Origin: Burkholderiales bacterium
GTDB taxonomy: Bacteria; Pseudomonadota; Gammaproteobacteria; Burkholderiales; Burkholderiaceae_C
DNA: 64,000 nt
Reading direction: 5' to 3'
Assembly: GCA_947453625.1 (NCBI GenBank)
Contig: CANGHK010000019.1
Location: 1 to 64,000 of the forward strand
Every line of letters begins with the position of its first letter. Position 1 is the stretch's first letter. Position numbers and translations under genes: made by a program. Positions 1-64,000 of the stretch are shown one piece after another. The notes beneath the pieces are model-generated. The model was not told the origin of the DNA. It was given only the letters and a program-made list of their open reading frames with translations, and did not search any database.

Positions 1-236
1 CCCTGCCCAAGCTGGCCGCGGTGCGCCAGCGGCTCGACGCCTACGCCGAGCGCACCGGCCGCGCGATCCGGCTGGAGGTCGACGGTGGCGTAAAACCCGA
101 CAACATAGCAGCCATCGCCGCGGCCGGGGCCGACACCTTCGTCGCCGGGTCGGCGGTGTTCGGCAGCCCGGACTGGGCCGCCACCATCGCCGCGCTGCGC
201 GCCGGGGCCGACGCGGCCGCGCCGACGGCAGCCTGA
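1..236 (+). CDS. rpe: Ribulose-phosphate 3-epimerase, C-terminal end (gene starts before the window)
   Basis: Only about the last 78 codons are present; the frame is open from base 3 to a TGA at 234-236. The piece carries the family's late hallmarks: the LEVDGGV strand with the catalytic Asp, followed by N-I and the [12 protein letters not shown] phosphate-binding stretch, then a short Ala-rich tail. The enzyme interconverts ribulose-5-phosphate and xylulose-5-phosphate in the cytosol (pentose phosphate and Calvin cycles). The next gene, cbbY, starts 17 bases downstream, which fits co-transcription and a possible Calvin-cycle link, but no RuBisCO gene is visible here. Identity is secure; pathway use is inference. 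Confidence 0.9.
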
Positions 237-252
237 GCTCGGGGCGGCCACC

Positions 253-1053
253 ATGTTGCGGGCCTTGATCTGGGATGTCGACGGCACCCTGGCCGAGACC
301 GAAGAAGAGGGTCACCGCCAGGCCTTCAACCAGGTGTTTGCCGAGCAAGGCCTGCCCTGGCATTGGGACGAGGCGCGCTACGGCGAGTTGCTGGCGATCA
401 CCGGCGGCAAGGAGCGCCTGCTGCACGCATGGCGGCAGACCGACCCTGCGGCCGCGGCCGCGCCCGGGGCGGCGCAGCGGGTCGCCCACCTGCATGCGCG
501 CAAGACGGCGATCTACCTGGAGCGGGTGGACGCCGGCGCGGTGGTGCTGCGCCCCGGCGTGCACCGCCTGCTGAGCCAGGCCCGCCAGCAAGGCCTGCTG
601 CTGGCGATCGCCACCACCACCACGCCGGCCAATGTGCAGGGCTTGCTGTCGGCCACGCTCGGGCCCGCCAGCCTGTCCTGGTTCAATTGCATCGCCGCCG
701 GCGACGAAGTGGCGCGCAAGAAACCCGCGCCCGATGTCTACCAGCGGGTGCTGCAGCAGCTGGGACTGCCGGCCGACGACTGTCTGGCGATAGAGGATTC
801 GGCGGTCGGTGCCGAATCGGCCTGTGCCGCTGGCCTGGCGGTGCTGGTCACGCGCAGCCGCTACAGCCGCGCCGACGCGCTGCCGCCGGTGCTGGCCGAT
901 CTGGACGGCCTGGGCGAGCCCGGCGCGCCGGCGCGTGGTCAGGTGTTCGACCGGCCGGCTGGTCAGCCCTGGCAGGGGGTGGTCGACGTCGGGTGGCTGC
1001 GGCAGTGGCAAGCTGCCGCCACAGCGCCAGCACAAGCCACCACAGGCCGCTGA
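253..1053 (+). CDS. cbbY: CbbY-type HAD-superfamily sugar phosphatase
   Basis: A 266-residue HAD hydrolase. The DVDGT nucleophile motif lies at residues 8-12, a T-rich motif II (IATTTT) near 118, the motif III Lys in RKKPAPDVY near 157, and the motif IV acid pair in AIEDSAVG near 182. The helical cap between motif I and II contains the ITGGKER stretch typical of CbbY proteins. Characterised CbbY enzymes remove xylulose-1,5-bisphosphate, a RuBisCO inhibitor; the close tie to rpe supports that role. A general phosphoglycolate- or beta-phosphoglucomutase-like phosphatase is the alternative. The C-terminal 60 residues are Gly/Trp/Gln-rich and less conserved-looking. Confidence 0.82.
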   Translation: MLRALIWDVDGTLAETEEEGHRQAFNQVFAEQGLPWHWDEARYGELLAITGGKERLLHAWRQTDPAAAAAPGAAQRVAHLHARKTAIYLERVDAGAVVLRPGVHRLLSQARQQGLLLAIATTTTPANVQGLLSATLGPASLSWFNCIAAGDEVARKKPAPDVYQRVLQQLGLPADDCLAIEDSAVGAESACAAGLAVLVTRSRYSRADALPPVLADLDGLGEPGAPARGQVFDRPAGQPWQGVVDVGWLRQWQAAATAPAQATTGR

Positions 1054-1155
1054 CGCGCCAGACCCCCGACGCGCCGGGACGGTCAGCCGTCGGCCTTAAG
1101 CTGTCGGTAGCCCGCGCCCACCCTCGGCGCTTTTCAACCCTCACCCCTCTCCCCA

Positions 1156-2214
1156 ATGGACAAGCAACGTTCCAACGCCTTCATGCTCAAGCTGGTGGGC
1201 GACCTGAGCACCGCCCTGGCCGGCGCCTTGCTGCTGGTGGGCGACCGAACCGGTCTGTTCAAGGCCATGGCCGGGGCCGGGCCGCTGACACCGGCCGCGC
1301 TGGCCGAGCGCGCCGCCGTGGCCGAGCGCTATGCCGAGGAATGGCTGGCGGTGATGGCCGGCGCCGGCTATGTCGAGTACGACGCCGAGGCCGGCAGCTT
1401 CAACCTGCCCGACGAACACGCGCTGTTCCTGGCCGAACCGGATTCGGAGTACTACCTGTGCGGTTTGTTCCAGGGCCTGCCGGCGCTGTCCGCGGCCATC
1501 CCCCAGCTGGCCGACGCCTTCAAGAGCGGCGGCGGGGTCAGTTTTGCCGACTTCGGCAGCGAGTTGCCGCGCGCCCTGGGCGCGATGAACCGCGCGGTCT
1601 ACGAAGCGAGGCTGGTCAAGAGCTGGCTGCCGGCCATGCCCGAGGTGGTGGCGCGGCTGAACGCCGGCGGGCGGGCGGTGGACGTGGGCTGCGGCATGGG
1701 CGTGGTGCCGCTGGCGCTGGCGCGCGGCTTCCCGCGGGCGCAAGTCACCGGCATCGACCTGGATGCGCGGTCCATCGACCTGGCGCGCGCGCGGTCGGTC
1801 GAGCTGGGCCTGGGCGACCGGCTCGCCTTCCACGCCCTGCCGGTCGAGCAACTGCCCACCACGCCGGGCTGGGACCTGATCACCACCTTCGACGTGGTGC
1901 ACGATCTGCCCGACCCGCTGGGCGCGCTGATCCACCTGCGCGGCGCGCTCGCCGAAGGCGGCACCTACCTGATGGTCGAGCCCAAGGTGGCCGACGACTT
2001 GCAGGACAACCTGGGCAACCCGTTCGCTCGCATGTTCTACGGCATGAGCTGCCTGCACTGCGTGCCGCAGTCGCTGTCGCTGCGCGGCCCCGGCCTGGGC
2101 GCCTGCTGGGGCGAGAAGCGCGCGCGCGACCTGGCGCGCCACGCCGGCTTTGGCCACTTCGAGCGGCTCGAGATCCGCAGCGCGGGGCTGGCCTTCTACG
2201 CGCTGCGCGCCTGA
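1156..2214 (+). CDS. Class I SAM-dependent methyltransferase with N-terminal winged-helix dimerisation domain
   Basis: A 352-residue protein. The first ~110 residues (LLLVGDRTGLFKAM...ALAERAAVAERYAEEWLAVMAGAGYVEY) match the winged-helix dimerisation region of small-molecule O-methyltransferases. A Rossmann SAM site follows: DVGCGMG near 175-181, then an acidic GIDLD strand near 197-201 and FDVVHDL near 246. It probably methylates a small molecule in the cytosol; the substrate cannot be read from the sequence. It stands alone, ending 24 bases before the convergent M20 peptidase gene. No good Shine-Dalgarno precedes the ATG. Confidence 0.75.
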   Translation: MDKQRSNAFMLKLVGDLSTALAGALLLVGDRTGLFKAMAGAGPLTPAALAERAAVAERYAEEWLAVMAGAGYVEYDAEAGSFNLPDEHALFLAEPDSEYYLCGLFQGLPALSAAIPQLADAFKSGGGVSFADFGSELPRALGAMNRAVYEARLVKSWLPAMPEVVARLNAGGRAVDVGCGMGVVPLALARGFPRAQVTGIDLDARSIDLARARSVELGLGDRLAFHALPVEQLPTTPGWDLITTFDVVHDLPDPLGALIHLRGALAEGGTYLMVEPKVADDLQDNLGNPFARMFYGMSCLHCVPQSLSLRGPGLGACWGEKRARDLARHAGFGHFERLEIRSAGLAFYALRA

Positions 2215-2237
2215 TCGATTTATTCGGCCTACCCGGC

Positions 2238-3563
2238 CTACCAGCCCAGCGCGCCGCTGCCCACGTCCATCACCATCCGGGTAGCCAGGTAGAGGCGCGG
2301 CACGATCGAGTCGATCAGGATGTACTCGTTGTCGTTGGAATGCGCCCCGAAGCCGCGCAGGCCAAAGCTCTCGAGCACGCCGCCGTGCGGCCGCAGCCCG
2401 GCGAACGCGGCATCGGTGCCCCCGCCGGTGGCGCGGTCGCGTACCCCCAGCGCCAGGCCGAGTTCCTTGAAAACGCCCTGGGCATGCAGCGCCAGCTTGC
2501 GCGACACGGCATTGGCCTGGAAGGCGGGTCGGCTGCGGTGGAAGACCAGCTCGATCCGGGTGTCGGGGATCAGCTTGTCCTTGATCGATTCGCGCAAGGC
2601 GGCTTCCATCAGGTCGAGGTCCTCGTTGCTCAGCGACCGCACGTCGGCCACCGCCGTGGCCGATGCCGGGATCACGTTGCGCGTCTCGCCCGAGCTCGCC
2701 ACCGTCCAGTTGATCTTCAAGCCCTTGGCCGGGTCGCCGAACTGCCGGCTTTTCAGGATCTGGTGCGCCATCTCGTAGAGGGCGTTGCGCCCACCCTCGG
2801 GGTTGGCGCCGGCATGCGAGGCGCGGCCGCTGACCTTCATCTCGACGATGGCGATGCTGCTGGTGGCCAGCCGCACGTAGTCGCTGTCGAAGCCGCCGCC
2901 CTCGAACGAGAACACCGCGTCGTACTCGCTGCCCAGCCGGGCGATGGTGGCCGATGAGCCGGGTGAGCCGATTTCCTCGTCGGCGTTGATCAGCACGCCG
3001 AGCTGCGCGTAGTCCTTGAAGCCGAGCTCGGCCAGCAACTCCACCGTGTGCAGCACCAGCGCCACGCCGCCCTTGTCGTCCGAGATGCCCAGGCCCCAGG
3101 CCTTGTCGCCGTCGACGCGAAAGGGCTGCTTCTGCCCCATGCCGCGCGGGTACACGGTGTCCATGTGGGCGATCAGCAGCACCTTGCGCTGGCCGCTGCC
3201 TTGCCGGGTGGCGTAGACCATGGCGCCTAGCTTGGCGCCCTTGAGCTGGGGATGGAAGTCGGGCGCCTGGGCCGGCTGAATCCGGGTCTCCATGCCGGCG
3301 GCCTGGAGCCGCGCCGCGACCAGCCCGGCCAGTTGGCCCAGGCCGTCGAGATCGCGGCTGCCGGACTCGACCGCCACCAGCGACTTCAGCGTCTCGAGCA
3401 CCGGCTGCAACTGCGCCGTCGCGCGCGCCTGCACGGCTTGCACGGCCTGTGGCAAGGCGGCTTGGGCCCGGCCGGTGGCCGGCAGCAGGGCGGCCAGGCA
3501 CAGCAGCAGGCCGCAGCCCAGGTGGGTGAGGGTGGGGCGGGTGGAGCAGGTGGCAGGTTTCAT
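2238..3563 (-). CDS. Secreted M20-family zinc metallopeptidase (glutamate carboxypeptidase-like)
   Basis: A 441-residue protein starting at the ATG at 3561-3563; a longer TTG start at 3623 exists but would bury the signal peptide. The N-terminus has a hydrophobic export signal (LGCGLLLCLAALLPATGRAQA). M20 metal and catalytic motifs are complete: HMD near residue 133, SDDKGG, the catalytic acidic pair in NADEEIGS, a further Glu in FSFEGGG, and the late His in FGAHSNDNEY. An SHAG dimerisation-domain motif is also present. The family removes C-terminal glutamate or other residues from small peptides and folate analogues in the periplasm. It lies just downstream of the TonB receptor (57-base gap, same strand), so it may process what the receptor imports. 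Confidence 0.85.
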   Translation of the reverse strand: MKPATCSTRPTLTHLGCGLLLCLAALLPATGRAQAALPQAVQAVQARATAQLQPVLETLKSLVAVESGSRDLDGLGQLAGLVAARLQAAGMETRIQPAQAPDFHPQLKGAKLGAMVYATRQGSGQRKVLLIAHMDTVYPRGMGQKQPFRVDGDKAWGLGISDDKGGVALVLHTVELLAELGFKDYAQLGVLINADEEIGSPGSSATIARLGSEYDAVFSFEGGGFDSDYVRLATSSIAIVEMKVSGRASHAGANPEGGRNALYEMAHQILKSRQFGDPAKGLKINWTVASSGETRNVIPASATAVADVRSLSNEDLDLMEAALRESIKDKLIPDTRIELVFHRSRPAFQANAVSRKLALHAQGVFKELGLALGVRDRATGGGTDAAFAGLRPHGGVLESFGLRGFGAHSNDNEYILIDSIVPRLYLATRMVMDVGSGALGW

Positions 3564-3619
3564 GGGCGGCGGGGGATGAACGGTGTGCGCATTGTCAGCA
3601 GTTCTGCCCGGCGACCGAT

Positions 3620-5776
3620 TCAAAACCCCCAGCGCAGCGTCAGCCGCAGGCTGCGCGGCTCAGCCGGGTGCACATGGCGGTCGACCTGCGCTGCCAGGCC
3701 GCGCGGCTGCGAGGCGTAGACGTACTGGATGTCGTCGACCCGGCGGTCGAAGAGGTTGAAGACGTCCAGCGTCAGCGCGCTGTCCGGGCCGGCCAGCCCG
3801 TTCAGGCTGCGGCTGATGCGCAGGTTGGCTGTCAGCGACGGGATGCTGCGCACGCTGTTGTCCTCGGTCAGCGCGCCGGCCCCCAGGTAACGCCACTGCA
3901 GGCTGGCGCTCCAGGGGCCGATCTCGCGCAGCGAGGCGGACAACGAGGCCACCCGGTCGACCGCGTTCGGAATCCGGTCGCCGTTGACAAACCGGCTGTG
4001 GGTCCAGGCCAGGTCGGCGTCAAGCAGCAGCCAGGGCGCAGGCGTCCAGCGGTTGTTGAACTCGATCCCGCGTCGCTTGCTGGCCGCGCTGGCCTCGGTG
4101 GCGCCGGCATCACCGACATAGACCAGCTCGGAGTCGAAGTCCAGGGTCCACAACGCCAGCGAGCTTTGCAGGCCGGGGATGATCTCGGTGCGCGTGCCCA
4201 GCTCATAGCCGCGCGAAGCCACCAGCGGCGCCACTTTGTCGACCGCGCTGGCCGGGTTCTTGGGGTCGACCCGTATCGTCGTGCCACGGGCGTCGTTGCT
4301 GTGCAGGCCGCGGCCGGCGTTGAGGAAGAACTCGGTCTTCTGGAACGGGCCGGCAATCAGCGACAGCTTGGGGCTGAGCTGGCTGGCGCTGGCCTGGCCA
4401 GCGTTGGCCGCCAGCGCCGGGTTGGCGGTCTGGTTCTGCACCCGGTTGTCCACCCGGTCGGCGCGCAGCCCGGCTATGCCACGCAGCCAGCCGGTGAGTT
4501 CGACCGCGGTCTGGCCATACAGCCCGGCCAGGGTCTGGCGCACCGCATCGTCGCGGGTGGTGGCGGTGATCTGGCGCGCGGTGGTGTCGGCCAGGCCGAC
4601 TCGGATGCGGTCGTGGCGCAGTTGCAGGCCGACCTCGCTGCGCGCCGGCAGCCCGGCCAGCAGGTGGTCGACGGCGTGACTGGCGGACAGGCCGAACACG
4701 CTGCGCGCGTCCTGCTGCAGGAACTGGTCGCCCTGGACCGGATGGTCCAGCGCATAGCTGAAGTTGGACCACAGCTGCAGCCGGTAGCGCATTGCATAGG
4801 CCGACAGTTTGGTCAAGCTGCCGTCGTCGCTGTGACGATGCCATTGCCCCGAGACGCTGGCTCGCGCGGTGTTGCCGCCGTCAGTGGCGTCCAGCGTGTC
4901 GTAGCGGCCGAAAGCTTGGCCGTTGTAGCGGCCGGCATCGATCAGGCGCTGCGGGATCTGGTCGGTGCTGGTCCATTGGGCGTTGTAGCCCATCATGCTG
5001 GCGGACCAGCCCTGGGCCTCGGTGCCACCGCTGGCGCTCAGCACGCTGTTGCTGCGGCGCAGACCTTCCTTGACCGTCCAGGGTCCGTCATTGGACATCA
5101 GCTCGACGGCGGCCAGCAGCGTGTTGCCGGCGCGGGTCTCAGTCGATCCACCCAGCAGACCGCGCCGGTAGCCATGCTCGCCCAGCGTGAGCTGGGCCAG
5201 GCCCGTGTCGAGCCGGTTGCGGTAGCTGATGTCGGCGGCGCCTGCCGACGCGAAATCGCTGCTGCTGGCGAAGTACGGACCCTTGCGGTAATCGATGCGC
5301 TGCACCAGTTCGGGGATCAGGAAGTTCAGGTCGGTATAGCCCTGGCCATGGGCGTGGCTGGGCATGTTCACCGGCATGCTGCCGACCGTCGTCGCGAAGT
5401 CAGTGCCGTGGTCGAGGTTGAAGCCGCGCAGGAAATACTGGTTCGCCTTGCCGTCGCCGGAATGCTGGGTGACGATCATGCCGGGCACGAATTCCAGCAC
5501 CTCGCCGGGCCGCAGGGCCGGCCGGCTCTTGATCAGGTCGGCGCGGATCACGCCTTGCGAGGCCGCGTCGCTGCTGCCGATCGCGTTGTCGTAGTGGCCG
5601 GTCACCTCGACCCGGTTGGGGCTGCTGACTGTGGCGCTGGGGCCGGCCTCAGCAAGCGGCGCGTCCGTCGGCGAGGGCTGCGCTGCAGCGAGGGCCGCAG
5701 GCGGGCAGGTCATTGCAGCCAGTGCCGCGACGGACCAGGCCGCCCTGCTCAGCCGGCTTGGGGACGGGTTTCTCAT
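3620..5776 (-). CDS. TonB-dependent outer-membrane receptor
   Basis: A 718-residue protein with a signal peptide (cleavage near ALA-AA, residue 31). The plug domain follows (EVLEFVPGMIVTQHSGDGKANQYFLRG, then MPVNMPSHAHGQGYTDLNFL) and then a long beta-barrel ending in the terminal Phe of outer-membrane proteins (LRLTLRWGF). The plug sequence with HSGDGKANQYFLRGFNLDHGTDF belongs to a receptor type often found beside genes of unknown metal or organophosphate function. The ligand is unknown. The NikR-like regulator and HupE and PCu(A)C-like genes nearby suggest a metal complex. Two GTATGAA direct repeats lie just upstream of the start. Confidence 0.9.
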   Translation of the reverse strand: MRNPSPSRLSRAAWSVAALAAMTCPPAALAAAQPSPTDAPLAEAGPSATVSSPNRVEVTGHYDNAIGSSDAASQGVIRADLIKSRPALRPGEVLEFVPGMIVTQHSGDGKANQYFLRGFNLDHGTDFATTVGSMPVNMPSHAHGQGYTDLNFLIPELVQRIDYRKGPYFASSSDFASAGAADISYRNRLDTGLAQLTLGEHGYRRGLLGGSTETRAGNTLLAAVELMSNDGPWTVKEGLRRSNSVLSASGGTEAQGWSASMMGYNAQWTSTDQIPQRLIDAGRYNGQAFGRYDTLDATDGGNTARASVSGQWHRHSDDGSLTKLSAYAMRYRLQLWSNFSYALDHPVQGDQFLQQDARSVFGLSASHAVDHLLAGLPARSEVGLQLRHDRIRVGLADTTARQITATTRDDAVRQTLAGLYGQTAVELTGWLRGIAGLRADRVDNRVQNQTANPALAANAGQASASQLSPKLSLIAGPFQKTEFFLNAGRGLHSNDARGTTIRVDPKNPASAVDKVAPLVASRGYELGTRTEIIPGLQSSLALWTLDFDSELVYVGDAGATEASAASKRRGIEFNNRWTPAPWLLLDADLAWTHSRFVNGDRIPNAVDRVASLSASLREIGPWSASLQWRYLGAGALTEDNSVRSIPSLTANLRISRSLNGLAGPDSALTLDVFNLFDRRVDDIQYVYASQPRGLAAQVDRHVHPAEPRSLRLTLRWGF

Positions 5777-5807
5777 GGACGGATTCTAGGAACTCGGCAT
5801 GACCCGT

Positions 5808-5833
5808 GTATGAAGTGCTGAAAAATCGTATGA
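5808..5833. promoter_or_regulatory. Direct repeat GTATGA..GTATGA upstream of the TonB receptor
   Basis: GTATGA occurs at 5808-5813 and again at 5828-5833, exactly 20 bp apart, each followed by A. They sit 32-57 bp upstream of the receptor start. The half-site of E. coli NikR is GTATGA (paired there with TCATAC as an inverted repeat), and a NikR-like gene lies in the same cluster. Here the halves are direct, not inverted, so binding by that regulator is only a hypothesis. A TAGAAT hexamer on the minus strand (5783-5788) could be a -10 element. Confidence 0.4.
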
Positions 5834-6027
5834 ACCGGGGTGGCTGAACGCCGCTGCGCGGCATGCCGATGGGCGCCCGCTGCCGCTGCTGGCTTGTCAT
5901 CGCTGAGCCACGTCACTGTCACATCGGGTCGCTATCGTCCTCCCCGCTCACCCGCAGGGTGGGCTGTTTGCCTGCCGCACCGGCAGCCCGCCGCGGCCCT
6001 TCATCCCCAGCCTTGAGGTTTCAAGAC

Positions 6028-6540
6028 ATGAACAAACCATCGAACAAAAGAGCGATTTGCCACGCCGCCTGTGCCAGCGCCTTGTTGGCCTTGCTGAGTG
6101 CCTGCGGCGGCGGCGACTCCATCACGCCGTCCGCCGATGTGGCCACCAACGCCGACAAGCAGAGCAGCTTCGTCGCCGACTACACCCAGGGCCTGAAGGT
6201 CCTGAACACCTATGCCGGACTGACCAGCGCTGCCTTCCTCGACCTGTTCGACGCTGGCCTGCTCGACGCCGGCAACACCAAGCCGATGCTCAGCGTGAGT
6301 CTGGCGCAGGAAGCCGCCGCGATGGCCGCCTCACCCGACCTGCCCTCGTTCCCGATGGCCACCTTGTCGACCGCCAGCATCAGCGCCTGCGACGCCAGCA
6401 ATGTCTGCACGCTCACCGGCACCCTGAGCAACAACGACGTCGACGGCAGCGCCGACAACACCACCGCGATCACCTTCACCAGCCGGGTCAAGTACAGCGA
6501 CGGCAAGTTCCGCCTGCTCGGCGACGGCTCGGCCAGCTGA
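6028..6540 (+). CDS. Small lipoprotein of unknown function
   Basis: A 170-residue protein. The chosen ATG gives a classical lipoprotein signal ending in LLALLSACGGGD, with the lipidated Cys near residue 26. The mature part is Asp/Ser/Thr/Ala-rich, has a paired Cys motif (CDASNVC) that could form a disulfide, and shows no recognised enzyme motif. It is the first gene of the plus-strand run divergent from the TonB receptor and lies 52 bases before the PHP-domain gene. It may be an outer-membrane-attached partner of the receptor; that is inference from position only. Confidence 0.75.
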   Translation: MNKPSNKRAICHAACASALLALLSACGGGDSITPSADVATNADKQSSFVADYTQGLKVLNTYAGLTSAAFLDLFDAGLLDAGNTKPMLSVSLAQEAAAMAASPDLPSFPMATLSTASISACDASNVCTLTGTLSNNDVDGSADNTTAITFTSRVKYSDGKFRLLGDGSAS

Positions 6541-6592
6541 CCGGCCACAGCGCGCCGTTCCAACCCGATTTCCGCACCCCAAGGACTTCCCC

Positions 6593-8740
6593 ATGAACCA
6601 CTCACCGCGCTTGCGCCAAACCGCCCTGGCCGTGGCCAGCCTGGCCGCCGCCTTGTCCGCCGTCGCGCCCGATCTGGCGCGTGCCGCCGACAAGGCCGCG
6701 ACCAAGGCCGCCGGCACCTATGTCACCGGCGACTTCCACAACCACACCACTTGCTCGGACGGCACGCTGTCCGTCAAGAAGCTGGTCGACAAAGCCGCCG
6801 GCTCGTCGGCCGGCGCCGGCAACCTGGACTGGTTCGTGCAGGCCGACCACGGCGGCAGCAGCGAGCGCAACTGCACGCTCGCCGAAGACCCGTTCACGCC
6901 GGTCGAACCGGCGCTGGGCCTGACCAACAGCGCCACCGGACCCTACCCGCCGGCCACCTACCCTGGCAGCGGCCAGCCGGCCAGCGTTGGCAAGGGCCCG
7001 AACCAGACCTGGGAAAGCTCGCTGCCCAACGGCCGCGCCGACATCCTGGGCGACTTGACATTGTCGAGTGGTGGTGCCAAGAAAATGTGGCGCTGGCAGG
7101 AAATCCAGTCCTTCCAGTACGCGATCCTGGAGGCCGAAGGCCGCACCCGCAGCAAGCCGATCTGGATCGGCCTGGAGCAGAACGCGCCCGGTCACGAGCA
7201 TGTCTCGACCACCGTGCTGACCGGCCAGCTGCCCTGGCCCAAGACCGGCGCGGGCAACGCCAACCTGCAAGCGCAGTACGAATACTGCTTCGACCGCAGC
7301 GACAGCGACACCAGCCGCGGCGCGACCAACCTGTGGGACTGCACGGTGCAGGGCAGCCCCAATAACAACGTGAATCTGGACGCCACCGCCAGGAAGATCA
7401 CCGGCAACAACAGCAGCAGCACGGCCAACCTAGGTCACCTCAAGACCCTCGAGGGCATACGCTGGATGAGCGAGAAGGCCCCGACCGGCAGCTATTTCGT
7501 GCCGGCCCACCTCGAGCGCGCCGGGGTCTACAACCCGGCCGGCAGCAACGGCTTCAACATCGAGCACCTGCGCAACTTCAACAACGCCGGCCCGCGCATC
7601 GCCTTCGGCTTCGAGTCCATGCCCGGCCATGGCGCCGAGATCAACCGCGGCAGCTACACCACCAGCGCGGTGGGTGGTGGCACTTACGGCGGCACTGGCG
7701 TCTACGCTGCTGAAGTCGGTGGCGTGTGGGACGCCTTGCTGGGCGAGGGCCGCAACTGGTGGTTCTTTGCCAGCTCGGATTACCACAACCGCGGCAGCTT
7801 CGGCCCGGACCAGCGCGAGACCACCGCCGATTTCTTCCCCGGCGAATACACCCGCGACCATGTGATGGTGCGCAAGGGCAGCAACAGCCTGAGCGCCGAG
7901 GGCATCATCGACGGCCTGCGCAGCGGCAACAGCTTCGTCGCCAACGGCCAGCTGATCGACCGGCTGTCGTTCACCGTCTGCGCCGCCAACCCGGGTCTGC
8001 CGCGCGCGGCCAACAAGGCGCTGCTGGAGAAGGCCGCCGCTGCTGCGGTCACCAAGAACAGCGAGGTGCGCATCGACGGCTGCGCGACGATGGGCGAGAA
8101 GCTGGTCGTCCGCCCGGGCGCCGACGTGATCGTCACGATCGCGCTGCGCGACCCGGTCGGCACCAACAACTCGCCTTACAGCTTCCCCAATCCCTCGCTC
8201 AAGCAGATCAACGTCAGCCAGCCGCTGAACGCCCCGGTGCTGGACCATGTGGACCTGATCAACGGCAACGTCACCGGCTATGTCGATCCGGCCAATCTGG
8301 CCAGCTATGCCGGCGCCTGGACCGCCAACAAGGGCACGCCGGCGGCGGTCAACGCCTCGACCAAGGTGGCCAAGGTGTTTGACAAGACCGGCTGGACGGC
8401 GGCCGCCGACGGCACGCTGACGATGAGCTACCGGGTCTCGGGCGTCAAGGCCTCGCAGTATTTCCGCCTGCGTGGCAGCAACCTGCCGGCCAACGTGCCT
8501 TACGAGACCGATGCCAACGGCAACCCGATCAAGGACTTCGACGCGGCCGGCAACATCGCCTGCGCCGACGCAGCCTGTCCGGCCCACTTGGTGCTGGCGG
8601 TGGCGGGCAACAAGGCCAGCCTGGCGGTCGGTGCCAAGACCTCGAGCAATGACGTGGCGGCCTGGGCTGACCTGTGGTTCTACAGCAACCCGGTGTTCGT
8701 CGAAGTCGTCAATTCGGTCAAGGTGGCCGGCGTCAAGTAA
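6593..8740 (+). CDS. Secreted PHP-domain metallophosphoesterase-like protein
   Basis: A 715-residue protein with a signal peptide (to about ARAAD, residue 33). A PHP-type metal site opens the mature part: GDFHNHTTCSDG near 43-54 and WFVQADHGG near 79-87. A later His/Asp pair lies in FASSDYHNRGSFG near 395-407. The C-terminal third is beta-rich with paired Cys. PHP enzymes hydrolyse phosphoesters with two or three bound metals; the substrate is unknown. The protein resembles large exported PHP/DUF3604-type proteins that travel with TonB receptors. An AAGGA lies just upstream of the ATG. A strong terminator follows the gene. Confidence 0.72.
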   Translation: MNHSPRLRQTALAVASLAAALSAVAPDLARAADKAATKAAGTYVTGDFHNHTTCSDGTLSVKKLVDKAAGSSAGAGNLDWFVQADHGGSSERNCTLAEDPFTPVEPALGLTNSATGPYPPATYPGSGQPASVGKGPNQTWESSLPNGRADILGDLTLSSGGAKKMWRWQEIQSFQYAILEAEGRTRSKPIWIGLEQNAPGHEHVSTTVLTGQLPWPKTGAGNANLQAQYEYCFDRSDSDTSRGATNLWDCTVQGSPNNNVNLDATARKITGNNSSSTANLGHLKTLEGIRWMSEKAPTGSYFVPAHLERAGVYNPAGSNGFNIEHLRNFNNAGPRIAFGFESMPGHGAEINRGSYTTSAVGGGTYGGTGVYAAEVGGVWDALLGEGRNWWFFASSDYHNRGSFGPDQRETTADFFPGEYTRDHVMVRKGSNSLSAEGIIDGLRSGNSFVANGQLIDRLSFTVCAANPGLPRAANKALLEKAAAAAVTKNSEVRIDGCATMGEKLVVRPGADVIVTIALRDPVGTNNSPYSFPNPSLKQINVSQPLNAPVLDHVDLINGNVTGYVDPANLASYAGAWTANKGTPAAVNASTKVAKVFDKTGWTAAADGTLTMSYRVSGVKASQYFRLRGSNLPANVPYETDANGNPIKDFDAAGNIACADAACPAHLVLAVAGNKASLAVGAKTSSNDVAAWADLWFYSNPVFVEVVNSVKVAGVK

Positions 8741-8792
8741 ACCCCTCCCTGCATGGCTTGCCCAACCGGCGGACGCCGGTCGTGGCGACCTT

Positions 8793-8824
8793 CCCAACCG
8801 GGCTCAGTCCCGGTTGGGCTTTTT
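8793..8824 (+). terminator. Rho-independent terminator after the PHP gene
   Basis: A perfect 10-bp stem (CCCAACCGGG at 8793-8802, CCCGGTTGGG at 8809-8818) with a 6-base loop is followed by CTTTTTCG. A second smaller hairpin (ACCGGC/GCCGGT, 8765-8780) lies just before it. The tract ends 19 bases before the GTG of the next gene, so it may either end the PHP transcript or act as an attenuator for the downstream operon. Confidence 0.88.
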
Positions 8825-8842
8825 CGTTTGAGGACAGTCAAG

Positions 8843-11527
8843 GTGTCTGTGACGCTTGAATCTAGCTTGCGCAAGCCGGGCCTGCGCTTTGCCGCCGGCC
8901 GTGGCCCGGTGTCGCTGCTGTTGATGGGCCTGTCGGGGGCGGCGGCGCTGGGCTGGCAATGGGTGTGGACCACCCAGTTCGGCGCCGTGCTGGGCCATGA
9001 GGCGCTGGCCGTGCTGGCGACGATGGCCGCCTTTTTTGCCGGGCTGGCGCTGGGCGCGCTGACGCTGGGACGAGCCATAGCGCGCAGTGCCCGGCCTCAG
9101 CGCTGGTACGCCGGCTGCGAGGCGGTGATGGCGCTGTGGGGCCTGGTCTTGTGCCTGGCGGGGCCCGGGCTGATGGCGCACAGCGCCGCGCTGATCGGCC
9201 CCGAGCCTTCGCCGATCTGGCATTGGAGCGTTGCCTTCGTGCTGCCCGGCCTGCTGTTGTTGCCGGCCACGGCGGCGATGGGCGCGACCTTGCCGGCGCT
9301 GGAGCGGGTGCTGCGTGCCGAGATGGGCCGTCATGGCCGCTCAGCGGGCTCGAGCGGTCTGGGCGGTCTGTACGCCGCCAACACCCTGGGCGCGGTGGTC
9401 GGCGTGCTGCTGGCGGTGTTTTGGGCCTTGCCGCAGTGGGGCGTGCTGCGCACCGGCCTGGGCTGCGCGGCGATCAACGCCTCCTGCGCGCTGCTGGCAT
9501 GGGCGATGTGGCGCGACGCCTTGCCCGCCGGCCCGGGCCGCGCGCCGCTTCGGGTGGCCGGCCCGCCGCTGCCGCGGATGGGGATGGCCGGCCTGCTGTT
9601 CGGCAGCGGTTTGCTGGGCATAGGCTATGAGGTGCTGGCCGTGCGGGTGCTCAGCCAGGTCACCGAGAACACGGTCTACAGCCAGGCGGTCCTGCTGGCG
9701 GTCTACTTGCTGGGCACGGCGGCCGGCGCGGCTTTGTACCCGCGTTGGCGCGATTTTTTCGCGGGTCGGGCCGAGGGTTCAGCCGATGCGGCCGACGCCA
9801 CCAGCCTGTCGCGCTGGCTGGCCTGCCTGGCCCTGGCGGTGGGGGCCGGCGGCGCCAGCCTGTGGTGGGCGCAGGCGCTGTGCGCCTGGCCTGCGCAGCG
9901 CTGGGGCGCAGCCCCCTGGACCGCGCTGGCCGGCGAAGCCCTGGCGGCGGCGCTGGCGATGACCGCCCCGACGCTGGTGATGGGCGGCCTGTTCACCCAC
10001 CTCTGCCTGCGCGCCCAGGCGCGCGGCTGGGCGCTGGGCCGCGCGCTGGCGGTCAACACCGCCGGCGCGGCCTTGGCGCCGCTGCTGGTCGGCGTGCTGC
10101 TGCTGCCGGCGCTGGGCGCTTGCGCCACGCTGGCGCTGCTGGTGCTGGGCTATGCGCTGCTGCAACCGTTGCGCCGCTGGCACCATGCCAGCGCCTGGGC
10201 GCCGGCGCTGGCTGCCATGGCGCTGGTACTTTGGGCGCCGCCGCTGCGCTTCATCGAGCAGGCGCCCGGCGCCACGCTGGTCAGCTACCGCGACGGCGTG
10301 ATGGCGGCGGTCAGCGTGGTGCAGGACGCCCAGGGCGTGTCGCGCCTGCGCATCAACAACCGCGCCCAGGAGGGCAGCAGCGCCAGCGGCTGGCTGGAAT
10401 GGCGGCTGGCCCAGCTGCCCTTGCTGCTGCACGCCAGCGGCGCCGGCCGCGGCGTCGACCCCGTCCCTGTGGAGAACCGGCGCGCCTTGTTCCTGGGCCT
10501 GGGCACCGGCTTCACCGCCGCGGCCGCGGCCAGCGACGCGCGGGTGCAGGTCGACGCGGTCGAGTTGCTGCCCGAGGTGATCGCTGCCGCCGATTTCTTT
10601 GCGCGATCCCCCGGCGCGCCCCAGCCGGCCACGCCGGTGCGCCGGTTGGCCGCCGATGCGCGCCGCTTCGTCCAGGCCGGTGACGAGCGCTACGACCTCA
10701 TCGTCGCCGACTTGTTCCACCCGGCGCGCAACGGCGCGGGCACGCTCTACACCGTCGAGCAGTTTGCCGCGGTGCGCGCGCGGCTGGCCTCGGGCGGTCT
10801 GTTCTGCCAGTGGCTGGCGCTGCACCAGATGGAACTCGGCACGCTGCGCAGCATCGTTGCGGCCTTCCTGCAGGTCTACCCGCAAGGCGTGGCGGTGCTG
10901 GCCAGCAACAGCCTGGACACCCCGGTGCTGGGCCTGCTGGCGCGCCCGGATGCGCCGCGCTTCGATGCCCAGGCGCCGGCGGGACCGCTCACGCCGGACG
11001 CTGGCGAGGCCTGGCAACAGGCGCGGCGGCGCGCGCGCCTGGACGACGATTTCGGCTTGCTCGGCAGCCTGCTGGCCGGGCCGGCGGCGCTGCGCCAGTT
11101 TGCCCAGGGCGCGGTGATCAACACCGATGACCGGCCCCAGGTGGTGCACGCCGCACCCTGGGACACCTACGCGCCGCAGACCACGCCGCGCCAGCGCCTG
11201 CTCGGTCTGGTCAAGGCGCTGCAGCCGCAAGCAGCCGATCTGCTGACCGACCCGGCCTCGCCCACCGCGCAGCGGCTGCAGGCCTACTGGTCGGCGCGCC
11301 AGCGTTACCTCGAGCTCGGCATGCAGGTGCAAGCCGACAGCGACCTGGCGCTGACCCTGACGCGGCTGCAGACGCCGCTGCTGGCGCTGCTCGACCTGAG
11401 TCCCGATTTCACCCCCGCCCGCGATGCGCTCAGCGCGATGGCCGGCGGCCTGGCGCAGCGCGACCCCGAGCGCGCGCAGCGCTTGAGGGAGGCGCTGCAG
11501 GCGCGGCCCGCGCCTGCCAGTCCCTGA
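8843..11527 (+). CDS. Membrane protein fused to a spermidine-synthase-like SAM domain
   Basis: An 894-residue protein. The GTG at 8843 is chosen because GAGGA at 8830-8834 is well spaced and an upstream ATG would run through the terminator. The first ~480 residues form about a dozen hydrophobic segments (for example LLMGLSGAAALGWQWVW, AVLATMAAFFAGLALGALTLG, LLFGSGLLGIGYEVLAVRVL). A Rossmann domain follows with LFLGLGTGF near 550, an acidic VDAVEL strand, and DLIVADLF near 618, as in polyamine synthases. No polyamine pathway gene is nearby. These fused proteins are largely uncharacterised; a membrane-linked aminopropyl or methyl transfer is possible. It heads a tight operon through 14534. Confidence 0.75.
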   Translation: MSVTLESSLRKPGLRFAAGRGPVSLLLMGLSGAAALGWQWVWTTQFGAVLGHEALAVLATMAAFFAGLALGALTLGRAIARSARPQRWYAGCEAVMALWGLVLCLAGPGLMAHSAALIGPEPSPIWHWSVAFVLPGLLLLPATAAMGATLPALERVLRAEMGRHGRSAGSSGLGGLYAANTLGAVVGVLLAVFWALPQWGVLRTGLGCAAINASCALLAWAMWRDALPAGPGRAPLRVAGPPLPRMGMAGLLFGSGLLGIGYEVLAVRVLSQVTENTVYSQAVLLAVYLLGTAAGAALYPRWRDFFAGRAEGSADAADATSLSRWLACLALAVGAGGASLWWAQALCAWPAQRWGAAPWTALAGEALAAALAMTAPTLVMGGLFTHLCLRAQARGWALGRALAVNTAGAALAPLLVGVLLLPALGACATLALLVLGYALLQPLRRWHHASAWAPALAAMALVLWAPPLRFIEQAPGATLVSYRDGVMAAVSVVQDAQGVSRLRINNRAQEGSSASGWLEWRLAQLPLLLHASGAGRGVDPVPVENRRALFLGLGTGFTAAAAASDARVQVDAVELLPEVIAAADFFARSPGAPQPATPVRRLAADARRFVQAGDERYDLIVADLFHPARNGAGTLYTVEQFAAVRARLASGGLFCQWLALHQMELGTLRSIVAAFLQVYPQGVAVLASNSLDTPVLGLLARPDAPRFDAQAPAGPLTPDAGEAWQQARRRARLDDDFGLLGSLLAGPAALRQFAQGAVINTDDRPQVVHAAPWDTYAPQTTPRQRLLGLVKALQPQAADLLTDPASPTAQRLQAYWSARQRYLELGMQVQADSDLALTLTRLQTPLLALLDLSPDFTPARDALSAMAGGLAQRDPERAQRLREALQARPAPASP

Positions 11528-11549
11528 CTTTTTTGCAAATACTGAAGAC

Positions 11550-12443
11550 ATGAACACGACGCCAACGATCAGCCCGACCACCGAAAACACCGCAATCCCC
11601 GTGGCCCTGCCGACGCCATCGCGGCCGGCCGTGGCGCTGCCCTGGCGCCGCTTGGCCCGCGAACCCTTGCTGCATTTCCTGCTGCTGGGCGCACTGGTCT
11701 TCAGCGCCGACCAACTGATCACCGCGCGGCGCGGCGATCCGCAGACCATCGTGGTCTCCGCCGATGTCCGCAAGGAATCGGCGGAGACCTTCAAGAGCGG
11801 CATGAAGCGCGATCCCAGCCCGGCCGACCTGAAGATCCTGGTCGAGCGCTGGGTCGACAACGAAGTGCTGTACCGCGAGGGGCTGGCGCTCGGCCTGGAC
11901 CGCGGTGACAGCAGCATCCGCGAGCGGGTGATCTTCAAGGCCTTGAGCCTGACCCAGTCCGGCCTGAGCCTGCCCAAGATCGACCGTGACGGTCTGCGTC
12001 TGTGGTTCGAGGCCCGACATGCCCGCTACGACGCGCCGGCGCGGGTGGACTTCATGGAAGCGGTGGTCAGCATAGAGCGCAGCGCCGAAACTCTGAAGCC
12101 CTTTGTCGAGGCGCTCAACGGCCGCGGCAAGAGCGAGGTCGAGAGCAGCCTGCGGGTGTTCAAGGACAGGCCGCGCGGCAACCTGGTGCAGGGCTACGGC
12201 GAGGCCTTCACCGCCGCGCTGGAGCGGGCGACCCCTGGCGAATGGCAGGCCCTGGCCAGCGCAGACGGCCTGCGCGTGGTGCGTCTGGTGCAGTTGACGG
12301 CGGGCGTGCCGGCCCAGTTCGAGGCTCTCGAGGAGGCCGTCTACCGCGACTGGAAGGACGACACCCTGGCCGAGTTGACGACCCGTGCGGTGCGCGAGAT
12401 GGGCAAGAAGTACCGGCTGCGTGAAGAGGGAGTCGCCCGGTGA
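11550..12443 (+). CDS. Membrane-anchored PpiC/parvulin-type peptidyl-prolyl isomerase-like protein
   Basis: A 297-residue protein. A single membrane segment near 40-55 (LLHFLLLGALVFSADQLI) precedes a SurA/PrsA-like N-domain (VERWVDNEVLYREGLALGLDRGDSSIRERVIFKAL). The C-terminal region resembles a degenerate parvulin fold rather than a full catalytic one. It likely sits in the inner membrane facing the periplasm as a folding factor. Its stop overlaps the next start (GTGA), so it is translationally coupled to the HupE-like gene, suggesting that it assists that protein or another exported member of this cluster. Confidence 0.7.
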   Translation: MNTTPTISPTTENTAIPVALPTPSRPAVALPWRRLAREPLLHFLLLGALVFSADQLITARRGDPQTIVVSADVRKESAETFKSGMKRDPSPADLKILVERWVDNEVLYREGLALGLDRGDSSIRERVIFKALSLTQSGLSLPKIDRDGLRLWFEARHARYDAPARVDFMEAVVSIERSAETLKPFVEALNGRGKSEVESSLRVFKDRPRGNLVQGYGEAFTAALERATPGEWQALASADGLRVVRLVQLTAGVPAQFEALEEAVYRDWKDDTLAELTTRAVREMGKKYRLREEGVAR

Positions 12444-13411
12444 GCGGCGCCGTCGCGCGCGTCGCGCGGGTTCTGGTTTGGGTCTGGCTGGCGGCCCTGG
12501 CCGGGCTGTCGCTGGAGGCCTCGGCGCATGAGATGAGCATGGCCGACCTGACGCTGCGCGAGACCGGCCCCGGCGAATTCGTCTGGGCCTGGGGGGTGCC
12601 GGGCAAGAACAAGCCGGTGGCCGAGGACTTGACGCCGCGGTGGCCCGAAGGCTGCGTTGGCACGGCGCAGACCGTGAACTGCACCCAGGGCCTGGTCGGC
12701 AAGCTGTCGGTGCAGGGTGTCGGCCAGGCCTACTCGGCGGTCATCTTGCGCATCCACTGGCGCGGCGGCGAACACAGCGTCTACACCGTGACGAGCGGCC
12801 AGCCGCAGGTGATGCTGTTCGGTGGCGCGCGTGACGGCCGCGGTGGCGCAGAGGTGGCGCGGGCCTATGGCGGGCTGGGGGTCGAGCACATCCTGACCGG
12901 GGTCGACCACTTGCTGTTCGTGATCGGCCTGCTGTTGCTGGTCGGCTTTCGCCGCCGATTGGTCGGCACCATCACCGCGTTCACGCTGGCCCACAGCCTG
13001 ACGCTGGCGTCCAGCGCCCTGGGCTGGCTGGTCTTGCGCTCGCCACCGGTGGAGGCCTGCATCGCCTTGTCCATCGTGCTGGTGGCCGCCGAGGCGCTGC
13101 ACGATCGCGAGACATTGACCCGGCGCTGGCCGGCGCTGGTGGCCTTCCTGTTCGGGCTGGTGCATGGGCTGGGATTTGCCGGCGCGCTCAAGGACATCGG
13201 CCTGCCCGAGCAGCATGTCTCGATCGCCTTGCTGAGCTTCAACCTGGGCGTCGAGGCCGGCCAGCTGGGCGTGGTCGCCGCGGCCTGGGGCCTGAGCCTG
13301 CTGGCGGCCCGCCTGGCCTGGCGCCTGCCGCTGCGCCGCGGGCTGGTCTATGCGATAGGCGTGACGGCGGCCTTCTGGTCGATCACCCGCATCGTGGCGA
13401 TCGCGGCCTGA
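12440..13411 (+). CDS. HupE/UreJ-family membrane protein
   Basis: A 323-residue protein starting at GTG within the GTGA overlap. A signal-like N-terminus ending in EASAHEMS and a ~130-residue periplasmic domain come first. Then comes the HupE/UreJ core: GVDHLLFVIGLLLLV near 150, TAFTLAHSLTLA near 175, FGLVHGLGFAGAL near 236 and FNLGVEAGQ near 263, with six hydrophobic segments. The His/Asp residues in GVDH and AHS are those thought to bind metal. HupE/UreJ proteins act in nickel or cobalt supply to hydrogenase and urease; neither enzyme is in this window, so here a stand-alone metal transport role is inferred. Confidence 0.85.
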   Translation: MSGAVARVARVLVWVWLAALAGLSLEASAHEMSMADLTLRETGPGEFVWAWGVPGKNKPVAEDLTPRWPEGCVGTAQTVNCTQGLVGKLSVQGVGQAYSAVILRIHWRGGEHSVYTVTSGQPQVMLFGGARDGRGGAEVARAYGGLGVEHILTGVDHLLFVIGLLLLVGFRRRLVGTITAFTLAHSLTLASSALGWLVLRSPPVEACIALSIVLVAAEALHDRETLTRRWPALVAFLFGLVHGLGFAGALKDIGLPEQHVSIALLSFNLGVEAGQLGVVAAAWGLSLLAARLAWRLPLRRGLVYAIGVTAAFWSITRIVAIAA

Positions 13412-13433
13412 CGCGCCCACCGGAGCACCCCGA

Positions 13434-14057
13434 ATGGCCCAGGTCCTGGCACTGTTTCCGACGCCGCTGATGCAATGCCCCCAACTGATAGACGCTGCCC
13501 AGGCCCAGAGCCTGCGCGAGCGTTTCATCCTGGAGGCCGCGCTGCCCAACCACCGTGACAGCGCGCTGGCGCACAGCCGCATCCTCGACCCGGCGCAGGA
13601 CCCGGCGCTGGCCGCGCTGGCCCGGCGTCTGCTGCCCGAGGTGGTCGAGATGGGCCGGTTGATGTTCGGCGAGGCGCTGCCCTGGGCCATCAAGGAGATG
13701 TGGGCCAACGTGCTGCAAACCGGCGCCCACCAGGCGGTGCACAACCACGCCAACTGTTTTGTCTCGGGCGTGGTCTACCTCAGCGAGGTCGACCCCTCGG
13801 CGCAGACGGTGTTCATCCGCGGCCTGGGCGGGCGCGATTTCGTCTTCAGCAACAGCCATGCCGGCACCGTCACCGGCGCCTTCAATGCCGACAAGTGGAT
13901 CGCGCCGGCGCCGGCCATCGGCGACGCGGTGCTGTTCCCCAGTTCGATGCTGCACGAGGTGCCGATCAACCGCGGCGGCCTGCGCGTGAGCATCGCCTTC
14001 AATGCCATTCCGCGCCGGCTCGACGCCTGGGGCTATGGCCTGAGCTTTTCCGGATGA
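13434..14057 (+). CDS. TIGR02466-type 2OG-Fe(II) oxygenase-like protein
   Basis: A 207-residue protein. It opens with LFPTPLMQCP, typical of this family, and has the core strands MWANVLQTGAHQAVHNHANCFVSGVVYL (near 86-113), IGDAVLFPSSMLHEVPINRGGLRVSIAFN (near 162-190). His residues in VHNH and LHEV and the Arg in LRVS fit a double-stranded beta-helix that binds Fe(II) and 2-oxoglutarate. The substrate is unknown; peptide or amino-acid hydroxylation are options seen in related folds. It sits inside the metal-linked operon, 22 bases after the HupE-like gene, and could modify a metallophore or an operon protein. Confidence 0.72.
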   Translation: MAQVLALFPTPLMQCPQLIDAAQAQSLRERFILEAALPNHRDSALAHSRILDPAQDPALAALARRLLPEVVEMGRLMFGEALPWAIKEMWANVLQTGAHQAVHNHANCFVSGVVYLSEVDPSAQTVFIRGLGGRDFVFSNSHAGTVTGAFNADKWIAPAPAIGDAVLFPSSMLHEVPINRGGLRVSIAFNAIPRRLDAWGYGLSFSG

Positions 14058-14063
14058 ATCCGG

Positions 14064-14534
14064 ATGAAACGAGACCCCACCATGATCCCAGCGCCATCCC
14101 GACGCACCACCCTGGCCGGCTTGACGGCGCTGGCAATCATCCTGGCCAGCGCCACCGGCCCGGCCCAGGCGCATGAGTATTACGCCGAGGGCTTCACCTT
14201 CATCCACCCCTGGGCCGACGCCAGCGAGCCCGGCGCGACCGACGCGGCGGTGTATTTCAAGCTGGACAGCGTGCGCCGCGACGACCGGCTGCTGTCGGCC
14301 TCCAGCCGCCTGGCCGAGCGCGTCGAACTGCGCGCCGACGACGACGGCGCGGCGCCAGCGCTGGCGGCCATCGCGATCACGCCGGCCGATCAACTGCTGT
14401 TCGGGCCCGGTCGTCCGCACCTGCTGTTGCGCGGCCTGGTGACGCCCTTGCAGTGGGCCCGCAGCTATGACCTGCGGGTGGTGTTCGAGAAGGCCGGCGT
14501 GCTGGACGTGCAGATCTCCATCGGCGCGCACTGA
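14064..14534 (+). CDS. PCu(A)C-like periplasmic protein lacking the usual copper ligands
   Basis: A 156-residue protein, 6 bases after the previous gene. A signal peptide (LAGLTALAIILASATGPAQA) is followed by a PCu(A)C-type beta-barrel: ADASEPGATDAAVYFKLDS, ERVELR, LLRGLVTPLQWARSYDLRVVFEKAGVLDVQISI. In copper chaperones the loop after VEL carries His and Met; here the stretch reads VELRADDDG and the second site reads RPHLLLRGL, so the classic His-X-Met ligands are missing. It may bind another metal or be structural. A second ATG at 14082 is possible. The last gene of the operon, it converges with the NikR-like gene. Confidence 0.65.
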   Translation: MKRDPTMIPAPSRRTTLAGLTALAIILASATGPAQAHEYYAEGFTFIHPWADASEPGATDAAVYFKLDSVRRDDRLLSASSRLAERVELRADDDGAAPALAAIAITPADQLLFGPGRPHLLLRGLVTPLQWARSYDLRVVFEKAGVLDVQISIGAH

Positions 14535-14560
14535 ACCGGCCTTCCGGCGCTGGCCTCCGG

Positions 14561-14629
14561 GCTCAGAGGCTGAGAGGAATTCGAGCGTGGTGAGCGGGCA
14601 TGATCGAAAAACTCTCAGGCTCTCAGAGC
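14561..14629. other. Imperfect stem-loop between convergent genes
   Basis: The arms GCTCAGAGGCTGAGAG (14561-14576) and CTCTCAGGCTCTCAGAGC (14612-14629) can pair with one bulge over a 35-base loop. They lie between the PCu(A)C-like gene and the NikR-like stop codon, slightly overlapping the latter. No T-tract follows. It may stop convergent transcription. The CTCTCAGGC piece looks like part of a glycine riboswitch, but the rest of that fold is absent. Confidence 0.35.
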
Positions 14630-15093
14630 GAGGGCTTGAAATGCAGGTGTGGCGCATGGGTCGGCCCCGCGCCATGCTGGTGGGGCAGGTGCAGGTCCAC
14701 GCTGACCAGGTTGAGCTTGCCGTGGTGCACCCCGCGTTCGGCGCATACCGCATCGGCAAAGGCCGCCACCCGCGCGGTGCTGCCGCGAAGCGCCACGCTC
14801 TCCATCCGGTGCGCATGGTCCAGCGGCACCTGCATCGCCGAGACCAGCAGGTCGTGTTGCCCGTGCTGCAGCCTGGCCAGGCGCTCGGCCAGGTCGCGCT
14901 GCTGGTGGTCGTAGACATAGCTCAGGCAGGCCACGCAGTGCGGCGCCGCGTCGGCCTGCAGCCGCGACTGCTGCAGTTCGGCGCGCAGCAGGTCGCGCAC
15001 CGCCTCGCTGCGGTTGCCGTAGCCGCGCTGCGTGATCCACTGGTCGAACTGGTCGGCCAGCGCATCGTCGAGCGAGATCGTGAAGCGTTGCAT
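14623..15093 (-). CDS. nikR: NikR-like ribbon-helix-helix regulator with altered nickel site
   Basis: A 156-residue protein starting at MQRFTISLDD; longer starts add a poorly conserved tail. The ribbon-helix-helix domain (residues 1-45, GYGNRSEAVRDLLR) and the ACT-like metal domain (YVYDHQQRDLAERLARLQH...AFADAVCAERGVHHGKLNLV) align with NikR. The E. coli ligands are His76, His87, His89 and Cys95. Here the first is kept (LQH), but the other three fall on Gln, Pro and Arg in MQVPLDHAHRME. The C-terminus is His-rich (HLPHQHG, THAPHLH). It may sense another metal or use a different site. It probably controls the adjoining TonB/HupE cluster. Confidence 0.8.
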   Translation of the reverse strand: MQRFTISLDDALADQFDQWITQRGYGNRSEAVRDLLRAELQQSRLQADAAPHCVACLSYVYDHQQRDLAERLARLQHGQHDLLVSAMQVPLDHAHRMESVALRGSTARVAAFADAVCAERGVHHGKLNLVSVDLHLPHQHGAGPTHAPHLHFKPSL

Positions 15094-15243
15094 GGGGGGG
15101 ATTGTGCGTTCATGGGTGTTGCCTGACGCCCGGACCGGCAGCATGATTCCTCCCGCCGCCCGTCTGGACCCAGTCGACCGGTAGCCCGACAGGACGACCC
15201 AACGTCGATCGCCAATCCTCTCCCCTCACCGCCGCCCGCGCGC

Positions 15244-15744
15244 ATGTCCGATCATCAGCCCAGGCCCTGCCGCATCCAGCATCGGCAGCCCGACCCCCAT
15301 GCCGAGGTGATCGGAGCCCCTTCGGTGCACTGCTGCGCGCTGTGCCTGGAGCCGTTGCCGGGCGCGCTGCGGCCAGACAGCCGCTGCGCCGTCTGCCGCA
15401 GCCCGCTGGCCTTTCTGCCCGGGTCGGGCACGCCAGCCCGTGAGCGCTTCGGCCGGCGCGGCGCGGTGCGGCGCGGCCGCAGCCAGCTGGCGCTGGTCCA
15501 CCTGGGCTGGCCCTCTGCGGCGCTGCCGGTGCGTTGGCACGACCTGTCGTTGACGGGGCTGAGCTTCCATGCCCCGCGCGCCATTGCGCCGGGTCAGCGT
15601 CTGCGACTGATCGACAGCGCGATCGAGGGCGTGGCCGAGGTGGTGGGCTGCCGGGCTGAGGGGCGCGTCCACACCGTTCACGCCCGGCTGATCACCGCGC
15701 TGCTGCTGCAGGCCACCGGCTTGTTCGTCTCGGCGCGGGCCTAG
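15244..15744 (+). CDS. Zinc-ribbon plus PilZ-like domain protein
   Basis: A 166-residue protein. Two CxxC pairs (CALC near 31-34 and CAVC near 48-51) suggest a small zinc ribbon. A PilZ-like fold follows: HLGWPSAALPVRWHDLSLTGLSFHAP near 85-110 has the D-x-S-x-x-G element that holds cyclic di-GMP, and Arg residues in the linker (RGAVRRGRSQ) may supply the R-x-x-x-R part. It is therefore a candidate cyclic di-GMP sensor in the cytosol. It has no operon partner; the divergent gene is the NikR-like regulator. Domain assignment is moderate. Confidence 0.6.
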   Translation: MSDHQPRPCRIQHRQPDPHAEVIGAPSVHCCALCLEPLPGALRPDSRCAVCRSPLAFLPGSGTPARERFGRRGAVRRGRSQLALVHLGWPSAALPVRWHDLSLTGLSFHAPRAIAPGQRLRLIDSAIEGVAEVVGCRAEGRVHTVHARLITALLLQATGLFVSARA

Positions 15745-15842
15745 CCCGGATTGCTGCCCGGGCGTCTGCGTCCCGCGCAGGGCTTGTGGCATCATCCCCG
15801 GCCCTGAAACCGTTGGCCACCCTGGCCATTTGAGCGATCCCG

Positions 15843-16208
15843 ATGGACCTGAAACTGCCGATCACGATTCACGACGAACTGGACGACGAGGTGATTGAAT
15901 CCACCGGCTTGCTCGATCTCGCCAGCGGCGAGATCCGCGATGTCAAGTACCTGGACTTCGACCCCGAGGTCGACGGCTTTCCGGCCGAGAGCGAGGACTA
16001 CGACTTCACCTGCGGCATCCTGAGCAACGGCACCAAGGACGTCGAGTTCCGCATCGAGGTCGACGTGGTCGGACGCAAGTACTCGATCACGCCCAGCGAG
16101 TTGCTCGAGTTGAAGGGCCGTGCGGCCAAGCTGTTCACCGCGCCACCGGGCGGGCATCCGCCGCCCGAAGCGGCGCGCAAGACGCCCGCCAAGCGCGCCC
16201 GCAAGTAA
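15843..16208 (+). CDS. Small acidic conserved hypothetical protein
   Basis: A 121-residue protein I do not recognise. The first 95 residues are acidic and beta-rich (LPITIHDELDDEVIESTGLLDLASGEIRDVKYLDFD; VEFRIEVDVVGRKYSITPSELLEL) with a single Cys in FTCGIL. The last 20 residues are Pro/Lys/Arg-rich (KTPAKRARK), a basic tail that could touch nucleic acid or rRNA. No signal peptide or membrane segment is seen, so it should be cytosolic. It ends 17 bases before the convergent HPF-like gene. Confidence 0.6.
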   Translation: MDLKLPITIHDELDDEVIESTGLLDLASGEIRDVKYLDFDPEVDGFPAESEDYDFTCGILSNGTKDVEFRIEVDVVGRKYSITPSELLELKGRAAKLFTAPPGGHPPPEAARKTPAKRARK

Positions 16209-16225
16209 GCCGGCCCGGCCGGCGC

Positions 16226-16597
16226 TCAGCCCGGCAGGTCCACCGTGCCGGCCTCGGGGTCGCCCGAAACCGCAGCGTCACGCCGTGGGTCATGCTTGTC
16301 CAGCACGCTGGCGATGGCCCGCTTGAGCTTGCCGACGGCACCCTGCAGGGCCTGGTGGGCGTTGCCTGCCTGTTCCTTCACGACCACCGGGTCGAAACCC
16401 ACCAGCCTGGCCTCGAGCGTGCAGTGGATCTCGTCCGGGCCGGCCTTGGCATGGCTATGGGCATCGGACAGATGGGCCTCGACCCGCGTGACCTGCTCGC
16501 CAAAGCGGCCGAGCGCATCTTTGACCACGGTTTCCAGATGCTCGGCCATCTCATGACGGCCATCGGTGTTCGGGTCGGTGTTCAACAGGATTTGCAT
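16226..16597 (-). CDS. HPF/RaiA-family ribosome-associated protein
   Basis: A 123-residue protein starting at MQILLNTDPNTDG. The family's beta-alpha-beta-beta-beta-alpha pattern is visible: VVKDALGRFGEQVTRVEAHLSDAHSHAKAGPDEIHCTLEARL, then VVVKEQAGNAHQALQGAVGKLKRAI. These proteins bind the 30S subunit and protect or dimerise resting ribosomes. It lacks the long C-terminal domain of long HPF. It is monocistronic, between the small acidic protein (convergent) and the AcoR-like regulator. The family is fairly clear; the exact paralogue (HPF, RaiA or a stress variant) is not. Confidence 0.78.
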   Translation of the reverse strand: MQILLNTDPNTDGRHEMAEHLETVVKDALGRFGEQVTRVEAHLSDAHSHAKAGPDEIHCTLEARLVGFDPVVVKEQAGNAHQALQGAVGKLKRAIASVLDKHDPRRDAAVSGDPEAGTVDLPG

Positions 16598-16761
16598 GCG
16601 GTTTCCCAGAGGTGAGACGGGGCGGCGGTGCCGTCCCGTTGTGTCCATTCTGCGCCCGGGACGGCGTCGTCAGTCGGACGAATTGCGGGTATTCCCTGAT
16701 TACCTCAACATGACAGCCCTGAAGCCATGCCGGCCGCCCAATCGCGCCGGACCGGCTGGGC

Positions 16762-18735
<1,974 letters not shown>

Positions 18736-18838
18736 GGCAGATCCTTGGGCGGTGACGCCGGTTGCGCTTATGCACGGCCGTTCATGGGGAGGAACCCGGG
18801 GGCCTTGGCGCGTTCAGCAGGTTGGCGCGCTGCACTTG

Positions 18839-18856
18839 CGCTGCCCCGGGACAGCG
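18839..18856. promoter_or_regulatory. Palindrome, candidate activator site upstream of the aldehyde dehydrogenase
   Basis: CGCTGCCCCGGGACAGCG is an 18-bp palindrome with 8 of 9 pairs matching. It lies about 90-105 bp upstream of the -24/-12 promoter, a normal place for an enhancer bound by a Fis-type activator such as the divergent AcoR-like protein. No second copy was found. The 305-bp gap between the two genes holds this site and the promoter and no gene. Confidence 0.4.
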
Positions 18857-18944
18857 TTGGAGCAGAACAGGCGCACTGAACAAGCCAGCGCAGGAAGCGG
18901 GCCAGGTTTGGCCAGCAACAGCGGCGGGTTGTGCTGAAACCGCG

Positions 18945-18961
18945 CTGGCACGGCGGATGCA
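18945..18961 (+). promoter_or_regulatory. Sigma-54 (-24/-12) promoter of the aldehyde dehydrogenase
   Basis: CTGGCACGGCGGATGCA matches the consensus YTGGCACGRNNNTTGCW except ATGC for TTGC, with the required 10 bases between GG and GC. Transcription would begin near 18972, giving a leader of about 70 bases before the ATG at 19041. The divergent gene encodes a GAFTGA-containing sigma-54 activator, which strongly supports the call. Confidence 0.8.
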
Positions 18962-19040
18962 AAGGCAGCAGCCCTGCGGTGGCCGAGCGCAGGCTTGGCC
19001 GCCGAATCCGCCACTGCCCTTCAACCCGTCAGGAGACAAG

Positions 19041-20544
<1,504 letters not shown>

Positions 20545-20564
<20 letters not shown>

Positions 20565-20733
20565 GCGAAGCGAGGAAGAAGATCCAGCGCACTTGCGGGA
20601 CGCGCTGGGCTTCTTCTGAGCGAAGCGAGGAAGAAGATCCAGTGCACTTGCGGGACGCGCTGGGCTTCTTCTGAGCGAAGCGAGGGAGAAGATCCAGTGC
20701 ACTTGCGGTACGCGCTGGGCTTCTTCTGAGCGA
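20545..20733. repeat. 55-bp tandem repeat of hairpins growing from the aldehyde dehydrogenase stop codon
   Basis: Copies begin at 20545, 20600, 20655 and (24 bases only) 20710, spaced exactly 55 bp and nearly identical. The first copy contains the last codons and TGA of the aldehyde dehydrogenase. Each full copy can fold: GCGCTGG pairs with CCAGCGC or CCAGTGC, and CTTCTTC pairs with GAAGAAG, around a 13-base loop; the third copy has one mismatch. It is probably a terminator-like hairpin amplified in tandem. No T-tract is seen. Confidence 0.9.
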
Positions 20734-20763
20734 CGGGTTCAGGCGGCCCGTGCATCGGCCGGG

Positions 20764-20958
20764 ATGACGGGTTGCAGGCGGCACGGCGACTTGGGCGTTC
20801 TGCTGAAGGTGTTGCATCAGCTGCGCGACGCTGGCAACACCATCGTCGTCAACGAGACCGCCGTCTGGGTCATCCACATGGGCCCCGAAGGCGGTGCCGG
20901 CAGCGGCCTGGTGGAGATGGCCGGCACGCCCGAAGCCAGCCCACAGGGCAATTCCTGA
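20764..20958 (+). pseudogene. uvrA: uvrA remnant (C-terminal piece)
   Basis: The reading frame gives [18 protein letters not shown] followed by [14 protein letters not shown] and AGTPEAS. This matches the end of excinuclease subunit A (LLDVLH-L-D-GNTIVVIEHN...WIIDLGPEGG-GGG...GTPE). The IEHNLDVIKTAD stretch, which holds the ABC switch His, is collapsed to a few residues, and everything upstream is missing. It is a decayed scrap, not a functional gene. It marks recombination at the left edge of the accessory region. Confidence 0.72.
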
Positions 20959-20990
20959 TGGCGCTGTTGGCGGCGGCCGTGACCGATTGA

Positions 20991-21646
20991 TCAGCCCGCT
21001 ACTGCCGCCCGCCCCAGGGCCGGATCGTCGGTGAAGAAGCCGTCCACCCCGGCCGCGATGAAACTGCGCACCTCGGCGATGGCGCCGGCTTCATGGCGGG
21101 CGTTCTCGCCCGCGTCACTGCGGAAGTTGGCGGCCATGAAACGGTTCTCCGGGCGCAAGGTCCAGGTGTGGACCTGCAGACCTGCGGCGTGCGCATCGGC
21201 GGTCAGCCGCGTGGGCGGCAGCTGGCGCTGCGCGGCATCCCAGTTGATCAGCAGGCGCGTCGGCGGCGCAAAGATGTCGGCGTAGGCGGCCATCGCCTGC
21301 AGACCCTCCGCGGTGCACAGGCTGCCGAAGGTCACTCCCTTGCCGGCGACCGCGCTGTCGGCCGTCGTCTGATCTTGGCATTGAGCTGCTGGCCGCCCGG
21401 CTTGCCGTTGAAGTCCCAGGCACGGGCGTCCTGGCGCATGAATGACAGGTGGGCGGCATTGCCGTCACCGAAGTTGCCGCTGCCGTAGCGGGCAACGGTG
21501 CGCTACGTCGAATAGTCGCCCAGCGTTTGCTCCAGCGACTCGCCGATCTCGGCGAACACCGCATCCTGCGAGATGTCGTGGTCTTCGCGCCCACGGGCCT
21601 GGAACATGGTTGCTGCAAAGGGCGCCTTCAGCAGGTCCACCGGCAT
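20991..21646 (-). pseudogene. Broken gene ending in a glycerophosphodiester phosphodiesterase C-terminus
   Basis: From 21335 to 20991 the minus strand reads VTFGSLCTAEGLQAM...ADAHAAGLQVHTWTLRPENRF...EVRSFIAAGVDGFFTDDPALGR, the C-terminal part of a GDPD TIM barrel (HTWT, GVDGFFTDDP). Upstream, from 21646, another frame reads MPVDLLKAPFAATMFQARG...GDYST, hits an in-frame TAG at 21503-21505, continues with RYGSGNFGDGNAAHLSFMRQDARAWDFNGKPGG, and shifts frame near 21350. The N-terminal catalytic half of GDPD is missing. The upstream part is not recognised and could belong to the same gene or another one. Confidence 0.65.
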
Positions 21647-21652
21647 GCCCCG

Positions 21653-23458
21653 TCAAGCGGCTTCATGCTGCCCCGGCAAGTAGACCGGCGTGTCCATGCC
21701 CTCCATCCTGGCCTTGAGCTGCAGCGCGAGGTAGCGCGAGTAGTGGCGCGACTGGGCCAGGTTGCCGCCGTGGAACCACAGTGCGGTCTGGCGCGTCGGT
21801 TTCCACATGTTGCGCAGCTCGCCCTCCCAGGGGCCGGGGTCCTGGGCCGTGTCCGACCCCAGGCCCCAGCAGGGGCCGACGGCCTCGGCCACCTCGGGCG
21901 AGATCAACGTCTCGGCCCAACCGGTCATCGAGCCGTAGCCGGTGGCGTAGACGACCAGGTCGGCCGGCAGCACGCTGCCATCGCTCAACACCACCGAATC
22001 CTCGGTCAGCCTGTCGACGCCGACGCCCGACTTCAGCGCGATGCGGCCGTCAGCGATCAACTCGGACGCGCCGACATCGATGTAGTAGCCCGAGCCGCGG
22101 CGCAAATACATCGGCCCCAGCCCGGATTCGTCCTCGCCGAAGGTCAGCTGAAAGCCCGCAGCGCGCAGCCGGTCGTAGAACGCAGCGTCGTCGCGCTGGA
22201 TCTGGGCGCAGACGGGGATCTGGAACTTCGGCACCAACCGGTACGGGATCGACGCGACGGTCAGGTCAGCCAACTCGGTGCTGATGCCAGCCTGCAGCGC
22301 AGCCTCGGAATACAGGCCGCGGCCGTAGCGACCCTGGGTCTCGGAGCGCACCACCAACGTGGGCGAGCGCTGCAGCATCGTCACCTCGGCGCCGTGCTCC
22401 CACAGATCTGCGGCGATGTCGTGCGCCGAGTTGTTCGAGCCGACGACGACACAGCGCTTGCCGGCAAAGTCTTCGCCGCCGCTGTGCTGGCTGGAATGGT
22501 GCTGGCGCCCCCGGAACAGCGACGCGCCGGGAAAGTCGGGCACGCGCGGCCGGCCCGACATGCCGGTGGCCAGCACCAGTTGGCGCGGACGCAGCGTGAC
22601 CGGCTGGCCCTCGCGCAAGACTTCCACCGTCCATTGCTGCGATGACTGATCGAACGACGCGTTCAGGCATTTGGTGGAAGCCCAGCAGTTCAGCTCCATC
22701 AGCCGGGTGTAGGCCTCGAGCCAGTCGCCCATCTTGTCCTTGGGTGTGTAGACCGGCCAATGGTCCGGAAACGGCAGGTAGGGCAGGTGGTCGTACCAGA
22801 CCGGGTCGTGCAGGCAGAGCGATTTGTAGCGCTTGCGCCAGGCGTCGCCGGCGTGGGCGTGCTGGTCGACGATCAGCGTGGGCACGCCCAGCTGCTTGAG
22901 CCGGGCGCCCAGGCCCAGCCCGCCCTGGCCGCCGCCGACGATCAGGCAATAGGGCTGGCGCTGGTAGCCCAGCTCGGCGGCCTCGGCAGTCTGCGCGTCG
23001 AGCCAGTTCCGGCGGCCGCGGATTGCGCCATGCTCGGCGCCCAGCACGCGGGTCTCGCCGCGCTTTTCCTCGAAACCCTCGAGTTCCTGCAAGGTCGTCA
23101 ACAGCGTCCAGCAACGGCCGTCCTTCAACCGGACATGGCCCTTGCCTCGGCCGACCGAAGTCTCGAAGCTGAACCAGGCCTGGACCACGCCCTGTGCGAC
23201 GCCTTGGCCTTCGCTGACCGCGCCGTCGATCGCCCAGTTTCGGGGCTGCACCCGCGCCAGCGTGTGCCCGAGCATCGCGGCGATGCCAGATTGGCCCTCG
23301 AGCGTGGCGATATTCCAGGTGAAAGCGACCAAGTCGCGCCAATAGGCTTCGTCGCCGAACAGTGCTGACGCTGCCGGGATGTCGCCCCGGCCCAGCGCGG
23401 CCGAGAAATCCGCCAGCCAGTCGGCGACGGCGGCTGTGGAAGCGTATTGAGTCGTCAT
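21653..23458 (-). CDS. Flavin-containing monooxygenase with N-terminal SnoaL/NTF2-like domain
   Basis: A 601-residue protein starting at MTTQYAS. Residues ~1-140 resemble a SnoaL/NTF2-like fold (WLADFSAALGRGDIPAASALFGDEAYWRDLVAF). The FAD site follows (LIVGGGQGGLGLGARL near 172), then the FMO fingerprint FRGRQHHSSQ near 320 and the NADP site (CVVVGSNNSAHDIAADL near 337). It should oxygenate N, S or carbonyl groups using NADPH. This fused form is common in bacteria that break down nitrogen compounds. It is divergent from the penicillin-acylase-type gene, with which it may share substrate and promoter region. Confidence 0.85.
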   Translation of the reverse strand: MTTQYASTAAVADWLADFSAALGRGDIPAASALFGDEAYWRDLVAFTWNIATLEGQSGIAAMLGHTLARVQPRNWAIDGAVSEGQGVAQGVVQAWFSFETSVGRGKGHVRLKDGRCWTLLTTLQELEGFEEKRGETRVLGAEHGAIRGRRNWLDAQTAEAAELGYQRQPYCLIVGGGQGGLGLGARLKQLGVPTLIVDQHAHAGDAWRKRYKSLCLHDPVWYDHLPYLPFPDHWPVYTPKDKMGDWLEAYTRLMELNCWASTKCLNASFDQSSQQWTVEVLREGQPVTLRPRQLVLATGMSGRPRVPDFPGASLFRGRQHHSSQHSGGEDFAGKRCVVVGSNNSAHDIAADLWEHGAEVTMLQRSPTLVVRSETQGRYGRGLYSEAALQAGISTELADLTVASIPYRLVPKFQIPVCAQIQRDDAAFYDRLRAAGFQLTFGEDESGLGPMYLRRGSGYYIDVGASELIADGRIALKSGVGVDRLTEDSVVLSDGSVLPADLVVYATGYGSMTGWAETLISPEVAEAVGPCWGLGSDTAQDPGPWEGELRNMWKPTRQTALWFHGGNLAQSRHYSRYLALQLKARMEGMDTPVYLPGQHEAA

Positions 23459-23525
23459 GCGATGTCCTCGGTTTTGCGTCGTGGCAAGCCCACGGCAGGC
23501 ACATGAATATAGGATATAGGCTGAA

Positions 23526-23550
23526 CGTCGCCGGTTCCGCGCCGGCGACG
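23526..23550. promoter_or_regulatory. Perfect inverted repeat in the monooxygenase/acylase divergent promoter region
   Basis: CGTCGCCGG (23526-23534) and CCGGCGACG (23542-23550) form a perfect 9-bp stem with a 7-base loop, 35 bases before the acylase ATG. Just upstream, at 23507-23519, ATATAGG occurs twice in direct succession. The stem could be a leader hairpin or an operator; the GntR gene two genes on is a candidate binder. The 126-bp gap holds no gene. Confidence 0.4.
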
Positions 23551-23584
23551 CCCGACCCGCCCATCCCGCCAGGAGACCCGATCC

Positions 23585-25864
23585 ATGAGTGCAGCAGCAT
23601 CCTCCAACGCCAGCCGCCCAGGCACGGAGGTCTGGCGCGACGCCTGGGGTATCCCGCACATCCGGGCCGCCAACCCGGACCAGGCCTTCAGTGCGCTGGG
23701 CTTCGTCCATGCACAGGACAGGCTGTTCCAGATGGAGTCGCTGCTGCGGCGCGGCACCGGTCGCCACGCTGAATGGGTCGGCAAGGCGGCGATCAAGGCC
23801 GACACGCTGGCGCGCCAACTCGACACCCGGGGCGCCTCGCAACGCGACTTTGCCGCGTTGGGCGCGCCGGCCCGGGCGATGCTCGAAGCCTATGCGCGCG
23901 GGGTCAACGCCTTCATAGCCACCGGCGCGCGGCCGGTCGAATACCGATTGCTCGAGACCGAACCCGGCGCCTGGGAGCCCTGGCATTCGATCGCGGTGAT
24001 GCGCCAGATCGGTTTCCTGATGGGCTCGGTCTGGTGGAAGCTGTGGCGCGCCGCCGCGCTGCCCATCGTCGGCGCCGAGGCGCTGACAAGGTTGCGCTTC
24101 GAGGACGGCGGCGACGAACTGCTGTGCCTGCCACCGGGGCTGTCGACCGGCCCCTACCAGGCGCTGATGGCCGACCTGCGGCCCGGCGTTGCCGCGCTGC
24201 TCGAGACGGCAGCCCCGGATGTCAGCGGCGGCGGCAGCAACAACTGGGCGCTGGCGCCGGACCGCACCGAGACTGGCCGGCCGCTGCTCGCGGGTGACCC
24301 GCACCGGGTGCTCGAGATGCCGAATATGTATGCCCAGGTCCACCTGGCCTGCGACCGCTTCGACGTGATCGGGTTGACCGTGCCGGGCGTGCCGGGCTTC
24401 CCGCATTTCGCCCACAACGGCTCGGTGGCCTGGGGTGTGACGCACGCCTTCATGGACATCCACGACCTCTATGTCGAGCGCTTCGACGCCGATGCCCAGG
24501 CCTGCCTGTACCAGGGCCAGTGGGAGCCGGTGCGGCGCAGGACCGAGTCGATCGCGGTGCGCGGCGAAGCCAGCGTGCAGGTCGAGGTGGTCGAGACCCG
24601 CCACGGCCCGGTGATCGCCGGCGACCCACGCCAGGGCAGCGCGCTGGCGCTGCGGTCGGTGCAGTTCGCGCCGCTGGACCGGTCATTCGACTGCCTGATC
24701 CCGATGCTCGAGGCCAAGACCGTCGCCGAGCTGTACGAGTCCACCCGTGCGTGGGGCCTGATCGACCACAATCTGGTCGCCGCCGACACCCAGGGCAACA
24801 TCGGCCACCGCGTGCGGGCCAAAGTGCCCAGGCGTCCAAGATCCAACGGTTGGCTGCCGGTGCCGGGCTGGACCGGCGAGCATGAATGGGACGGCCTGGT
24901 GGCCTGGGAGCGCATGCCCGTGAGCATCAACCCGGCCGGCGGCATGCTCGTCACCGCCAACAACCGGGTGCGGGCCGAGGGCGAGGACTACCTGTGCACC
25001 GACGCGATGCCACCGCACCGGGCGCGCCGGATCTGGCAGCGGCTGGCCGGGCTCGAGCGCGCTTCGGTCGCCGACATGGGCGCGGTGCACCGCGACCTCG
25101 AAACCATCCCGGGCCGGGAACTGCGCGACCGGCTGCGCGGGCTGCCGGTCACCGAGGCTGCGGCCGCAGCGCTGCAGCAATCGATCCTGGGCTGGGACGG
25201 CAGGATGACAGCCGACTCGGCCGGCGCGACCGCCTACAACGCGCTGCGACTGGTGCTGACCCGGCTGGTGGCCGAGCGCAGCGGCCTGCGTGCAGTCAGC
25301 CAGAACCCCCACGCCCAGGTGCCGCCCGGCACCCAGGCCGACAACCAGCTCTGGTGGGCCGTGCCCGGGCTGCTGCGGTCCGATGACCGGGTGCTGCTGC
25401 GCGGTGCGGGCTGGGACGAGCTGCTGCTGCAGGCACTGTCGACCTGCGCGGCCCGGCCCGAGACCTGGAACCAGGCCTGGGGTCTGGCGCACCGGCCCCG
25501 GCTGGGCCATGCGCTGTCGGCGCTGTTCCCCGACCAGGCTGATAGGCTCGACCGCTGGTCAGCGCCTATCGGCGGCGACAACGACACGGTGATGGCGACG
25601 GGCTGCGCGGCCACGATCGGCAGCCGGGCGATCTACGGCTCGCTCGCCCGCTATGTCTTCGACGTCGGCGCCTGGGACAACTGCCGCTGGGTGGTGTTTC
25701 ACGGCGTCTCGGGCGCGCCCGACAGTCCCTGGTACATGAACCAGAACGGGGCCTGGGCGGCAGGCGAGACCGTGCCCATGCTCTACGACTGGACCCGGAT
25801 CAAGGCAGAAGCCCTGAGCCACCAGGCTATCCCCGAAATCCTCCCCGAAAACCCGGCGCGCTGA
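23585..25864 (+). CDS. Penicillin-acylase-family N-terminal-nucleophile amidohydrolase
   Basis: A 759-residue protein with AGGAG upstream of the ATG. The alpha part opens with DAWGIPHIRAANPDQAFSALGFVHAQDRLFQME, the standard family start. The autocleavage site and Ser nucleophile are in GGGSNNWAL near 218-226, followed by LLAGDPH and the beta-part VPGVPGFPHFAHNGSVAWG. FDVGAWDNCRWVVFHGVSG lies near the end. The family self-cleaves and hydrolyses amide bonds (acyl-amino acids, acyl-homoserine lactones, beta-lactams). No export signal is visible, so it seems cytosolic. The GntR gene follows after 26 bases, as a likely operon. Confidence 0.87.
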   Translation: MSAAASSNASRPGTEVWRDAWGIPHIRAANPDQAFSALGFVHAQDRLFQMESLLRRGTGRHAEWVGKAAIKADTLARQLDTRGASQRDFAALGAPARAMLEAYARGVNAFIATGARPVEYRLLETEPGAWEPWHSIAVMRQIGFLMGSVWWKLWRAAALPIVGAEALTRLRFEDGGDELLCLPPGLSTGPYQALMADLRPGVAALLETAAPDVSGGGSNNWALAPDRTETGRPLLAGDPHRVLEMPNMYAQVHLACDRFDVIGLTVPGVPGFPHFAHNGSVAWGVTHAFMDIHDLYVERFDADAQACLYQGQWEPVRRRTESIAVRGEASVQVEVVETRHGPVIAGDPRQGSALALRSVQFAPLDRSFDCLIPMLEAKTVAELYESTRAWGLIDHNLVAADTQGNIGHRVRAKVPRRPRSNGWLPVPGWTGEHEWDGLVAWERMPVSINPAGGMLVTANNRVRAEGEDYLCTDAMPPHRARRIWQRLAGLERASVADMGAVHRDLETIPGRELRDRLRGLPVTEAAAAALQQSILGWDGRMTADSAGATAYNALRLVLTRLVAERSGLRAVSQNPHAQVPPGTQADNQLWWAVPGLLRSDDRVLLRGAGWDELLLQALSTCAARPETWNQAWGLAHRPRLGHALSALFPDQADRLDRWSAPIGGDNDTVMATGCAATIGSRAIYGSLARYVFDVGAWDNCRWVVFHGVSGAPDSPWYMNQNGAWAAGETVPMLYDWTRIKAEALSHQAIPEILPENPAR

Positions 25865-25890
25865 CCTCGCGCCCAGCGGACCAGACCACC

Positions 25891-26676
25891 ATGCCCACAG
25901 GACTGAGCGTCAGCAGCCGCGAGAACCTGAGCTCTCGCGTCTATGGCCAGCTGCGAGAGGCGCTGATGGCCGGCCGCTTCTGGCCTGGACAGCGCCTGCG
26001 CATCCGCGAGCTCGCCACCGCGATGGACGTCAGCGACACACCGGTGCGCGAGGCCATCATGCAGTTGGTGCGCGAGGGCGGGCTGGAGATGCGATCGGGC
26101 CAGGCGATCACGGTCGTCAAGCTCAGCCTGGCGCGCTACCGTGAGCTGCGCGAAGTTCGGATGCTGCTCGAAGGTCTGGCGACCGAGAAGGCCACGCCCT
26201 TGATCACGCCGACCGAGATCGACACGCTCGAACTGCGGCACCAGCAGCTCGTCGCCGCCGAGCGCGATGCCGACTTCGAGACCGCAGTGCTGGCGAATTT
26301 CCAGTTCCACTTCGGCATTTACCGCGCCTCGGGGATGATCGACCTGGTGGCGATTCTCGAGAGCGTCTGGCTGCGCAACGGGCCGCTGCTGAAGTACCTC
26401 TATCCGCACGCGGCGCCGAGCTACGCCGGCAAGCACCAGCACCTGAACCTGATCAAGGCGCTGCGCTTGGGCGACGCCGACGCGGCCCGGCAAGCGATGC
26501 AGTGCGACATGGTCGAAGGCGGCGCCAGGCTGATCGAACTGCTGGCGATGATCGAGGACGGGCGCGCGGTGGTCGCCGAGACCGCGCAGGGCGGGATGCA
26601 GCTCGAGCTTCGCGCGTCGACCGCACAGCAGCCCCTCACCGAGTCGTCGAAAGCCCCTCGTCACCCCAGCGCGTAA
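25891..26676 (+). CDS. GntR-family (FadR/VanR subfamily) transcriptional regulator
   Basis: A 261-residue protein. The winged helix spans residues 12-75 (LSSRVYGQLREALMAGRFWPGQRLRIRELATAMDVSDTPVREAIMQLVREGGLEM). An all-helical FCD effector domain follows (REVRMLLEGLATEKAT...FQFHFGIYRASG...HQHLNLIKALRLGDADAARQAMQCDM) with the His/Asp positions that often bind a metal and a carboxylate ligand. It sits behind the acylase and probably controls the acylase/monooxygenase pair. Its 3' end overlaps the convergent MATE gene by 41 bases. The effector is unknown. Confidence 0.87.
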   Translation: MPTGLSVSSRENLSSRVYGQLREALMAGRFWPGQRLRIRELATAMDVSDTPVREAIMQLVREGGLEMRSGQAITVVKLSLARYRELREVRMLLEGLATEKATPLITPTEIDTLELRHQQLVAAERDADFETAVLANFQFHFGIYRASGMIDLVAILESVWLRNGPLLKYLYPHAAPSYAGKHQHLNLIKALRLGDADAARQAMQCDMVEGGARLIELLAMIEDGRAVVAETAQGGMQLELRASTAQQPLTESSKAPRHPSA

Positions 26677-28033
26677 CCCGAACGGCAAGCGCTGCCGCCA
26701 GCCCGAACACGGCCATGCCCAGCGCGACCAGTGCGAAGACCGTCCAAGGTTCGGCCGATGCTCGGGCCAGCATCCAGCCACCGACCGCCACGACCAGCAG
26801 GCGCAAGGTGCCGGCCAGTACCAGGCCACCGACCTTGCCTGCGCCCAGCGCCGAGAAATACAGGCTCAGGCCCAGCCCGAACAAGCCGTAGACCGGCCCG
26901 GCCCAGCGGAAGTAGAGCCCAGCCGATGCCTGTACGGCGGGGTCGAGCGTGAACAGCCCCACCCACAGGCCCGGTGCGATGGCCACGATCCCGCCCAACA
27001 GGCCCAAGGTGGCTGTGGCCAGCAGCGACGCGATCCAGGCGACGCGCTTGGCGCGGGCCACCATGCCGGCGCCGATGGCCATGCCCACCAGCGGCACCGA
27101 GGCCACGCCAATGGCAAAGCTGATCGGCACCAGCAGGAACTCAAGCCGCGCACCGATGCCGTAGCCCGCCAGTGCCGTCGCCCCGAACTGCGCCACCAAG
27201 CGTGTCAGGATGAGCACCGTCAACACCGTCTGCAGCGGTGAGATGCAAGCCAATGCTCCCACCTTCAGGATGTCGGTCAGCAAGCCCTGCTGCAGCGCGG
27301 TGGCGCGAACCGACAGGCTGACCTTGCACCGGCCGCTGCGCAGATACCAGAAGAGAAAGGCGGCACCCGCACTGAAGGCGATGACCTGCCCAGCGGCCAC
27401 ACCGGGCATGCCGAGCGGGGGAAACGGCCCCCAGCCCAGGCCCAGCGCCCCGCCAATCACCACCTGTGCCAATGAGACCAGCAGAAAGGTCGCCGACGGC
27501 ACCATCATGTTGCCGGCGCCACGCAGCACCGAGGCGAAGGTGTTCATCAACCAGACGCCCAGGGAGCCGCAGAACGCCACGTTGGAATAGGCGATGGCCT
27601 GCGCCAATGCCTCGCCATGACCGCCCAGGCCGGCATAGATTGCCGGCCCCCAGACCAGCATCAGCAGGCAGTTCATCGCACCGGCGGCCAGGCCGATCCA
27701 CAGCGCATGCACCGCCAGGGCGTTGGCACGCTCGGGCGCGCCGGAGCCGAGCGCCCGACTGATCGCGGCGGCCACGCCGCCGCCCATCGCCCCGCCCGAG
27801 AGCATCATCTGCAGCATGACCATCGGGAACACCAGGGCCATGCCGGCCAGCGCCGGCACGCCGAAGCTGCCGACATAGGCCGTCTCGGCAACGGTCGCCA
27901 GCGCCGTGGCCAGCATCCCAAGCATGTTGGGCAGGGCAAAGCGCAGCAGGGCCGGCAGGATCGGTGCCGTCAGCAGCGATGGCGACGGAGCTTGGCGCGG
28001 TAGCGGCGACGATGGAACGGCCGTGGTCCTCAT
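26636..28033 (-). CDS. MATE-family multidrug/cation antiporter
   Basis: A 465-residue protein starting at the ATG at 28031-28033; longer forms add a non-hydrophobic leader. It has about twelve membrane segments in two halves, starting with ILPALLRFALPNMLGMLATALATVAETAYVG, a standard MATE opening. Later segments include FGATALAGYGIGARLEFLLVPISFAIGVASVPLVG. These proteins export cationic or organic compounds using H+ or Na+. It follows the SDR gene on the same strand (43-base gap), making a likely TetR-SDR-MATE operon. Substrate unknown. Confidence 0.88.
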   Translation of the reverse strand: MRTTAVPSSPLPRQAPSPSLLTAPILPALLRFALPNMLGMLATALATVAETAYVGSFGVPALAGMALVFPMVMLQMMLSGGAMGGGVAAAISRALGSGAPERANALAVHALWIGLAAGAMNCLLMLVWGPAIYAGLGGHGEALAQAIAYSNVAFCGSLGVWLMNTFASVLRGAGNMMVPSATFLLVSLAQVVIGGALGLGWGPFPPLGMPGVAAGQVIAFSAGAAFLFWYLRSGRCKVSLSVRATALQQGLLTDILKVGALACISPLQTVLTVLILTRLVAQFGATALAGYGIGARLEFLLVPISFAIGVASVPLVGMAIGAGMVARAKRVAWIASLLATATLGLLGGIVAIAPGLWVGLFTLDPAVQASAGLYFRWAGPVYGLFGLGLSLYFSALGAGKVGGLVLAGTLRLLVVAVGGWMLARASAEPWTVFALVALGMAVFGLAAALAVRVTRWGDEGLSTTR

Positions 28034-28076
28034 GTGCGGTCCGCCGGCGCCTGTAAGTGCTGCAGCCAGCACCCGC

Positions 28077-28859
28077 TCACCACTTTTCGCTCCATGGTCG
28101 CAGCACCACCTCGAAGGCCCAGGTCGAGCGGTGCTGGCGGTGCAACTGCAAGTACATCTCGGCGATGCGGTCCGGGTCGGCCATGTTGTCGTCAGTGGTC
28201 GTGCCGGCCAGCCGGTGTGCGCGGCTGCCGTCTTCCTGCGTCCAGCCCACGGCCGCATCGATTGGCACGTTGACCACGTGAATGCCTTGTGGCATCAGCT
28301 CGCGCGCCATGCTCTGCGCCAGCCCGGTCTTGGCCTGGCAGGCCATCGCGAACGCACCGCTGGCGGGAAAACCCTTCAGGGCAGCACTGGCGTTGGTGAA
28401 GACTATCGTTCCCTTCGCGCCGTTGGCATCCGGCGTGTTCGCCAGCATCCCCCGCGCGGCCTGTCGGCCGACCAGGAAGGCGCTGAACGCGGCGTTGCGC
28501 AGCGTGTCCAGCGCCAGCGCCGGGTCAGCTTCGGTGATGCCCTTGCGGAAGATGCCCGGAACACGGCCGTCGATGTTGTGCACGACCAGCCGGGGTGCGC
28601 CAAGATCGCGTGTCACCTGGTCGAACAGCGCCATCACACTGGCCGCATCGGCTGCATCGCAGCCATAGGTGCGCACACCGTGCGACTGTGCGAGCGCCTG
28701 CAGCACTGGCTTGTCCGGCCCGCGGGCGGCCATCGCCACGGCCAGGCCGCTGTGCGCGAACAACCGTGCGCAGCTGGCGCTGATGCCGGGCCCGCCGCCG
28801 ACGATGAGCGCCACCTCGGGGGCCGACGACGCAGCACGCTGGGGATTGGTCGATGTCAT
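28077..28859 (-). CDS. Atypical short-chain dehydrogenase/reductase lacking the catalytic Tyr
   Basis: A 260-residue protein. The cofactor site is unusual (ALIVGGGPGISASCARLF near 17-34, instead of TGxxxGIG). The usual YxxxK triad is replaced: the sequence at the site is ACQAK within SGAFAMACQAKTGLAQSMAREL, so Tyr is Ala. The C-terminal block HVVNVPIDAAV...WAFEVVLRPWSEKW is shared with two other SDR-like sequences in this window. It may be a non-catalytic or substrate-binding SDR. It overlaps the TetR gene by 4 bases (ATGA), so the two are coupled. Confidence 0.75.
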   Translation of the reverse strand: MTSTNPQRAASSAPEVALIVGGGPGISASCARLFAHSGLAVAMAARGPDKPVLQALAQSHGVRTYGCDAADAASVMALFDQVTRDLGAPRLVVHNIDGRVPGIFRKGITEADPALALDTLRNAAFSAFLVGRQAARGMLANTPDANGAKGTIVFTNASAALKGFPASGAFAMACQAKTGLAQSMARELMPQGIHVVNVPIDAAVGWTQEDGSRAHRLAGTTTDDNMADPDRIAEMYLQLHRQHRSTWAFEVVLRPWSEKW

Positions 28860-29434
28860 GCCGGCTCCGTCCGGTTCAGTGCCAGCAACCGGTCGCGCAC
28901 CGACTTGAGCAAGACGTCGGACTTCTTCGGGTCAGTCTGCACCCTGGCCAGCACAACGGCACCGACCATGGCACTCACTGCCAGCATGGCGTCCCCTTCT
29001 TCGCGGCTGGTCAGCGATTGCATGAGCTGGCCGACGAGCTCGTCGATGTGGGCCGACATGACCGCACGTGACGCGGCGTCGGCGCGTGCCACGTCTGATG
29101 CCAACGCAGCGATGGCGCAGCCTTCGGTGCGCGCATCGCGGTGCGTTCGGCTGAGGTATCCCTTCACCCGGATCTCGTAGCTGCGCGCGCCATCACCGGG
29201 CTTCATGCTGGCAGTGGCCAGCTTGCCACCTTCCACCAGCGCGCGCTCCAGCGCCTGCGCCAGCAGGTCGGACCGAGACGTGAAGTGGTTGTAGAAGCCG
29301 CCATGCGTCAGGTCCACGCTGCGCATCAGCTTGCCGACGCTGACCGATTCGAGCCCGGTGTCGCGCACCGCATCGGCCGCCTTGCGCAGGATGCGCTCGC
29401 GGCTCTGTGCCTTGTCGGCTTGTGAATGTCCCAT
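28856..29434 (-). CDS. TetR-family transcriptional regulator
   Basis: A 192-residue protein starting at MGHSQADKAQSRERIL; an upstream ATG lies inside the operator region and is less likely. The N-terminal helix-turn-helix is clear (AADAVRDTGLESVSVGKLMRSVDLTHGGFYNHFTSRSDLLAQAL, residues ~18-62). The effector domain follows, with EGCAIAALASDVARAD as in the AcrR/TetR group linked to aldehydes and quinones. It is divergent from the broken CoA ligase and coupled to the SDR gene. A large palindrome lies between the divergent genes. Confidence 0.88.
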   Translation of the reverse strand: MGHSQADKAQSRERILRKAADAVRDTGLESVSVGKLMRSVDLTHGGFYNHFTSRSDLLAQALERALVEGGKLATASMKPGDGARSYEIRVKGYLSRTHRDARTEGCAIAALASDVARADAASRAVMSAHIDELVGQLMQSLTSREEGDAMLAVSAMVGAVVLARVQTDPKKSDVLLKSVRDRLLALNRTEPA

Positions 29435-29484
29435 GGTGGTTTCCCTCGTGTTGACCAACTGAAGTGTAATCGTCATACTGAATC

Positions 29485-29520
29485 ATGATGGACGTCATCT
29501 TGAAGCATGACGAGCATCAT
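29485..29520. promoter_or_regulatory. Large inverted repeat, likely TetR operator
   Basis: ATGATGGACGTCAT (29485-29498) and ATGACGAGCATCAT (29507-29520) are inverted copies matching at 12 of 14 positions around an 8-base spacer. The repeat lies between the TetR gene (start 29434) and the divergent CoA ligase (start 29580), the normal place for a TetR autoregulatory site. Confidence 0.65.
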
Positions 29521-29579
29521 TCTTACTTCGCGACGAAACGCCACCGGCCTGCGCCGGCAGCGAAGCACCTGGAGACAAC

Positions 29580-30530
29580 ATGGCCCCCGAGCCCCAGCTG
29601 GCACTCACCCGCATCCACCAGTTGATGGCGCCGTGGGTGGCCAGCACGCCCGATGCACCGGCGGTGCGCGATGCCGACCTGGCACTGAACTACGCCCGGC
29701 TCGACGTCGCCGCACAGTCGGCGCAGGCGCAACTGGAAGGGTTGGGCCTGCGGCCGGGTGACCGGCTGCTGGTGGTGGGCGAGGACTGCGTGGCGCTGTG
29801 CGTGCTGGTGCTGGCCGCCAGCCGCATGGACATGTGGTCGGTGGTGGCCAACGCCCGGCTTTCCGATCGCGAGATCGACCTGTTCATCGACCACGCCCAG
29901 CCGCGCCGGGTGGTGTACACGCCGCATGTCTCGCCTGAGGCCGCCCGCCACGCCGAGCGCCACGGCGCGCGCAGCGAGACCTGGCCAGGCCTGGGCGACC
30001 TGCCGGTGGGTGCGCTGAACGCGACCACCGTGCCTGAGCCCTGCTTTGCCGACCCACGCGAGCAGGTGGGCTGCGTGCTCTACACCTCGGGCACTTCGGG
30101 CGCGCCCAAGGGCGTGATGCTGACCCATGCCAACATGCTGTTCACCGCCACCAGCGCGGCCCGCATGCGCGGCCTGCACCCTGGCGACCTGAGCTACGGC
30201 GTGCTGCCGATGGCCCACATCGTCGGCCTGACGGCGCAGTTCATGGGCAACCTTTGCGGCGGCGCGGCGCTGGCCCTGGCGCCGCGCTTCACGCCGGCCG
30301 AGACCGCCCGGATGCTGCGCGACGAGGGCGTCACCGTCTTCACCGGCGTGCCCGCGATGATGGCCAAGATGCTGGACTGGTCGCGCGCGAGCGGCACGCC
30401 GCTGACCGCACCGCGCCTGCGGCTGATGACGGTGGCCGGCTCGCCGATGACACCGTCGCTGAAGCACGAGGCCGAAGCCGCATTCGGCCTGCCGTTGGAC
30501 AACGGGTATGGCCTGACCGAATGGTCACCG
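29580..30530 (+). pseudogene. Truncated AMP-binding acyl-CoA ligase
   Basis: The first ~317 residues form a good adenylate-forming enzyme: a phosphate-binding loop YTSGTSGAPKGV near 170, PMAHIVGL near 213, and NGYGLTEWSP near 305. The sequence then runs into an unrelated frame and never reaches the second core motif (YxTGD) or the C-terminal Lys domain. At 30524-30530 it joins the C-terminal third of an SDR in a different frame. It should be inactive as a CoA ligase, though the first domain could still be made. The start and a good upstream operator remain. Confidence 0.8.
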
Positions 30531-30832
30531 GCAACACCGCCTCGCGGAGCGGGCGGGCGAACTTCGCCGGCTTTGCGCCGACCAAGGCGGCCCAGCGCAT
30601 CCTGGCCGAATCGATGGCGCGCGAACTGGGCCCGCAGGGGATCCACGTCGCCTACCTGCTGATCGACGCCGTGATCGACGTGCCCTGGGCCCGCAAGCGC
30701 TACCCCGAGCAGCCCGACGACTTCTTCATCCGGCCCGGGGACATCGCCGACGAGCTGTGGCACGTCGCCCACCAGCCACGATCGGCCTGGTCCTTTCTCA
30801 CCGAACTGCGCCCGTTCAACGAGCGCTGGTGA
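30524..30832 (+). pseudogene. C-terminal fragment of an SDR-family protein
   Basis: From about 30524 one frame reads VTGNTASRSGRANFAGFAPTKAAQRILAESMARELG (site F-x-x-x-K), then HVAYLLIDAVIDVPWARKRYPEQPDDFFIRPGDIADELWHVAHQPRSAWSFLTELRPFNERW. It has the same C-terminal block as the SDRs at 28077 and 34157. The NAD-binding N-terminal half and the start are missing, replaced by the CoA ligase in another frame. A deletion between two neighbouring genes explains both halves. Confidence 0.8.
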
Positions 30833-30885
30833 CCGGCATCGCTCGCGACGCCAACCCGACCGCACCCCACCTGGACACCCACGCC

Positions 30886-33300
30886 ATGGACGCCACGACT
30901 TCCTCACAACCCACCTCACCAACCGCCGCACCAACCGCCGCACCAACCGCCGCACCATCCGCACCACCGCTGACCTGGCACAAGTCGGCCTGCAACCTCT
31001 GCTACATCAACTGCGGGGTCGAGCTCGGCGTCAGCGGCAGCGGCGCAGGCCAACGCATCGTCAAGGTGCGCGGTGATGGCGACAACCCGCGCTCGCAGGG
31101 CTACCTGTGCAACAAGGCGCAGGCCATCCCGAGCTATGTGCACCACCGTGACCGCCTGACCACGCCGCTGCGCCGCCGCCCCGACGGTAGCCACGAGCCG
31201 ATCGGCTGGGACACCGCCATCCGCGAGATCGCCGAACGCCTGGGCCCGATCGTGGCCCACCACGGCGGCAAGACCATCGCGGCGGTCGGCGGCGGCGGCC
31301 AGGGCAACCACGCGGGCGGCAGCTACGCCTTCGGCTTCCTGCGGGCGCTGGGTTCGCGGACCATCTTCAACGCGCTGTCGCAAGAGAAGACCGGCGACTT
31401 CTGGCTCAACGGCCACCTCTTTGGCTCGCAGATGTGCCACACCGGCGAGGACATCCACCACTGCGACCTGCTGCTGGTGCTGGGCGCCAACCCGCGGCTG
31501 GCGCACGGCTTCACCAACGCACGCGACCAACTCAACGGCCTGCGCAAGGACCCAGGGCGCAAGCTGATCGTGGTCGACCCCCGGCGCACCGAGACCGCCG
31601 ACAACGCCGACCTGCACATCGCCCTGCGCCCGGGCACCGATGCCTTCCTGCTGGGTGCGCTGCTGGCTGAACTGATGCGGCGCAACGCCTTCGACGAGGC
31701 CTTCCTGGCCGCACACGCGGTGGGCGTGGACGAGGTCAAGGCCGCACTGTCCGCGGTGCCGGTGGCCCAGTGGCTGGCGGCGGCCGACGTCGGCGCCGAC
31801 GCCTTTGCGCAGCTGGTGCAGATGGTCATGGCCGCCAAGGCCATGGTGGTGCGGGTCGAACTGGGCATCCAGCAGGGGCTGAACTCGACGCTGAACTCCT
31901 ACCTCGAGAAGCTGTTGTACCTGATGACCGGCCACTTCAGCCGCCCCGGTACGCATGGCCTGCACAGCTGGCTGGCGCCGCTGTGGGGCAACAGCCCGGG
32001 CGCCCGCCACTTCGCCACCCAGGCCGAAGTGATCGGCGGGCTGCTCTCGCCCAACGTGCTGCCTGACGCGGTGCTCAGCGACCACCCCGACCGCCTGCGT
32101 GTGCTGTGGGTGGACAGCGCCAACCCGGTCAACACCGCCGCCGACACCGCCCGCGTGTTGCAGGCCATGGCCGCGCTGGACCTGATGGTGGTGGTCGACG
32201 TGGCCTACACCGAGACTGCCGCCCTGGCCGACTATGTGCTGCCGGCGTCGTCCACCTTCGAGAAGTGCGAATTCACGCTCTTCAACTTCGAGCTGCCGAC
32301 CAACTACTTCCACGTCCGGGCGCCGGTGCTGCCGCCGCTGCCGGGCACGCTGCCCGAGCCCGAGATCTACGGCCGGCTGGCACGCGCCATGGGCCTGATG
32401 CCCGACGAGGCGCTGCTCGACAGCTTGCGTGCAGCCGCCGTGGATCCCGTCCAATTCGGAAAGGCGTTCGCCGAGGCGGCTGGCGCCGACAAGAACGTCG
32501 GCAAGCTGGGCGGTCAGGTGCTGTACGAGACCTTGGGGCCCACCCTGCCCGACGGCACCGCGGCGGCTGCGCCGCTGTGGCAGGCCAGCCACCGCCTGGC
32601 CCGCATGCGGCCGCAGGCGGTGCGCCAGGCGCTGCTGGAAGGCGCTGAAGGGGTTGCTGCCGACAGCGTGCCAGAAGGTGGCCCGGCCCTGGGCGAACGG
32701 CTGTTCCGCACCGTCGTCGGCGCCAGGTCGGGCACCGCGTTCTCGGTGCACACCGATTCCTGGGACTTCATCGAGTACCCCGACCGCAAGGTTCATCTGG
32801 CCGTGCCGCAGATGCTCGACTGGCTGCGCACGCTCGACCCGGCAGCGGCCGGCCCGAGTGCCGACTGGCCGTTCGTGCTGTCGGCCGGCCAGCGGCGGCT
32901 GAACAACGCCAACCAGATCCTGCGTGACCCGGGCACCCGCGCCAACGACCCCGACGGCGCGCTCTACATCCACCCCGATGACCTGGCCGCGCTGGGCGTG
33001 GCCGACTGCGGCGCCGTGGTGGTGGAGACGCCGCGCGCCCGCATGGTGGTGCGCGTCAAGGCCACCGATTCGATGCGCCGCGGCCATGTGGCGCTGCCCC
33101 ACGGCTACGGCCAGCGACACCCTGCGGCCGACGGCACGCGCCAAGTCGTGGGGCCGCCCATCAACTGGCTGACCGATGCAGCGTACCGCGACCCGATAGC
33201 CGACACGCCCTTCCACAAGCATGTGCCGGTGCGGCTGCATGCGGCGCCGGCCGATGCCGTGCTGAACACCCTGCTGCCGATGTCGGCCGCCGCGCAGTGA
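30886..33300 (+). CDS. Molybdopterin-dependent oxidoreductase (formate dehydrogenase-like catalytic subunit)
   Basis: An 804-residue protein starting at MDATTSSQ. After a Pro/Ala/Thr-rich leader coded by 12-bp repeats comes an iron-sulfur motif CNLCYINC near 37-44, with the fourth Cys in GYLCNKA. Mo-bis-MGD domains follow (VGGGGQGNHAGGSYAFGFLRALGSR; LLLVLGANPRLAHG; LIVVDPRRTETADNADLHIALRPGTD) and the C-terminal NNANQILRD and HPDDLAALGV pterin-binding region. No Tat signal, so it is cytosolic. No electron-transfer subunit is next to it. The substrate is unknown; its place among CoA-pathway genes suggests an organic substrate rather than formate. Confidence 0.82.
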   Translation: MDATTSSQPTSPTAAPTAAPTAAPSAPPLTWHKSACNLCYINCGVELGVSGSGAGQRIVKVRGDGDNPRSQGYLCNKAQAIPSYVHHRDRLTTPLRRRPDGSHEPIGWDTAIREIAERLGPIVAHHGGKTIAAVGGGGQGNHAGGSYAFGFLRALGSRTIFNALSQEKTGDFWLNGHLFGSQMCHTGEDIHHCDLLLVLGANPRLAHGFTNARDQLNGLRKDPGRKLIVVDPRRTETADNADLHIALRPGTDAFLLGALLAELMRRNAFDEAFLAAHAVGVDEVKAALSAVPVAQWLAAADVGADAFAQLVQMVMAAKAMVVRVELGIQQGLNSTLNSYLEKLLYLMTGHFSRPGTHGLHSWLAPLWGNSPGARHFATQAEVIGGLLSPNVLPDAVLSDHPDRLRVLWVDSANPVNTAADTARVLQAMAALDLMVVVDVAYTETAALADYVLPASSTFEKCEFTLFNFELPTNYFHVRAPVLPPLPGTLPEPEIYGRLARAMGLMPDEALLDSLRAAAVDPVQFGKAFAEAAGADKNVGKLGGQVLYETLGPTLPDGTAAAAPLWQASHRLARMRPQAVRQALLEGAEGVAADSVPEGGPALGERLFRTVVGARSGTAFSVHTDSWDFIEYPDRKVHLAVPQMLDWLRTLDPAAAGPSADWPFVLSAGQRRLNNANQILRDPGTRANDPDGALYIHPDDLAALGVADCGAVVVETPRARMVVRVKATDSMRRGHVALPHGYGQRHPAADGTRQVVGPPINWLTDAAYRDPIADTPFHKHVPVRLHAAPADAVLNTLLPMSAAAQ
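30918..30953 (+). repeat. Three 12-bp tandem repeats in the oxidoreductase leader
   Basis: ACCAACCGCCGC occurs three times in a row and codes for repeated P-T-A-A units in the N-terminal tail before the iron-sulfur motif. Repeat number could change by slippage in steps of four residues without breaking the frame. Confidence 0.85.
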
Positions 33301-33323
33301 GCACCACCAACCAAGGAACACCG

Positions 33324-34109
33324 ATGAGCACCACCGACACCGGCCGCGTCACGATGGACATCGGCGGCCACATCTGCACCATCACCGTCGACAACACCGC
33401 GAAGAAGAACGCCTACACCCCGGCCATGCTCGACCAGGTGGCCGAGTTCATGACCGCCTACGAGGACAACGACGACCTCTGGGTGGCCATCTTCTGCTCC
33501 GCCGGCGAGCACACCACCGCCGGGCTGGACATGCCGCGCTTCTTCGGCCCCACCGCCGAGCCCAGCCGCCGCCGGCCCGGCCTGGTCGACCCCTTCGGGC
33601 TGGAGCGGCGCTGCACCAAGCCGGTCATCGCCGTGGTGCAGGGCATCACCTACACCGTGGGCATCGAGATGGCGCTGGCGCAGGACATCGTGATCGCCGC
33701 CGACACCGCCCGCTTCCAGCAGTTGGAAGCGCGCCGCGGCATCGCCCCGCTGGGCGGCGCGCACTTCCGCTACCTGTCGCGCACCGGCTGGGGCAATGCC
33801 ATGCATCTGCTGTTCACCTGCGAAGAGTTCAGCGCCGAGCGTGCGCTGCAACTGGGCTTCGTGCAGGAAGTGCACCCTTTCGGCCGCCACATGGAACGGG
33901 CACGCGAACTGGCCGCCACGATCTGCGAATGCGCACCCGTCGGTCTGCGCGCCACCAAGAAGGCCGCGATGGCCTACATCGAGGGCGGCGAGCAGGCCGC
34001 GGTCGCCTGCATCCCGGCGATCAAGGCGCAGGTCTTCGCCACCGAAGACTTCAAGGAAGGCATCCAGTCCTTCGTGGAGCGGCGCAAGGCCCGGTTCTCA
34101 GGCCGCTGA
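33324..34109 (+). CDS. Enoyl-CoA hydratase/isomerase-family protein
   Basis: A 261-residue crotonase-fold protein. The ATG at 33324 has AAGGA 6 bases before it; a GTG at 33297 overlapping the oxidoreductase stop is an alternative. Visible parts are TITVDNTAKKNAYTPAML near 15-32, AGLDMPRFF (oxyanion-hole loop) near 68, and VVQGITYTVGIEMALAQDIVIAADTARFQQLEARRGI near 103-139, with one catalytic Glu candidate in QLEARRG. It probably hydrates or isomerises an acyl-CoA in the cytosol. It is coupled to the molybdopterin enzyme, with which it likely shares a pathway. Confidence 0.82.
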   Translation: MSTTDTGRVTMDIGGHICTITVDNTAKKNAYTPAMLDQVAEFMTAYEDNDDLWVAIFCSAGEHTTAGLDMPRFFGPTAEPSRRRPGLVDPFGLERRCTKPVIAVVQGITYTVGIEMALAQDIVIAADTARFQQLEARRGIAPLGGAHFRYLSRTGWGNAMHLLFTCEEFSAERALQLGFVQEVHPFGRHMERARELAATICECAPVGLRATKKAAMAYIEGGEQAAVACIPAIKAQVFATEDFKEGIQSFVERRKARFSGR

Positions 34110-34124
34110 GGGCGGCGCTTCGGT

Positions 34125-34146
34125 GCGGCCCGGTTGACGGGGCCGC
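34125..34146. terminator. Hairpin between convergent genes
   Basis: GCGGCCC (34125-34131) and GGGCCGC (34140-34146) form a 7-bp GC-rich stem with an 8-base loop between the enoyl-CoA hydratase and the convergent SDR operon. There is no T-tract, so it is a weak terminator candidate. Confidence 0.4.
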
Positions 34147-34156
34147 CGGGGCCAAG

Positions 34157-34900
34157 TCACCAGTTCTCGCTCCAAGGCCGAAGATCCATTTCGTGGGTCC
34201 AGGCCGAGCGCTTCTGGTGGTGCAGGCTGAGGTAGTTCAGGGCGATGTCATCGGGCTTGAGCACGCGGTCTTCGGCCAGGCGCTGGTCGAGATCGGGAAT
34301 GTTTTCGCGTGAGAACACCCCGTCGATCGAGCCGTCGCAGACGACGTGCGCCACGTGGATGTTCTTCTTGCCCAGCTCGCGCGCCATGCTTTGCGCCACC
34401 GCGCGCAGGCCAGCCTTGGCCGATGCAAAGGCGGAGAAATTCTCCCTGCCGCGCATGCTGGCCGTGGCACCCGTGAAGAGGATGGTGCCCCGGCCCCGCG
34501 GCACCATGACCTTGGCCGCTTCACGGCCGGCCAGGAAGCCGGCAAAGCAGGCCATCTCCCAGACCTTGGTGAACACGCGGGCGGTGGTGGCTTCGATGGC
34601 AAATCGAACGTTGGCGCCGATGTTGAAGACCAGCACCTCGATCGGGCCGATTTCGCGCTCGATCTCCTGGAACAGCGCGATGGTCTCCTCCTCGGAGCGG
34701 GCGTCCACGCCGCGGGCATGCACCACGCCGCCCTGATCGCGGATCTTCTGGGCGATGGCTTCCAGATCGGGCAGGTTGCGTGCACGGCGGGTGATGACGG
34801 TCTCGAAGCCGTCCAGGGCAAAGGCCTTGGCAATGGCGGCGCCGACGCCGTCACCGACGCCGATGACGAGGCAGACTTTCTTCGTTGCTTGTTCTGACAT
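34157..34900 (-). CDS. Atypical SDR-family protein (F-x-x-x-K active site)
   Basis: A 247-residue protein with AAGGAG before the ATG. The cofactor loop is CLVIGVGDGVGAAIAKAF and the active-site region reads TGATASMRGRENFSAFASAKAGLRAVAQSMARELG, so the catalytic Tyr is Phe while Lys is kept. The C-terminal block HVAHVVCDGSIDG...THEMDLRPWSENW is shared with two other SDR-like sequences here. It is the last gene of the five-gene minus-strand operon headed by the feruloyl-CoA synthase-like gene. A reductase or hydratase-type role on a CoA ester is possible but unproven. Confidence 0.78.
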   Translation of the reverse strand: MSEQATKKVCLVIGVGDGVGAAIAKAFALDGFETVITRRARNLPDLEAIAQKIRDQGGVVHARGVDARSEEETIALFQEIEREIGPIEVLVFNIGANVRFAIEATTARVFTKVWEMACFAGFLAGREAAKVMVPRGRGTILFTGATASMRGRENFSAFASAKAGLRAVAQSMARELGKKNIHVAHVVCDGSIDGVFSRENIPDLDQRLAEDRVLKPDDIALNYLSLHHQKRSAWTHEMDLRPWSENW

Positions 34901-34918
34901 GGTGGTCTCCTTGAAAAG

Positions 34919-35545
34919 TCAGGCCTTGGTGGCAGTGCCGCCGGCCTGCCGCAAAACCTCTTCCTCGACGTCGCGCAGGCGGTCCTTGCCGAAGAACAGC
35001 TCGGCGCCGACCAGGAACGACGGGCTGCCGAAGGCGCCAGCAGCCACCGCGGCTTCGGTGTTGACCATCAGGCCGCCCTTCACCGCATCGGTGGTGATGA
35101 GCTCCAACAGTTGGTCGGCCGGCAGTCCGGCATCGAGCAGTGCCTGGCGGAACACCGCCGGGTCGTCCATCTTGCGTTCCTGCTCCCACATGCAGGCATA
35201 CATGGCCTCGACATAGGGCGCCAGGATGCCCAGCTGTTGGGCCGCCACGGCGCACCGCATCAGCTGCAGCGTGTTGACCGGAAAGTGCGGGTTCCACTTG
35301 TAGGCCGTGAGGCGATGCCGGGCGATGAAGCGCCGCATCTCCAGGCGCTCGTACTCGGGCTTGTTGCGGATGCCGGCGAAGGCGGTGCCGGGCGACTGGT
35401 TGCCGGTCAGCTTGAAGATGCCGCCGAGCAGCACCGGCACGTACTCGAACTTGGCGCCAGTGCGCGCCTCGATGTCGGGGATGACCTTGTGGCTGAGGTA
35501 GGCGTTGGGGCTGCCGAAGTCGAAGTAGAACTGGATCACGGACAT
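34919..35545 (-). CDS. DsbA-family protein, 2-hydroxychromene-2-carboxylate isomerase-like
   Basis: A 208-residue thioredoxin-fold protein. It opens FYFDFGSPNAYLSHKVIPDIEARTG with Ser rather than the CxxC of redox DsbA, as in kappa-class GST/isomerases. Later motifs are NPHFPVNTLQLMRCAVAAQ and AFGSPSFLVGAELFFGKDRL (cis-Pro loop, glutathione site). Relatives use glutathione to isomerise ring-opened aromatic acids (naphthalene pathway). It is the fourth gene in the operon, between two SDRs, which fits aromatic or alicyclic compound breakdown. No signal peptide. Confidence 0.84.
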   Translation of the reverse strand: MSVIQFYFDFGSPNAYLSHKVIPDIEARTGAKFEYVPVLLGGIFKLTGNQSPGTAFAGIRNKPEYERLEMRRFIARHRLTAYKWNPHFPVNTLQLMRCAVAAQQLGILAPYVEAMYACMWEQERKMDDPAVFRQALLDAGLPADQLLELITTDAVKGGLMVNTEAAVAAGAFGSPSFLVGAELFFGKDRLRDVEEEVLRQAGGTATKA

Positions 35546-35590
35546 GGGGTCTCCTTGCAGGGGGCGAAAGCGAGTGCCGATGTCGGCAAC

Positions 35591-36397
35591 TCAGGGTGTG
35601 GTGGCAGGCAAGTAGTGAGGGGCAACGGTTCCGGCCATCACCTGGGCCATGTAGCGGCCGCGTTCAGCTTCCAGGCCCGCCCAGATGCTGCGGTCGCATA
35701 GCGTGGGCGTGGTGACCAGCTCACCAGCAGCCAGCCCGGCCAGGGCCGCATCCACCAACTGCTCGGCAGTGATGAAGCTCTGGTCGGGGAAGATGCCATC
35801 GCTGAGCCCCTGCGACGAGAAGAACTCGGTGCGAATCGGTCCCGGCATCACCACCTGGATGCGCAGCACGCTGTCGGCATACTCCAGCTGCAGCGAGCGG
35901 GTGAAGTTCAGCACATAGGCCTTGGAGCCGCTGTAGACCGCGCCGCCCTTGCTGGGCGCGAAGGCGATGATCGACCCGATGTTGACCAGCGTGCCGGCGC
36001 CGCGCGCCCGGAAGCCCACCAGCGCCGCGTGCGACAGCCGCGTCAACGCCACGATGTTCAGCCGGATCAGCGACTCCATCTTGTCGGCCGTGCTCTTGGA
36101 GGTGGGGCCCAGGCCGCCAGCGCCGGCGTTGTTGACCAGTACGGCGACCGGCTCGGAGGACAGGCGCTGCTCCAGCACGGCCAGGTCGGCGGGCTGTTCC
36201 AGATCGGCCACCAGGGTGTCGACGGGCACGCCGTGGCGGCTGGCCAAATCAGTGGCCACCTCGGTCAGGCGGTCTCGCCGGCGAGCCACCAACAGCAGCG
36301 CGTGGCCCTGCGCGGCAAGCCGATCGGCGTAGGCCTTGCCGATGCCGGAGGACGCACCGGTGACGACGGCCAACGATCGGGGTGTCGGGGTGCTCAT
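35591..36397 (-). CDS. Classical short-chain dehydrogenase/reductase
   Basis: A 268-residue protein starting at MSTPTPRSLA. All standard motifs are present: TGASSGIG near 14-21, NNAGAGG near 90-96, Ser in VNIGSII near 142 and the YxxxK site in VYSGSKAY near 156-160. It is an NAD(P)H-dependent oxidoreductase of alcohols or ketones in the cytosol. Unlike the other SDRs in this region, its active site is intact, so it likely performs the redox step of the operon's pathway. It lies 11 bases after the tautomerase gene. Confidence 0.87.
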   Translation of the reverse strand: MSTPTPRSLAVVTGASSGIGKAYADRLAAQGHALLLVARRRDRLTEVATDLASRHGVPVDTLVADLEQPADLAVLEQRLSSEPVAVLVNNAGAGGLGPTSKSTADKMESLIRLNIVALTRLSHAALVGFRARGAGTLVNIGSIIAFAPSKGGAVYSGSKAYVLNFTRSLQLEYADSVLRIQVVMPGPIRTEFFSSQGLSDGIFPDQSFITAEQLVDAALAGLAAGELVTTPTLCDRSIWAGLEAERGRYMAQVMAGTVAPHYLPATTP

Positions 36398-36407
36398 GGC
36401 CGCGCCG

Positions 36408-36836
36408 TCAATCGTGGGTGCGTGGCGAAGGCCGGTTCTCGGCGATCCAGCGCTTCTCGTCGACCGTGTCCTGCTTCGGCGGGTAGTAGCCCTGCACGCT
36501 CCACAGATGGAAGGGCGTCTCGTCGATGTGGAATTCCCAGTCCATACCGCGGTCCTTGACCCAAGGGGCAATTACCTGGTTGATCATGTCGATGAAGCGA
36601 CGACTTGATGCCTCGGACGGGAAGGCCCGCGCGATGTGATCCATCGTGATGCGCACGAAGTTGTTGCGGCGCACGCCGCCGATGTAGAAGCAATCCTCGG
36701 GCACGGGGTGGAACAGCACGTTCACGTAAAAACGCGGCATGACCCGGGCGTAGATGTCGGTGAGCTTCACCGCCATGGCGTCTTTGTCTTCGATGGAGAA
36801 CGCGTTGACGGGGTGGTAGATGCTCAAGAGTGGCAT
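36408..36836 (-). CDS. Tautomerase-superfamily protein (cis-CaaD/oxalocrotonate tautomerase-like)
   Basis: A 142-residue protein starting MPLLSIYHP, so Met removal would expose the catalytic Pro1. Conserved-looking parts are NVLFHPVPEDCFYIGGVRRNNFVRITMDHIAR, with Arg residues in the GGVRR loop that could bind a carboxylate, and a C-terminal stretch EFHIDETPFHLWSVQGYYPP. The family tautomerises or hydrolyses unsaturated acids, including chloroacrylate and oxalocrotonate analogues. It sits between the feruloyl-CoA synthase-like gene and an SDR. The family is clear, the reaction not. Confidence 0.8.
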   Translation of the reverse strand: MPLLSIYHPVNAFSIEDKDAMAVKLTDIYARVMPRFYVNVLFHPVPEDCFYIGGVRRNNFVRITMDHIARAFPSEASSRRFIDMINQVIAPWVKDRGMDWEFHIDETPFHLWSVQGYYPPKQDTVDEKRWIAENRPSPRTHD

Positions 36837-36870
36837 GAGGCTTCCTTGGTTGGTTTGGAAAAGGTGGGGT

Positions 36871-38751
36871 TCAGAGCCGAATGACTTCGGGTCCAGGGTG
36901 GGCGCTATACAACTCATCGACCAGCGCGGCGCGGCCGGTCAGCACGCCGCGTTGGTTGACATAGCCCTTGTCGGTGGTCTCGCCGGCGCCGATGGACGCG
37001 GCGGCGTGCAGGATGCGGAAGGCCGCGATGCGGTGGGTGTTGCCGCCGGCGCCCAGGTTGTAGGTGCGCAGCAGGCCTGCCAGCCGGTCGGCCAGCGCGG
37101 CATAGGCCGCCGGCGGAATGGGGCCTTCGGCCACGGTGCCTGCGCGGGCCCCCTCGGCAGGATGCACCCAGACCATCAAACGGATGTCGTCGCGGTCGGG
37201 GGCGGCGATGACCAGGTCGGTGACCAGGGGCTGGCAAGCTTCCACCAGCGCCAGGCGCAGTTCACCGGTGGCCACCCAGGAGCCATTGCTCAGCTTGAAG
37301 TTCTCGCTCAGGCGGCCGGCAAAGCGCAGGCCGTCTTCGGGCTGCGCCGGGTTGGCGAACTGCACCAGGTCGCCGACGCGGTAGAACTGCTCCTCATCGA
37401 AGGCGGCCGCCGTGAGATCGGGCCGGCGCAGGTAGCCCGGCGTCACATTGGGCCCACGAACGCGCACTTCGTAGCGGTCTTCGAACGGCACCAGCTTGAT
37501 GGTCAAACCTGGCATGGGCAAGCCGATCTCGCCACCACCCTGGCTGGCCCAGTGCGTGACGGAGATGCCGGGGCCCGTCTCCGTCGTGCCATAGCCCGAG
37601 CCGAACGCAATCTGCTGGCCCAGCGTGCGCACCGCCAGCGCCTGCATGCGCATCCACACCTCCTGCGGCAGGCTGGCGCCGGCATACGTCATGCGACGCA
37701 GGCGCGAGAAGAAGGCCACGCGCAGGGCGTCGTCGGCTTCCATCGCGTCGGCCAGCATCTGCAGCGCCGACGGCACGCTCAGCAGCGTGGTGGGCCGCAA
37801 GTCCCGGATATTCGCGATTGTCTTGGCGACTTCACTTGGCGTGGGCCGTCCGTCGTCGATGTAGAGCGTGCCGCCCTCGCGCAGGATGCCATGCAGCGTG
37901 GCATTGCCGCCCACGGTGTGGTGCCAGGGCAGCCAGTCCAGCCCGACCGGCAACTGGGGACTGGAGACCAGCAGGCCGCTGGCCTGAACCGCGCTGCACA
38001 GCATGCCGTGGGTGTTGATCACGCCCTTGGGCGCGCCGGTGGAGCCGGAGGTGAACAGGATCTTGGCCACGGTGGCCGATTGCACCGCGCGGCGGGCGGC
38101 CGCCACTTGCGGCCCGACCTGCGTGTCATACAGGCTGGCGATTGTGGCCACGCCGGCCGCGCCTGGCGCGGCGCTGAGCCAGGGCGCACCCGCCAGCAAG
38201 GGCACGCTGCGTGCACCCGCGTACTGGGCAGCGTCCTGTGCAAACACCAGGCCGGGCTGCAGCAGTTCGGCGATCTCGGCCAGACGGGGACGCGCTTGCG
38301 CCAGCAGCGTGTAGTTGGGTGACACCGGCGACACCGGCACACCCGCCAGCATGCCGGCAAATGCCAGTACCGCATGCTCCAGCGAGGCGCCCGACAGGAT
38401 GGCGATCGGTGTCTGGTCGCTCAGCCCCTGGTGCAGCAGCCACTGCGCGACGGCCTGGACACGCTGCCACGCGTCGGCATAGATCAGCGTCTCCCAGGTG
38501 CCGTCAGCGGCCTTCTGGGCCAGGAAGATGCGCTCAGGCGCGGCCGCGGCCCAATGCTCCAGGTAGTCGACGATGTTGCCGACGCAACCCGTCAACGGGA
38601 TGGGCGAACGCAGCAGGATGCTGCCGTCTGCGCGGCGATCGACCACCACGGCCTTGGGCGCAAACCGGATGGCCAGCGGATCACCCGCCTCCGATCCGCT
38701 GGCGGGCGCGGCGGCGTCACCCCGATGCGTAGGGTCTGGCGCGATGTCCAT
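36871..38751 (-). CDS. fcs: Feruloyl-CoA synthase-like AMP-binding CoA ligase
   Basis: A 626-residue protein. The N-terminal RFAPKAVVVDRRADGSILLRSPIPL is typical of feruloyl-CoA synthases. Adenylation motifs follow: LFTSGSTGAPKGVINTHGML near 230, GSGYGTTETGPGIS near 395, YRVGDLVQF near 463 and FAGRLSENFKLSNGSWVATGELR near 484, with the late catalytic Lys probably in ETTDKGYVNQRG near 590. It should activate an aryl- or alkenoic acid to its CoA ester using ATP. It is the first gene of a five-gene operon and divergent from the HxlR regulator. Confidence 0.85.
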   Translation of the reverse strand: MDIAPDPTHRGDAAAPASGSEAGDPLAIRFAPKAVVVDRRADGSILLRSPIPLTGCVGNIVDYLEHWAAAAPERIFLAQKAADGTWETLIYADAWQRVQAVAQWLLHQGLSDQTPIAILSGASLEHAVLAFAGMLAGVPVSPVSPNYTLLAQARPRLAEIAELLQPGLVFAQDAAQYAGARSVPLLAGAPWLSAAPGAAGVATIASLYDTQVGPQVAAARRAVQSATVAKILFTSGSTGAPKGVINTHGMLCSAVQASGLLVSSPQLPVGLDWLPWHHTVGGNATLHGILREGGTLYIDDGRPTPSEVAKTIANIRDLRPTTLLSVPSALQMLADAMEADDALRVAFFSRLRRMTYAGASLPQEVWMRMQALAVRTLGQQIAFGSGYGTTETGPGISVTHWASQGGGEIGLPMPGLTIKLVPFEDRYEVRVRGPNVTPGYLRRPDLTAAAFDEEQFYRVGDLVQFANPAQPEDGLRFAGRLSENFKLSNGSWVATGELRLALVEACQPLVTDLVIAAPDRDDIRLMVWVHPAEGARAGTVAEGPIPPAAYAALADRLAGLLRTYNLGAGGNTHRIAAFRILHAAASIGAGETTDKGYVNQRGVLTGRAALVDELYSAHPGPEVIRL

Positions 38752-38808
38752 GGTGTCCCCTTGTTGGTTTCGAAATCGCACGGAATCCCGTCGACGGCAC
38801 AGTTTGAA

Positions 38809-38942
38809 TTCATGAAAGATTTATCCCATTCGTGAAATCTCGGTTGCGTCCGGCGCCATGTCGGTGTTAAAAAAGAACCAACACCGTCGAATGGCAGAGC
38901 TCTGCAAACTTGGTGCTGAAATAGAATCTTGATCTGGTCAAG
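38809..38942. promoter_or_regulatory. Cluster of repeats in the ligase/HxlR divergent promoter
   Basis: The ~200-bp AT-rich gap holds TTCATGAA at 38809-38816 and TTCGTGAA at 38829-38836 (20 bp apart), an inverted repeat CGGTGTT (38862-38868)/AACACCG (38880-38886), and CTTGA (38928-38932)/TCAAG (38938-38942) just before the regulator start. Spacing of two helical turns between the first pair fits a dimeric winged-helix regulator such as the HxlR protein. Which repeat is the real operator is unknown. Confidence 0.5.
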
Positions 38943-38956
38943 ACAAGGTGAGCGCG

Positions 38957-39490
38957 ATGCAGTGGGATGAGTTGGACCAGCAGCCATGCTCGGTGGCCCG
39001 GACCCTGTCGGTGATCGGCGATCGCTGGACGTTGCTGATCCTGCGCGACTGCTTCATGAAGGTGCGCCGCTTCGACGACTTCCACGCCCGCCTGGGCATC
39101 GGCCGGCCGATCCTGGCCGACCGCTTGCAGAAGTTGGTCGACAACTTCGTGCTGACCAAGATGGCGTACCAGACCAACCCGCTGCGCTACGAATACCGGT
39201 TGACGCAGAAGGGCTTGGATCTGCACCCGGTGATCATGGCCATCGTGCACTGGGGCGATGTGCACATGGTCGGCAAGAAGGGGCGGCCGGTGCTGCACAA
39301 GCACACCACCTGCGGCCACCACTTCGACCCCGTGCAGGTGTGTTCGGTCTGCGCCGAGACCTTGAACCCGCGCGAGATCACCGTCGATCCCGGGCCAGGC
39401 GCTGGCGCTGCGCCAGTCGCAAACGAGGAAGCGTCCAGGGCCCCCCGGCGGCCCACTCCCCGGAAATCTGCGCAAACTCCCGTGGGCTGA
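38957..39490 (+). CDS. HxlR-family winged-helix regulator
   Basis: A 177-residue protein; AAGGTGAG sits just before the ATG at 38957, and a GTG at 38948 is the alternative start. The HxlR core is CSVARTLSVIGDRWTLLILRDCFMKVRRFDDFHARLGIGRPILADRLQKLVD, with the leading Cys that in some members senses oxidants or aldehydes. A CGHHF...CSVC zinc-like knuckle near 120-132 and a Pro/Arg-rich tail follow. It is divergent from the feruloyl-CoA synthase-like operon and upstream of an enoyl-CoA hydratase, so both sides are likely targets. Confidence 0.87.
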   Translation: MQWDELDQQPCSVARTLSVIGDRWTLLILRDCFMKVRRFDDFHARLGIGRPILADRLQKLVDNFVLTKMAYQTNPLRYEYRLTQKGLDLHPVIMAIVHWGDVHMVGKKGRPVLHKHTTCGHHFDPVQVCSVCAETLNPREITVDPGPGAGAAPVANEEASRAPRRPTPRKSAQTPVG

Positions 39491-39530
39491 GGCATAACCT
39501 GCGTGCCCTCTGCCTCAACAGGACCCCACC

Positions 39531-40367
39531 GTGACCACCACCGCTGATCGCCGCATCGACACCGGCACCGACGAATTGCTGTGCGAAGTGCGCGATCGGG
39601 TGGCGATCGTCACCTTGAACCGGCCTCAGGCACGCAATTCGCTGTCCGACCAGCTGACACCGGCCCTGCGTGAGGTGATTCGCCAGTGCAGTGGTGACGC
39701 GACGGTGGGTGCCCTGCTGATCACAGGCGCGGGCACGGCCTTCTGTGCCGGCGGCGATGTCAAGGGCATGGGTGCTTCCAGCAACCCGGCCAAGCGCGAC
39801 TGGACGGTGGAGCAGCGCGTGGCCGATCTGCAGGATCGGCAGCGCCGACTCACGGGCGCCCTGTTCGGGCTGCGCAAACCCACGCTGGCTGCTCTGCCAG
39901 GACCAGCGGCGGGTGCGGGCTTGTCGATCGCGCTGGCCTGTGACCTGCGCATCGCGGCCGAATCGGCTTTCATCAGCACCGGCTATGTGCGCGTGGGCTT
40001 GAGCGGCGACTATGGCGTCGCCTGGTTGCTGAGCCAGCTGGTCGGCCGGGGCAGGGCCAGCGAGTTGATGCTGTTGTCGGAGAAGGTCAATGCCGCGCGC
40101 TGCCTGGGCATGGGCATCTTCAACCGGGTAGTGCCCGACATGGACTTGCAGGCCGAGGCCTTCACCCTGGCGCGCCAACTCGCCCATGGGCCCGCGCTGG
40201 CGCAAGCGCTGATCAAGGACAACCTGGACGACAGTTCCACCGTCGGGTTCGATGCCGCACTGGACAACGAGGCGGCGCGCCTCATCCAGTCGACGATGGA
40301 CGCCGATCACGCAGAAGCTGTGCGTGCATTCGTCGAGAAGCGTGCGCCTCGCTTCAGGTCGGGCTGA
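39531..40367 (+). CDS. Enoyl-CoA hydratase/isomerase-family protein
   Basis: A 278-residue crotonase-fold protein with a GTG start. Motifs are VAIVTLNRPQARNSLSDQLTPAL, FCAGGDVKGMG (oxyanion-hole loop) near 71-81, ALPGPAAGAGLSIALACDLRIAAESAFISTGYVRVGLSGDYGVAWLL near 120-166. One usual Glu position reads Ser/Gly (VGLSGDYG), as in isomerase-type members, while the Asp in SGDYG could act instead. It follows the HxlR gene by 40 bases. It probably acts on the CoA ester made by the ligase operon. Confidence 0.84.
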   Translation: MTTTADRRIDTGTDELLCEVRDRVAIVTLNRPQARNSLSDQLTPALREVIRQCSGDATVGALLITGAGTAFCAGGDVKGMGASSNPAKRDWTVEQRVADLQDRQRRLTGALFGLRKPTLAALPGPAAGAGLSIALACDLRIAAESAFISTGYVRVGLSGDYGVAWLLSQLVGRGRASELMLLSEKVNAARCLGMGIFNRVVPDMDLQAEAFTLARQLAHGPALAQALIKDNLDDSSTVGFDAALDNEAARLIQSTMDADHAEAVRAFVEKRAPRFRSG

Positions 40368-40374
40368 CGGGCAT

Positions 40375-40407
40375 GCCGGCTCGGCCACCTGTGCTGGCCG
40401 AGCCGGC
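40375..40407. terminator. Strong hairpin between convergent genes
   Basis: GCCGGCTCGGCCA (40375-40387) and TGGCCGAGCCGGC (40395-40407) form a perfect 13-bp stem with a 7-base loop, between the enoyl-CoA hydratase and the convergent phospholipase D fragment. It has no T-tract on either side but is placed to stop transcription from both. Confidence 0.6.
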
Positions 40408-40435
40408 TGGGTTCAATGCAGTCTCTTGCCGCGCA

Positions 40436-41173
40436 TCAAAGGTCCCGCTCTGCCACCAGCAGTGACAGCAGCCGCAGCTTCCATTGCAGCCACCAACCGC
40501 TGCCGGGCTCGGTGACGGTGGCGCTGGCCAGGCCATCCTCTTCGAGGTGGGCCCATTCGCTCGTCTGACCGTCGGGCGTCAGACGCACTTGATAAACACT
40601 GTTGAACCGGTCGCTCTCGATCCAGGTCGTGAAGGCCTGCGCCGGCGCCGGACTGTCGATGACCACACCCAACTCGGTGTTGCCCACCGCCGAGCGGCCG
40701 TCCAGATTGGCGCACCCGACCAACAGGCGTTGCCGGTCGACGATCGACACCTTGGCGTGCAGCTGCGGTGTCGACCGACCGAAATCGCCAAAGCGCCGTG
40801 CCCGCCGGGTTTGCGTGGGACTGCGCTCGTACAGCTCCACCCCCAGGCGCAGCATCTCCAGTCGGTAGGCCGAGTAGCGCTCGTGCACCAGCGGCTCGTC
40901 GGTGGATCCCAATGAGTTGGTGAAGACCATGAGCCGGGCGCCACTCGCGCGGGCTGCTCGGATCAGCGGCATGCCCACCTCGCCAGGCACGAAATAGGGC
41001 GAGACCATCACGACCTCCCGCTGCCCCGCAGTGAGGGCGGCGAGCAGCCCGCTCACCGCCTGCGTCGGCGCCATGGCGAGCGTTGTGTCGCTTGCTCTGC
41101 GCGCTGGCCGGATCAAGCCGGTCCGGCGCGGCGCCGCAACGGGGTTCAGTTCGGCGCCGATCGGATATATCAT
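40436..41173 (-). pseudogene. Phospholipase D/cardiolipin synthase-like gene, C-terminal half only
   Basis: The frame encodes ~245 residues: the second half of a two-HKD phospholipase D protein, with VVMVSPYFVPGEVG, FTNSLGSTDEPLVH, and one HKD motif LHAKVSIVDRQRLLVGCANLDGRS, then NTELGVVI. Full proteins are about twice this length and need two HKD motifs. The N-terminal half is absent, and the first codons (MIYPIGAELNP) run into the promoter palindrome of the divergent aminotransferase. A rearrangement that brought in the aminotransferase/ABC block probably removed it. Confidence 0.78.
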
Positions 41174-41180
41174 GTATCCG
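41162..41180. promoter_or_regulatory. 19-bp palindrome upstream of the aminotransferase operon
   Basis: CGGATATATCATGTATCCG pairs at 8 of 9 positions and lies 25-43 bases before the aminotransferase ATG. Its GGATATA half also occurs in the acylase promoter region (near 23513), where the GntR-controlled cluster lies, hinting at one shared regulator. No regulator gene is next to this operon. Confidence 0.5.
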
Positions 41181-41204
41181 GACCATGGATGAACAGGTGG
41201 CGCG

Positions 41205-42434
41205 ATGAATGCCCGTACCGAATCCCCCGATCAGCAGTTGCGAGCGCGCGCCCGGCGCGTCGTGCCCGGTGGCATGTACGGTCACATGCGCGCCGAAGGC
41301 CTGCCGCCCGATTACCCGCAGTTCTTTGATCGCGGCCAGGGCTGCCATCTGTGGGACGCCAACGGCCGGCGCTACATCGACTTCATGTGCAGCTGGGGTC
41401 CGATCGTGCTGGGCCACCAGCACCCCGGTGTCACCGAGGCGGTGAACCGGCAGATGGCCGCCGGCGACTGCCTGAACGGCCCGACCGAGCGCATGGTCGA
41501 GCTTGCCGAACGCCTGGTCGGCCTGGTGACCCACGCCGACTGGGCGATGTTTTCCAAGAACGGCAGCGACGCGACGACGACCTGCGTGACACTGGCGCGC
41601 GCGGCGACCGGCAAACGCAAGATCCTGGTCGCCAAGGGCGCCTACCACGGCGCGCTGCCCTGGTGCTCGCCGCATCCGCTGGGCGTCACCGCCGAGGACC
41701 GCGCCCACCTGATCACCTACCGCTACAACGACATCTCCAGCCTGGAAGCGGCGGTCGATGAGGCCGGCAGCGACCTCGCCGGCATCGTCGCGTCGGCTTT
41801 CCGCCACGACTACGGTCTGGACCAGGAACTGCCCGATGCAGCGTTCGCGCGCCGCGCCAGGGCACTGTGCGACGCAGCGGACGCGGCGCTGATCCTCGAC
41901 GACGTGCGGGCCGGTTTCCGGTTGACGCTGCACGGCAGCTGGGACCTGGTGGGCGTACAGCCCGACCTCAGCGCCTGGAGCAAGGCGATCGCCAACGGCC
42001 ACGCGCTCGCCGCGGTGACCGGCAACGGGCGCTACCGCGACGCCGCAGCCAAGCTGTTCGTCACCGGCTCGTTCTGGTGCGGCGCAGTGCCGATGGCCGC
42101 AGCGCTGGCGACGCTGGACGCGCTGGAACAAGGCGACGGCCCGGCGCGGATGCGGGCTGCCGGCCAGCGCCTGCGCGACGGCCTGGCCGCGCAGGCCGCA
42201 GTCTGGGGCCTGGCGATCCGCCAGAGCGGCCCGCCGCAGATGCCCACGCTGCTGTTCGACGACGACGCCGACTGCGCCAAGGGCTACCGCTTCTGCCAGG
42301 AAGCGCTCAAGCGCGGCGTCTACCTGCACCCGCGCCACAACATGTTCCTGTCGACGGCGCACAGCGACGCCGACATCGACGAGGCGCTGCAGGCTACTGC
42401 GCAGGCTTTCGAAGCGATGGCCAGCGGCGGCTAG
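41205..42434 (+). CDS. Class III (PLP-dependent) aminotransferase
   Basis: A 409-residue protein. PLP-fold motifs are CHLWDANGRRYIDFMCSWGPIVLGHQHP near 48-75, MFSKNGSDATTTCVTLARAATGKRKILVAKGAYHG near 110-145, ILDDVRAGFR near 229 and the PLP Lys in DLSAWSKAIANGHALAAVTG near 260. It resembles glutamate-1-semialdehyde aminomutase-like enzymes but is shorter and not next to heme genes. It likely moves an amino group on the compound taken up by the following ABC importer. Gap to the binding protein is 73 bases. Confidence 0.83.
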   Translation: MNARTESPDQQLRARARRVVPGGMYGHMRAEGLPPDYPQFFDRGQGCHLWDANGRRYIDFMCSWGPIVLGHQHPGVTEAVNRQMAAGDCLNGPTERMVELAERLVGLVTHADWAMFSKNGSDATTTCVTLARAATGKRKILVAKGAYHGALPWCSPHPLGVTAEDRAHLITYRYNDISSLEAAVDEAGSDLAGIVASAFRHDYGLDQELPDAAFARRARALCDAADAALILDDVRAGFRLTLHGSWDLVGVQPDLSAWSKAIANGHALAAVTGNGRYRDAAAKLFVTGSFWCGAVPMAAALATLDALEQGDGPARMRAAGQRLRDGLAAQAAVWGLAIRQSGPPQMPTLLFDDDADCAKGYRFCQEALKRGVYLHPRHNMFLSTAHSDADIDEALQATAQAFEAMASGG

Positions 42435-42507
42435 CGTCGCAAGCCCTGCGGTGGGTTGATTTCTTCGACAACCGGCGCCAAGCCGGTGCTGTTTCAAGGA
42501 GACCGGG

Positions 42508-44058
42508 ATGATCAGACAAGCATGGCGCGTTGGCGCAATCGGTGTGGTCGCCGCAGCGCTGTGGGCCGCTGGCCCCGCACAGGCCCAGCCCAAGAAGGGC
42601 GGCACGCTGGTCTATGCCTCGGTCTCAGGACCCGGCACGCTGGACCCGCATGTTTCGTCGAGCGCGGTCGAACTCGAAGTCATCCACAACGTCTTCGAGG
42701 GCTTGGTCGCGCTGGACAACCAGAACGCGACCAAGCCGATGCTCGCGAGCAAGGCCACGGCCTCGGCCGACGCCAAGACCTACTCGTTCACCCTGCGCCG
42801 CGGCGTGAAGTTCCACAACGGCGACGAGCTGACTTCAGCCGATGTGCGGGCATCGTTTGAGCGCTACCAGCGCGTCAGCCCGAATGCCAGCAACCTGTCC
42901 GGGGTCGAACGCTACGACACGCCCGACCCGCACACTTTCATCATCCGGCTCAAGGAGCCCAACGTCGTGCTGCTCGACGTGCTGAAGTCGCCAATCTTCC
43001 CGCTGATGATCCTGCCTGCGGCGCAGAAGGACAAACCCGCGCGCGGCATCGACGTGGTCGGTACCGGGCCTTACTCGCTGGGCGAATGGGTCAAGGACAG
43101 CCACCTGGTGATCAAGCGCTTCGACGGCTATGTCGCCGACACCAGCGCCGCCGGACGCGACGGTTACGCCGGGCGCAAGACCGTGCACGTGGACGCAGTC
43201 CGGTTCCGTTTCATGCCCGAAGCGACGACGCGCATCGCCGCGCTACAGACCGGTGAGGCCCAGCTCGCGGGCAGCATCCCGAGCGAACTGCGCGCACGCA
43301 TCGAGGAGAAGAACACGCTGGCGATCCGCGAAGTGTTCCCGGTCGGCGGCAGCTATGTGATCGTCAATTCGCAGTTCGGCGCCACCGCCAACGTCGGCAT
43401 CCGCCAGGCCATCGCCGCGGCGATCAACATCGGCGAGATCACCGAGGCCACCGGCGGCATCAACAAGCCCAACCCCTGGATGTCCTTCCCGAACACGCCG
43501 TACTACCTGGGCAACACCGCGCCCACGCCCTGGTACGACCAGAAGAACCCCGCCAAGGCCAAGGAGATCGCCAAGAAGGCGGGCTACAAGAACGAGAAGA
43601 TCGTCATCGAGACCAACAGCAACTACCCGTGGATGCGCACCACGATGCTGGTGGTCGCCGAACAGCTCAAGGAGGCCGGCTTCAACATCGAGGTCAAGGT
43701 CGTGGACTGGACCACCAACGCGGCCCATATGCAGCAGGGCACGGGCGAGTGGAACCTGTCGACCACGCTGTTCGGCCCCGACCATATCCTGGGGCCGCAG
43801 CAGTGGCGCCCGCTGGTCTATGCCTTCCCCAGCATCAAGGGCAACGACGCGCTAGACGCCGCCTACAAGAGCTTCTTCGCCGAGCCCGAACTGGAAAAAC
43901 GGCGCGGCGCCTGGCTCAAGATCCAGCAGCAGGTGCTGGGCAATGCCTACATGATCAAGATCGCCGACTCGGGCCGGTTGACGGGCTATGCCAAGCGGCT
44001 CAAGGGCCAGTCCGACTACGCCGGCATCCTGCAACTCTGGGACCTCCACCTCGAGTGA
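42508..44058 (+). CDS. ABC importer periplasmic binding protein (peptide/nickel SBP_bac_5 family)
   Basis: A 516-residue protein with AAGGAGA before the ATG and a signal peptide ending AGPAQAQP. Family-5 features are GTLVYASVSGPGTLDPHVSSSAVELEVIHNVFEGLV near 30-65, YSFTLRRGVKFHNGDELTSADVRASFERY near 92-120 and GTGPYSLGEWV near 187. The C-terminal domain has TTRIAALQTGEAQLAGSIPSEL. It binds a peptide-like or other organic ligand in the periplasm. It belongs to the operon with two permeases, two ATPases and an amidase. Ligand unknown. Confidence 0.88.
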   Translation: MIRQAWRVGAIGVVAAALWAAGPAQAQPKKGGTLVYASVSGPGTLDPHVSSSAVELEVIHNVFEGLVALDNQNATKPMLASKATASADAKTYSFTLRRGVKFHNGDELTSADVRASFERYQRVSPNASNLSGVERYDTPDPHTFIIRLKEPNVVLLDVLKSPIFPLMILPAAQKDKPARGIDVVGTGPYSLGEWVKDSHLVIKRFDGYVADTSAAGRDGYAGRKTVHVDAVRFRFMPEATTRIAALQTGEAQLAGSIPSELRARIEEKNTLAIREVFPVGGSYVIVNSQFGATANVGIRQAIAAAINIGEITEATGGINKPNPWMSFPNTPYYLGNTAPTPWYDQKNPAKAKEIAKKAGYKNEKIVIETNSNYPWMRTTMLVVAEQLKEAGFNIEVKVVDWTTNAAHMQQGTGEWNLSTTLFGPDHILGPQQWRPLVYAFPSIKGNDALDAAYKSFFAEPELEKRRGAWLKIQQQVLGNAYMIKIADSGRLTGYAKRLKGQSDYAGILQLWDLHLE

Positions 44059-44119
44059 ATGACCCGGCCGCAAACCCTGCCAAACGCATGACCAGGCTTG
44101 CGCTCCAGGCGACCTCGCC

Positions 44120-45064
44120 GTGAACCGCCTGATCGCCTACAAGATCGCGCAGGCGGTGCCGGTGGTGCTGCTGGTGTCGGTGCTGGCCTTCCTGCTGATG
44201 CTGCTGCTGCCGGGCGACCCGGCGGTCGTGATCGCCGGCGAGCAAGCCAGCCCCGAGGCGATCGCCGCAGTGCGCCGCAGTCTGGGTCTGGACCGGCCGG
44301 TGCTGACCCAGCTCGGGCTGTGGCTGGGCCACCTGGCGCAGGGCGATTTCGGCTCCTCGCTGGTGCTCAACCAGACCGTGCTGTCAGCGGTGGCCGAGCG
44401 GCTGCCAGTCACGCTGTCGCTCACCGGGCTGTCGCTGGCGATCACCTTGCCGATCGGCATCGCGATCGGTGCGATCGCCGCCTACCACCGCCAGACCTGG
44501 GTCGATTCGCTGGTGATGTCGGTCGCGCTGGTCGGCGTGTCGATCCCGGCGTTCTGGATCGCGATCCTGGCGGTGATCCTGTTTTGCGTGATCCTGGGCT
44601 GGTTCCCATCCAGCGGCTATGCGCCGCTGCTGCAGGACCCTGGGCTGTGGCTGCGATCGCTGGTGTTGCCGGCGGGCATCCTGTCGCTGTTCCAGATCGG
44701 TTTTCTGGCCCGTATGACGCGTTCGGCGATGCTCGACGTGCTGAGCCAGGACTTCATACGCACCGCCCGCGCCAAGGGGCTGAGCGAGTGGGTCACCGTC
44801 GGCAAGCACGCCTTCCGCAACGCGCTGATCCTGGTGATCACCGCCACCGGCATCCTGCTGTCGGCGGCGATCGGCGGTTCGGTGGTGATCGAGCAGGTCT
44901 TCGCGCTGCCCGGGATCGGCCGCCTCGTGGTGCAGGCGATCCTGGCGCGCGACTACCCGCTGGTCCAGGGCGTGATGCTGATCTACGGCTTCACCTTCGT
45001 CGCGATCAACCTGGCCGTCGACCTGGCCTACACCTGCGCCGACCCGCGGGTGCGCTATGACTGA
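44120..45064 (+). CDS. ABC importer permease (DppB type)
   Basis: A 314-residue protein with six membrane segments, opening [32 protein letters not shown], the standard DppB start. The ATPase-contact loop is [25 protein letters not shown] near 221-245, followed by [33 protein letters not shown]. The GTG start follows the binding protein by 61 bases; the stop overlaps the next start by 8 bases. It forms the channel with the DppC-type partner. Confidence 0.9.
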
Positions 45065-45944
45065 GGTGCTGGTCGCGACACCGAGCAGCGGCACGCTCGC
45101 GCCGCGCCGACGCTTCATGCTGCTGCGCCGGTTGGCCACGCACCGCTCGTTCCAGATCGGCTTCGTGGTCGTGCTGCTGCTGGTGCTGGCCGCGGTCTTC
45201 GCGCCGCTGCTCAGCGGGCTCGACCCGTCGGCGATGAAGGTGCGGGCCCGCTTCAAGCCGCCGTCGCAAGCCTATCTGTTCGGCACCGACATGTTCGGCC
45301 GCGACATCTTCACCCGGGTGCTGTACGGCGCGCGCGTGTCGCTGTGGGTCGGGCTGGTGGTGGCCTGCGTCTCGGGGTTTCTGGGCGCAGTGATCGGCAT
45401 CCTGGCGGCCCAGTTTCGCGCGCTCGACGCGCTGGTGATGCGGCTGATGGATGCGCTGATGTCCTTCCCGGCGATCCTGCTGGCCCTGGGCATCACCGCG
45501 GCGCTGGGGCCGCGCATGGACAGCGTGATCATCGCGCTGTCGGTGGCCTATGTGCCGGCGGGCGTGCGCATCGTTCGCGCCAGCGCGCTGGTGGTGCGCG
45601 AGCTCGACTACGTGCAGGCCGCGCGCATCGCCGGCGCGAGCCAGCTGCGGATCATGCTGCGCCACATCCTGCCCAACAGCGTCGGGCCGCTGCTGGTGCA
45701 CATGAGCTTCGTCTTCGCCTACTCGATCCTGGCCGAGGCCGCGCTGAGCTTTCTCGGCGTCGGCGTGCAGCCGCCCACCGCGAGCTGGGGCAACATCATC
45801 GCCGAGGGGCGCGACTACGCCACCCAGGCCTGGTGGGTGATGCTGTTTCCGGGCCTGGGCATCAGCCTGGCCGCGCTCGGCCTGAACCTGCTGGGCGACG
45901 GCTTGCGCGACGTGCTCGACCCCAGGCTGAAAGGCGTCGGATGA
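45057..45944 (+). CDS. ABC importer permease (DppC type)
   Basis: A 295-residue protein with a basic N-terminus and six membrane segments. [35 protein letters not shown] near 77-110 and the ATPase loop [35 protein letters not shown] (residues ~180-222) are typical of DppC. The C-terminus ends [14 protein letters not shown], standard for the family. It overlaps the permease before and the ATPase after (ATGA), showing a tightly coupled operon. Confidence 0.9.
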
Positions 45945-46930
45945 CGGCGCTGGTCTCGATCCAGGACCTGACGGTCCAGTTCCGAACCGACCGCGGCTGG
46001 ATCACCGCGATCGAGGACGTCTCGTTCGACATCGCCGAGGGCGACTGCCTGGGCATGGTCGGCGAGTCGGGCAGCGGCAAGAGCGTGACCGCGCTGGCTA
46101 TGCTGCGGCTGCACGCCAAGGGCAGCTCGCGCATCGCCAGCGGCCGCATCGTCCACGCCGGCCAGGACCTGCTGCAGGCCGACGAAGCCGAGCTGCGGCG
46201 CATCCGCGGCCGCGACATCGCGATGGTGTTCCAGGACCCGATGTCGTCGCTGAACCCGGTGCTGACGGTCTGCGACCAGATCTCGGAGACGCTGCGGCTG
46301 CACCAGGGGCTGTCGCGACCGCAGGCGCGCCAGCGCGCGATCGAGCTGCTCGACCTGGTGCGCATCCCCGACGCCCGACGCCGGGTCGACGACTACCCGC
46401 ACCGGCTGTCGGGCGGGATGCGCCAGCGCGTGATGATCGCGATTGCGATCGCCTGCCGGCCGCGGCTGCTGATCGCCGACGAGCCGACCACCGCGCTCGA
46501 CGTGACGATCCAGGCCCAGGTGCTCGAGCTGCTGCGCGAGCTGCGCGCCGAGCTCGGCATGGCGGTGCTGCTGATCTCGCACGACCTGGGCGTGATCGCC
46601 GAGTTCGCGCGCCGGGTCATCGTGATGTACGCCGGGCGCGTCGTCGAGGAGGCGCCGGTCGGCCCGCTGTTCCGCGCGCCGCGCCACCCCTATACCGAGG
46701 GTCTGATGGCGGCGATGCCGGCGCTGGACGCCGGGCCAGACGACGAGCCCTCGAGGCTGCAGGCGATCCCGGGCCGCATCCCCGACCCGAGCGAGCCGAT
46801 CGCAGGCTGCCGCTTCGGCCCGCGCTGCGCCCATGCCCAGGCCAGTTGCCACGCCGCAGCGCCGGCGCTGGTGACCATCGCCGATGGCCACCGGCTGCGC
46901 TGCACACCGCGCAGTGGCGGGAACGCCTGA
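45941..46930 (+). CDS. ABC importer ATPase (DppD type)
   Basis: A 329-residue nucleotide-binding protein: Walker A GESGSGKS near 40, Q-loop [13 protein letters not shown] near 96, signature LSGGMRQR near 155, Walker [13 protein letters not shown] near 175 and the switch His in LLISHDLGV near 206. The C-terminal oligopeptide-type motif ([12 protein letters not shown]...[15 protein letters not shown]) has the three Cys that can hold an iron-sulfur cluster in DppD/OppD-type ATPases. It pairs with the next ATPase to drive uptake. Confidence 0.92.
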
Positions 46931-47895
46931 TGGCCGAGACCCCGCTGGTCGAGGTGCGAGACCTGGACATGGCTTTCCCCGTTGGCAGAGCCGGGGGCCG
47001 GCCGGTGATGATGCAGGTGCTCAAGCGGCTGTCCTTCGACATCGCGCCGGGCGAGACCCTGGGCCTGGTCGGCGAATCCGGCTCCGGCAAGTCGACCGCT
47101 GGCCGCATCCTGGTCGGGCTGCTCGAGCCGACCGCCGGCAGCGTCAAGCTGTTCGGCCGCGACATCACCGGCGGCGCGCGCAAGGCCAACCTGGCCGCCG
47201 TTCGGGCCAGGCTGCAGTTCGTCTTCCAGGACCCGCAGGCCGCGCTGAACCCCCGCATGCGGGTCGGCGAGTCGATCGCCGAGCCGCTGGACATCGCAGG
47301 CGGCCGCAGCGATCGCCAGGTGCGTACCCGTGAGTTGCTCGAGATGGTCGGCCTGCCCAAGGACAGCGCCGAGCGCTTTCCCCACGAGTTCTCGGGCGGC
47401 CAACGCCAGCGCATCGTGATCGCACGTGCGCTGGCGCTCAAGCCCGACTTCGTGGTCTGCGATGAACCGGTCTCGGCGCTCGATGTGTCGATGCAGGCCC
47501 AGATCGTCAATCTGCTGCAGGACCTGCAGGCCAGGCTAGGGCTGGGCTATCTGTTCATCGCCCACGATCTGGCGGTGGTGCGCGCGGTGGCGCACCGGGT
47601 CGCGGTGATGTACGCGGGTTCGCTGGTCGAGGTCGCACCTCGCGCCGCGCTCTACCGCAGCCCGCAGCATCCCTACACCCAGGCCTTGCTCGACGCGGTG
47701 CCGCGGCCCGACCCCGACCGCATCCGGCGCCCGGTGATCGGCGGCGAAGTGCCCAGCCTGCTGGACCCGCCGCCGGGCTGCCGCTTCCACACCCGTTGTC
47801 CGCATGCCCTGCCACGCTGCCGGGTCGAGGTGCCGATGCTGCGCCAGACCGGGCCAGGCCACTTCACGGCCTGTCACCTCCACAACCCGCCTTGA
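46930..47895 (+). CDS. ABC importer ATPase (DppF type)
   Basis: A 321-residue nucleotide-binding protein whose ATG overlaps the previous stop by one base. Motifs are Walker A GESGSGKS near 48, Q-loop [12 protein letters not shown] near 100, signature FSGGQRQR near 153, Walker [13 protein letters not shown] near 172 and FIAHDLAV near 206. The end [12 protein letters not shown]...[14 protein letters not shown] is typical of DppF/OppF. It completes a full import system from 42508 to 47895. Confidence 0.92.
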
Positions 47896-47914
47896 CCCGA
47901 TCGGACGCCTGCCC

Positions 47915-49345
47915 ATGTCGAACGAAGCGCTGACCCGCTTGACCGCCACCGAAGCCGCCGGATTGATCCGGCGCAGGCAGCTCTCGCCGGTGGACTATGT
48001 CGACGCGGTGCTGTCGCGGATCGCGGCGCTGCAGCCGACGCTCAACTGCTTCATCACCGTCGTCGCCGACCAGGCCCGCGCCGACGCCATTGCGGCCGAG
48101 GCCGCGGTGATGGCCGGCGGGCCGCTCGGGCCGCTGCACGGCGTGCCGGTCAGCATCAAGGACCTGATCCCGACCCAGGGCATACGCACCACCTTCGGGT
48201 CGGTCGCGTTTGCCGACCATGTGCCCGAGCAGGACGACATCCTGGTCACCCGGCTGCGCGCGGCGGGCGCGGTGGTGATCGGCAAGACCACCACGCCCGA
48301 ATTCGGCATCAAGGGCCAGTGCGATGCGCCGATCTTCGGCACCACCCGCAACCCCTGGGACCTGGGCCGCAGCCCGGGTGGCTCGAGCGGTGGCGCGGCG
48401 GCGGCGGTGGCTGCCGGGCTGGGGCCGATCGCGCTTGGCAGCGACGGGGCGGGCTCGATCCGCATCCCGGCCGCCTGCTGCGGCCTGGTCGGGTTCAAGG
48501 GCACAACCGGCGCGCTGCCCTACGCCGAGGCCCGCGACGCCTTTGGCAACGTGGTGGCCGCCGGGCCGCTGACGCGCAGCATTGCCGACGCCGTGCTGAT
48601 GCAGTCGGCGATGGCCGGCGCCGATGCGCGAGATCCCTGGACCGCCAACACCGCGCCGCTGGGCCGGCTGGCGACGGGCCGGGACCTGTCCGGGTTGAAG
48701 ATAGGCTATCTGCGCCTGGCGGCCAACCGCGCGCTGGCCGCCGACGTCAGCGCCAACACCCTGGCCTCGATCGAGGTGCTGCGAAGTCTCGGCGCCGAGG
48801 TCGAGGAGGTCAGCCAACAGGTCGACTGGATCAGCGAGGACCAGCGCGTGCTCTACCTCAGCTCGATCGCCCACAACCTGGGATCGGTGGTCGATCGATT
48901 CGGCGACCGCACCGACCGCGTGCTGCGCGCCTATGTCGCCACCGGCAGGCAATACGAGATCGGCGCCTACATCCGCGCGATCTCGGCGCGCACACGCCTG
49001 TTCAGGGCGGTGCAGAGATTGTTCGAGAGCTATGACTTCCTGGTCTCGCCGACGCTGAGTTGCACCGCGTTGCCGGCCGGGTTCGACGGCGCCGCCGACA
49101 GCGTGGTGGTCGACGGCCAGGCGATGGGACCGGTGCAGCCCGAGTGGACCGGCTATGTCTACCCCTTCAACCTGACCGGCCACCCGGCTCTGAGCGTCCC
49201 CTCGGGATTTGCCAGCGACGGCCTGCCGACCGGCTTACAGATCGTCGGACCACGCCACGGCGACGCCGAGGTGCTGCGTCTGGGCGCGCTGATCGAGCAA
49301 GCCAGGCCCTGGGCCGATCGCTGGCCCTGCAGCCGGCAGCCCTGA
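47915..49345 (+). CDS. Amidase-signature-family amidohydrolase
   Basis: A 476-residue protein, 19 bases after the ATPase. The Ser-cisSer-Lys triad is complete: Lys in VSIKDLIP near 83, the cis-Ser in SPGGSSGGAAAAVAAGLGP near 154-160 and the Ser nucleophile in GSDGAGSIRIPA near 178. It hydrolyses amide bonds in the cytosol. As the last gene of an aminotransferase/ABC importer operon, it probably cleaves the imported amide. GatA is an alternative family member, but no gatB/gatC are here and the context argues against it. Confidence 0.88.
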   Translation: MSNEALTRLTATEAAGLIRRRQLSPVDYVDAVLSRIAALQPTLNCFITVVADQARADAIAAEAAVMAGGPLGPLHGVPVSIKDLIPTQGIRTTFGSVAFADHVPEQDDILVTRLRAAGAVVIGKTTTPEFGIKGQCDAPIFGTTRNPWDLGRSPGGSSGGAAAAVAAGLGPIALGSDGAGSIRIPAACCGLVGFKGTTGALPYAEARDAFGNVVAAGPLTRSIADAVLMQSAMAGADARDPWTANTAPLGRLATGRDLSGLKIGYLRLAANRALAADVSANTLASIEVLRSLGAEVEEVSQQVDWISEDQRVLYLSSIAHNLGSVVDRFGDRTDRVLRAYVATGRQYEIGAYIRAISARTRLFRAVQRLFESYDFLVSPTLSCTALPAGFDGAADSVVVDGQAMGPVQPEWTGYVYPFNLTGHPALSVPSGFASDGLPTGLQIVGPRHGDAEVLRLGALIEQARPWADRWPCSRQP

Positions 49346-49364
49346 TCCCCGTCGGGCCTCGATC

Positions 49365-49402
49365 CTTGGCGCCAGAGCCTGGTCCGGTCAGGGTCCGCCA
49401 AG
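49365..49402. terminator. Stem-loop downstream of the amidase operon
   Basis: CTTGGCG (49365-49371) and CGCCAAG (49396-49402) enclose an inner CCTG/CAGG pair and lie 20 bases after the amidase stop. No T-tract, so termination is a guess. Confidence 0.4.
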
Positions 49403-49744
49403 CCAGCTTCAACTCATGATGGGCCCATGACCGCCAGGTCGGGCAGGGGACTGCGCTCGAGCCGCTTGGCCCAGTCCAGCCGTATGGGCCGGCTCGGCCG
49501 CTTGCGGCGCCCGCATAGGATGTGCTTGCCGTTCAGGTCGAGGCAGGCACCAGAATGTCCCACCCCCTGTTGCCGTCGACCGTCTCGCCCGGACCAGGCT
49601 TTCGGGCATGGGCAACAGTCGGGTGACAAATGCCTGCAGCCAGTCGCCCTGTTCGGCGCCTGATCGAGAGTCGGCGGTCAGACCGGCAGTGATCCGTCGC
49701 CGGTCCCTGAGCGTGTCACCAGGATGCAGTCCATCGCGAGCTGG
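49403..49744. other. Gene-free stretch
   Basis: I see no supportable gene in this ~340-base stretch. A minus-strand frame reads RPIRLDWAKRLERS, faintly like the end of IS91-type transposases, but nothing around it supports that. It separates the ABC/amidase operon from the EamA gene and may be rearranged debris. Confidence 0.5.
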
Positions 49745-50626
49745 TCAGCTGCCGGCCTGTTTCCCTGGACGCGGCACCAGGTCCAGCGTCAGCGCCGTTC
49801 CCACGATGATGACCGCGCAGCCGGTGATCATTCGCAGCGTGAGCGCCTCACCCAGGTAGAGTGCGCCCAGGATCATCGTGACCACGGGCGTCAGGAAACT
49901 GACCGATGTCGCTCGCACTGGACCGATCTTGCGAATCAGGCCGAAGTAGAGCAGGAAGCCGAATCCTGAGGCGACGACGCCCATGAACGTCACCTCGGCC
50001 CAGGCGCGAAGGCCAGGGATCTGCTGCGGCCAGTTCGTCAGTGCCCCGGGGGCAAGCACCAGCGCGCCGATGCCGATGCTGCCGGTGGCCAGCACGATGG
50101 GGTCGACGTCGTGCAGCGTTCGCGCATAGTTCGACGACACGCCCCACATCACGGTGACCAGCAGCGTGACGATGATGGCCAGCCCAGCATCACTGCGCAC
50201 GCTGATCTGGTCCCAGACCAGCAGCGCGACGCCAGCTAAGCCGATGACGAGCCCCGCAGCCCGCATCGGCGTGATCGGCTCCTTGGTCCACCAGCGGGCG
50301 ATCAGGGCGGAAAACAGCGGCGCGGCCGACTGCAGGACGGCCAGCAGACCGGCTGAGATCGAGCGCGCCGACCAGCCCAGCCCGATGAACGGAATCGCGG
50401 TGAACATGGTGCCGTAGATCAGCAGCGGCTTCCAGTGCCGAATGAGCGGGCCCGGGCCGAATTTCCACAGGGTGAGTGGCAGCAACACCAGCAGGCTGCC
50501 CATGGCCAGGCGCAGGAACACCATGGGTGCCGCCCCGAACGATGGCACTGCCGCACGCATGAAGAGGTAGGCGCCGCCCCAGGCGCAGGCGAGCATCAGG
50601 AGTTGGAGAAGGTCGGCAGGACGCAT
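49745..50626 (-). CDS. EamA/DMT-family transporter
   Basis: A 293-residue protein starting at MRPADLLQLLMLACAWGGAYLFMR. It has ten membrane segments in two repeated EamA halves; the second half opens with GLAIIVTLLVTVMWGVSSNYARTL. Motifs such as LQSAAPLFSALIARWW and SFLTPVVTMILGALYLGEALT are typical. These proteins export amino acids or metabolites. No operon partner; the gap before the GST gene (254 bp) shows no gene. The long upstream extension has no membrane or coding character and is rejected. Confidence 0.88.
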   Translation of the reverse strand: MRPADLLQLLMLACAWGGAYLFMRAAVPSFGAAPMVFLRLAMGSLLVLLPLTLWKFGPGPLIRHWKPLLIYGTMFTAIPFIGLGWSARSISAGLLAVLQSAAPLFSALIARWWTKEPITPMRAAGLVIGLAGVALLVWDQISVRSDAGLAIIVTLLVTVMWGVSSNYARTLHDVDPIVLATGSIGIGALVLAPGALTNWPQQIPGLRAWAEVTFMGVVASGFGFLLYFGLIRKIGPVRATSVSFLTPVVTMILGALYLGEALTLRMITGCAVIIVGTALTLDLVPRPGKQAGS

Positions 50627-50880
50627 GGAGTCGGTTGGTGGCCCCTTCAGGGACAAGGGTCGTGGCCTCTGACGGGTTTCTTTCTCCCGTGCGACGACTG
50701 CCCGGTGGGCACATCGTAGCGGAGGGTTCAGGATTTGCGCGCCCGCGCGCGCGTCTGTTGACGCTGATGCGGGTGTGAGCTGGCGGCCTGCCGTGGGCAG
50801 TCGCCTGCGCTGTGTGCAGCCTGCGAGGACGCTCGCCACGGCGGAGCCGGTCGACCGCGCGGTCTGTTCGCGGCGCGCCT

Positions 50881-51813
50881 TCAGGCGGCGATGTCCTTCC
50901 TGATCTGGAAGCCGAACCGGGGAAAATGGACGTGCACGGTGCCGGCGCGCGGGTCCTGCCGACGCAGGGTGACCGATTCAGTCGACAGCCCGACCAGCGT
51001 GCCAGCCACGGCGTCGCTGCCGTAGTCGGTGGCGGCGACGGTGATTGCCTGGCCGGCATCGAAACCCAGGCCCGGCAACACGCCGACCGGCGCATGGCCC
51101 GCGGCGCCGGCCGCCACGCCGATGGCGTCGGTGCTGCTCATCGCGTCGTGCTGGTGGTGGCCGATGGCCAGCAGACGGTCCAGCCAAGGCCCGATCGCCG
51201 GGTAGTCGTCGAGCAGATACGCGACCGGCTTGGCCAGGCGGACGAACCAAAGGCAATGGCCGACCGAAAAGTCTGCGATGCTGGGCAACGCGCCCAGCAG
51301 CCAAGGGCCGCCGGCGGCGAGCTGCGCGTCCAGCGCGGCCATGTGGGCCTTCAACTGCGCCGTGCCGTCAGCCAGGGTCAAGCGCGGCGCGCCGACGTTG
51401 CGCATGGCGGCTCGGTCGGCCGCAAAGCCTTTCAGCACCTCGGGCGAAGGATCGCCCATGATGGCCGCGACGCCGGCGGGTTGCATCGCCCAGCAGACCG
51501 CTGCGCCGAACAACATGCCGTCGGCCCATTGCGCCAGCAACGGGGCCAACGGCATGTCACGCGGGTACAGGCTGTGGCTGGGCTGTACGTGCTCCAGCAC
51601 GCGGGCGATCAGTGCGGTGTCGCAATACACATCGGCACCGACTTGCAGCACCGGCGTCTTGCGGTAGCCGCCGGTCAGTGCCACCACGTCGGGCTTGGGC
51701 ATCACCGGCGGGATGTGCACCGAGCGCCAGGCCAGCTGTTTGTAGCCCAGCATCAACCGCACCTTCTCGGCAAAGGGGGACATGTCGTAGTGGTGCAGGA
51801 TCAGTTCAGTCAT
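50881..51813 (-). CDS. Glutathione S-transferase-family protein with extra C-terminal domain
   Basis: A 310-residue protein. The thioredoxin-like half is clear (LILHHYDMSPFAEKVRLMLGYKQLAWRSVHIPPVMPKPDVVALTGGYRKTPVLQVGADVYCDTALIARVLE, residues 3-72), with Ser12 as the likely catalytic residue. The helical half ends near residue 230. About 80 residues follow (VGVLPGLGFDAGQAITVAATDYGSDAVAGTLVGLSTESVTLRR) that look beta-rich, outside the usual GST length of ~210. The protein may be a detoxifying or isomerising enzyme. Stands alone on the minus strand. Confidence 0.8.
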   Translation of the reverse strand: MTELILHHYDMSPFAEKVRLMLGYKQLAWRSVHIPPVMPKPDVVALTGGYRKTPVLQVGADVYCDTALIARVLEHVQPSHSLYPRDMPLAPLLAQWADGMLFGAAVCWAMQPAGVAAIMGDPSPEVLKGFAADRAAMRNVGAPRLTLADGTAQLKAHMAALDAQLAAGGPWLLGALPSIADFSVGHCLWFVRLAKPVAYLLDDYPAIGPWLDRLLAIGHHQHDAMSSTDAIGVAAGAAGHAPVGVLPGLGFDAGQAITVAATDYGSDAVAGTLVGLSTESVTLRRQDPRAGTVHVHFPRFGFQIRKDIAA

Positions 51814-51935
51814 GGTTTTTTGTCTCCAGGGGAGGGGCTGTGCTCGGATTCGACCTCAATGCCGCTGGGCGCAGCGGACCATCGGCAGGCGGCTCTGAGC
51901 TGGGGGATGCGCTGGCCAAAGGATGAGCGGTCCTG

Positions 51936-52772
51936 TCAGCGCGGCGCAAACCCATGCCGCGCCAGTACCGCCTGGCCGGCCGGTGACAGCAGGAAGTCGA
52001 CGAAGTCCTGGGCTTGGGGAGGCGCACCGGTGATCACCGTGACGCCGTAACTGGCGCTGACATCGATCGCCTCGGGCAAGGGCAGGCTGCGCTGGCCCGC
52101 TTGCTCACGCGCCGCGGCGCCGGTGTTGGTGCAGTAGGTCAGGAAGAGGTCGGCCGCACCCTGCGCCACCAGCAGGCCGTAGACATTGCGGTCGGCCGGC
52201 GCGGCGGGCGAGTTCGGTCCGCCGGTGAGTTGGAGCGCCTTGGCCGCAAGCGTCGCCGCCGCGCCGCGGACGCCACTTTGCTCGATGCGATCGAACACCT
52301 GCAGCGCGTAGTCGCCAGCCGGGTCGGCGCGCGGCGTCGACATGCCCAGCTTGAGCGTCGGGTCCAGCAGGCGCTGCACCAGATTGTCGGGCGTCAGGTC
52401 AAGTCCGGGGCGCGCCAGGGCGCAGATCGCGTTGCGGGCAAAACGCTGTACCGGGCCGGCGCGGCCAGTCTGGGCCAGGGCTTCGGGATGCGTCATGTTG
52501 GCCGACGCGAACACATCGCTGGCCTCGCCGGCGGCGATGCGGTCCTTCAGCAGGCCAGAGGCGCCGAAGGTCAGCCGCGACTGGGTGCCGGGATGGGCCG
52601 CTTCGAAGGCCGCGGCGCTGTCGGTGATGGCCGCGCGCAGGCTGCCCGCCGCATGGACGCGCAGTTCGGCGGCTGCCGGCTGCGCGGCCAGCAGCGTCGC
52701 GCAGGCCAGGCCCAGCAGCCAGGCCGAGGCTGTCAGGCGCTTCAGCTCGGCAGCCCAACCCGCGCTCGCCAT
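51936..52772 (-). CDS. ModA-like periplasmic binding protein
   Basis: A 278-residue protein with a long signal peptide (LLGLACATLLAAQPAAAE). The ModA-type start is LRVHAAGSLRAAITDSAAAFEAAHPGTQSRLTFGASGLLKDRIAAGEASDVFASANMTHPEAL, residues ~37-100, with the oxyanion Ser residues. It lacks modB/modC neighbours. Its start is one base after the stop of the PCu(A)C copper chaperone gene, so the two are co-translated. It may bind molybdate, another oxyanion, or serve a copper-related task. Function uncertain. Confidence 0.75.
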   Translation of the reverse strand: MASAGWAAELKRLTASAWLLGLACATLLAAQPAAAELRVHAAGSLRAAITDSAAAFEAAHPGTQSRLTFGASGLLKDRIAAGEASDVFASANMTHPEALAQTGRAGPVQRFARNAICALARPGLDLTPDNLVQRLLDPTLKLGMSTPRADPAGDYALQVFDRIEQSGVRGAAATLAAKALQLTGGPNSPAAPADRNVYGLLVAQGAADLFLTYCTNTGAAAREQAGQRSLPLPEAIDVSASYGVTVITGAPPQAQDFVDFLLSPAGQAVLARHGFAPR

Positions 52773-52773
52773 G

Positions 52774-53238
52774 TCAGTGCTTGTGCTCGACCGCGGCCGC
52801 GCCCAGCGCACGGACCGGCGCCTTCACCAGCAGGGTTTCCTTCTTGCCGTCCTTGCCTTCGACGACCAGGGTCAGCTCCACGGTCTGGCCGGTGGCCATG
52901 GGTGCCTTCAGGTCCATCAGCATCACGTGGTAGCCCCCCGGCTTGAGCTCGACCGCCTTGCCGGCGGGCAGGTCCAGCCCGGCGACCGCGCCCATGCGCA
53001 TCGTGCTGCCTTCCATCTTCATCTCGTGGATCTGCACCACGCCGGCCACCGGTGAAGCGGCCGACACCAGCTTGCCGCCCTGGGGCGAGGTGATGCTGAA
53101 GAAGGCGCCGGTGGCCTTCTGCTCGGCCACGGTGCCGCGCACCCAGGCGTCCTTGACGGTGGTCTGGGCCAGCGCGGGAAGGCTGTTCCAGACGGCCAGC
53201 GTGCAGGCGAGGGGGGCGATCAATCGGTAGGCGGTCAT
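52774..53238 (-). CDS. PCu(A)C copper chaperone
   Basis: A 154-residue periplasmic protein with a signal peptide (to ALAQT, residue 26). The copper-binding motifs are complete: VQIHEMKMEGSTMRM near 69-83 and GGYHVMLMDLKAPM near 101-114, giving the His and Met ligands. A His/Lys-rich tail ends the protein. The family hands Cu(I) to cytochrome c oxidase. It contrasts with the ligand-poor relative at 14064. It is coupled to the ModA-like gene. Confidence 0.9.
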   Translation of the reverse strand: MTAYRLIAPLACTLAVWNSLPALAQTTVKDAWVRGTVAEQKATGAFFSITSPQGGKLVSAASPVAGVVQIHEMKMEGSTMRMGAVAGLDLPAGKAVELKPGGYHVMLMDLKAPMATGQTVELTLVVEGKDGKKETLLVKAPVRALGAAAVEHKH

Positions 53239-53465
53239 CGGTCGGTCCTGGGTTGGTCGGCGGGCGGGCTCCGGGTGGCCTGGTGCCGATACAGCCGCGC
53301 GCCGCTCTTTGCAGTTTACCCAGGCACAAGCGGCTTGGCATCCTGCCGCTTTGGCGTGGCCGCCTGGGCACCCGTCACCCGTTTACACTGCAGTCATCGC
53401 CTATGCACCGCCGCCCGCAGCCAGCGCCAGTCCTTGAAGGCTGGCGGGCTTCGCGGCTTCATTCC

Positions 53466-54173
53466 ATGGACCTGGTCTACAGCTACGCCGCCTTCCTGAT
53501 CGCCTACCTGATCGGTTCGCTGTCGTTTGCGGTGATCGTCAGCCGCGTGATGGGCTTGTCCGACCCGCGCAGCTACGGCTCGAGGAACCCGGGTGCGACC
53601 AACGTGCTGCGCTCGGGCAACAAGACGGCGGCGGTGGCCACGCTGCTGCTCGACGCGCTCAAGGGCTATGTGCCGGTGGCGCTGGTCCAGTACTACGGGT
53701 TCGAACTGGGCTTCGAGGACACCACGATCGCCTGCGTCGGCGTCGCGGCATTCCTGGGTCACCTGTTCCCGGTCTTCTTCCGCTTCGAGGGCGGCAAGGG
53801 CGTGGCCACCGCCGCCGGCGTGTTGCTGGCCTTCGAGCCGCTGCTGGGCCTGGCCACGCTGGTGACCTGGGGCGCGACGGCGGCCTTGTTCCGCTACTCA
53901 TCGCTGGCTTCGGTGGTCGCTGCGCTGTTCGCGCCTTTCTTCACGTTGATGTTCTTCGACCGGCCCCGGGTGGCGATGGCTGTCGTCGTGATGAGCCTGC
54001 TGCTGCTGTGGCGCCACTGGCGCAACATCGTCAAACTGATCAGCGGCAAGGAATCCAAGCTCGGCGAGAAGGCCGCTGATTCGCAACATCGGCGGCGTCG
54101 CCGTATTCGCCGCCTGCATCACGACGGTGCTTCTTCCGCATCATCGACATTCCACCCTCCCAAAGAAAAGTGA
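53466..54173 (+). CDS. plsY: Glycerol-3-phosphate acyltransferase PlsY
   Basis: A 235-residue inner-membrane protein. The PlsY motifs are present: AYLIGSLSFAVIVSRVMGLSDPRSYGSRNPGATNVLRSGNK (motif 1, residues ~13-54), the GLEXGXKGV-type loop FRFEGGKGVATAAGV near 105-119 and KLISGKESKLGEK near the end. It transfers acyl from acyl-phosphate to glycerol-3-phosphate to start phospholipid synthesis. The last ~30 residues are Arg/His/Ser-rich (HRRRRRIRRLHHDG), beyond the usual end, and may be read-through of a lost stop. Confidence 0.9.
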   Translation: MDLVYSYAAFLIAYLIGSLSFAVIVSRVMGLSDPRSYGSRNPGATNVLRSGNKTAAVATLLLDALKGYVPVALVQYYGFELGFEDTTIACVGVAAFLGHLFPVFFRFEGGKGVATAAGVLLAFEPLLGLATLVTWGATAALFRYSSLASVVAALFAPFFTLMFFDRPRVAMAVVVMSLLLLWRHWRNIVKLISGKESKLGEKAADSQHRRRRRIRRLHHDGASSASSTFHPPKEK

Positions 54174-54178
54174 TCAAC

Positions 54179-54523
54179 ATGGTTCAGCGTTTTGATGTCG
54201 GTGCCCGCATGTCCGAGATGGCGGTGCACAACGGCGTGTGTTACCTGGCCGGTCAGGTGGCGGTGGACGGTGAGCATGACATCGCGGGCCAGACCCGCGA
54301 GGTGCTGGCCAGCATCGATGCGCTGCTGGCCCGCGCCGGCACCGACAAGTCCAGGATCCTGTTGGCGCAGATCTTTCTGGCCGACATCCGGGATTTTCCG
54401 GCGATGAATTCGGTCTGGGACACCTGGGTGGTGGCCAACCACACCCCGCCGCGTGCCACCGTGCAGGCCACGCTGGCCCGGCCCGATTGGAAGGTCGAGA
54501 TCGTCGTCACCGCGGCCTTGTAG
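54179..54523 (+). CDS. RidA-family (YjgF/UK114) protein
   Basis: A 114-residue protein; the ATG at 54179 is chosen, though a GTG at 54170 overlaps the plsY stop. The family core is VCYLAGQVAVDGEHDIAGQTREVLASIDALLARAGTDKSRILLAQIFLADIRDFPAMNSVWDTW, then NHTPPRATVQATLARPDWKVEIVVTA with the Arg that binds a carboxylate. RidA deaminates reactive imines and enamines. It converges with the yciO-like gene 36 bases on. Confidence 0.88.
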   Translation: MVQRFDVGARMSEMAVHNGVCYLAGQVAVDGEHDIAGQTREVLASIDALLARAGTDKSRILLAQIFLADIRDFPAMNSVWDTWVVANHTPPRATVQATLARPDWKVEIVVTAAL

Positions 54524-54559
54524 GCCAGGCGCCAACCTCCCTGGCTGGGTCGGCGCTGA

Positions 54560-55183
54560 TCAGAGGCCGAGGCGTGCCAGACTGCCGCGGCCCTGGCGCA
54601 TCAGCGCAGGCTGATCGCCAGTCAGGTCGATCACCGTGGTCGGGGCCATCGGGCAGGCGCCGGCGTCGACGACCGCGGCCACCAGTTTCTGGAAGCGTTC
54701 GCGTATCTCCTCAGGGTCGTTGAGCGGGTCTGTCTCGCCCGGCGCGATCAAGGTGGTGGCGAGCAGTGGCTGGCCCAATTCGGCCAGCAGCGCCTGCGTC
54801 ACCCGGTGGTCGGGCACCCGCAGCCCGACGGTGCGGCGCGACGGGTGCGACAGCCGGCGCGGCACCTCCTTGGTGGCATTCAGGATGAAGGTGAAAGGCC
54901 CGGGCGTGCCGAGTTTGAGCAGGCGGTACTGGCGGTTGTCGACTTGGGCGTAACTGGCCAGTTCCGACAGGTCGCGGCACAGCAGGGTGAGGTGGTGTTT
55001 GTCGTCGACGCCACGGATTCGGCGCATCGCCTCGGCGGCCGGCTTGTCGTCGAGGTGGCAGACCAGCGCATAACTGGAATCCGTCGGCACCGCACAGACG
55101 TTGCCGCCATGCAGCAACTGCACGGTCTGCTTGATCAGCCGGGCTTGCGGATTGTCGGGATGGACTTCGAAATACTGCGACAT
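54560..55183 (-). CDS. Sua5/YciO/YrdC-family protein
   Basis: A 207-residue protein. The family core is visible: LLHGGNVCAVPTDSSYALVCHLDDKPAAEAMRRIRGVDDKHHLTLLCRDLSELASYAQVDNRQYRLLKLGTPGPFTFILNATKEVPRRL, with KHH in place of the KxR of TsaC. This and the next-door RNase AM gene point to YciO rather than TsaC, which makes threonylcarbamoyl-AMP for tRNA t6A. Its role is unclear, possibly RNA-related. Cytosolic, 72 bases after the RNase AM stop. Confidence 0.85.
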   Translation of the reverse strand: MSQYFEVHPDNPQARLIKQTVQLLHGGNVCAVPTDSSYALVCHLDDKPAAEAMRRIRGVDDKHHLTLLCRDLSELASYAQVDNRQYRLLKLGTPGPFTFILNATKEVPRRLSHPSRRTVGLRVPDHRVTQALLAELGQPLLATTLIAPGETDPLNDPEEIRERFQKLVAAVVDAGACPMAPTTVIDLTGDQPALMRQGRGSLARLGL

Positions 55184-55255
55184 GCGCGGCGGGTGGGTGC
55201 GTTGGCTGCGGTGGGTGCGGGCACTCTAGGGCCTGGGGTCGGCTTCCAGCCTGTC

Positions 55256-56131
55256 TCAGGTCAAGGAGGCAACCGCGGTGCGCTGGACCCGGTGGGCCAG
55301 CGCCTGCCAAACCGGTTGCAGCGTGCCGGCCAGGTCGGGCAGGCGCCCCAAGTCGATGCGGCTCTCGCCGGGCGAGTGGAAATCACTGCCACGCGAGGCC
55401 AGCAGGCCGAACTCCTGCGCCATCGCGCCGTACTTGAGGGTGTCGGCCGCACTGTGGCTGCCGGTCAGCACCTCGACGCCGCGCCCGCCATGGGCCTTGA
55501 ATTCAGAGAACAGCGCGAACTCTTCGTTGACCGAAAACTTGTAGCGTCCTGGGTGGGCGATCACCGCCAAGCCGCCGGCCTGGGTGATCCAGCGCACTGC
55601 GTCGCCCAGCGCCGCCCAGCGGTGGGTCACATAACCGGGCTTGCCCTCGGTGAGGTAGCGGCGGAACACCGAGCCGGTGTCGGCGCAGACGCCGGTGTCC
55701 ACCAGCCAGCGCGCAAAGTGGGTGCGCGACATCAGGTCGGGGTTGCTGACATAGCGCAGCGCGCCCTCGTAGGCGCCGGGCAGACCGACCCGGGCCAGTC
55801 CCTCGGCCATCTCGTGCGCCCGGGCGGTGCGCCCGCCGCGGGTGCGGGCCAGTCCCTGGGCCAGTTCGGCGTCGGCGGCATCGAAGCCCAGACCGACGAT
55901 GTGCACGGTTTCCCCGGCAAAGGTGACCGAGATCTCGACGCCCGACAGAAACCCCATGCCCAGCGCCGTAGCGGCGGCAGCCGCTTCGGCCAGGCCGCGG
56001 GTCTCGTCGTGGTCGGTCAGCGCCCACAGCGCCACGCCATTGCGGCTGGCCCGCTCTGCCAGGGCGGTGGGCGTGAGCGTGCCGTCAGAGTAACGGGAAT
56101 GGCAATGCAGGTCGGCGTTGAGAAGGTGCAC
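55256..56131 (-). CDS. PHP-domain 5'-3' exoribonuclease RNase AM (YciV/TrpH)
   Basis: A 291-residue protein with a GTG start (VHLLNADLHCHSRYSDG). PHP metal ligands are in DLHCHSRYSDG near 6-17, TDHDET near 38, VEIS near 66, VIAHPGRY near 188 and GSDFHSP near 244. Known RNase AM removes nucleotides from 5' ends of RNA and hydrolyses pAp. The pair with a YciO-like gene matches the E. coli yciV-yciO order. Unlike the PHP protein at 6593, it has no signal peptide. The upstream reading frame is not part of the gene. Confidence 0.85.
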   Translation of the reverse strand: MHLLNADLHCHSRYSDGTLTPTALAERASRNGVALWALTDHDETRGLAEAAAAATALGMGFLSGVEISVTFAGETVHIVGLGFDAADAELAQGLARTRGGRTARAHEMAEGLARVGLPGAYEGALRYVSNPDLMSRTHFARWLVDTGVCADTGSVFRRYLTEGKPGYVTHRWAALGDAVRWITQAGGLAVIAHPGRYKFSVNEEFALFSEFKAHGGRGVEVLTGSHSAADTLKYGAMAQEFGLLASRGSDFHSPGESRIDLGRLPDLAGTLQPVWQALAHRVQRTAVASLT

Positions 56132-56210
56132 GGTTGTAGTTTCGCTGCTGTCGCGCTCCCGCGCTGGCGTGGGGTCAGCCGCCCAGGCGCGGCCGATTGC
56201 TCGACGTCGC

Positions 56211-57122
56211 TCAGCCCGACACCACGCGCACCGCCGCGCGCTGGGGCTCGGGCTCCGAATCGAAGCGATCGAAGCCGGTGTAGCAGAGAAAGTGCCGGTT
56301 CGCGGCACGGCCGAACAGCGCCATGCCGAGTTGCTCGGCCAGGCCATGGCCCATCGCCGTGACACCGTTGCGCGAGACGATGATGGGCACGCCCATCTGC
56401 GCCGACTTCATCACCATCTCGCTGGTCAGCCGTCCCGTGGTGTAAAAGGTCTTGTCGGCCCCGGCCACGCTGTGCAGGCCCATCCAGCCGGCGATGGTGT
56501 CGATCGCGTTGTGCCGGCCCACGTCCTCGACGAACATCAGCAGTTCGGCGCCGTGGAACAAGGCGCAACCATGGACCGAGCCTGCCTTGCGGTGGATGCT
56601 GTTGCGCTGGCGCATCTGCTCGAGCAGCGCGTGCAGCGTGCGCTGGCTGATGCGTGCCGTGCCTCTGGCGGGCAACTGGACCGCGCCCAGCTGCGACATC
56701 ATGTCGCCGAACACCGTGCCCTGGCCGCAGCCGGTGGTCACCACCCGGCGGGCAGTCTTGCTCTCGATGTCCTGGATGCCGGCATGGGTCTTGACGGCCG
56801 CTGCGCCCACCTCCCAGTCGACCGTGATCGATTCGACCTCGGCCACGCCGGCGACCAGGCGCTGGTTCAGCAGGTAGCCCAGTACCAGCAACTCGGGTGA
56901 CGCGCCCAGCGTCATCAGCGTGACCAGTTCGCGCTTGTCGACGAAGACCGTCAGCGGGCGCTCGGCCGGGATGAAGATCGCCCGCCGCTCGCCGTATTCG
57001 TCGAGCACGGTGATCTCGCGCAGCAACTCACCCAGCGCGGCGGTGAGCCGGGGAGCACCCGCCGCCGGCTGCGGGCAGCAGGGCACGTCGAAGGCTTGCG
57101 GGGGCAGGGGGTCGGGCAGCAT
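56211..57122 (-). CDS. fdhD: Formate dehydrogenase accessory sulfurtransferase FdhD
   Basis: A 303-residue protein. The family core is LGYLLNQRLVAGVAEVESITVD, the Cys loop RRVVTTGCGQGTVF near 129-142, and the C-terminal AGSVHGCALFHGAELLMFVEDVGRHNAIDTIAGWM...FYTTGRLTSEMVMKSAQMGVPIIVSRNGVTAMG. FdhD carries sulfur from IscS to the molybdenum cofactor of formate dehydrogenase, which is needed for activity. It is the last gene of the operon, downstream of the gamma subunit and a small secreted protein. Only one Cys of the catalytic pair is present in the loop. Confidence 0.92.
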   Translation of the reverse strand: MLPDPLPPQAFDVPCCPQPAAGAPRLTAALGELLREITVLDEYGERRAIFIPAERPLTVFVDKRELVTLMTLGASPELLVLGYLLNQRLVAGVAEVESITVDWEVGAAAVKTHAGIQDIESKTARRVVTTGCGQGTVFGDMMSQLGAVQLPARGTARISQRTLHALLEQMRQRNSIHRKAGSVHGCALFHGAELLMFVEDVGRHNAIDTIAGWMGLHSVAGADKTFYTTGRLTSEMVMKSAQMGVPIIVSRNGVTAMGHGLAEQLGMALFGRAANRHFLCYTGFDRFDSEPEPQRAAVRVVSG

Positions 57123-57173
57123 GTGGCGCGGATTCTGCCCGGGTTTGGCGAGCTCGATGCGGGGTTGAGCAGC

Positions 57174-57536
57174 CTACTTCTTGGCCGCGGGCGGTGCGGC
57201 TGCGGCCACCGGGACCACGGTGGCCGACGCCGCGCCGGACGCAGCCGCGGCGACGAAGGGTCCGGGGTCGGCGCAGGCGGGGGTCTCGGTCGGGGCCGAT
57301 GCCGGCTTGCCGGTCTTCTTGGCGGCAGCCTGGTAGCCTGTTGCCACCCGGTCCATAGCCAGGCAGAGTTTGTAGCCGTCGACCTTGCCTGCATGGGCGG
57401 TCTTGGCCGCTGCCTCGGCGGCCTTGGCCTTGGCCTCGTCGCCGGGGGCGGGCAGCTTGGCGAATGCCGGCAAGGCGGCCAGGGTGGTGATGGCGCAGGC
57501 CAGGGCCAGCAGCGTGGGGGCGGCGATGCGCGTCAT
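57174..57536 (-). CDS. Small secreted Ala-rich protein in the formate dehydrogenase operon
   Basis: A 120-residue protein. A signal peptide (LLALACAITTLAALPAFAKL) is followed by an Ala/Lys helix and GKVDGYKLCLAMDRVATGYQAAAKKTGK with CADPGPF near 87; the two Cys could pair. The last 30 residues are Ala/Pro-rich low complexity. I do not recognise the family. Position between gamma subunit and fdhD suggests a periplasmic accessory role, but it could be dispensable. Confidence 0.7.
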   Translation of the reverse strand: MTRIAAPTLLALACAITTLAALPAFAKLPAPGDEAKAKAAEAAAKTAHAGKVDGYKLCLAMDRVATGYQAAAKKTGKPASAPTETPACADPGPFVAAAASGAASATVVPVAAAAPPAAKK

Positions 57537-57566
57537 GCGGTCTCCAACAGAGGGTTTGGCGCCGGC

Positions 57567-58751
57567 TCAGGCGCGGGGGCCGGTGGCAGCCAAGGTGCCG
57601 GTCGGGGGCTCAGGGCTGCGCTGGGCGGGGATCTTGCCGGCCTGGATATCGTCATACCAGAGTTCGTGGTGCTCCTTGGCCCAGGCTTCGTCGACATAGC
57701 CGCTGCGCATGGCCTGGTAGGCGCCCTTCATGCCTATCGTGCCCATGTAGATGTGGCCCGCGAACATCGCCATCATCAGCATCGCGCCGGCCGCGTGGAC
57801 CATCTGCGCGATCTGCATGTCCGGGCGCAGGTAGGCCAGGCCCGGGATCAGCTTGTCGAGCACCAGGCCCGAGGCGACCACCAGGCTTCCCAGCACCAGC
57901 ATGCCACCCCAGAACACGACTTTCTCGCCGGCATTGAAGCGGTGCGACGCGACCTCCTGGCCGCCGAACATGCCGCCGGCGCGCAGCACCCAGGTCAGGT
58001 CTTCCCTGCTCGGCAGGTTGTCCTTGACGAAGGTGATCAGCATGGCCAGGAGCGTCACCGCGAACAGCGGACCGGCAAAGTTGTGCGCGGTCTTCAGCGC
58101 GTAGGTCAAGGCGCCGAACAGCGTGCCGCCCAGCACGGGCAGCAGGAAGAACTTTCCGAAAGCCATCACGCCGCCCGACAGTGCCAGCGTGACGAAGGCG
58201 ATCGCGTTGCCCCAATGGGTGGCGCGCTCGAAGGGGGTGAAGCGTTCGATCACCCGCCCGGTGTCGGCCGAATGGCCGCCGAGCGGACCGCGCTTCCAGT
58301 AGAACAGCGCCAGCGTCAGCAGCGCTAGCAGGATCAGCGCGCCGCCGTAAGGGATGATCCACTGGTTGCGCACCTGGCGCCAGGACTCGCCGGCGGTGGC
58401 CAGGCGCGCGCCCGGGTACTGCACGAAGGGCTGGATCAGCACGCCTTTTTCGGCGCCCGGCAGGTTTGAAATCCCCGGCGTGTTGCCCGACTCGCGCACG
58501 GCCCGCCACATCGGCGCGTTGTTGCCGGGCTGGCTCTTGCCGCGCTGGGCGTTGCTGTCGTCGTGCTTGGGGTCGGCCGGCGCGACGAATCCGGGCGGCA
58601 GGCCTGGGTTTGCGGTGGCCGCGTTGGCGGGTTGCGCTGTCGCGGTCAGGCTGGTGGTCGCCAGTAGCGCTGCCAGCAAGGTTGCCGGCAACACCGCCCA
58701 TGCGCGCGCCAACAGCGGCCGGCACAGCGTTTGCTGATTCAGGGGATTCAT
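57567..58751 (-). CDS. Formate dehydrogenase gamma subunit (cytochrome b556)
   Basis: A 394-residue protein. A signal peptide (LLAALLATTSLTATAQPANA) and a ~110-residue periplasmic stretch precede four membrane segments: WIIPYGGALILLALLTLALFYW, HWGNAIAFVTLALSGGVMAFG, HNFAGPLFAVTLLAMLITFVKD and the last near 290-360. His in ERATHWGN, KTAHNFAG and VHAAGAMLMMAMFAGHIYMG are heme ligands. It anchors the enzyme and passes electrons to quinone. The N-terminal extension is common in betaproteobacterial members. Confidence 0.9.
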   Translation of the reverse strand: MNPLNQQTLCRPLLARAWAVLPATLLAALLATTSLTATAQPANAATANPGLPPGFVAPADPKHDDSNAQRGKSQPGNNAPMWRAVRESGNTPGISNLPGAEKGVLIQPFVQYPGARLATAGESWRQVRNQWIIPYGGALILLALLTLALFYWKRGPLGGHSADTGRVIERFTPFERATHWGNAIAFVTLALSGGVMAFGKFFLLPVLGGTLFGALTYALKTAHNFAGPLFAVTLLAMLITFVKDNLPSREDLTWVLRAGGMFGGQEVASHRFNAGEKVVFWGGMLVLGSLVVASGLVLDKLIPGLAYLRPDMQIAQMVHAAGAMLMMAMFAGHIYMGTIGMKGAYQAMRSGYVDEAWAKEHHELWYDDIQAGKIPAQRSPEPPTGTLAATGPRA

Positions 58752-58775
58752 GCCCGCTCCTTGTCGTTGGCTGCG

Positions 58776-59009
58776 TCAGGGCCGGACCGGGGCGCGGGAA
58801 TACTCGTTCTGCCCCTGCGAGCGCTTGAGCAGTTGCTGCTCCCAAGCGGTCTTGTCGCCCGCCGTCCAGCCCTGCACCACGAACGGGTTCTGGGCTCCCT
58901 GCCAGGGCGGCACGTCGGACTTGCGGGTCGCGGCAAGCTGCGGCTTCTCGCCGCAGGCCGACAGCAGCAGGGCGGCGGCGATTGCGCCCGAGGTGATCAG
59001 CGTTCTCAT
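58776..59009 (-). CDS. Small lipoprotein in the formate dehydrogenase operon
   Basis: A 77-residue protein with a lipoprotein signal (LITSGAIAAALLLSACGEK, Cys near 18). The mature part reads WQGAQNPFVVQGWTAGDKTAWEQQLLKRSQGQNEYSR, a conserved-looking stretch for such a short protein. The ATG overlaps the beta-subunit stop by 4 bases, so it is translationally coupled. I do not recognise it; a membrane-attached assembly factor for the complex is a guess. Confidence 0.78.
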   Translation of the reverse strand: MRTLITSGAIAAALLLSACGEKPQLAATRKSDVPPWQGAQNPFVVQGWTAGDKTAWEQQLLKRSQGQNEYSRAPVRP

Positions 59010-59632
59010 GACTTGGTGCCCTCCGTCTTCGGTGCGGCCGCGCCGCCGGGTTTGCCGTAGGCCGTGCCCCAGCCCCAGACCTCGCTGCCCTTGCCGCGCG
59101 TCAGCACCCGGGTGCGGAAGATGTCGGCCACCACGTCGCCGTCGCCGCCCAGCAGGGCCTTGGTCGAGCACATCTCGGCGCAGGCCGGCAGCTTGCCCTC
59201 GGCCAGCCGGTTGCGGCCGTATTTTTCGTACTCGGCCTCGCTGCCGTTGGCCTCCGGGCCGCCGGCGCAGAAGGTGCACTTGTCCATCTTGCCGCGCAGG
59301 CCGAAAGTGCCGTTGGTCGGGAACTGCGGCGCACCGAAGGGGCAGGCATAGCTGCAGTAGCCGCAGCCTATGCAGATGTCCTTGTCGTGCAGCACCACGC
59401 CCTCGTCGGTGCGGTAGAAGCAATCGACCGGGCAGACCGCCATGCAGGGTGCATCGCTGCAGTGCATGCAGGCCACCGAGATGCTTTTCTCGCCCGGCAC
59501 GCCGTCGTTGAGCGTGACCACCCGGCGTCGGTTCACGCCCCAGGGCACGTCGTGCTCGGCCTTGCAGGCAGTGACGCAACCGTTGCACTCGATGCAGCGC
59601 TCCGAGTCGCAGATGAATTTCATGCGGGCCAT
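59006..59632 (-). CDS. fdh3B: Formate dehydrogenase beta subunit (iron-sulfur electron-transfer protein)
   Basis: A 208-residue protein with sixteen cluster Cys in four groups: CIECNGCVTACK near 13-24, CMHCSDAPCMAVCP near 55-68, CIGCGYCSYACP near 87-98 and CTFC...ACAEMC near 119-154, which give four [4Fe-4S] clusters. It passes electrons from the alpha to the gamma subunit at the periplasmic face. It lacks a C-terminal membrane helix, unlike E. coli FdnH. It follows the alpha gene after a 123-base gap with a hairpin repeat. Confidence 0.92.
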   Translation of the reverse strand: MARMKFICDSERCIECNGCVTACKAEHDVPWGVNRRRVVTLNDGVPGEKSISVACMHCSDAPCMAVCPVDCFYRTDEGVVLHDKDICIGCGYCSYACPFGAPQFPTNGTFGLRGKMDKCTFCAGGPEANGSEAEYEKYGRNRLAEGKLPACAEMCSTKALLGGDGDVVADIFRTRVLTRGKGSEVWGWGTAYGKPGGAAAPKTEGTKS

Positions 59633-59685
59633 TGCCAGATCTCCTGTCGCAATTTGTGGTTGATCAGCAAGCGGCAGCCGCGCAT

Positions 59686-59752
59686 CCGGCTTTGCCGGGC
59701 CGCTGGCTGTGCCCCCTTGAGGGGGAGGCGCCGAAGGCGCTTCGGGGGTGGG
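59686..59752. repeat. GC-rich hairpin repeat between the alpha and beta subunit genes
   Basis: Three small stems occur in a row: CCGGC/GCCGG (59686-59698), CCCCC/GGGGG (59712-59725), and GGCGCC..GGCGC with CTTCGGGGG after it (59727-59748). The string CCCCCTTGAGGGGGAGGCG is of the type seen dispersed between genes in many Comamonadaceae/Burkholderiales genomes (recalled, not searched). It lies inside the operon and could tune the relative amounts of the subunits. Confidence 0.65.
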
Positions 59753-59755
59753 TCA

Positions 59756-62740
59756 TCACGCCCGCTCGATTTGGCAAACGGTGGTTTTTGTCTCTTGCAT
59801 CATCGTCACGCTGTCGTAACCGTAGGTCGTCCCGGTGTTGACGGATTCGCCACGGATCACCGGCATCGCGCCGGCCGGGTAATAGGGCGCCATGTCGACG
59901 CCGCCCCAGCGGCCCGAGAAGTGGAAGGGCAGGAACACGGTCTCGGCATTGACGCGCTCGGTGACCTGGGCCTTGACCTTGATGCCCGGAAAACCCGCCA
60001 CCGCCTGCATCGGCGGGGTCTTGACCCAGACATCGTCGCCGTTGCGGATGCCGCGGTCGTTGGCTGCCTTGGGGTTGATCTCGACGAACATCTCCTGCTG
60101 CAGTTCGGCCAGCCAGGGGTTGGATCGGGTCTCCTCGCCGCCGCCTTCGTACTCGACCAGCCGGCCGCTGGTCATGATCAGCGGGAAGGTCTTGCCTATG
60201 TCCTTGTTCTTGTCCTGCACGCTCTTGTAGAGCGTGGGCAGGCGCCAGAACGACTTCTTGTCGTCGTGGGTCGGGTACTTGGCCACCAGGTCGGGCCGGT
60301 TGCTGTAGAGCGGCTCGCGGTGCTGCGGGATCGGGTCGGGAAAGTTCCAGACCACGGCCCTGGCTTTGGCATTGCCGAACGGATGGCAGCCATGCAGCTT
60401 CATCACGACGCGGATGATGCCGCCGGACGAATCGGTCTTCCAGTTCTTGCCGTCGGCGGCTTTCTGCTCGGCTTCGGTCAGGTCGCCCCACCAGCCCAGT
60501 TTCTTCAGCAGCAGGTGGTCGAACTCGGGGTAGCCGGTGGTCAGGTCCGCGCCCAGCGAGTGCGAGCCGTCGGCCGCCAGCAAGGACACGCCGTCGCGCT
60601 CGACGCCGAAGTTGGCACGGAAGTTGCCGCCGCCCTCCATCACATGCTTGCTGGTGTCGTACAGGTTGGGCGAGCCCGGGTGCTTGAGCTCGGGCGTGCC
60701 CCAGCACGGCCAGGGCAGGCCGAAGTAGTCGCCGTCCAGGCTGTAGCCGGTAGTCTTGTCGATGCCGCCCTTGGCCTTCAGCGTCTTGACGTCGAAGACG
60801 TTCATGTTGCGCATATGGGCCTTCAGCCGTTCCGGGCTCTGGCCGGTGTAGCCTATGGTCCAGACGCAGCGGTTGATTTCGCGCAGGATGGACTCGGTCT
60901 CGGGCTCCATCATCCCGCCCTTGCCGGCGACCAGCTTGAAGTTCTTGACCAGTTCCTTGTCGAAGCCCAGCTTCTGCGCCAGCTGGTACATGATCATGTG
61001 GTCGGTGCGGCTCTCCCAGAGCGGCTCGATCACCTTCTCACGCCACTGGATCGAGCGGTTCGACGCGGTGACCGAGCCGGTGGTCTCGAACTGCGTGGCC
61101 GCAGGCAGCAGGTAGACGGCGCGGTTCGGGTTCTGGTCCTCGGCCTTGCCGGGCATCGCCGCCATCGCCGCGGTGGCCGACGGGAAGGGGTCGATCACGA
61201 CCAGCAGGTCGAGCTTGTCCATCGCCTTCTTCATCTCGAGACCGCGGGTCTGCGAGTTGGGCGCATGGCCCCAGAAGAACAGGCCGCGCAGGTTGCTGTC
61301 CTGGTCGATCAGCTCGTTCTTCTCGAGCACGCCGTCTATCCAGCGCGACACCGTCATGCCGGGCTTGGTCATCATGCCGGGGGCGTACTGCTTCTTGATC
61401 CACTCGTAGTCGACGCCCCAGGCCTTGGCGAAATGCTTCCACGAGCCCTCGACCAGGCCGTAATAGCCGGGCAGGCTGTCGGGGTTCGGGCCGACGTCGG
61501 TCGCGCCCTGGACGTTGTCGTGGCCGCGGAAGATGTTGGTGCCACCGCCGCTCTTGCCCACGTTGCCCAGCGCCAGCTGCAGCAGGCAGGAGGCGCGCAC
61601 GATGGCGTTGCCTATCGTGTGCTGGGTCTGGCCCATGCACCAGACCACCGTGCTGGGCCGGTTGTCGGCCAGCATCTTGGCCACCTTGTAACAGGTGGCC
61701 TCGTCGACGCCGCATGCCTCTTCCACCTTGTCCGGCGTCCACTTGCTCAGGCATTCCTCGCGCACCTTGTCCATGCCGTAGACGCGGTCGTCGATGTATT
61801 TCTTGTCTTCCCAGCCGTTCTTGAAGATGTGGTGCATCAGGCCAAAGACGAAGGGGATGTCCGAGCCCGAGCGTATGCGCACGTACTCGTCGGCCTTGGC
61901 CGCCGTGCGGGTGAAGCGCGGGTCGACCACGATCATCTTGCAGCCGTTCTCCTTGGCATGCAGCATGTGCAGCATCGACACCGGGTGCGCCTCGGCCGCG
62001 TTGCTGCCGATGTACATCGCAGCTTTCGAGTTCTGCATGTCGTTGTAGGAGTTGGTCATCGCGCCATACCCCCAGGTGTTGGCCACGCCGGCCACGGTGG
62101 TGGAGTGGCAGATGCGCGCCTGGTGGTCTGTGTTGTTGCTGCCCCAGAAGCTGATCCACTTGCGCAGCAGATAGGCTTGCTCGTTGTTGTGCTTGGACGA
62201 GCCGACGACGAAGATCGAATCCGGACCGCTCTGCTGGCGCAGTTCCAGCATCTTGGCGCTGATCTCGGTCAGCGCCTGGTCCCAGCCTATGCGCTGGTAC
62301 TTGCCGCCCACCAACTTCATCGGGGTCTTGAGCCGGTACTCGCCGTGGCCATGTTCACGCAGCGCGGCGCCCTTGGCGCAATGCGCGCCCAGGTTGATCG
62401 GCGAGTCGAACACCGGCTCCTGGCGCACCCAGACACCGTTCTCGACCACCGCGTCGACCGCGCAGCCCACCGAGCAGTGGCCGCAGACGGTGCGCTTGAC
62501 CTCCACCGTCTTGGCTGCGCCGGCGGCGGTCTTGGCCGCGTCGGCGGCCTGCACCTTCTTGACCAGCAGCAGTTGAGAAGCGGCGATGCCCGCGCCCACG
62601 CCCAGACCCGAGCGGCGCAGGAAGGCTCGCCGGTCCATCGTCGGGATGGTGCGGGCGATGCCGCGCGACAGACTGGCCACCAGGCCGGAGCGGGCCACGC
62701 CGGCGGGGGTCGAAGAGCTGGGTTTGCGGGTCAGCAGCAT
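59756..62740 (-). CDS. Formate dehydrogenase alpha subunit (molybdopterin, Cys-type, Tat-exported)
   Basis: A 994-residue protein. The Tat motif MDRRAFLRRSGLG near 35-47 comes after an unusual ~34-residue extension; an internal ATG at this point is an alternative start. The iron-sulfur Cys are in CGHCSVGC near 87-94 and HCAKG. The catalytic site reads ARICHSTTV near 207-215, Cys where E. coli FdnG has selenocysteine. Mo-bis-MGD regions include GSSKHNNEQAYL, MIVVDPRFTRTAAKADEYVRIRSG and GVDMAPYYPAGAMPVIRG. It oxidises formate to CO2 in the periplasm, giving electrons to the beta and gamma subunits. Confidence 0.93.
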   Translation of the reverse strand: MLLTRKPSSSTPAGVARSGLVASLSRGIARTIPTMDRRAFLRRSGLGVGAGIAASQLLLVKKVQAADAAKTAAGAAKTVEVKRTVCGHCSVGCAVDAVVENGVWVRQEPVFDSPINLGAHCAKGAALREHGHGEYRLKTPMKLVGGKYQRIGWDQALTEISAKMLELRQQSGPDSIFVVGSSKHNNEQAYLLRKWISFWGSNNTDHQARICHSTTVAGVANTWGYGAMTNSYNDMQNSKAAMYIGSNAAEAHPVSMLHMLHAKENGCKMIVVDPRFTRTAAKADEYVRIRSGSDIPFVFGLMHHIFKNGWEDKKYIDDRVYGMDKVREECLSKWTPDKVEEACGVDEATCYKVAKMLADNRPSTVVWCMGQTQHTIGNAIVRASCLLQLALGNVGKSGGGTNIFRGHDNVQGATDVGPNPDSLPGYYGLVEGSWKHFAKAWGVDYEWIKKQYAPGMMTKPGMTVSRWIDGVLEKNELIDQDSNLRGLFFWGHAPNSQTRGLEMKKAMDKLDLLVVIDPFPSATAAMAAMPGKAEDQNPNRAVYLLPAATQFETTGSVTASNRSIQWREKVIEPLWESRTDHMIMYQLAQKLGFDKELVKNFKLVAGKGGMMEPETESILREINRCVWTIGYTGQSPERLKAHMRNMNVFDVKTLKAKGGIDKTTGYSLDGDYFGLPWPCWGTPELKHPGSPNLYDTSKHVMEGGGNFRANFGVERDGVSLLAADGSHSLGADLTTGYPEFDHLLLKKLGWWGDLTEAEQKAADGKNWKTDSSGGIIRVVMKLHGCHPFGNAKARAVVWNFPDPIPQHREPLYSNRPDLVAKYPTHDDKKSFWRLPTLYKSVQDKNKDIGKTFPLIMTSGRLVEYEGGGEETRSNPWLAELQQEMFVEINPKAANDRGIRNGDDVWVKTPPMQAVAGFPGIKVKAQVTERVNAETVFLPFHFSGRWGGVDMAPYYPAGAMPVIRGESVNTGTTYGYDSVTMMQETKTTVCQIERA

Positions 62741-62754
62741 GGGGGTCTCCGTCC

Positions 62755-62967
62755 TCAGACCTTGGCGGTCTGGTAGTAGCGCTGCACATGGGCCGTCAGC
62801 TGGTAGCCGCCGCCCGCCTCGGGTGCCGGCTTGGGCAGGGCCTGCGCCGCCGGCGTGGCCGCGTGTTGCAGCGGCAGCACCACGGCCACGGTGGCGAGCG
62901 CACCGGCGGTGCCGGCACCGGCAAACAGGCGGCGTCGTGACAGGGGGGTGGATGCGGTCTTGCTCAT
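62755..62967 (-). CDS. Formate dehydrogenase region TAT-target small protein
   Basis: A 70-residue protein: MSKTASTPLSRRRLFAGAGTAGALATVAVVLPLQ, a twin-arginine signal, followed by a short mature part with PAPEAGGGYQLTAHVQRYYQTAKV. Such peptides precede the alpha subunit in many betaproteobacterial operons. It is the first gene of the operon, 14 bases before the alpha subunit. The function is unknown; a chaperone or assembly role for the exported complex is possible. Confidence 0.85.
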   Translation of the reverse strand: MSKTASTPLSRRRLFAGAGTAGALATVAVVLPLQHAATPAAQALPKPAPEAGGGYQLTAHVQRYYQTAKV

Positions 62968-62987
62968 CACGGACTCCAGGTGGGCAG

Positions 62988-63106
62988 GCCCATGCATGGG
63001 CTTGCATATTGACACACCTTATTTGAAGCGCGTGTTTACCCGGTGACTATCGGGGCTTGCCTGTGGTGGTCGCGACAAGTTGTCGCGTTTGTTGGGACAA
63101 GCTGTC
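62988..63106. promoter_or_regulatory. Palindromes in the formate dehydrogenase/regulator divergent region
   Basis: CGCGACAAGTTGTCGCG (63071-63087) is a perfect 17-bp palindrome, and GACAAGCTGTC (63096-63106) repeats its core with centres 22 bp apart, two helical turns. Closer to the operon lies GCCCATGCATGGGC (62988-63001), a perfect 14-bp palindrome. The pair fits the binding site of the divergent NtrC-type regulator (Fis-type DNA domain). A TTGACA at 63009-63014 may be part of the regulator's own promoter. Confidence 0.55.
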
Positions 63107-63175
63107 GTCGGGGCCGGGACTTGGCCCCGCGCGCCGGTGATTTCCCAGGGCTTTCTACAATCTGGTGACCTCGCC

Positions 63176-64000
63176 ATGCCCGCTTCCGCCCCCGCTCTCC
63201 CTGCAGCCCACCCGTCCGAGCATTGGCCCTGGGCCACGGTGCTGGTGGTCGACGACGAGCCCGGCATGCGCAATTTCCTCGACAAGACGCTGGGGCGTCG
63301 GGTCGGACAGGTGCACAGCGCCGGGTCGGCCGAAGAGGCCGACGTGCTGGTGCGCCGCCATCGCTTCGATCTGCTGGTGCTCGACATCTCGCTGCCGGGC
63401 ATCAGCGGCATCGAATGGCTGCGCGCCTTGCGCGAGCGCGGTTTTGCCGGCGAGGTGGTGCTGATGACCGGCTTTGCCGACCTCGACACCGCGATCGAGG
63501 CCTTGCGCGCCGGGGCCAGCGACTTCCTGCTCAAGCCCTTCCGCGTCACCCAACTGCTCAACGCGGTGCGCCAGAGCCTGGAGAAGGCCTTGCTGCGGCG
63601 CGAGAACTGGGTCCTGCGCCGCACCCTGTCGCAGCGCACGCCGGCCGCCGACGGACTGGTCGGCGCTTCCCTGGCCATCAAGGGATTGCAGGCCGCGCTG
63701 CAGCGGGTGTCCGCAGTGGACAGCACGGTGCTGCTGAACGGCGAGTCGGGCACCGGCAAGGAACTCGCCGCGCTGGCGCTGCACCGCCAGAGCGCGCGCG
63801 CCGCCGCGCCCTTCGTGCCGGTCAACTGTGCCACCTTGCTGCCCGACCTGATCGACGGCGAGTTGTTCGGCCAGGCCGCCGGTGCGCTGCGCTCACGGGA
63901 CAAGGACGGCCGCGAGGAGCGCCGCCAGGGCCGCGACGGCCTGTTCGTCTACGCCCAGGGCGGCACGCTGTTTCTCGACGAGATCGGCGAGTTGCCGCTG
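63176..64000 (+). CDS. NtrC-type response regulator, start only (runs past the window)
   Basis: The first ~275 residues are present. The receiver domain has VVDDEPGMRNFL near 24-35, the phospho-accepting Asp in LLVLDISLPG near 69, LMTGFADLDTAIEALRAGASDFLLKPF with the conserved Thr and Lys. An AAA+ domain follows: Walker A GESGTGKE near 188, Walker [12 protein letters not shown] near 262. The sigma-54 contact loop GAFTGA is replaced by GALRSRD (near 235), with ELFGQAAG before it. Divergent from the formate dehydrogenase operon, it likely controls it. The partner kinase is not in view. Confidence 0.88.
   Translation, partial: MPASAPALPAAHPSEHWPWATVLVVDDEPGMRNFLDKTLGRRVGQVHSAGSAEEADVLVRRHRFDLLVLDISLPGISGIEWLRALRERGFAGEVVLMTGFADLDTAIEALRAGASDFLLKPFRVTQLLNAVRQSLEKALLRRENWVLRRTLSQRTPAADGLVGASLAIKGLQAALQRVSAVDSTVLLNGESGTGKELAALALHRQSARAAAPFVPVNCATLLPDLIDGELFGQAAGALRSRDKDGREERRQGRDGLFVYAQGGTLFLDEIGELPL

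Follow-up and report, generated by a model that had tools for sequence, protein, structure and literature searches.

Permeases of the HupE/UreJ_2 family are described as nickel/cobalt permeases and are usually named for hydrogenase or urease. Passages of PMC12537917 describe Anglerase-HupE/UreJ-2 (Ang-1), which in Pseudomonadota combines a HupE_UreJ_2 membrane part with a periplasmic domain starting with a histidine; the Ang-1 domain with this N-terminal His was reported to bind Cu2+ with a Kd of 74 nM and Ni2+ with a Kd of 220 nM. DUF4198 loci beside TonB and NikR_C genes are described in the same passages, and small His-rich, CutF-like proteins encoded beside HupE/UreJ genes in section 11 of PMC9973294.

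Here, a stretch of 64,000 nucleotides from a Burkholderiales bacterium (contig CANGHK010000019.1), referred to below as the window, was found to carry a related but distinct arrangement. The window HupE shares with Ang-1 both its membrane part and a periplasmic domain predicted to start with His. Unlike Anglerase-HupE/UreJ-2 as described in those passages, it comes with fixed PpiC and hydrolase partners, to which the Burkholderiales cassette adds a fusion enzyme and an oxygenase; the terms 'DUF3604', 'peptidyl' and 'spermidine' are absent from the main text of PMC12537917. As with the CutF-like proteins of PMC9973294, section 11, a small His-rich protein adjoins TonB in two genomes (G007 and G004). 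Unlike the loci described there, the window has no such frame between its TonB and lipoprotein genes, where no ATG-started frame of at least 35 residues was found. No description of the cassette was found in the open-licence literature searched.

Gene content of the cassette

The preliminary description of this region had named nine genes in a compact, mostly co-directional cluster. Based on the list of open reading frames and on Pfam and NCBIfam searches, all nine are present in 3620..15093; seven lie on one strand, separated by 6-52 bases except where the PpiC and HupE genes overlap by 4, and the TonB and NikR genes occupy the opposite strand, one at each end:

3620-5776, minus strand: TonB-dependent receptor (Pfam TonB barrel and plug), of a family found beside NikR genes
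5808..5833, strand unassigned: two GTATGA(A) half-sites, putative and NikR-operator-like, from sequence
about 6027-6540, plus strand: small lipoprotein (lipobox LSAC, judged by eye)
6593-8740, plus strand: secreted PHP-type metallohydrolase, CehA/McbA-like, core gene (NCBIfam 42 bits, below the cut-off of 80)
8753-11527, plus strand: polytopic membrane/spermidine-synthase-like fusion, core gene (NF037959, 52 bits, cut-off 40)
11550-12443, plus strand: membrane-anchored PpiC-like protein, core gene (Rotamase_2, 22.9 bits, below the cut-off of 27)
12440-13411, plus strand: HupE/UreJ_2 permease with an N-terminal periplasmic domain, core gene (Pfam PF13795, 152 bits, cut-off 24.5)
13434-14057, plus strand: 2OG-Fe(II)-type oxygenase, core gene (Pfam 2OG-FeII_Oxy_5, 69 bits)
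14064-14534, plus strand: PCuAC-domain protein (Pfam, 53 bits)
14623-15093, minus strand, MQRF start at 15093: NikR-family regulator (NF002815, 179 bits, cut-off 83)

An operon of 8.5 kb thus sits between nikR and tonB. A promoter scan found no promoter-like site, and repeats searched at the cassette ends were short ones only. The lipoprotein matched no Pfam family and has homologues at four loci (L047, L032, L080 and L081). As had been stated earlier, neither hydrogenase nor urease is encoded in the cluster, yet the genome has a urease elsewhere (G000:C32), and a hydrogenase/urease accessory operon was rejected on these grounds.

The PHP-type protein matched no Pfam family at E <= 0.01, its only family match being NCBIfam CehA_McbA, and PDB searches with its profile and with one relative gave nothing usable. 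Its HxH, D, H, E, H and DxH residues are conserved in 17/17 alignment rows with letters (17 of 18 rows, L084 being cut by a contig end and excluded). The fusion matches both the fused MFS/spermidine synthase family NF037959 and solved spermidine synthases in the PDB; translation may in fact begin downstream of 8753. The two positions that we take to be the Asp of GGGDG and the second Asp of DxxDP in spermidine synthase are replaced by T585 and H656 in all 17 rows with letters (of 19; L032 and L074 gave none), a departure from the substrate residues of polyamine aminopropyltransferases. The catalytic Asp is conserved, and with the two substrate aspartates changed a product other than that of spermidine synthase is therefore possible. 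In the oxygenase, the HxH, the distal His and the Arg are conserved in 19/19 rows, and no signal peptide was seen by eye.

The PCuAC-domain protein is predicted to start, once mature, with a His followed by a second His 11 residues on, an arrangement of the histidine-brace type. Its best PDB matches were 6p1g and 6p1f, PmoF1 (6p17, 6p16) being also matched, and the brace region reads HEYYAEGFTFIHPW in the window and HEYAVGKIKIEHPW in 6p1g. It thus resembles PmoF1-type proteins in its predicted N-terminal His and in a second His at the 6p1g spacing; that the brace of 6p1g holds copper would follow by analogy from passages on PmoF proteins. Unlike the PmoF1 type, the window locus has no link to methane oxidation and four relatives have a Cys N-terminus (His in 8/12, Cys in 4/12, with the second His in 12/12). 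The classic Cu(I) ligands of PCu(A)C proteins, presumably the His/Met of the H(M)x10Mx21HxM motif, are missing, with VELR for VELH and HLL for HLM. PCuAC was found in 12/19 loci, none being found in the other 7/19.

Conservation of the core and of a three-gene form

Five genes form the core: those for the PHP-type hydrolase, the membrane/spermidine-synthase-like fusion, the PpiC-like protein, the HupE/UreJ_2 permease and the 2OG-Fe(II)-type oxygenase. They lie within 10 kb of each other, in several gene orders, in 11/11 of the other Burkholderiales genomes, among 300 searched, whose PHP match passes E 1e-100, and are co-located in 5/5 same-genus genomes with enough contig. A plasmid copy of the core adjoins NikR, TonB and PCuAC. 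The PHP profile matched 17 of the 300 genomes, and the count of 11 leaves out five with weaker matches (best E from 6e-8 to 3e-30) that hold no other core gene; in a set of 321 genomes it matched six, including the window's own, five being weak (best E 5e-6 to 4e-29) and outside the neighbourhood counts. Loci L048 and L049 are outside all counts. Weak homologues of the fusion in G009, G019, G057 and G016 are found with the rest of the core absent, and clustering of the module loci revealed no further gene, cuproenzyme and biosynthesis genes included, that recurs with the core.

The grouping exceeds chance, since the five genes recur together in 11/11 other Burkholderiales genomes: the cluster is real and its genes belong together. 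The earlier proposal that these genes act together is thereby well supported, the plasmid copy included. A lack of conserved co-occurrence had been named as what would speak against it, and the opposite was found.

A three-gene form was identified in other Pseudomonadota, made up of a secreted DUF3604 protein, PpiC and a HupE carrying a periplasmic domain of its own. Among the matches listed, the 15 best HupE loci outside the window's own genome (E 1.3e-54 or lower) and four weaker ones were compared: a secreted DUF3604 protein and PpiC were present at 15/15 of the best (aligned over 306-334 residues) and at 0/4 of the weaker (187-222 residues). In the 20/20 module loci holding both, HupE lies directly downstream of PpiC. 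The window PpiC-like protein falls short of the Rotamase_2 cut-off that a Rhodobacter relative exceeds with 53 bits. The predicted mature N-terminus of the window HupE is His30, after ASA (cleavage site by eye); this His is conserved in 19/19 module loci examined, and Asp takes its place in 6/20 triad loci. The predicted His start suggests that the window HupE may be anglerase-like, the likeness lying in its N-terminal residue and its membrane part. PDB sequence searches with HupE returned no match. Around the 15 triad loci, 100 flanking proteins were scanned and no metal-linked family recurred (best 25 of 108 families, the others having at most one member each). FixH, which has a role in oxidase assembly, was observed in the flank of one of them, L141.

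DUF3604 occurs in 12/12 genomes holding the 15 best HupE loci, which are also 12 of the 13 genomes with a match beyond E 1e-30. It is present in G759, where a HupE match is absent; the weaker matches of G346, G767 and G871 were scored absent, and the G798 gene, a fragment with an internal TGA, was scored present. The family is not bound to HupE, since 4/19 near-complete matches map outside the HupE loci compared. The window PHP protein did not match DUF3604 (PF12228) at E 0.01. In profile comparisons, at best the N-terminal PHP motif aligned, with a probability of 44% when distant members were included, 6% without them and 0.3% with the first small alignments; full-length homology is thus not demonstrated. 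Distant PHP homologues directly adjoin TonB receptors, without HupE next to them; at locus L090, HupE genes were observed about 12-16 kb from such a homologue.

NikR and the TonB receptor

The window regulator has RHH and NikR_C domains, both over the Pfam cut-off, and scored 141 bits against TIGR02793, under the cut-off of 175. Three of the four residues that we take to form the nickel site (H76, H87, H89 and C95, E. coli numbers) are lost, H87, H89 and C95 being replaced by Q, P and R. The ligand series runs from H,H,Q,R in G004 and H,Q,Q,R in G008 to H,Q,P,R in the window; canonical nickel ligands are kept on the plasmid and in six other module genomes.

NikR had been proposed as a member of the system. 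It does adjoin the core in the window and on one plasmid, alone among the NikR neighbourhoods seen (window, plasmid, G008, G004, G259, G064 and, outside the module genomes, G822; G153, G199, G289 and G319 were left out), but it occurs in only 9/19 module genomes and has lost the canonical nickel ligands in the window's genus, and a constant membership was rejected. An excess of NikR in module genomes (7/12 vs 59/288, p 0.006) disappears once the eight g52 genomes among the NikR matches listed are removed (2/7 vs 56/285, p 0.42; genus g52 makes up 5/12 module genomes, and may include further genomes without NikR), and was discarded as evidence. So was a urease excess (9/12 vs 118/288 over cut-off, p 0.02), with 5/12 from g52.

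The window TonB is 75% identical to the NikR-linked TonB of G008 and 51% to those of G259 and G064. Its family recurs at 6/18 module loci, TonB not being found in 12/18 (some loci are cut by contig ends), and stands beside NikR in 4/5 other NikR loci compared. In G008, nikR and tonB adjoin without the cassette. NikR and TonB make up a separate pair, with the operon lying between them in the window and next to such a pair on the plasmid. The NikR-like half-sites sit at the window TonB promoter, some 31 and 51 bp upstream of the TonB start, as direct copies 20 bp apart forming no clean palindrome. A putative half-site occurs upstream of 5/5 NikR-linked TonB genes and of 0/4 others; no exact one was found between the plasmid TonB and lipoprotein genes. 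As in the NikR-TonB nickel loci and the DUF4198 loci treated in passages of PMC12537917, NikR adjoins TonB and GTATGA/TCATAC half-sites lie upstream of TonB. Unlike these loci, the window has the 8.5-kb operon between the two genes and a NikR without H87, H89 and C95.

Proposed function and its alternatives

We see about an even chance that the cassette serves metal acquisition, with an anglerase-like permease at its centre. The NikR-linked TonB tips the balance slightly to nickel, with copper as the main rival. Judging from the families, a metal or a small complex of it would cross the outer membrane through the TonB receptor. The ion would be held by the N-terminal His of the PCuAC-like protein and of the HupE N-terminal domain and passed through the inner membrane by HupE, with PpiC as a dedicated foldase or partner. 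As a guess, the secreted PHP hydrolase might release or trim a metal ligand, and this ligand might be made, modified or cleared by the fusion, a membrane protein with a SAM-binding part, and by the oxygenase. The earlier claim of joint action on a metal stands for the co-action; its metal substrate draws on family knowledge, the predicted N-terminal His of HupE and PCuAC, and the NikR-linked TonB family. Metal acquisition is favoured by the conserved co-location of the core, the three-gene form, the HupE His seen against the metal binding of Ang-1, the brace histidines of PCuAC, the TonB family beside NikR with its half-sites, and the position of the cassette between or beside nikR and tonB. 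Against it weigh triad flanks in which no metal-linked family recurs, NikR in only 9/19 module genomes, the Asp N-terminus of HupE at 6/20 triad loci, DUF3604 away from HupE, half-sites that lie at the TonB promoter with no exact one on the plasmid to tie the core operon to metal control, a Cys start in 4/12 PCuAC proteins and the 7/19 loci where PCuAC was not found. A wider scheme is possible, if somewhat doubtful: a secreted hydrolase, PpiC and an N-His HupE would be a general metal-capture unit of Pseudomonadota, foldase and hydrolase serving the permease, extended in Burkholderiales by the SAM enzyme and oxygenase making or clearing the ligand, with the linked NikR retuned to another metal or signal in the window's genus.

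A copper route, in which PCuAC and the anglerase-like domain would bring Cu(II) to HupE or to a cuproenzyme of the periplasm, the NikR-TonB pair being no more than a landing site for the operon, seems rather unlikely. It would fit the brace histidines of the PmoF1 type, the copper preference of Ang-1 in passages of PMC12537917, the NikR ligands lost in the window's genus, the nikR-tonB pair without the cassette in G008 and the FixH gene at L141; yet on the plasmid, where the cassette is the same, NikR retains the full set of four nickel ligands, the window's TonB family recurs beside the core in 6/18 loci, and no cuproenzyme emerged from the clustering, in which no further gene recurs with the core. 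That the core instead processes an organic or phosphorylated compound, with a hydrolase outside, a permease, an oxygenase and SAM-type enzyme inside, and metal sites as cofactors, is clearly unlikely. Three of the five core proteins are enzyme-like, the triad flanks hold no recurrent metal genes and the distant PHP homologues directly adjoin TonB with HupE not adjacent, but the constant partner is a HupE/UreJ_2 protein with a conserved N-terminal His, and PCuAC and the NikR-linked TonB family accompany the core in 12/19 and 6/18 loci.

Metallophore handling, which the preliminary description had entertained, found no support. In this reading, a chelator of the aminopropyl or aminobutyryl type would be made and exported by the fusion and modified by the oxygenase; TonB would re-import the metal complex and the hydrolase would free the metal. 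The union of a SAM-type fold with a polytopic membrane domain would suit it, as would the presence of a TonB receptor in the cassette and the changed substrate aspartates (17/17 rows with letters) beside a conserved catalytic Asp, which allow another product; with no further biosynthesis gene recurring with the cassette and TonB missing from 12/18 loci, it is highly improbable.

Returning to metal acquisition, a HupE with fixed secreted hydrolase and PpiC partners suggests a stand-alone uptake unit. From the cassette, a function can be hypothesised for DUF3604 and for a set of membrane fusions of the spermidine-synthase-like kind, while its NikR and the related ones provide a natural series in which the metal site has changed.

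Gene cluster and conserved core in Burkholderiales

In the host genome (5.18 Mb, 127 contigs), sequence reading combined with Pfam and NCBIfam matches recovered all the genes named in the preliminary description:

3620-5776, minus strand, TonB receptor
about 6027-6540, plus strand, lipoprotein
6593-8740, plus strand, PHP (secreted CehA/McbA-like hydrolase)
8753-11527, plus strand, fusion protein (membrane/spermidine-synthase-like)
11550-12443, plus strand, PpiC-like protein
12440-13411, plus strand, HupE/UreJ_2 protein
13434-14057, plus strand, 2OG-Fe(II)-type oxygenase
14064-14534, plus strand, PCuAC protein
14623-15093, minus strand, NikR

The seven plus-strand genes span ca. 6027-14534 with gaps of 6-52 bases and a single overlap, of 4 bases, between PpiC and HupE. 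Both flanking genes lie on the minus strand, TonB ahead of the operon and NikR behind it. The fusion start at 8753 is uncertain, as alignment begins only at residue 29-52 in most strong relatives; the G013 relative aligns from residue 1 but has an internal TGA. The best start for NikR is 15093 (MQRF).

A PHP profile searched against 300 genomes of the order gave matches beyond E 1e-100 in 12, own genome included. In all 11 others, PHP, PpiC, HupE, oxygenase and fusion were found inside 10 kb, with contig ends truncating PHP in L084 and the fusion in L074, and the conserved co-occurrence set as a test in the preliminary description was thus observed. A strong fusion match was found in 7 of 20 congeneric genomes: G013, G008, G007, G004, and G012 carry the five core genes and PCuAC at one place, and the loci of G006 and G005 are interrupted by contig ends. 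In 20/20 module loci containing both genes, PpiC is the immediate upstream neighbour of HupE. Gene order is otherwise variable, with the fusion second in the operon or last, fusion and oxygenase divergent from the other genes, PHP inverted, or the oxygenase first. It is simpler to assume that selection maintains the linkage of the core genes. The remaining core genes were absent from five genomes with a weaker PHP match and four with a weak fusion match. Since none of 320 other genomes of the class had a PHP match beyond E 1e-100, the five-gene form seems, within this sampling, restricted to Burkholderiales.

The soluble part of the fusion matches spermidine synthases, both in NCBIfam and among solved structures. 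The first Asp of DxxDP and the Glu following the glycine motif are retained, and in 17/17 rows with letters Thr 585 replaces the Asp of GGGDG and His 656 the second Asp of DxxDP, both of them substrate positions in spermidine synthases. These two replacements make spermidine synthase activity unlikely; the protein may act on SAM or another donor.

Accessory genes vary. In 9 of 18 module loci (L036:5354-6118; also L035, L038, L039, L074, L075, L077, L078, and L079), a secreted protein is encoded within or next to the core; both members scanned (L036 and L077) have a PEP-CTERM motif. The small lipoprotein occurs in five other loci, and because the two are found in separate loci, they may substitute for each other. 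In L036:4759-5277 and L038:6779-7336, TonB is adjoined by a small protein that is rich in His and hydrophobic at its N-terminus. The L036 protein has no Pfam family, and both fit the His-rich CutF-like type described in PMC9973294. Distant PHP homologues were also seen directly downstream of TonB receptors (L090:24194-25636 and L092:9401-10810), close to sigma-factor and FecR genes, which is another genomic setting for hydrolases of this family.

Three-gene version and predicted metal sites

HupE was searched in 249 Pseudomonadota genomes; leaving the own genome aside, the top 15 matches (E 1.3e-54 or lower) came from 12 genomes, none from the window's order. PpiC and a DUF3604 gene (one a fragment) adjoin HupE in all 15 of these triad loci, where HupE aligned over 306-334 residues; the pair adjoins HupE at none of four weaker loci compared, aligned over 187-222 residues, one of which (L160) has HupE adjoined by a NikR gene with canonical ligands. 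DUF3604 matches beyond E 1e-30 occurred in 13 genomes, including all 12 with triad HupE (Fisher p ~1e-19, kinship ignored). Fifteen of the 19 near-complete DUF3604 matches lie inside the HupE loci compared here and four elsewhere in G809, G718, and G850. Annotated plasmids of Pseudoalteromonas, Rhodobacter, Rhizobium, and Roseibium carry all three genes, and that of Microvirga PpiC and HupE only. The window's PHP and DUF3604 have PHP-like motifs in common at their N-termini, where alone, and weakly, their profiles align. No relatives of the fusion or oxygenase were seen in the 15 triad loci.

Alignment of module loci showed that PHP and oxygenase both keep their metal motifs. The HupE residue after a plausible cleavage site is His in 19/19 module loci examined, and His (14/20) or Asp (6/20) in triad loci. 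In PCuAC, the N-terminal His is found in 8/12 and a second His in 12/12, with Cys in four relatives; PmoF1, described in PMC10952591 and PMC8424229 as a histidine-brace copper protein, is among its PDB matches. PMC12537917 describes another HupE-type protein, Ang-1, that binds Cu2+ at 74 nM and Ni2+ at 220 nM, its copper being coordinated by the N-terminal His and an Asn, a type named anglerase. In one PCuAC branch (L035, L036, L038, and L039), Cys replaces the N-terminal His, VCMKF replaces VYFKL, and the signal starts with two arginines; this may form a Cu(I) site. The own genome also has a second HupE_UreJ_2 gene (contig C9, 8769-9248), which matches the module HupE in its membrane part only.

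NikR, TonB, and possible horizontal transfer

The window's TonB family adjoins NikR in L047, L156 (G008), L162 (G259), and L163 (G064), and NikR is not beside it in L161 (G004), five other NikR loci having been compared. Upstream of TonB, one or more GTATGA/TCATAC half-sites are present in 5/5 NikR-linked cases, window included, versus 0/4 without adjoining NikR. The window has two copies, spaced 20 bp; its 64 kb hold 7 occurrences of the hexamer, from which 0.013 pairs within 20 bp would be expected. Complete palindromes resembling an operator deviated at one or two positions and differed in spacing.

In G008, homologues of window 15843-16208 (86% identity) and 15244-15744 (71%) are followed by NikR (77%) and TonB (75%). 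The window has the same order except that the operon, in inverted orientation, separates NikR from TonB; the nikR-tonB pair thus looks like the ancestral state here and the operon like an insertion. A complete copy lies on plasmid CP099604.1 of a Comamonadaceae bacterium: NikR, TonB, a hypothetical gene of opposite strand, lipoprotein, PHP, fusion, PpiC, HupE, oxygenase, and PCuAC. Its PHP is 74% identical to the window's, versus 54-55% for G004, G007, G008, and G012 of the same genus, which fits horizontal transfer of the cassette, as judged from PHP identities. The plasmid cassette stands beside a different nikR-tonB pair (NikR 50%, TonB 47%), and these two separate linkages suggest, short of proof, a functional tie.

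Plasmid NikR and the NikR proteins of six further module genomes have the canonical nickel ligands (H76, H87, H89, and C95, E. coli numbering). The window's NikR keeps H76, with Q, P, and R at the other positions; the corresponding residues are H, Q, Q, R in G008 and H, H, Q, R in G004. The three variants share a His-rich tail and histidines at positions 92 and 94. This variant group may sense nickel, another metal, or none.

Nickel, copper, and the nature of the module

The evidence on the metal is mixed. The HupE family, the NikR-linked TonB, and a NikR adjoining HupE in G822 speak for nickel; the PCuAC brace, the copper preference of Ang-1, and a FixH in the flank of triad locus L141 speak for copper. 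No metal-linked family recurred in the flanks of the 15 triad loci, which counts against both alike. It also counts against both that an excess of NikR in module genomes vanishes once one genus is removed, for which reason it was rejected as metal evidence; a urease excess is based on the same genomes, that genus included. DUF1254 proteins were seen near HupE on two plasmids (L094 and L095) and as 2 of 100 flank proteins of L141-L155, flanks that also held two sulfatases and one FGE-sulfatase.

In the open-licence literature searched on DUF3604, HupE/UreJ, and NikR-TonB (PMC9973294 and PMC5557971 included), no description of this module was found, and on this ground we class it as a permease of the anglerase type whose fixed set of partners is, within that literature, undescribed.
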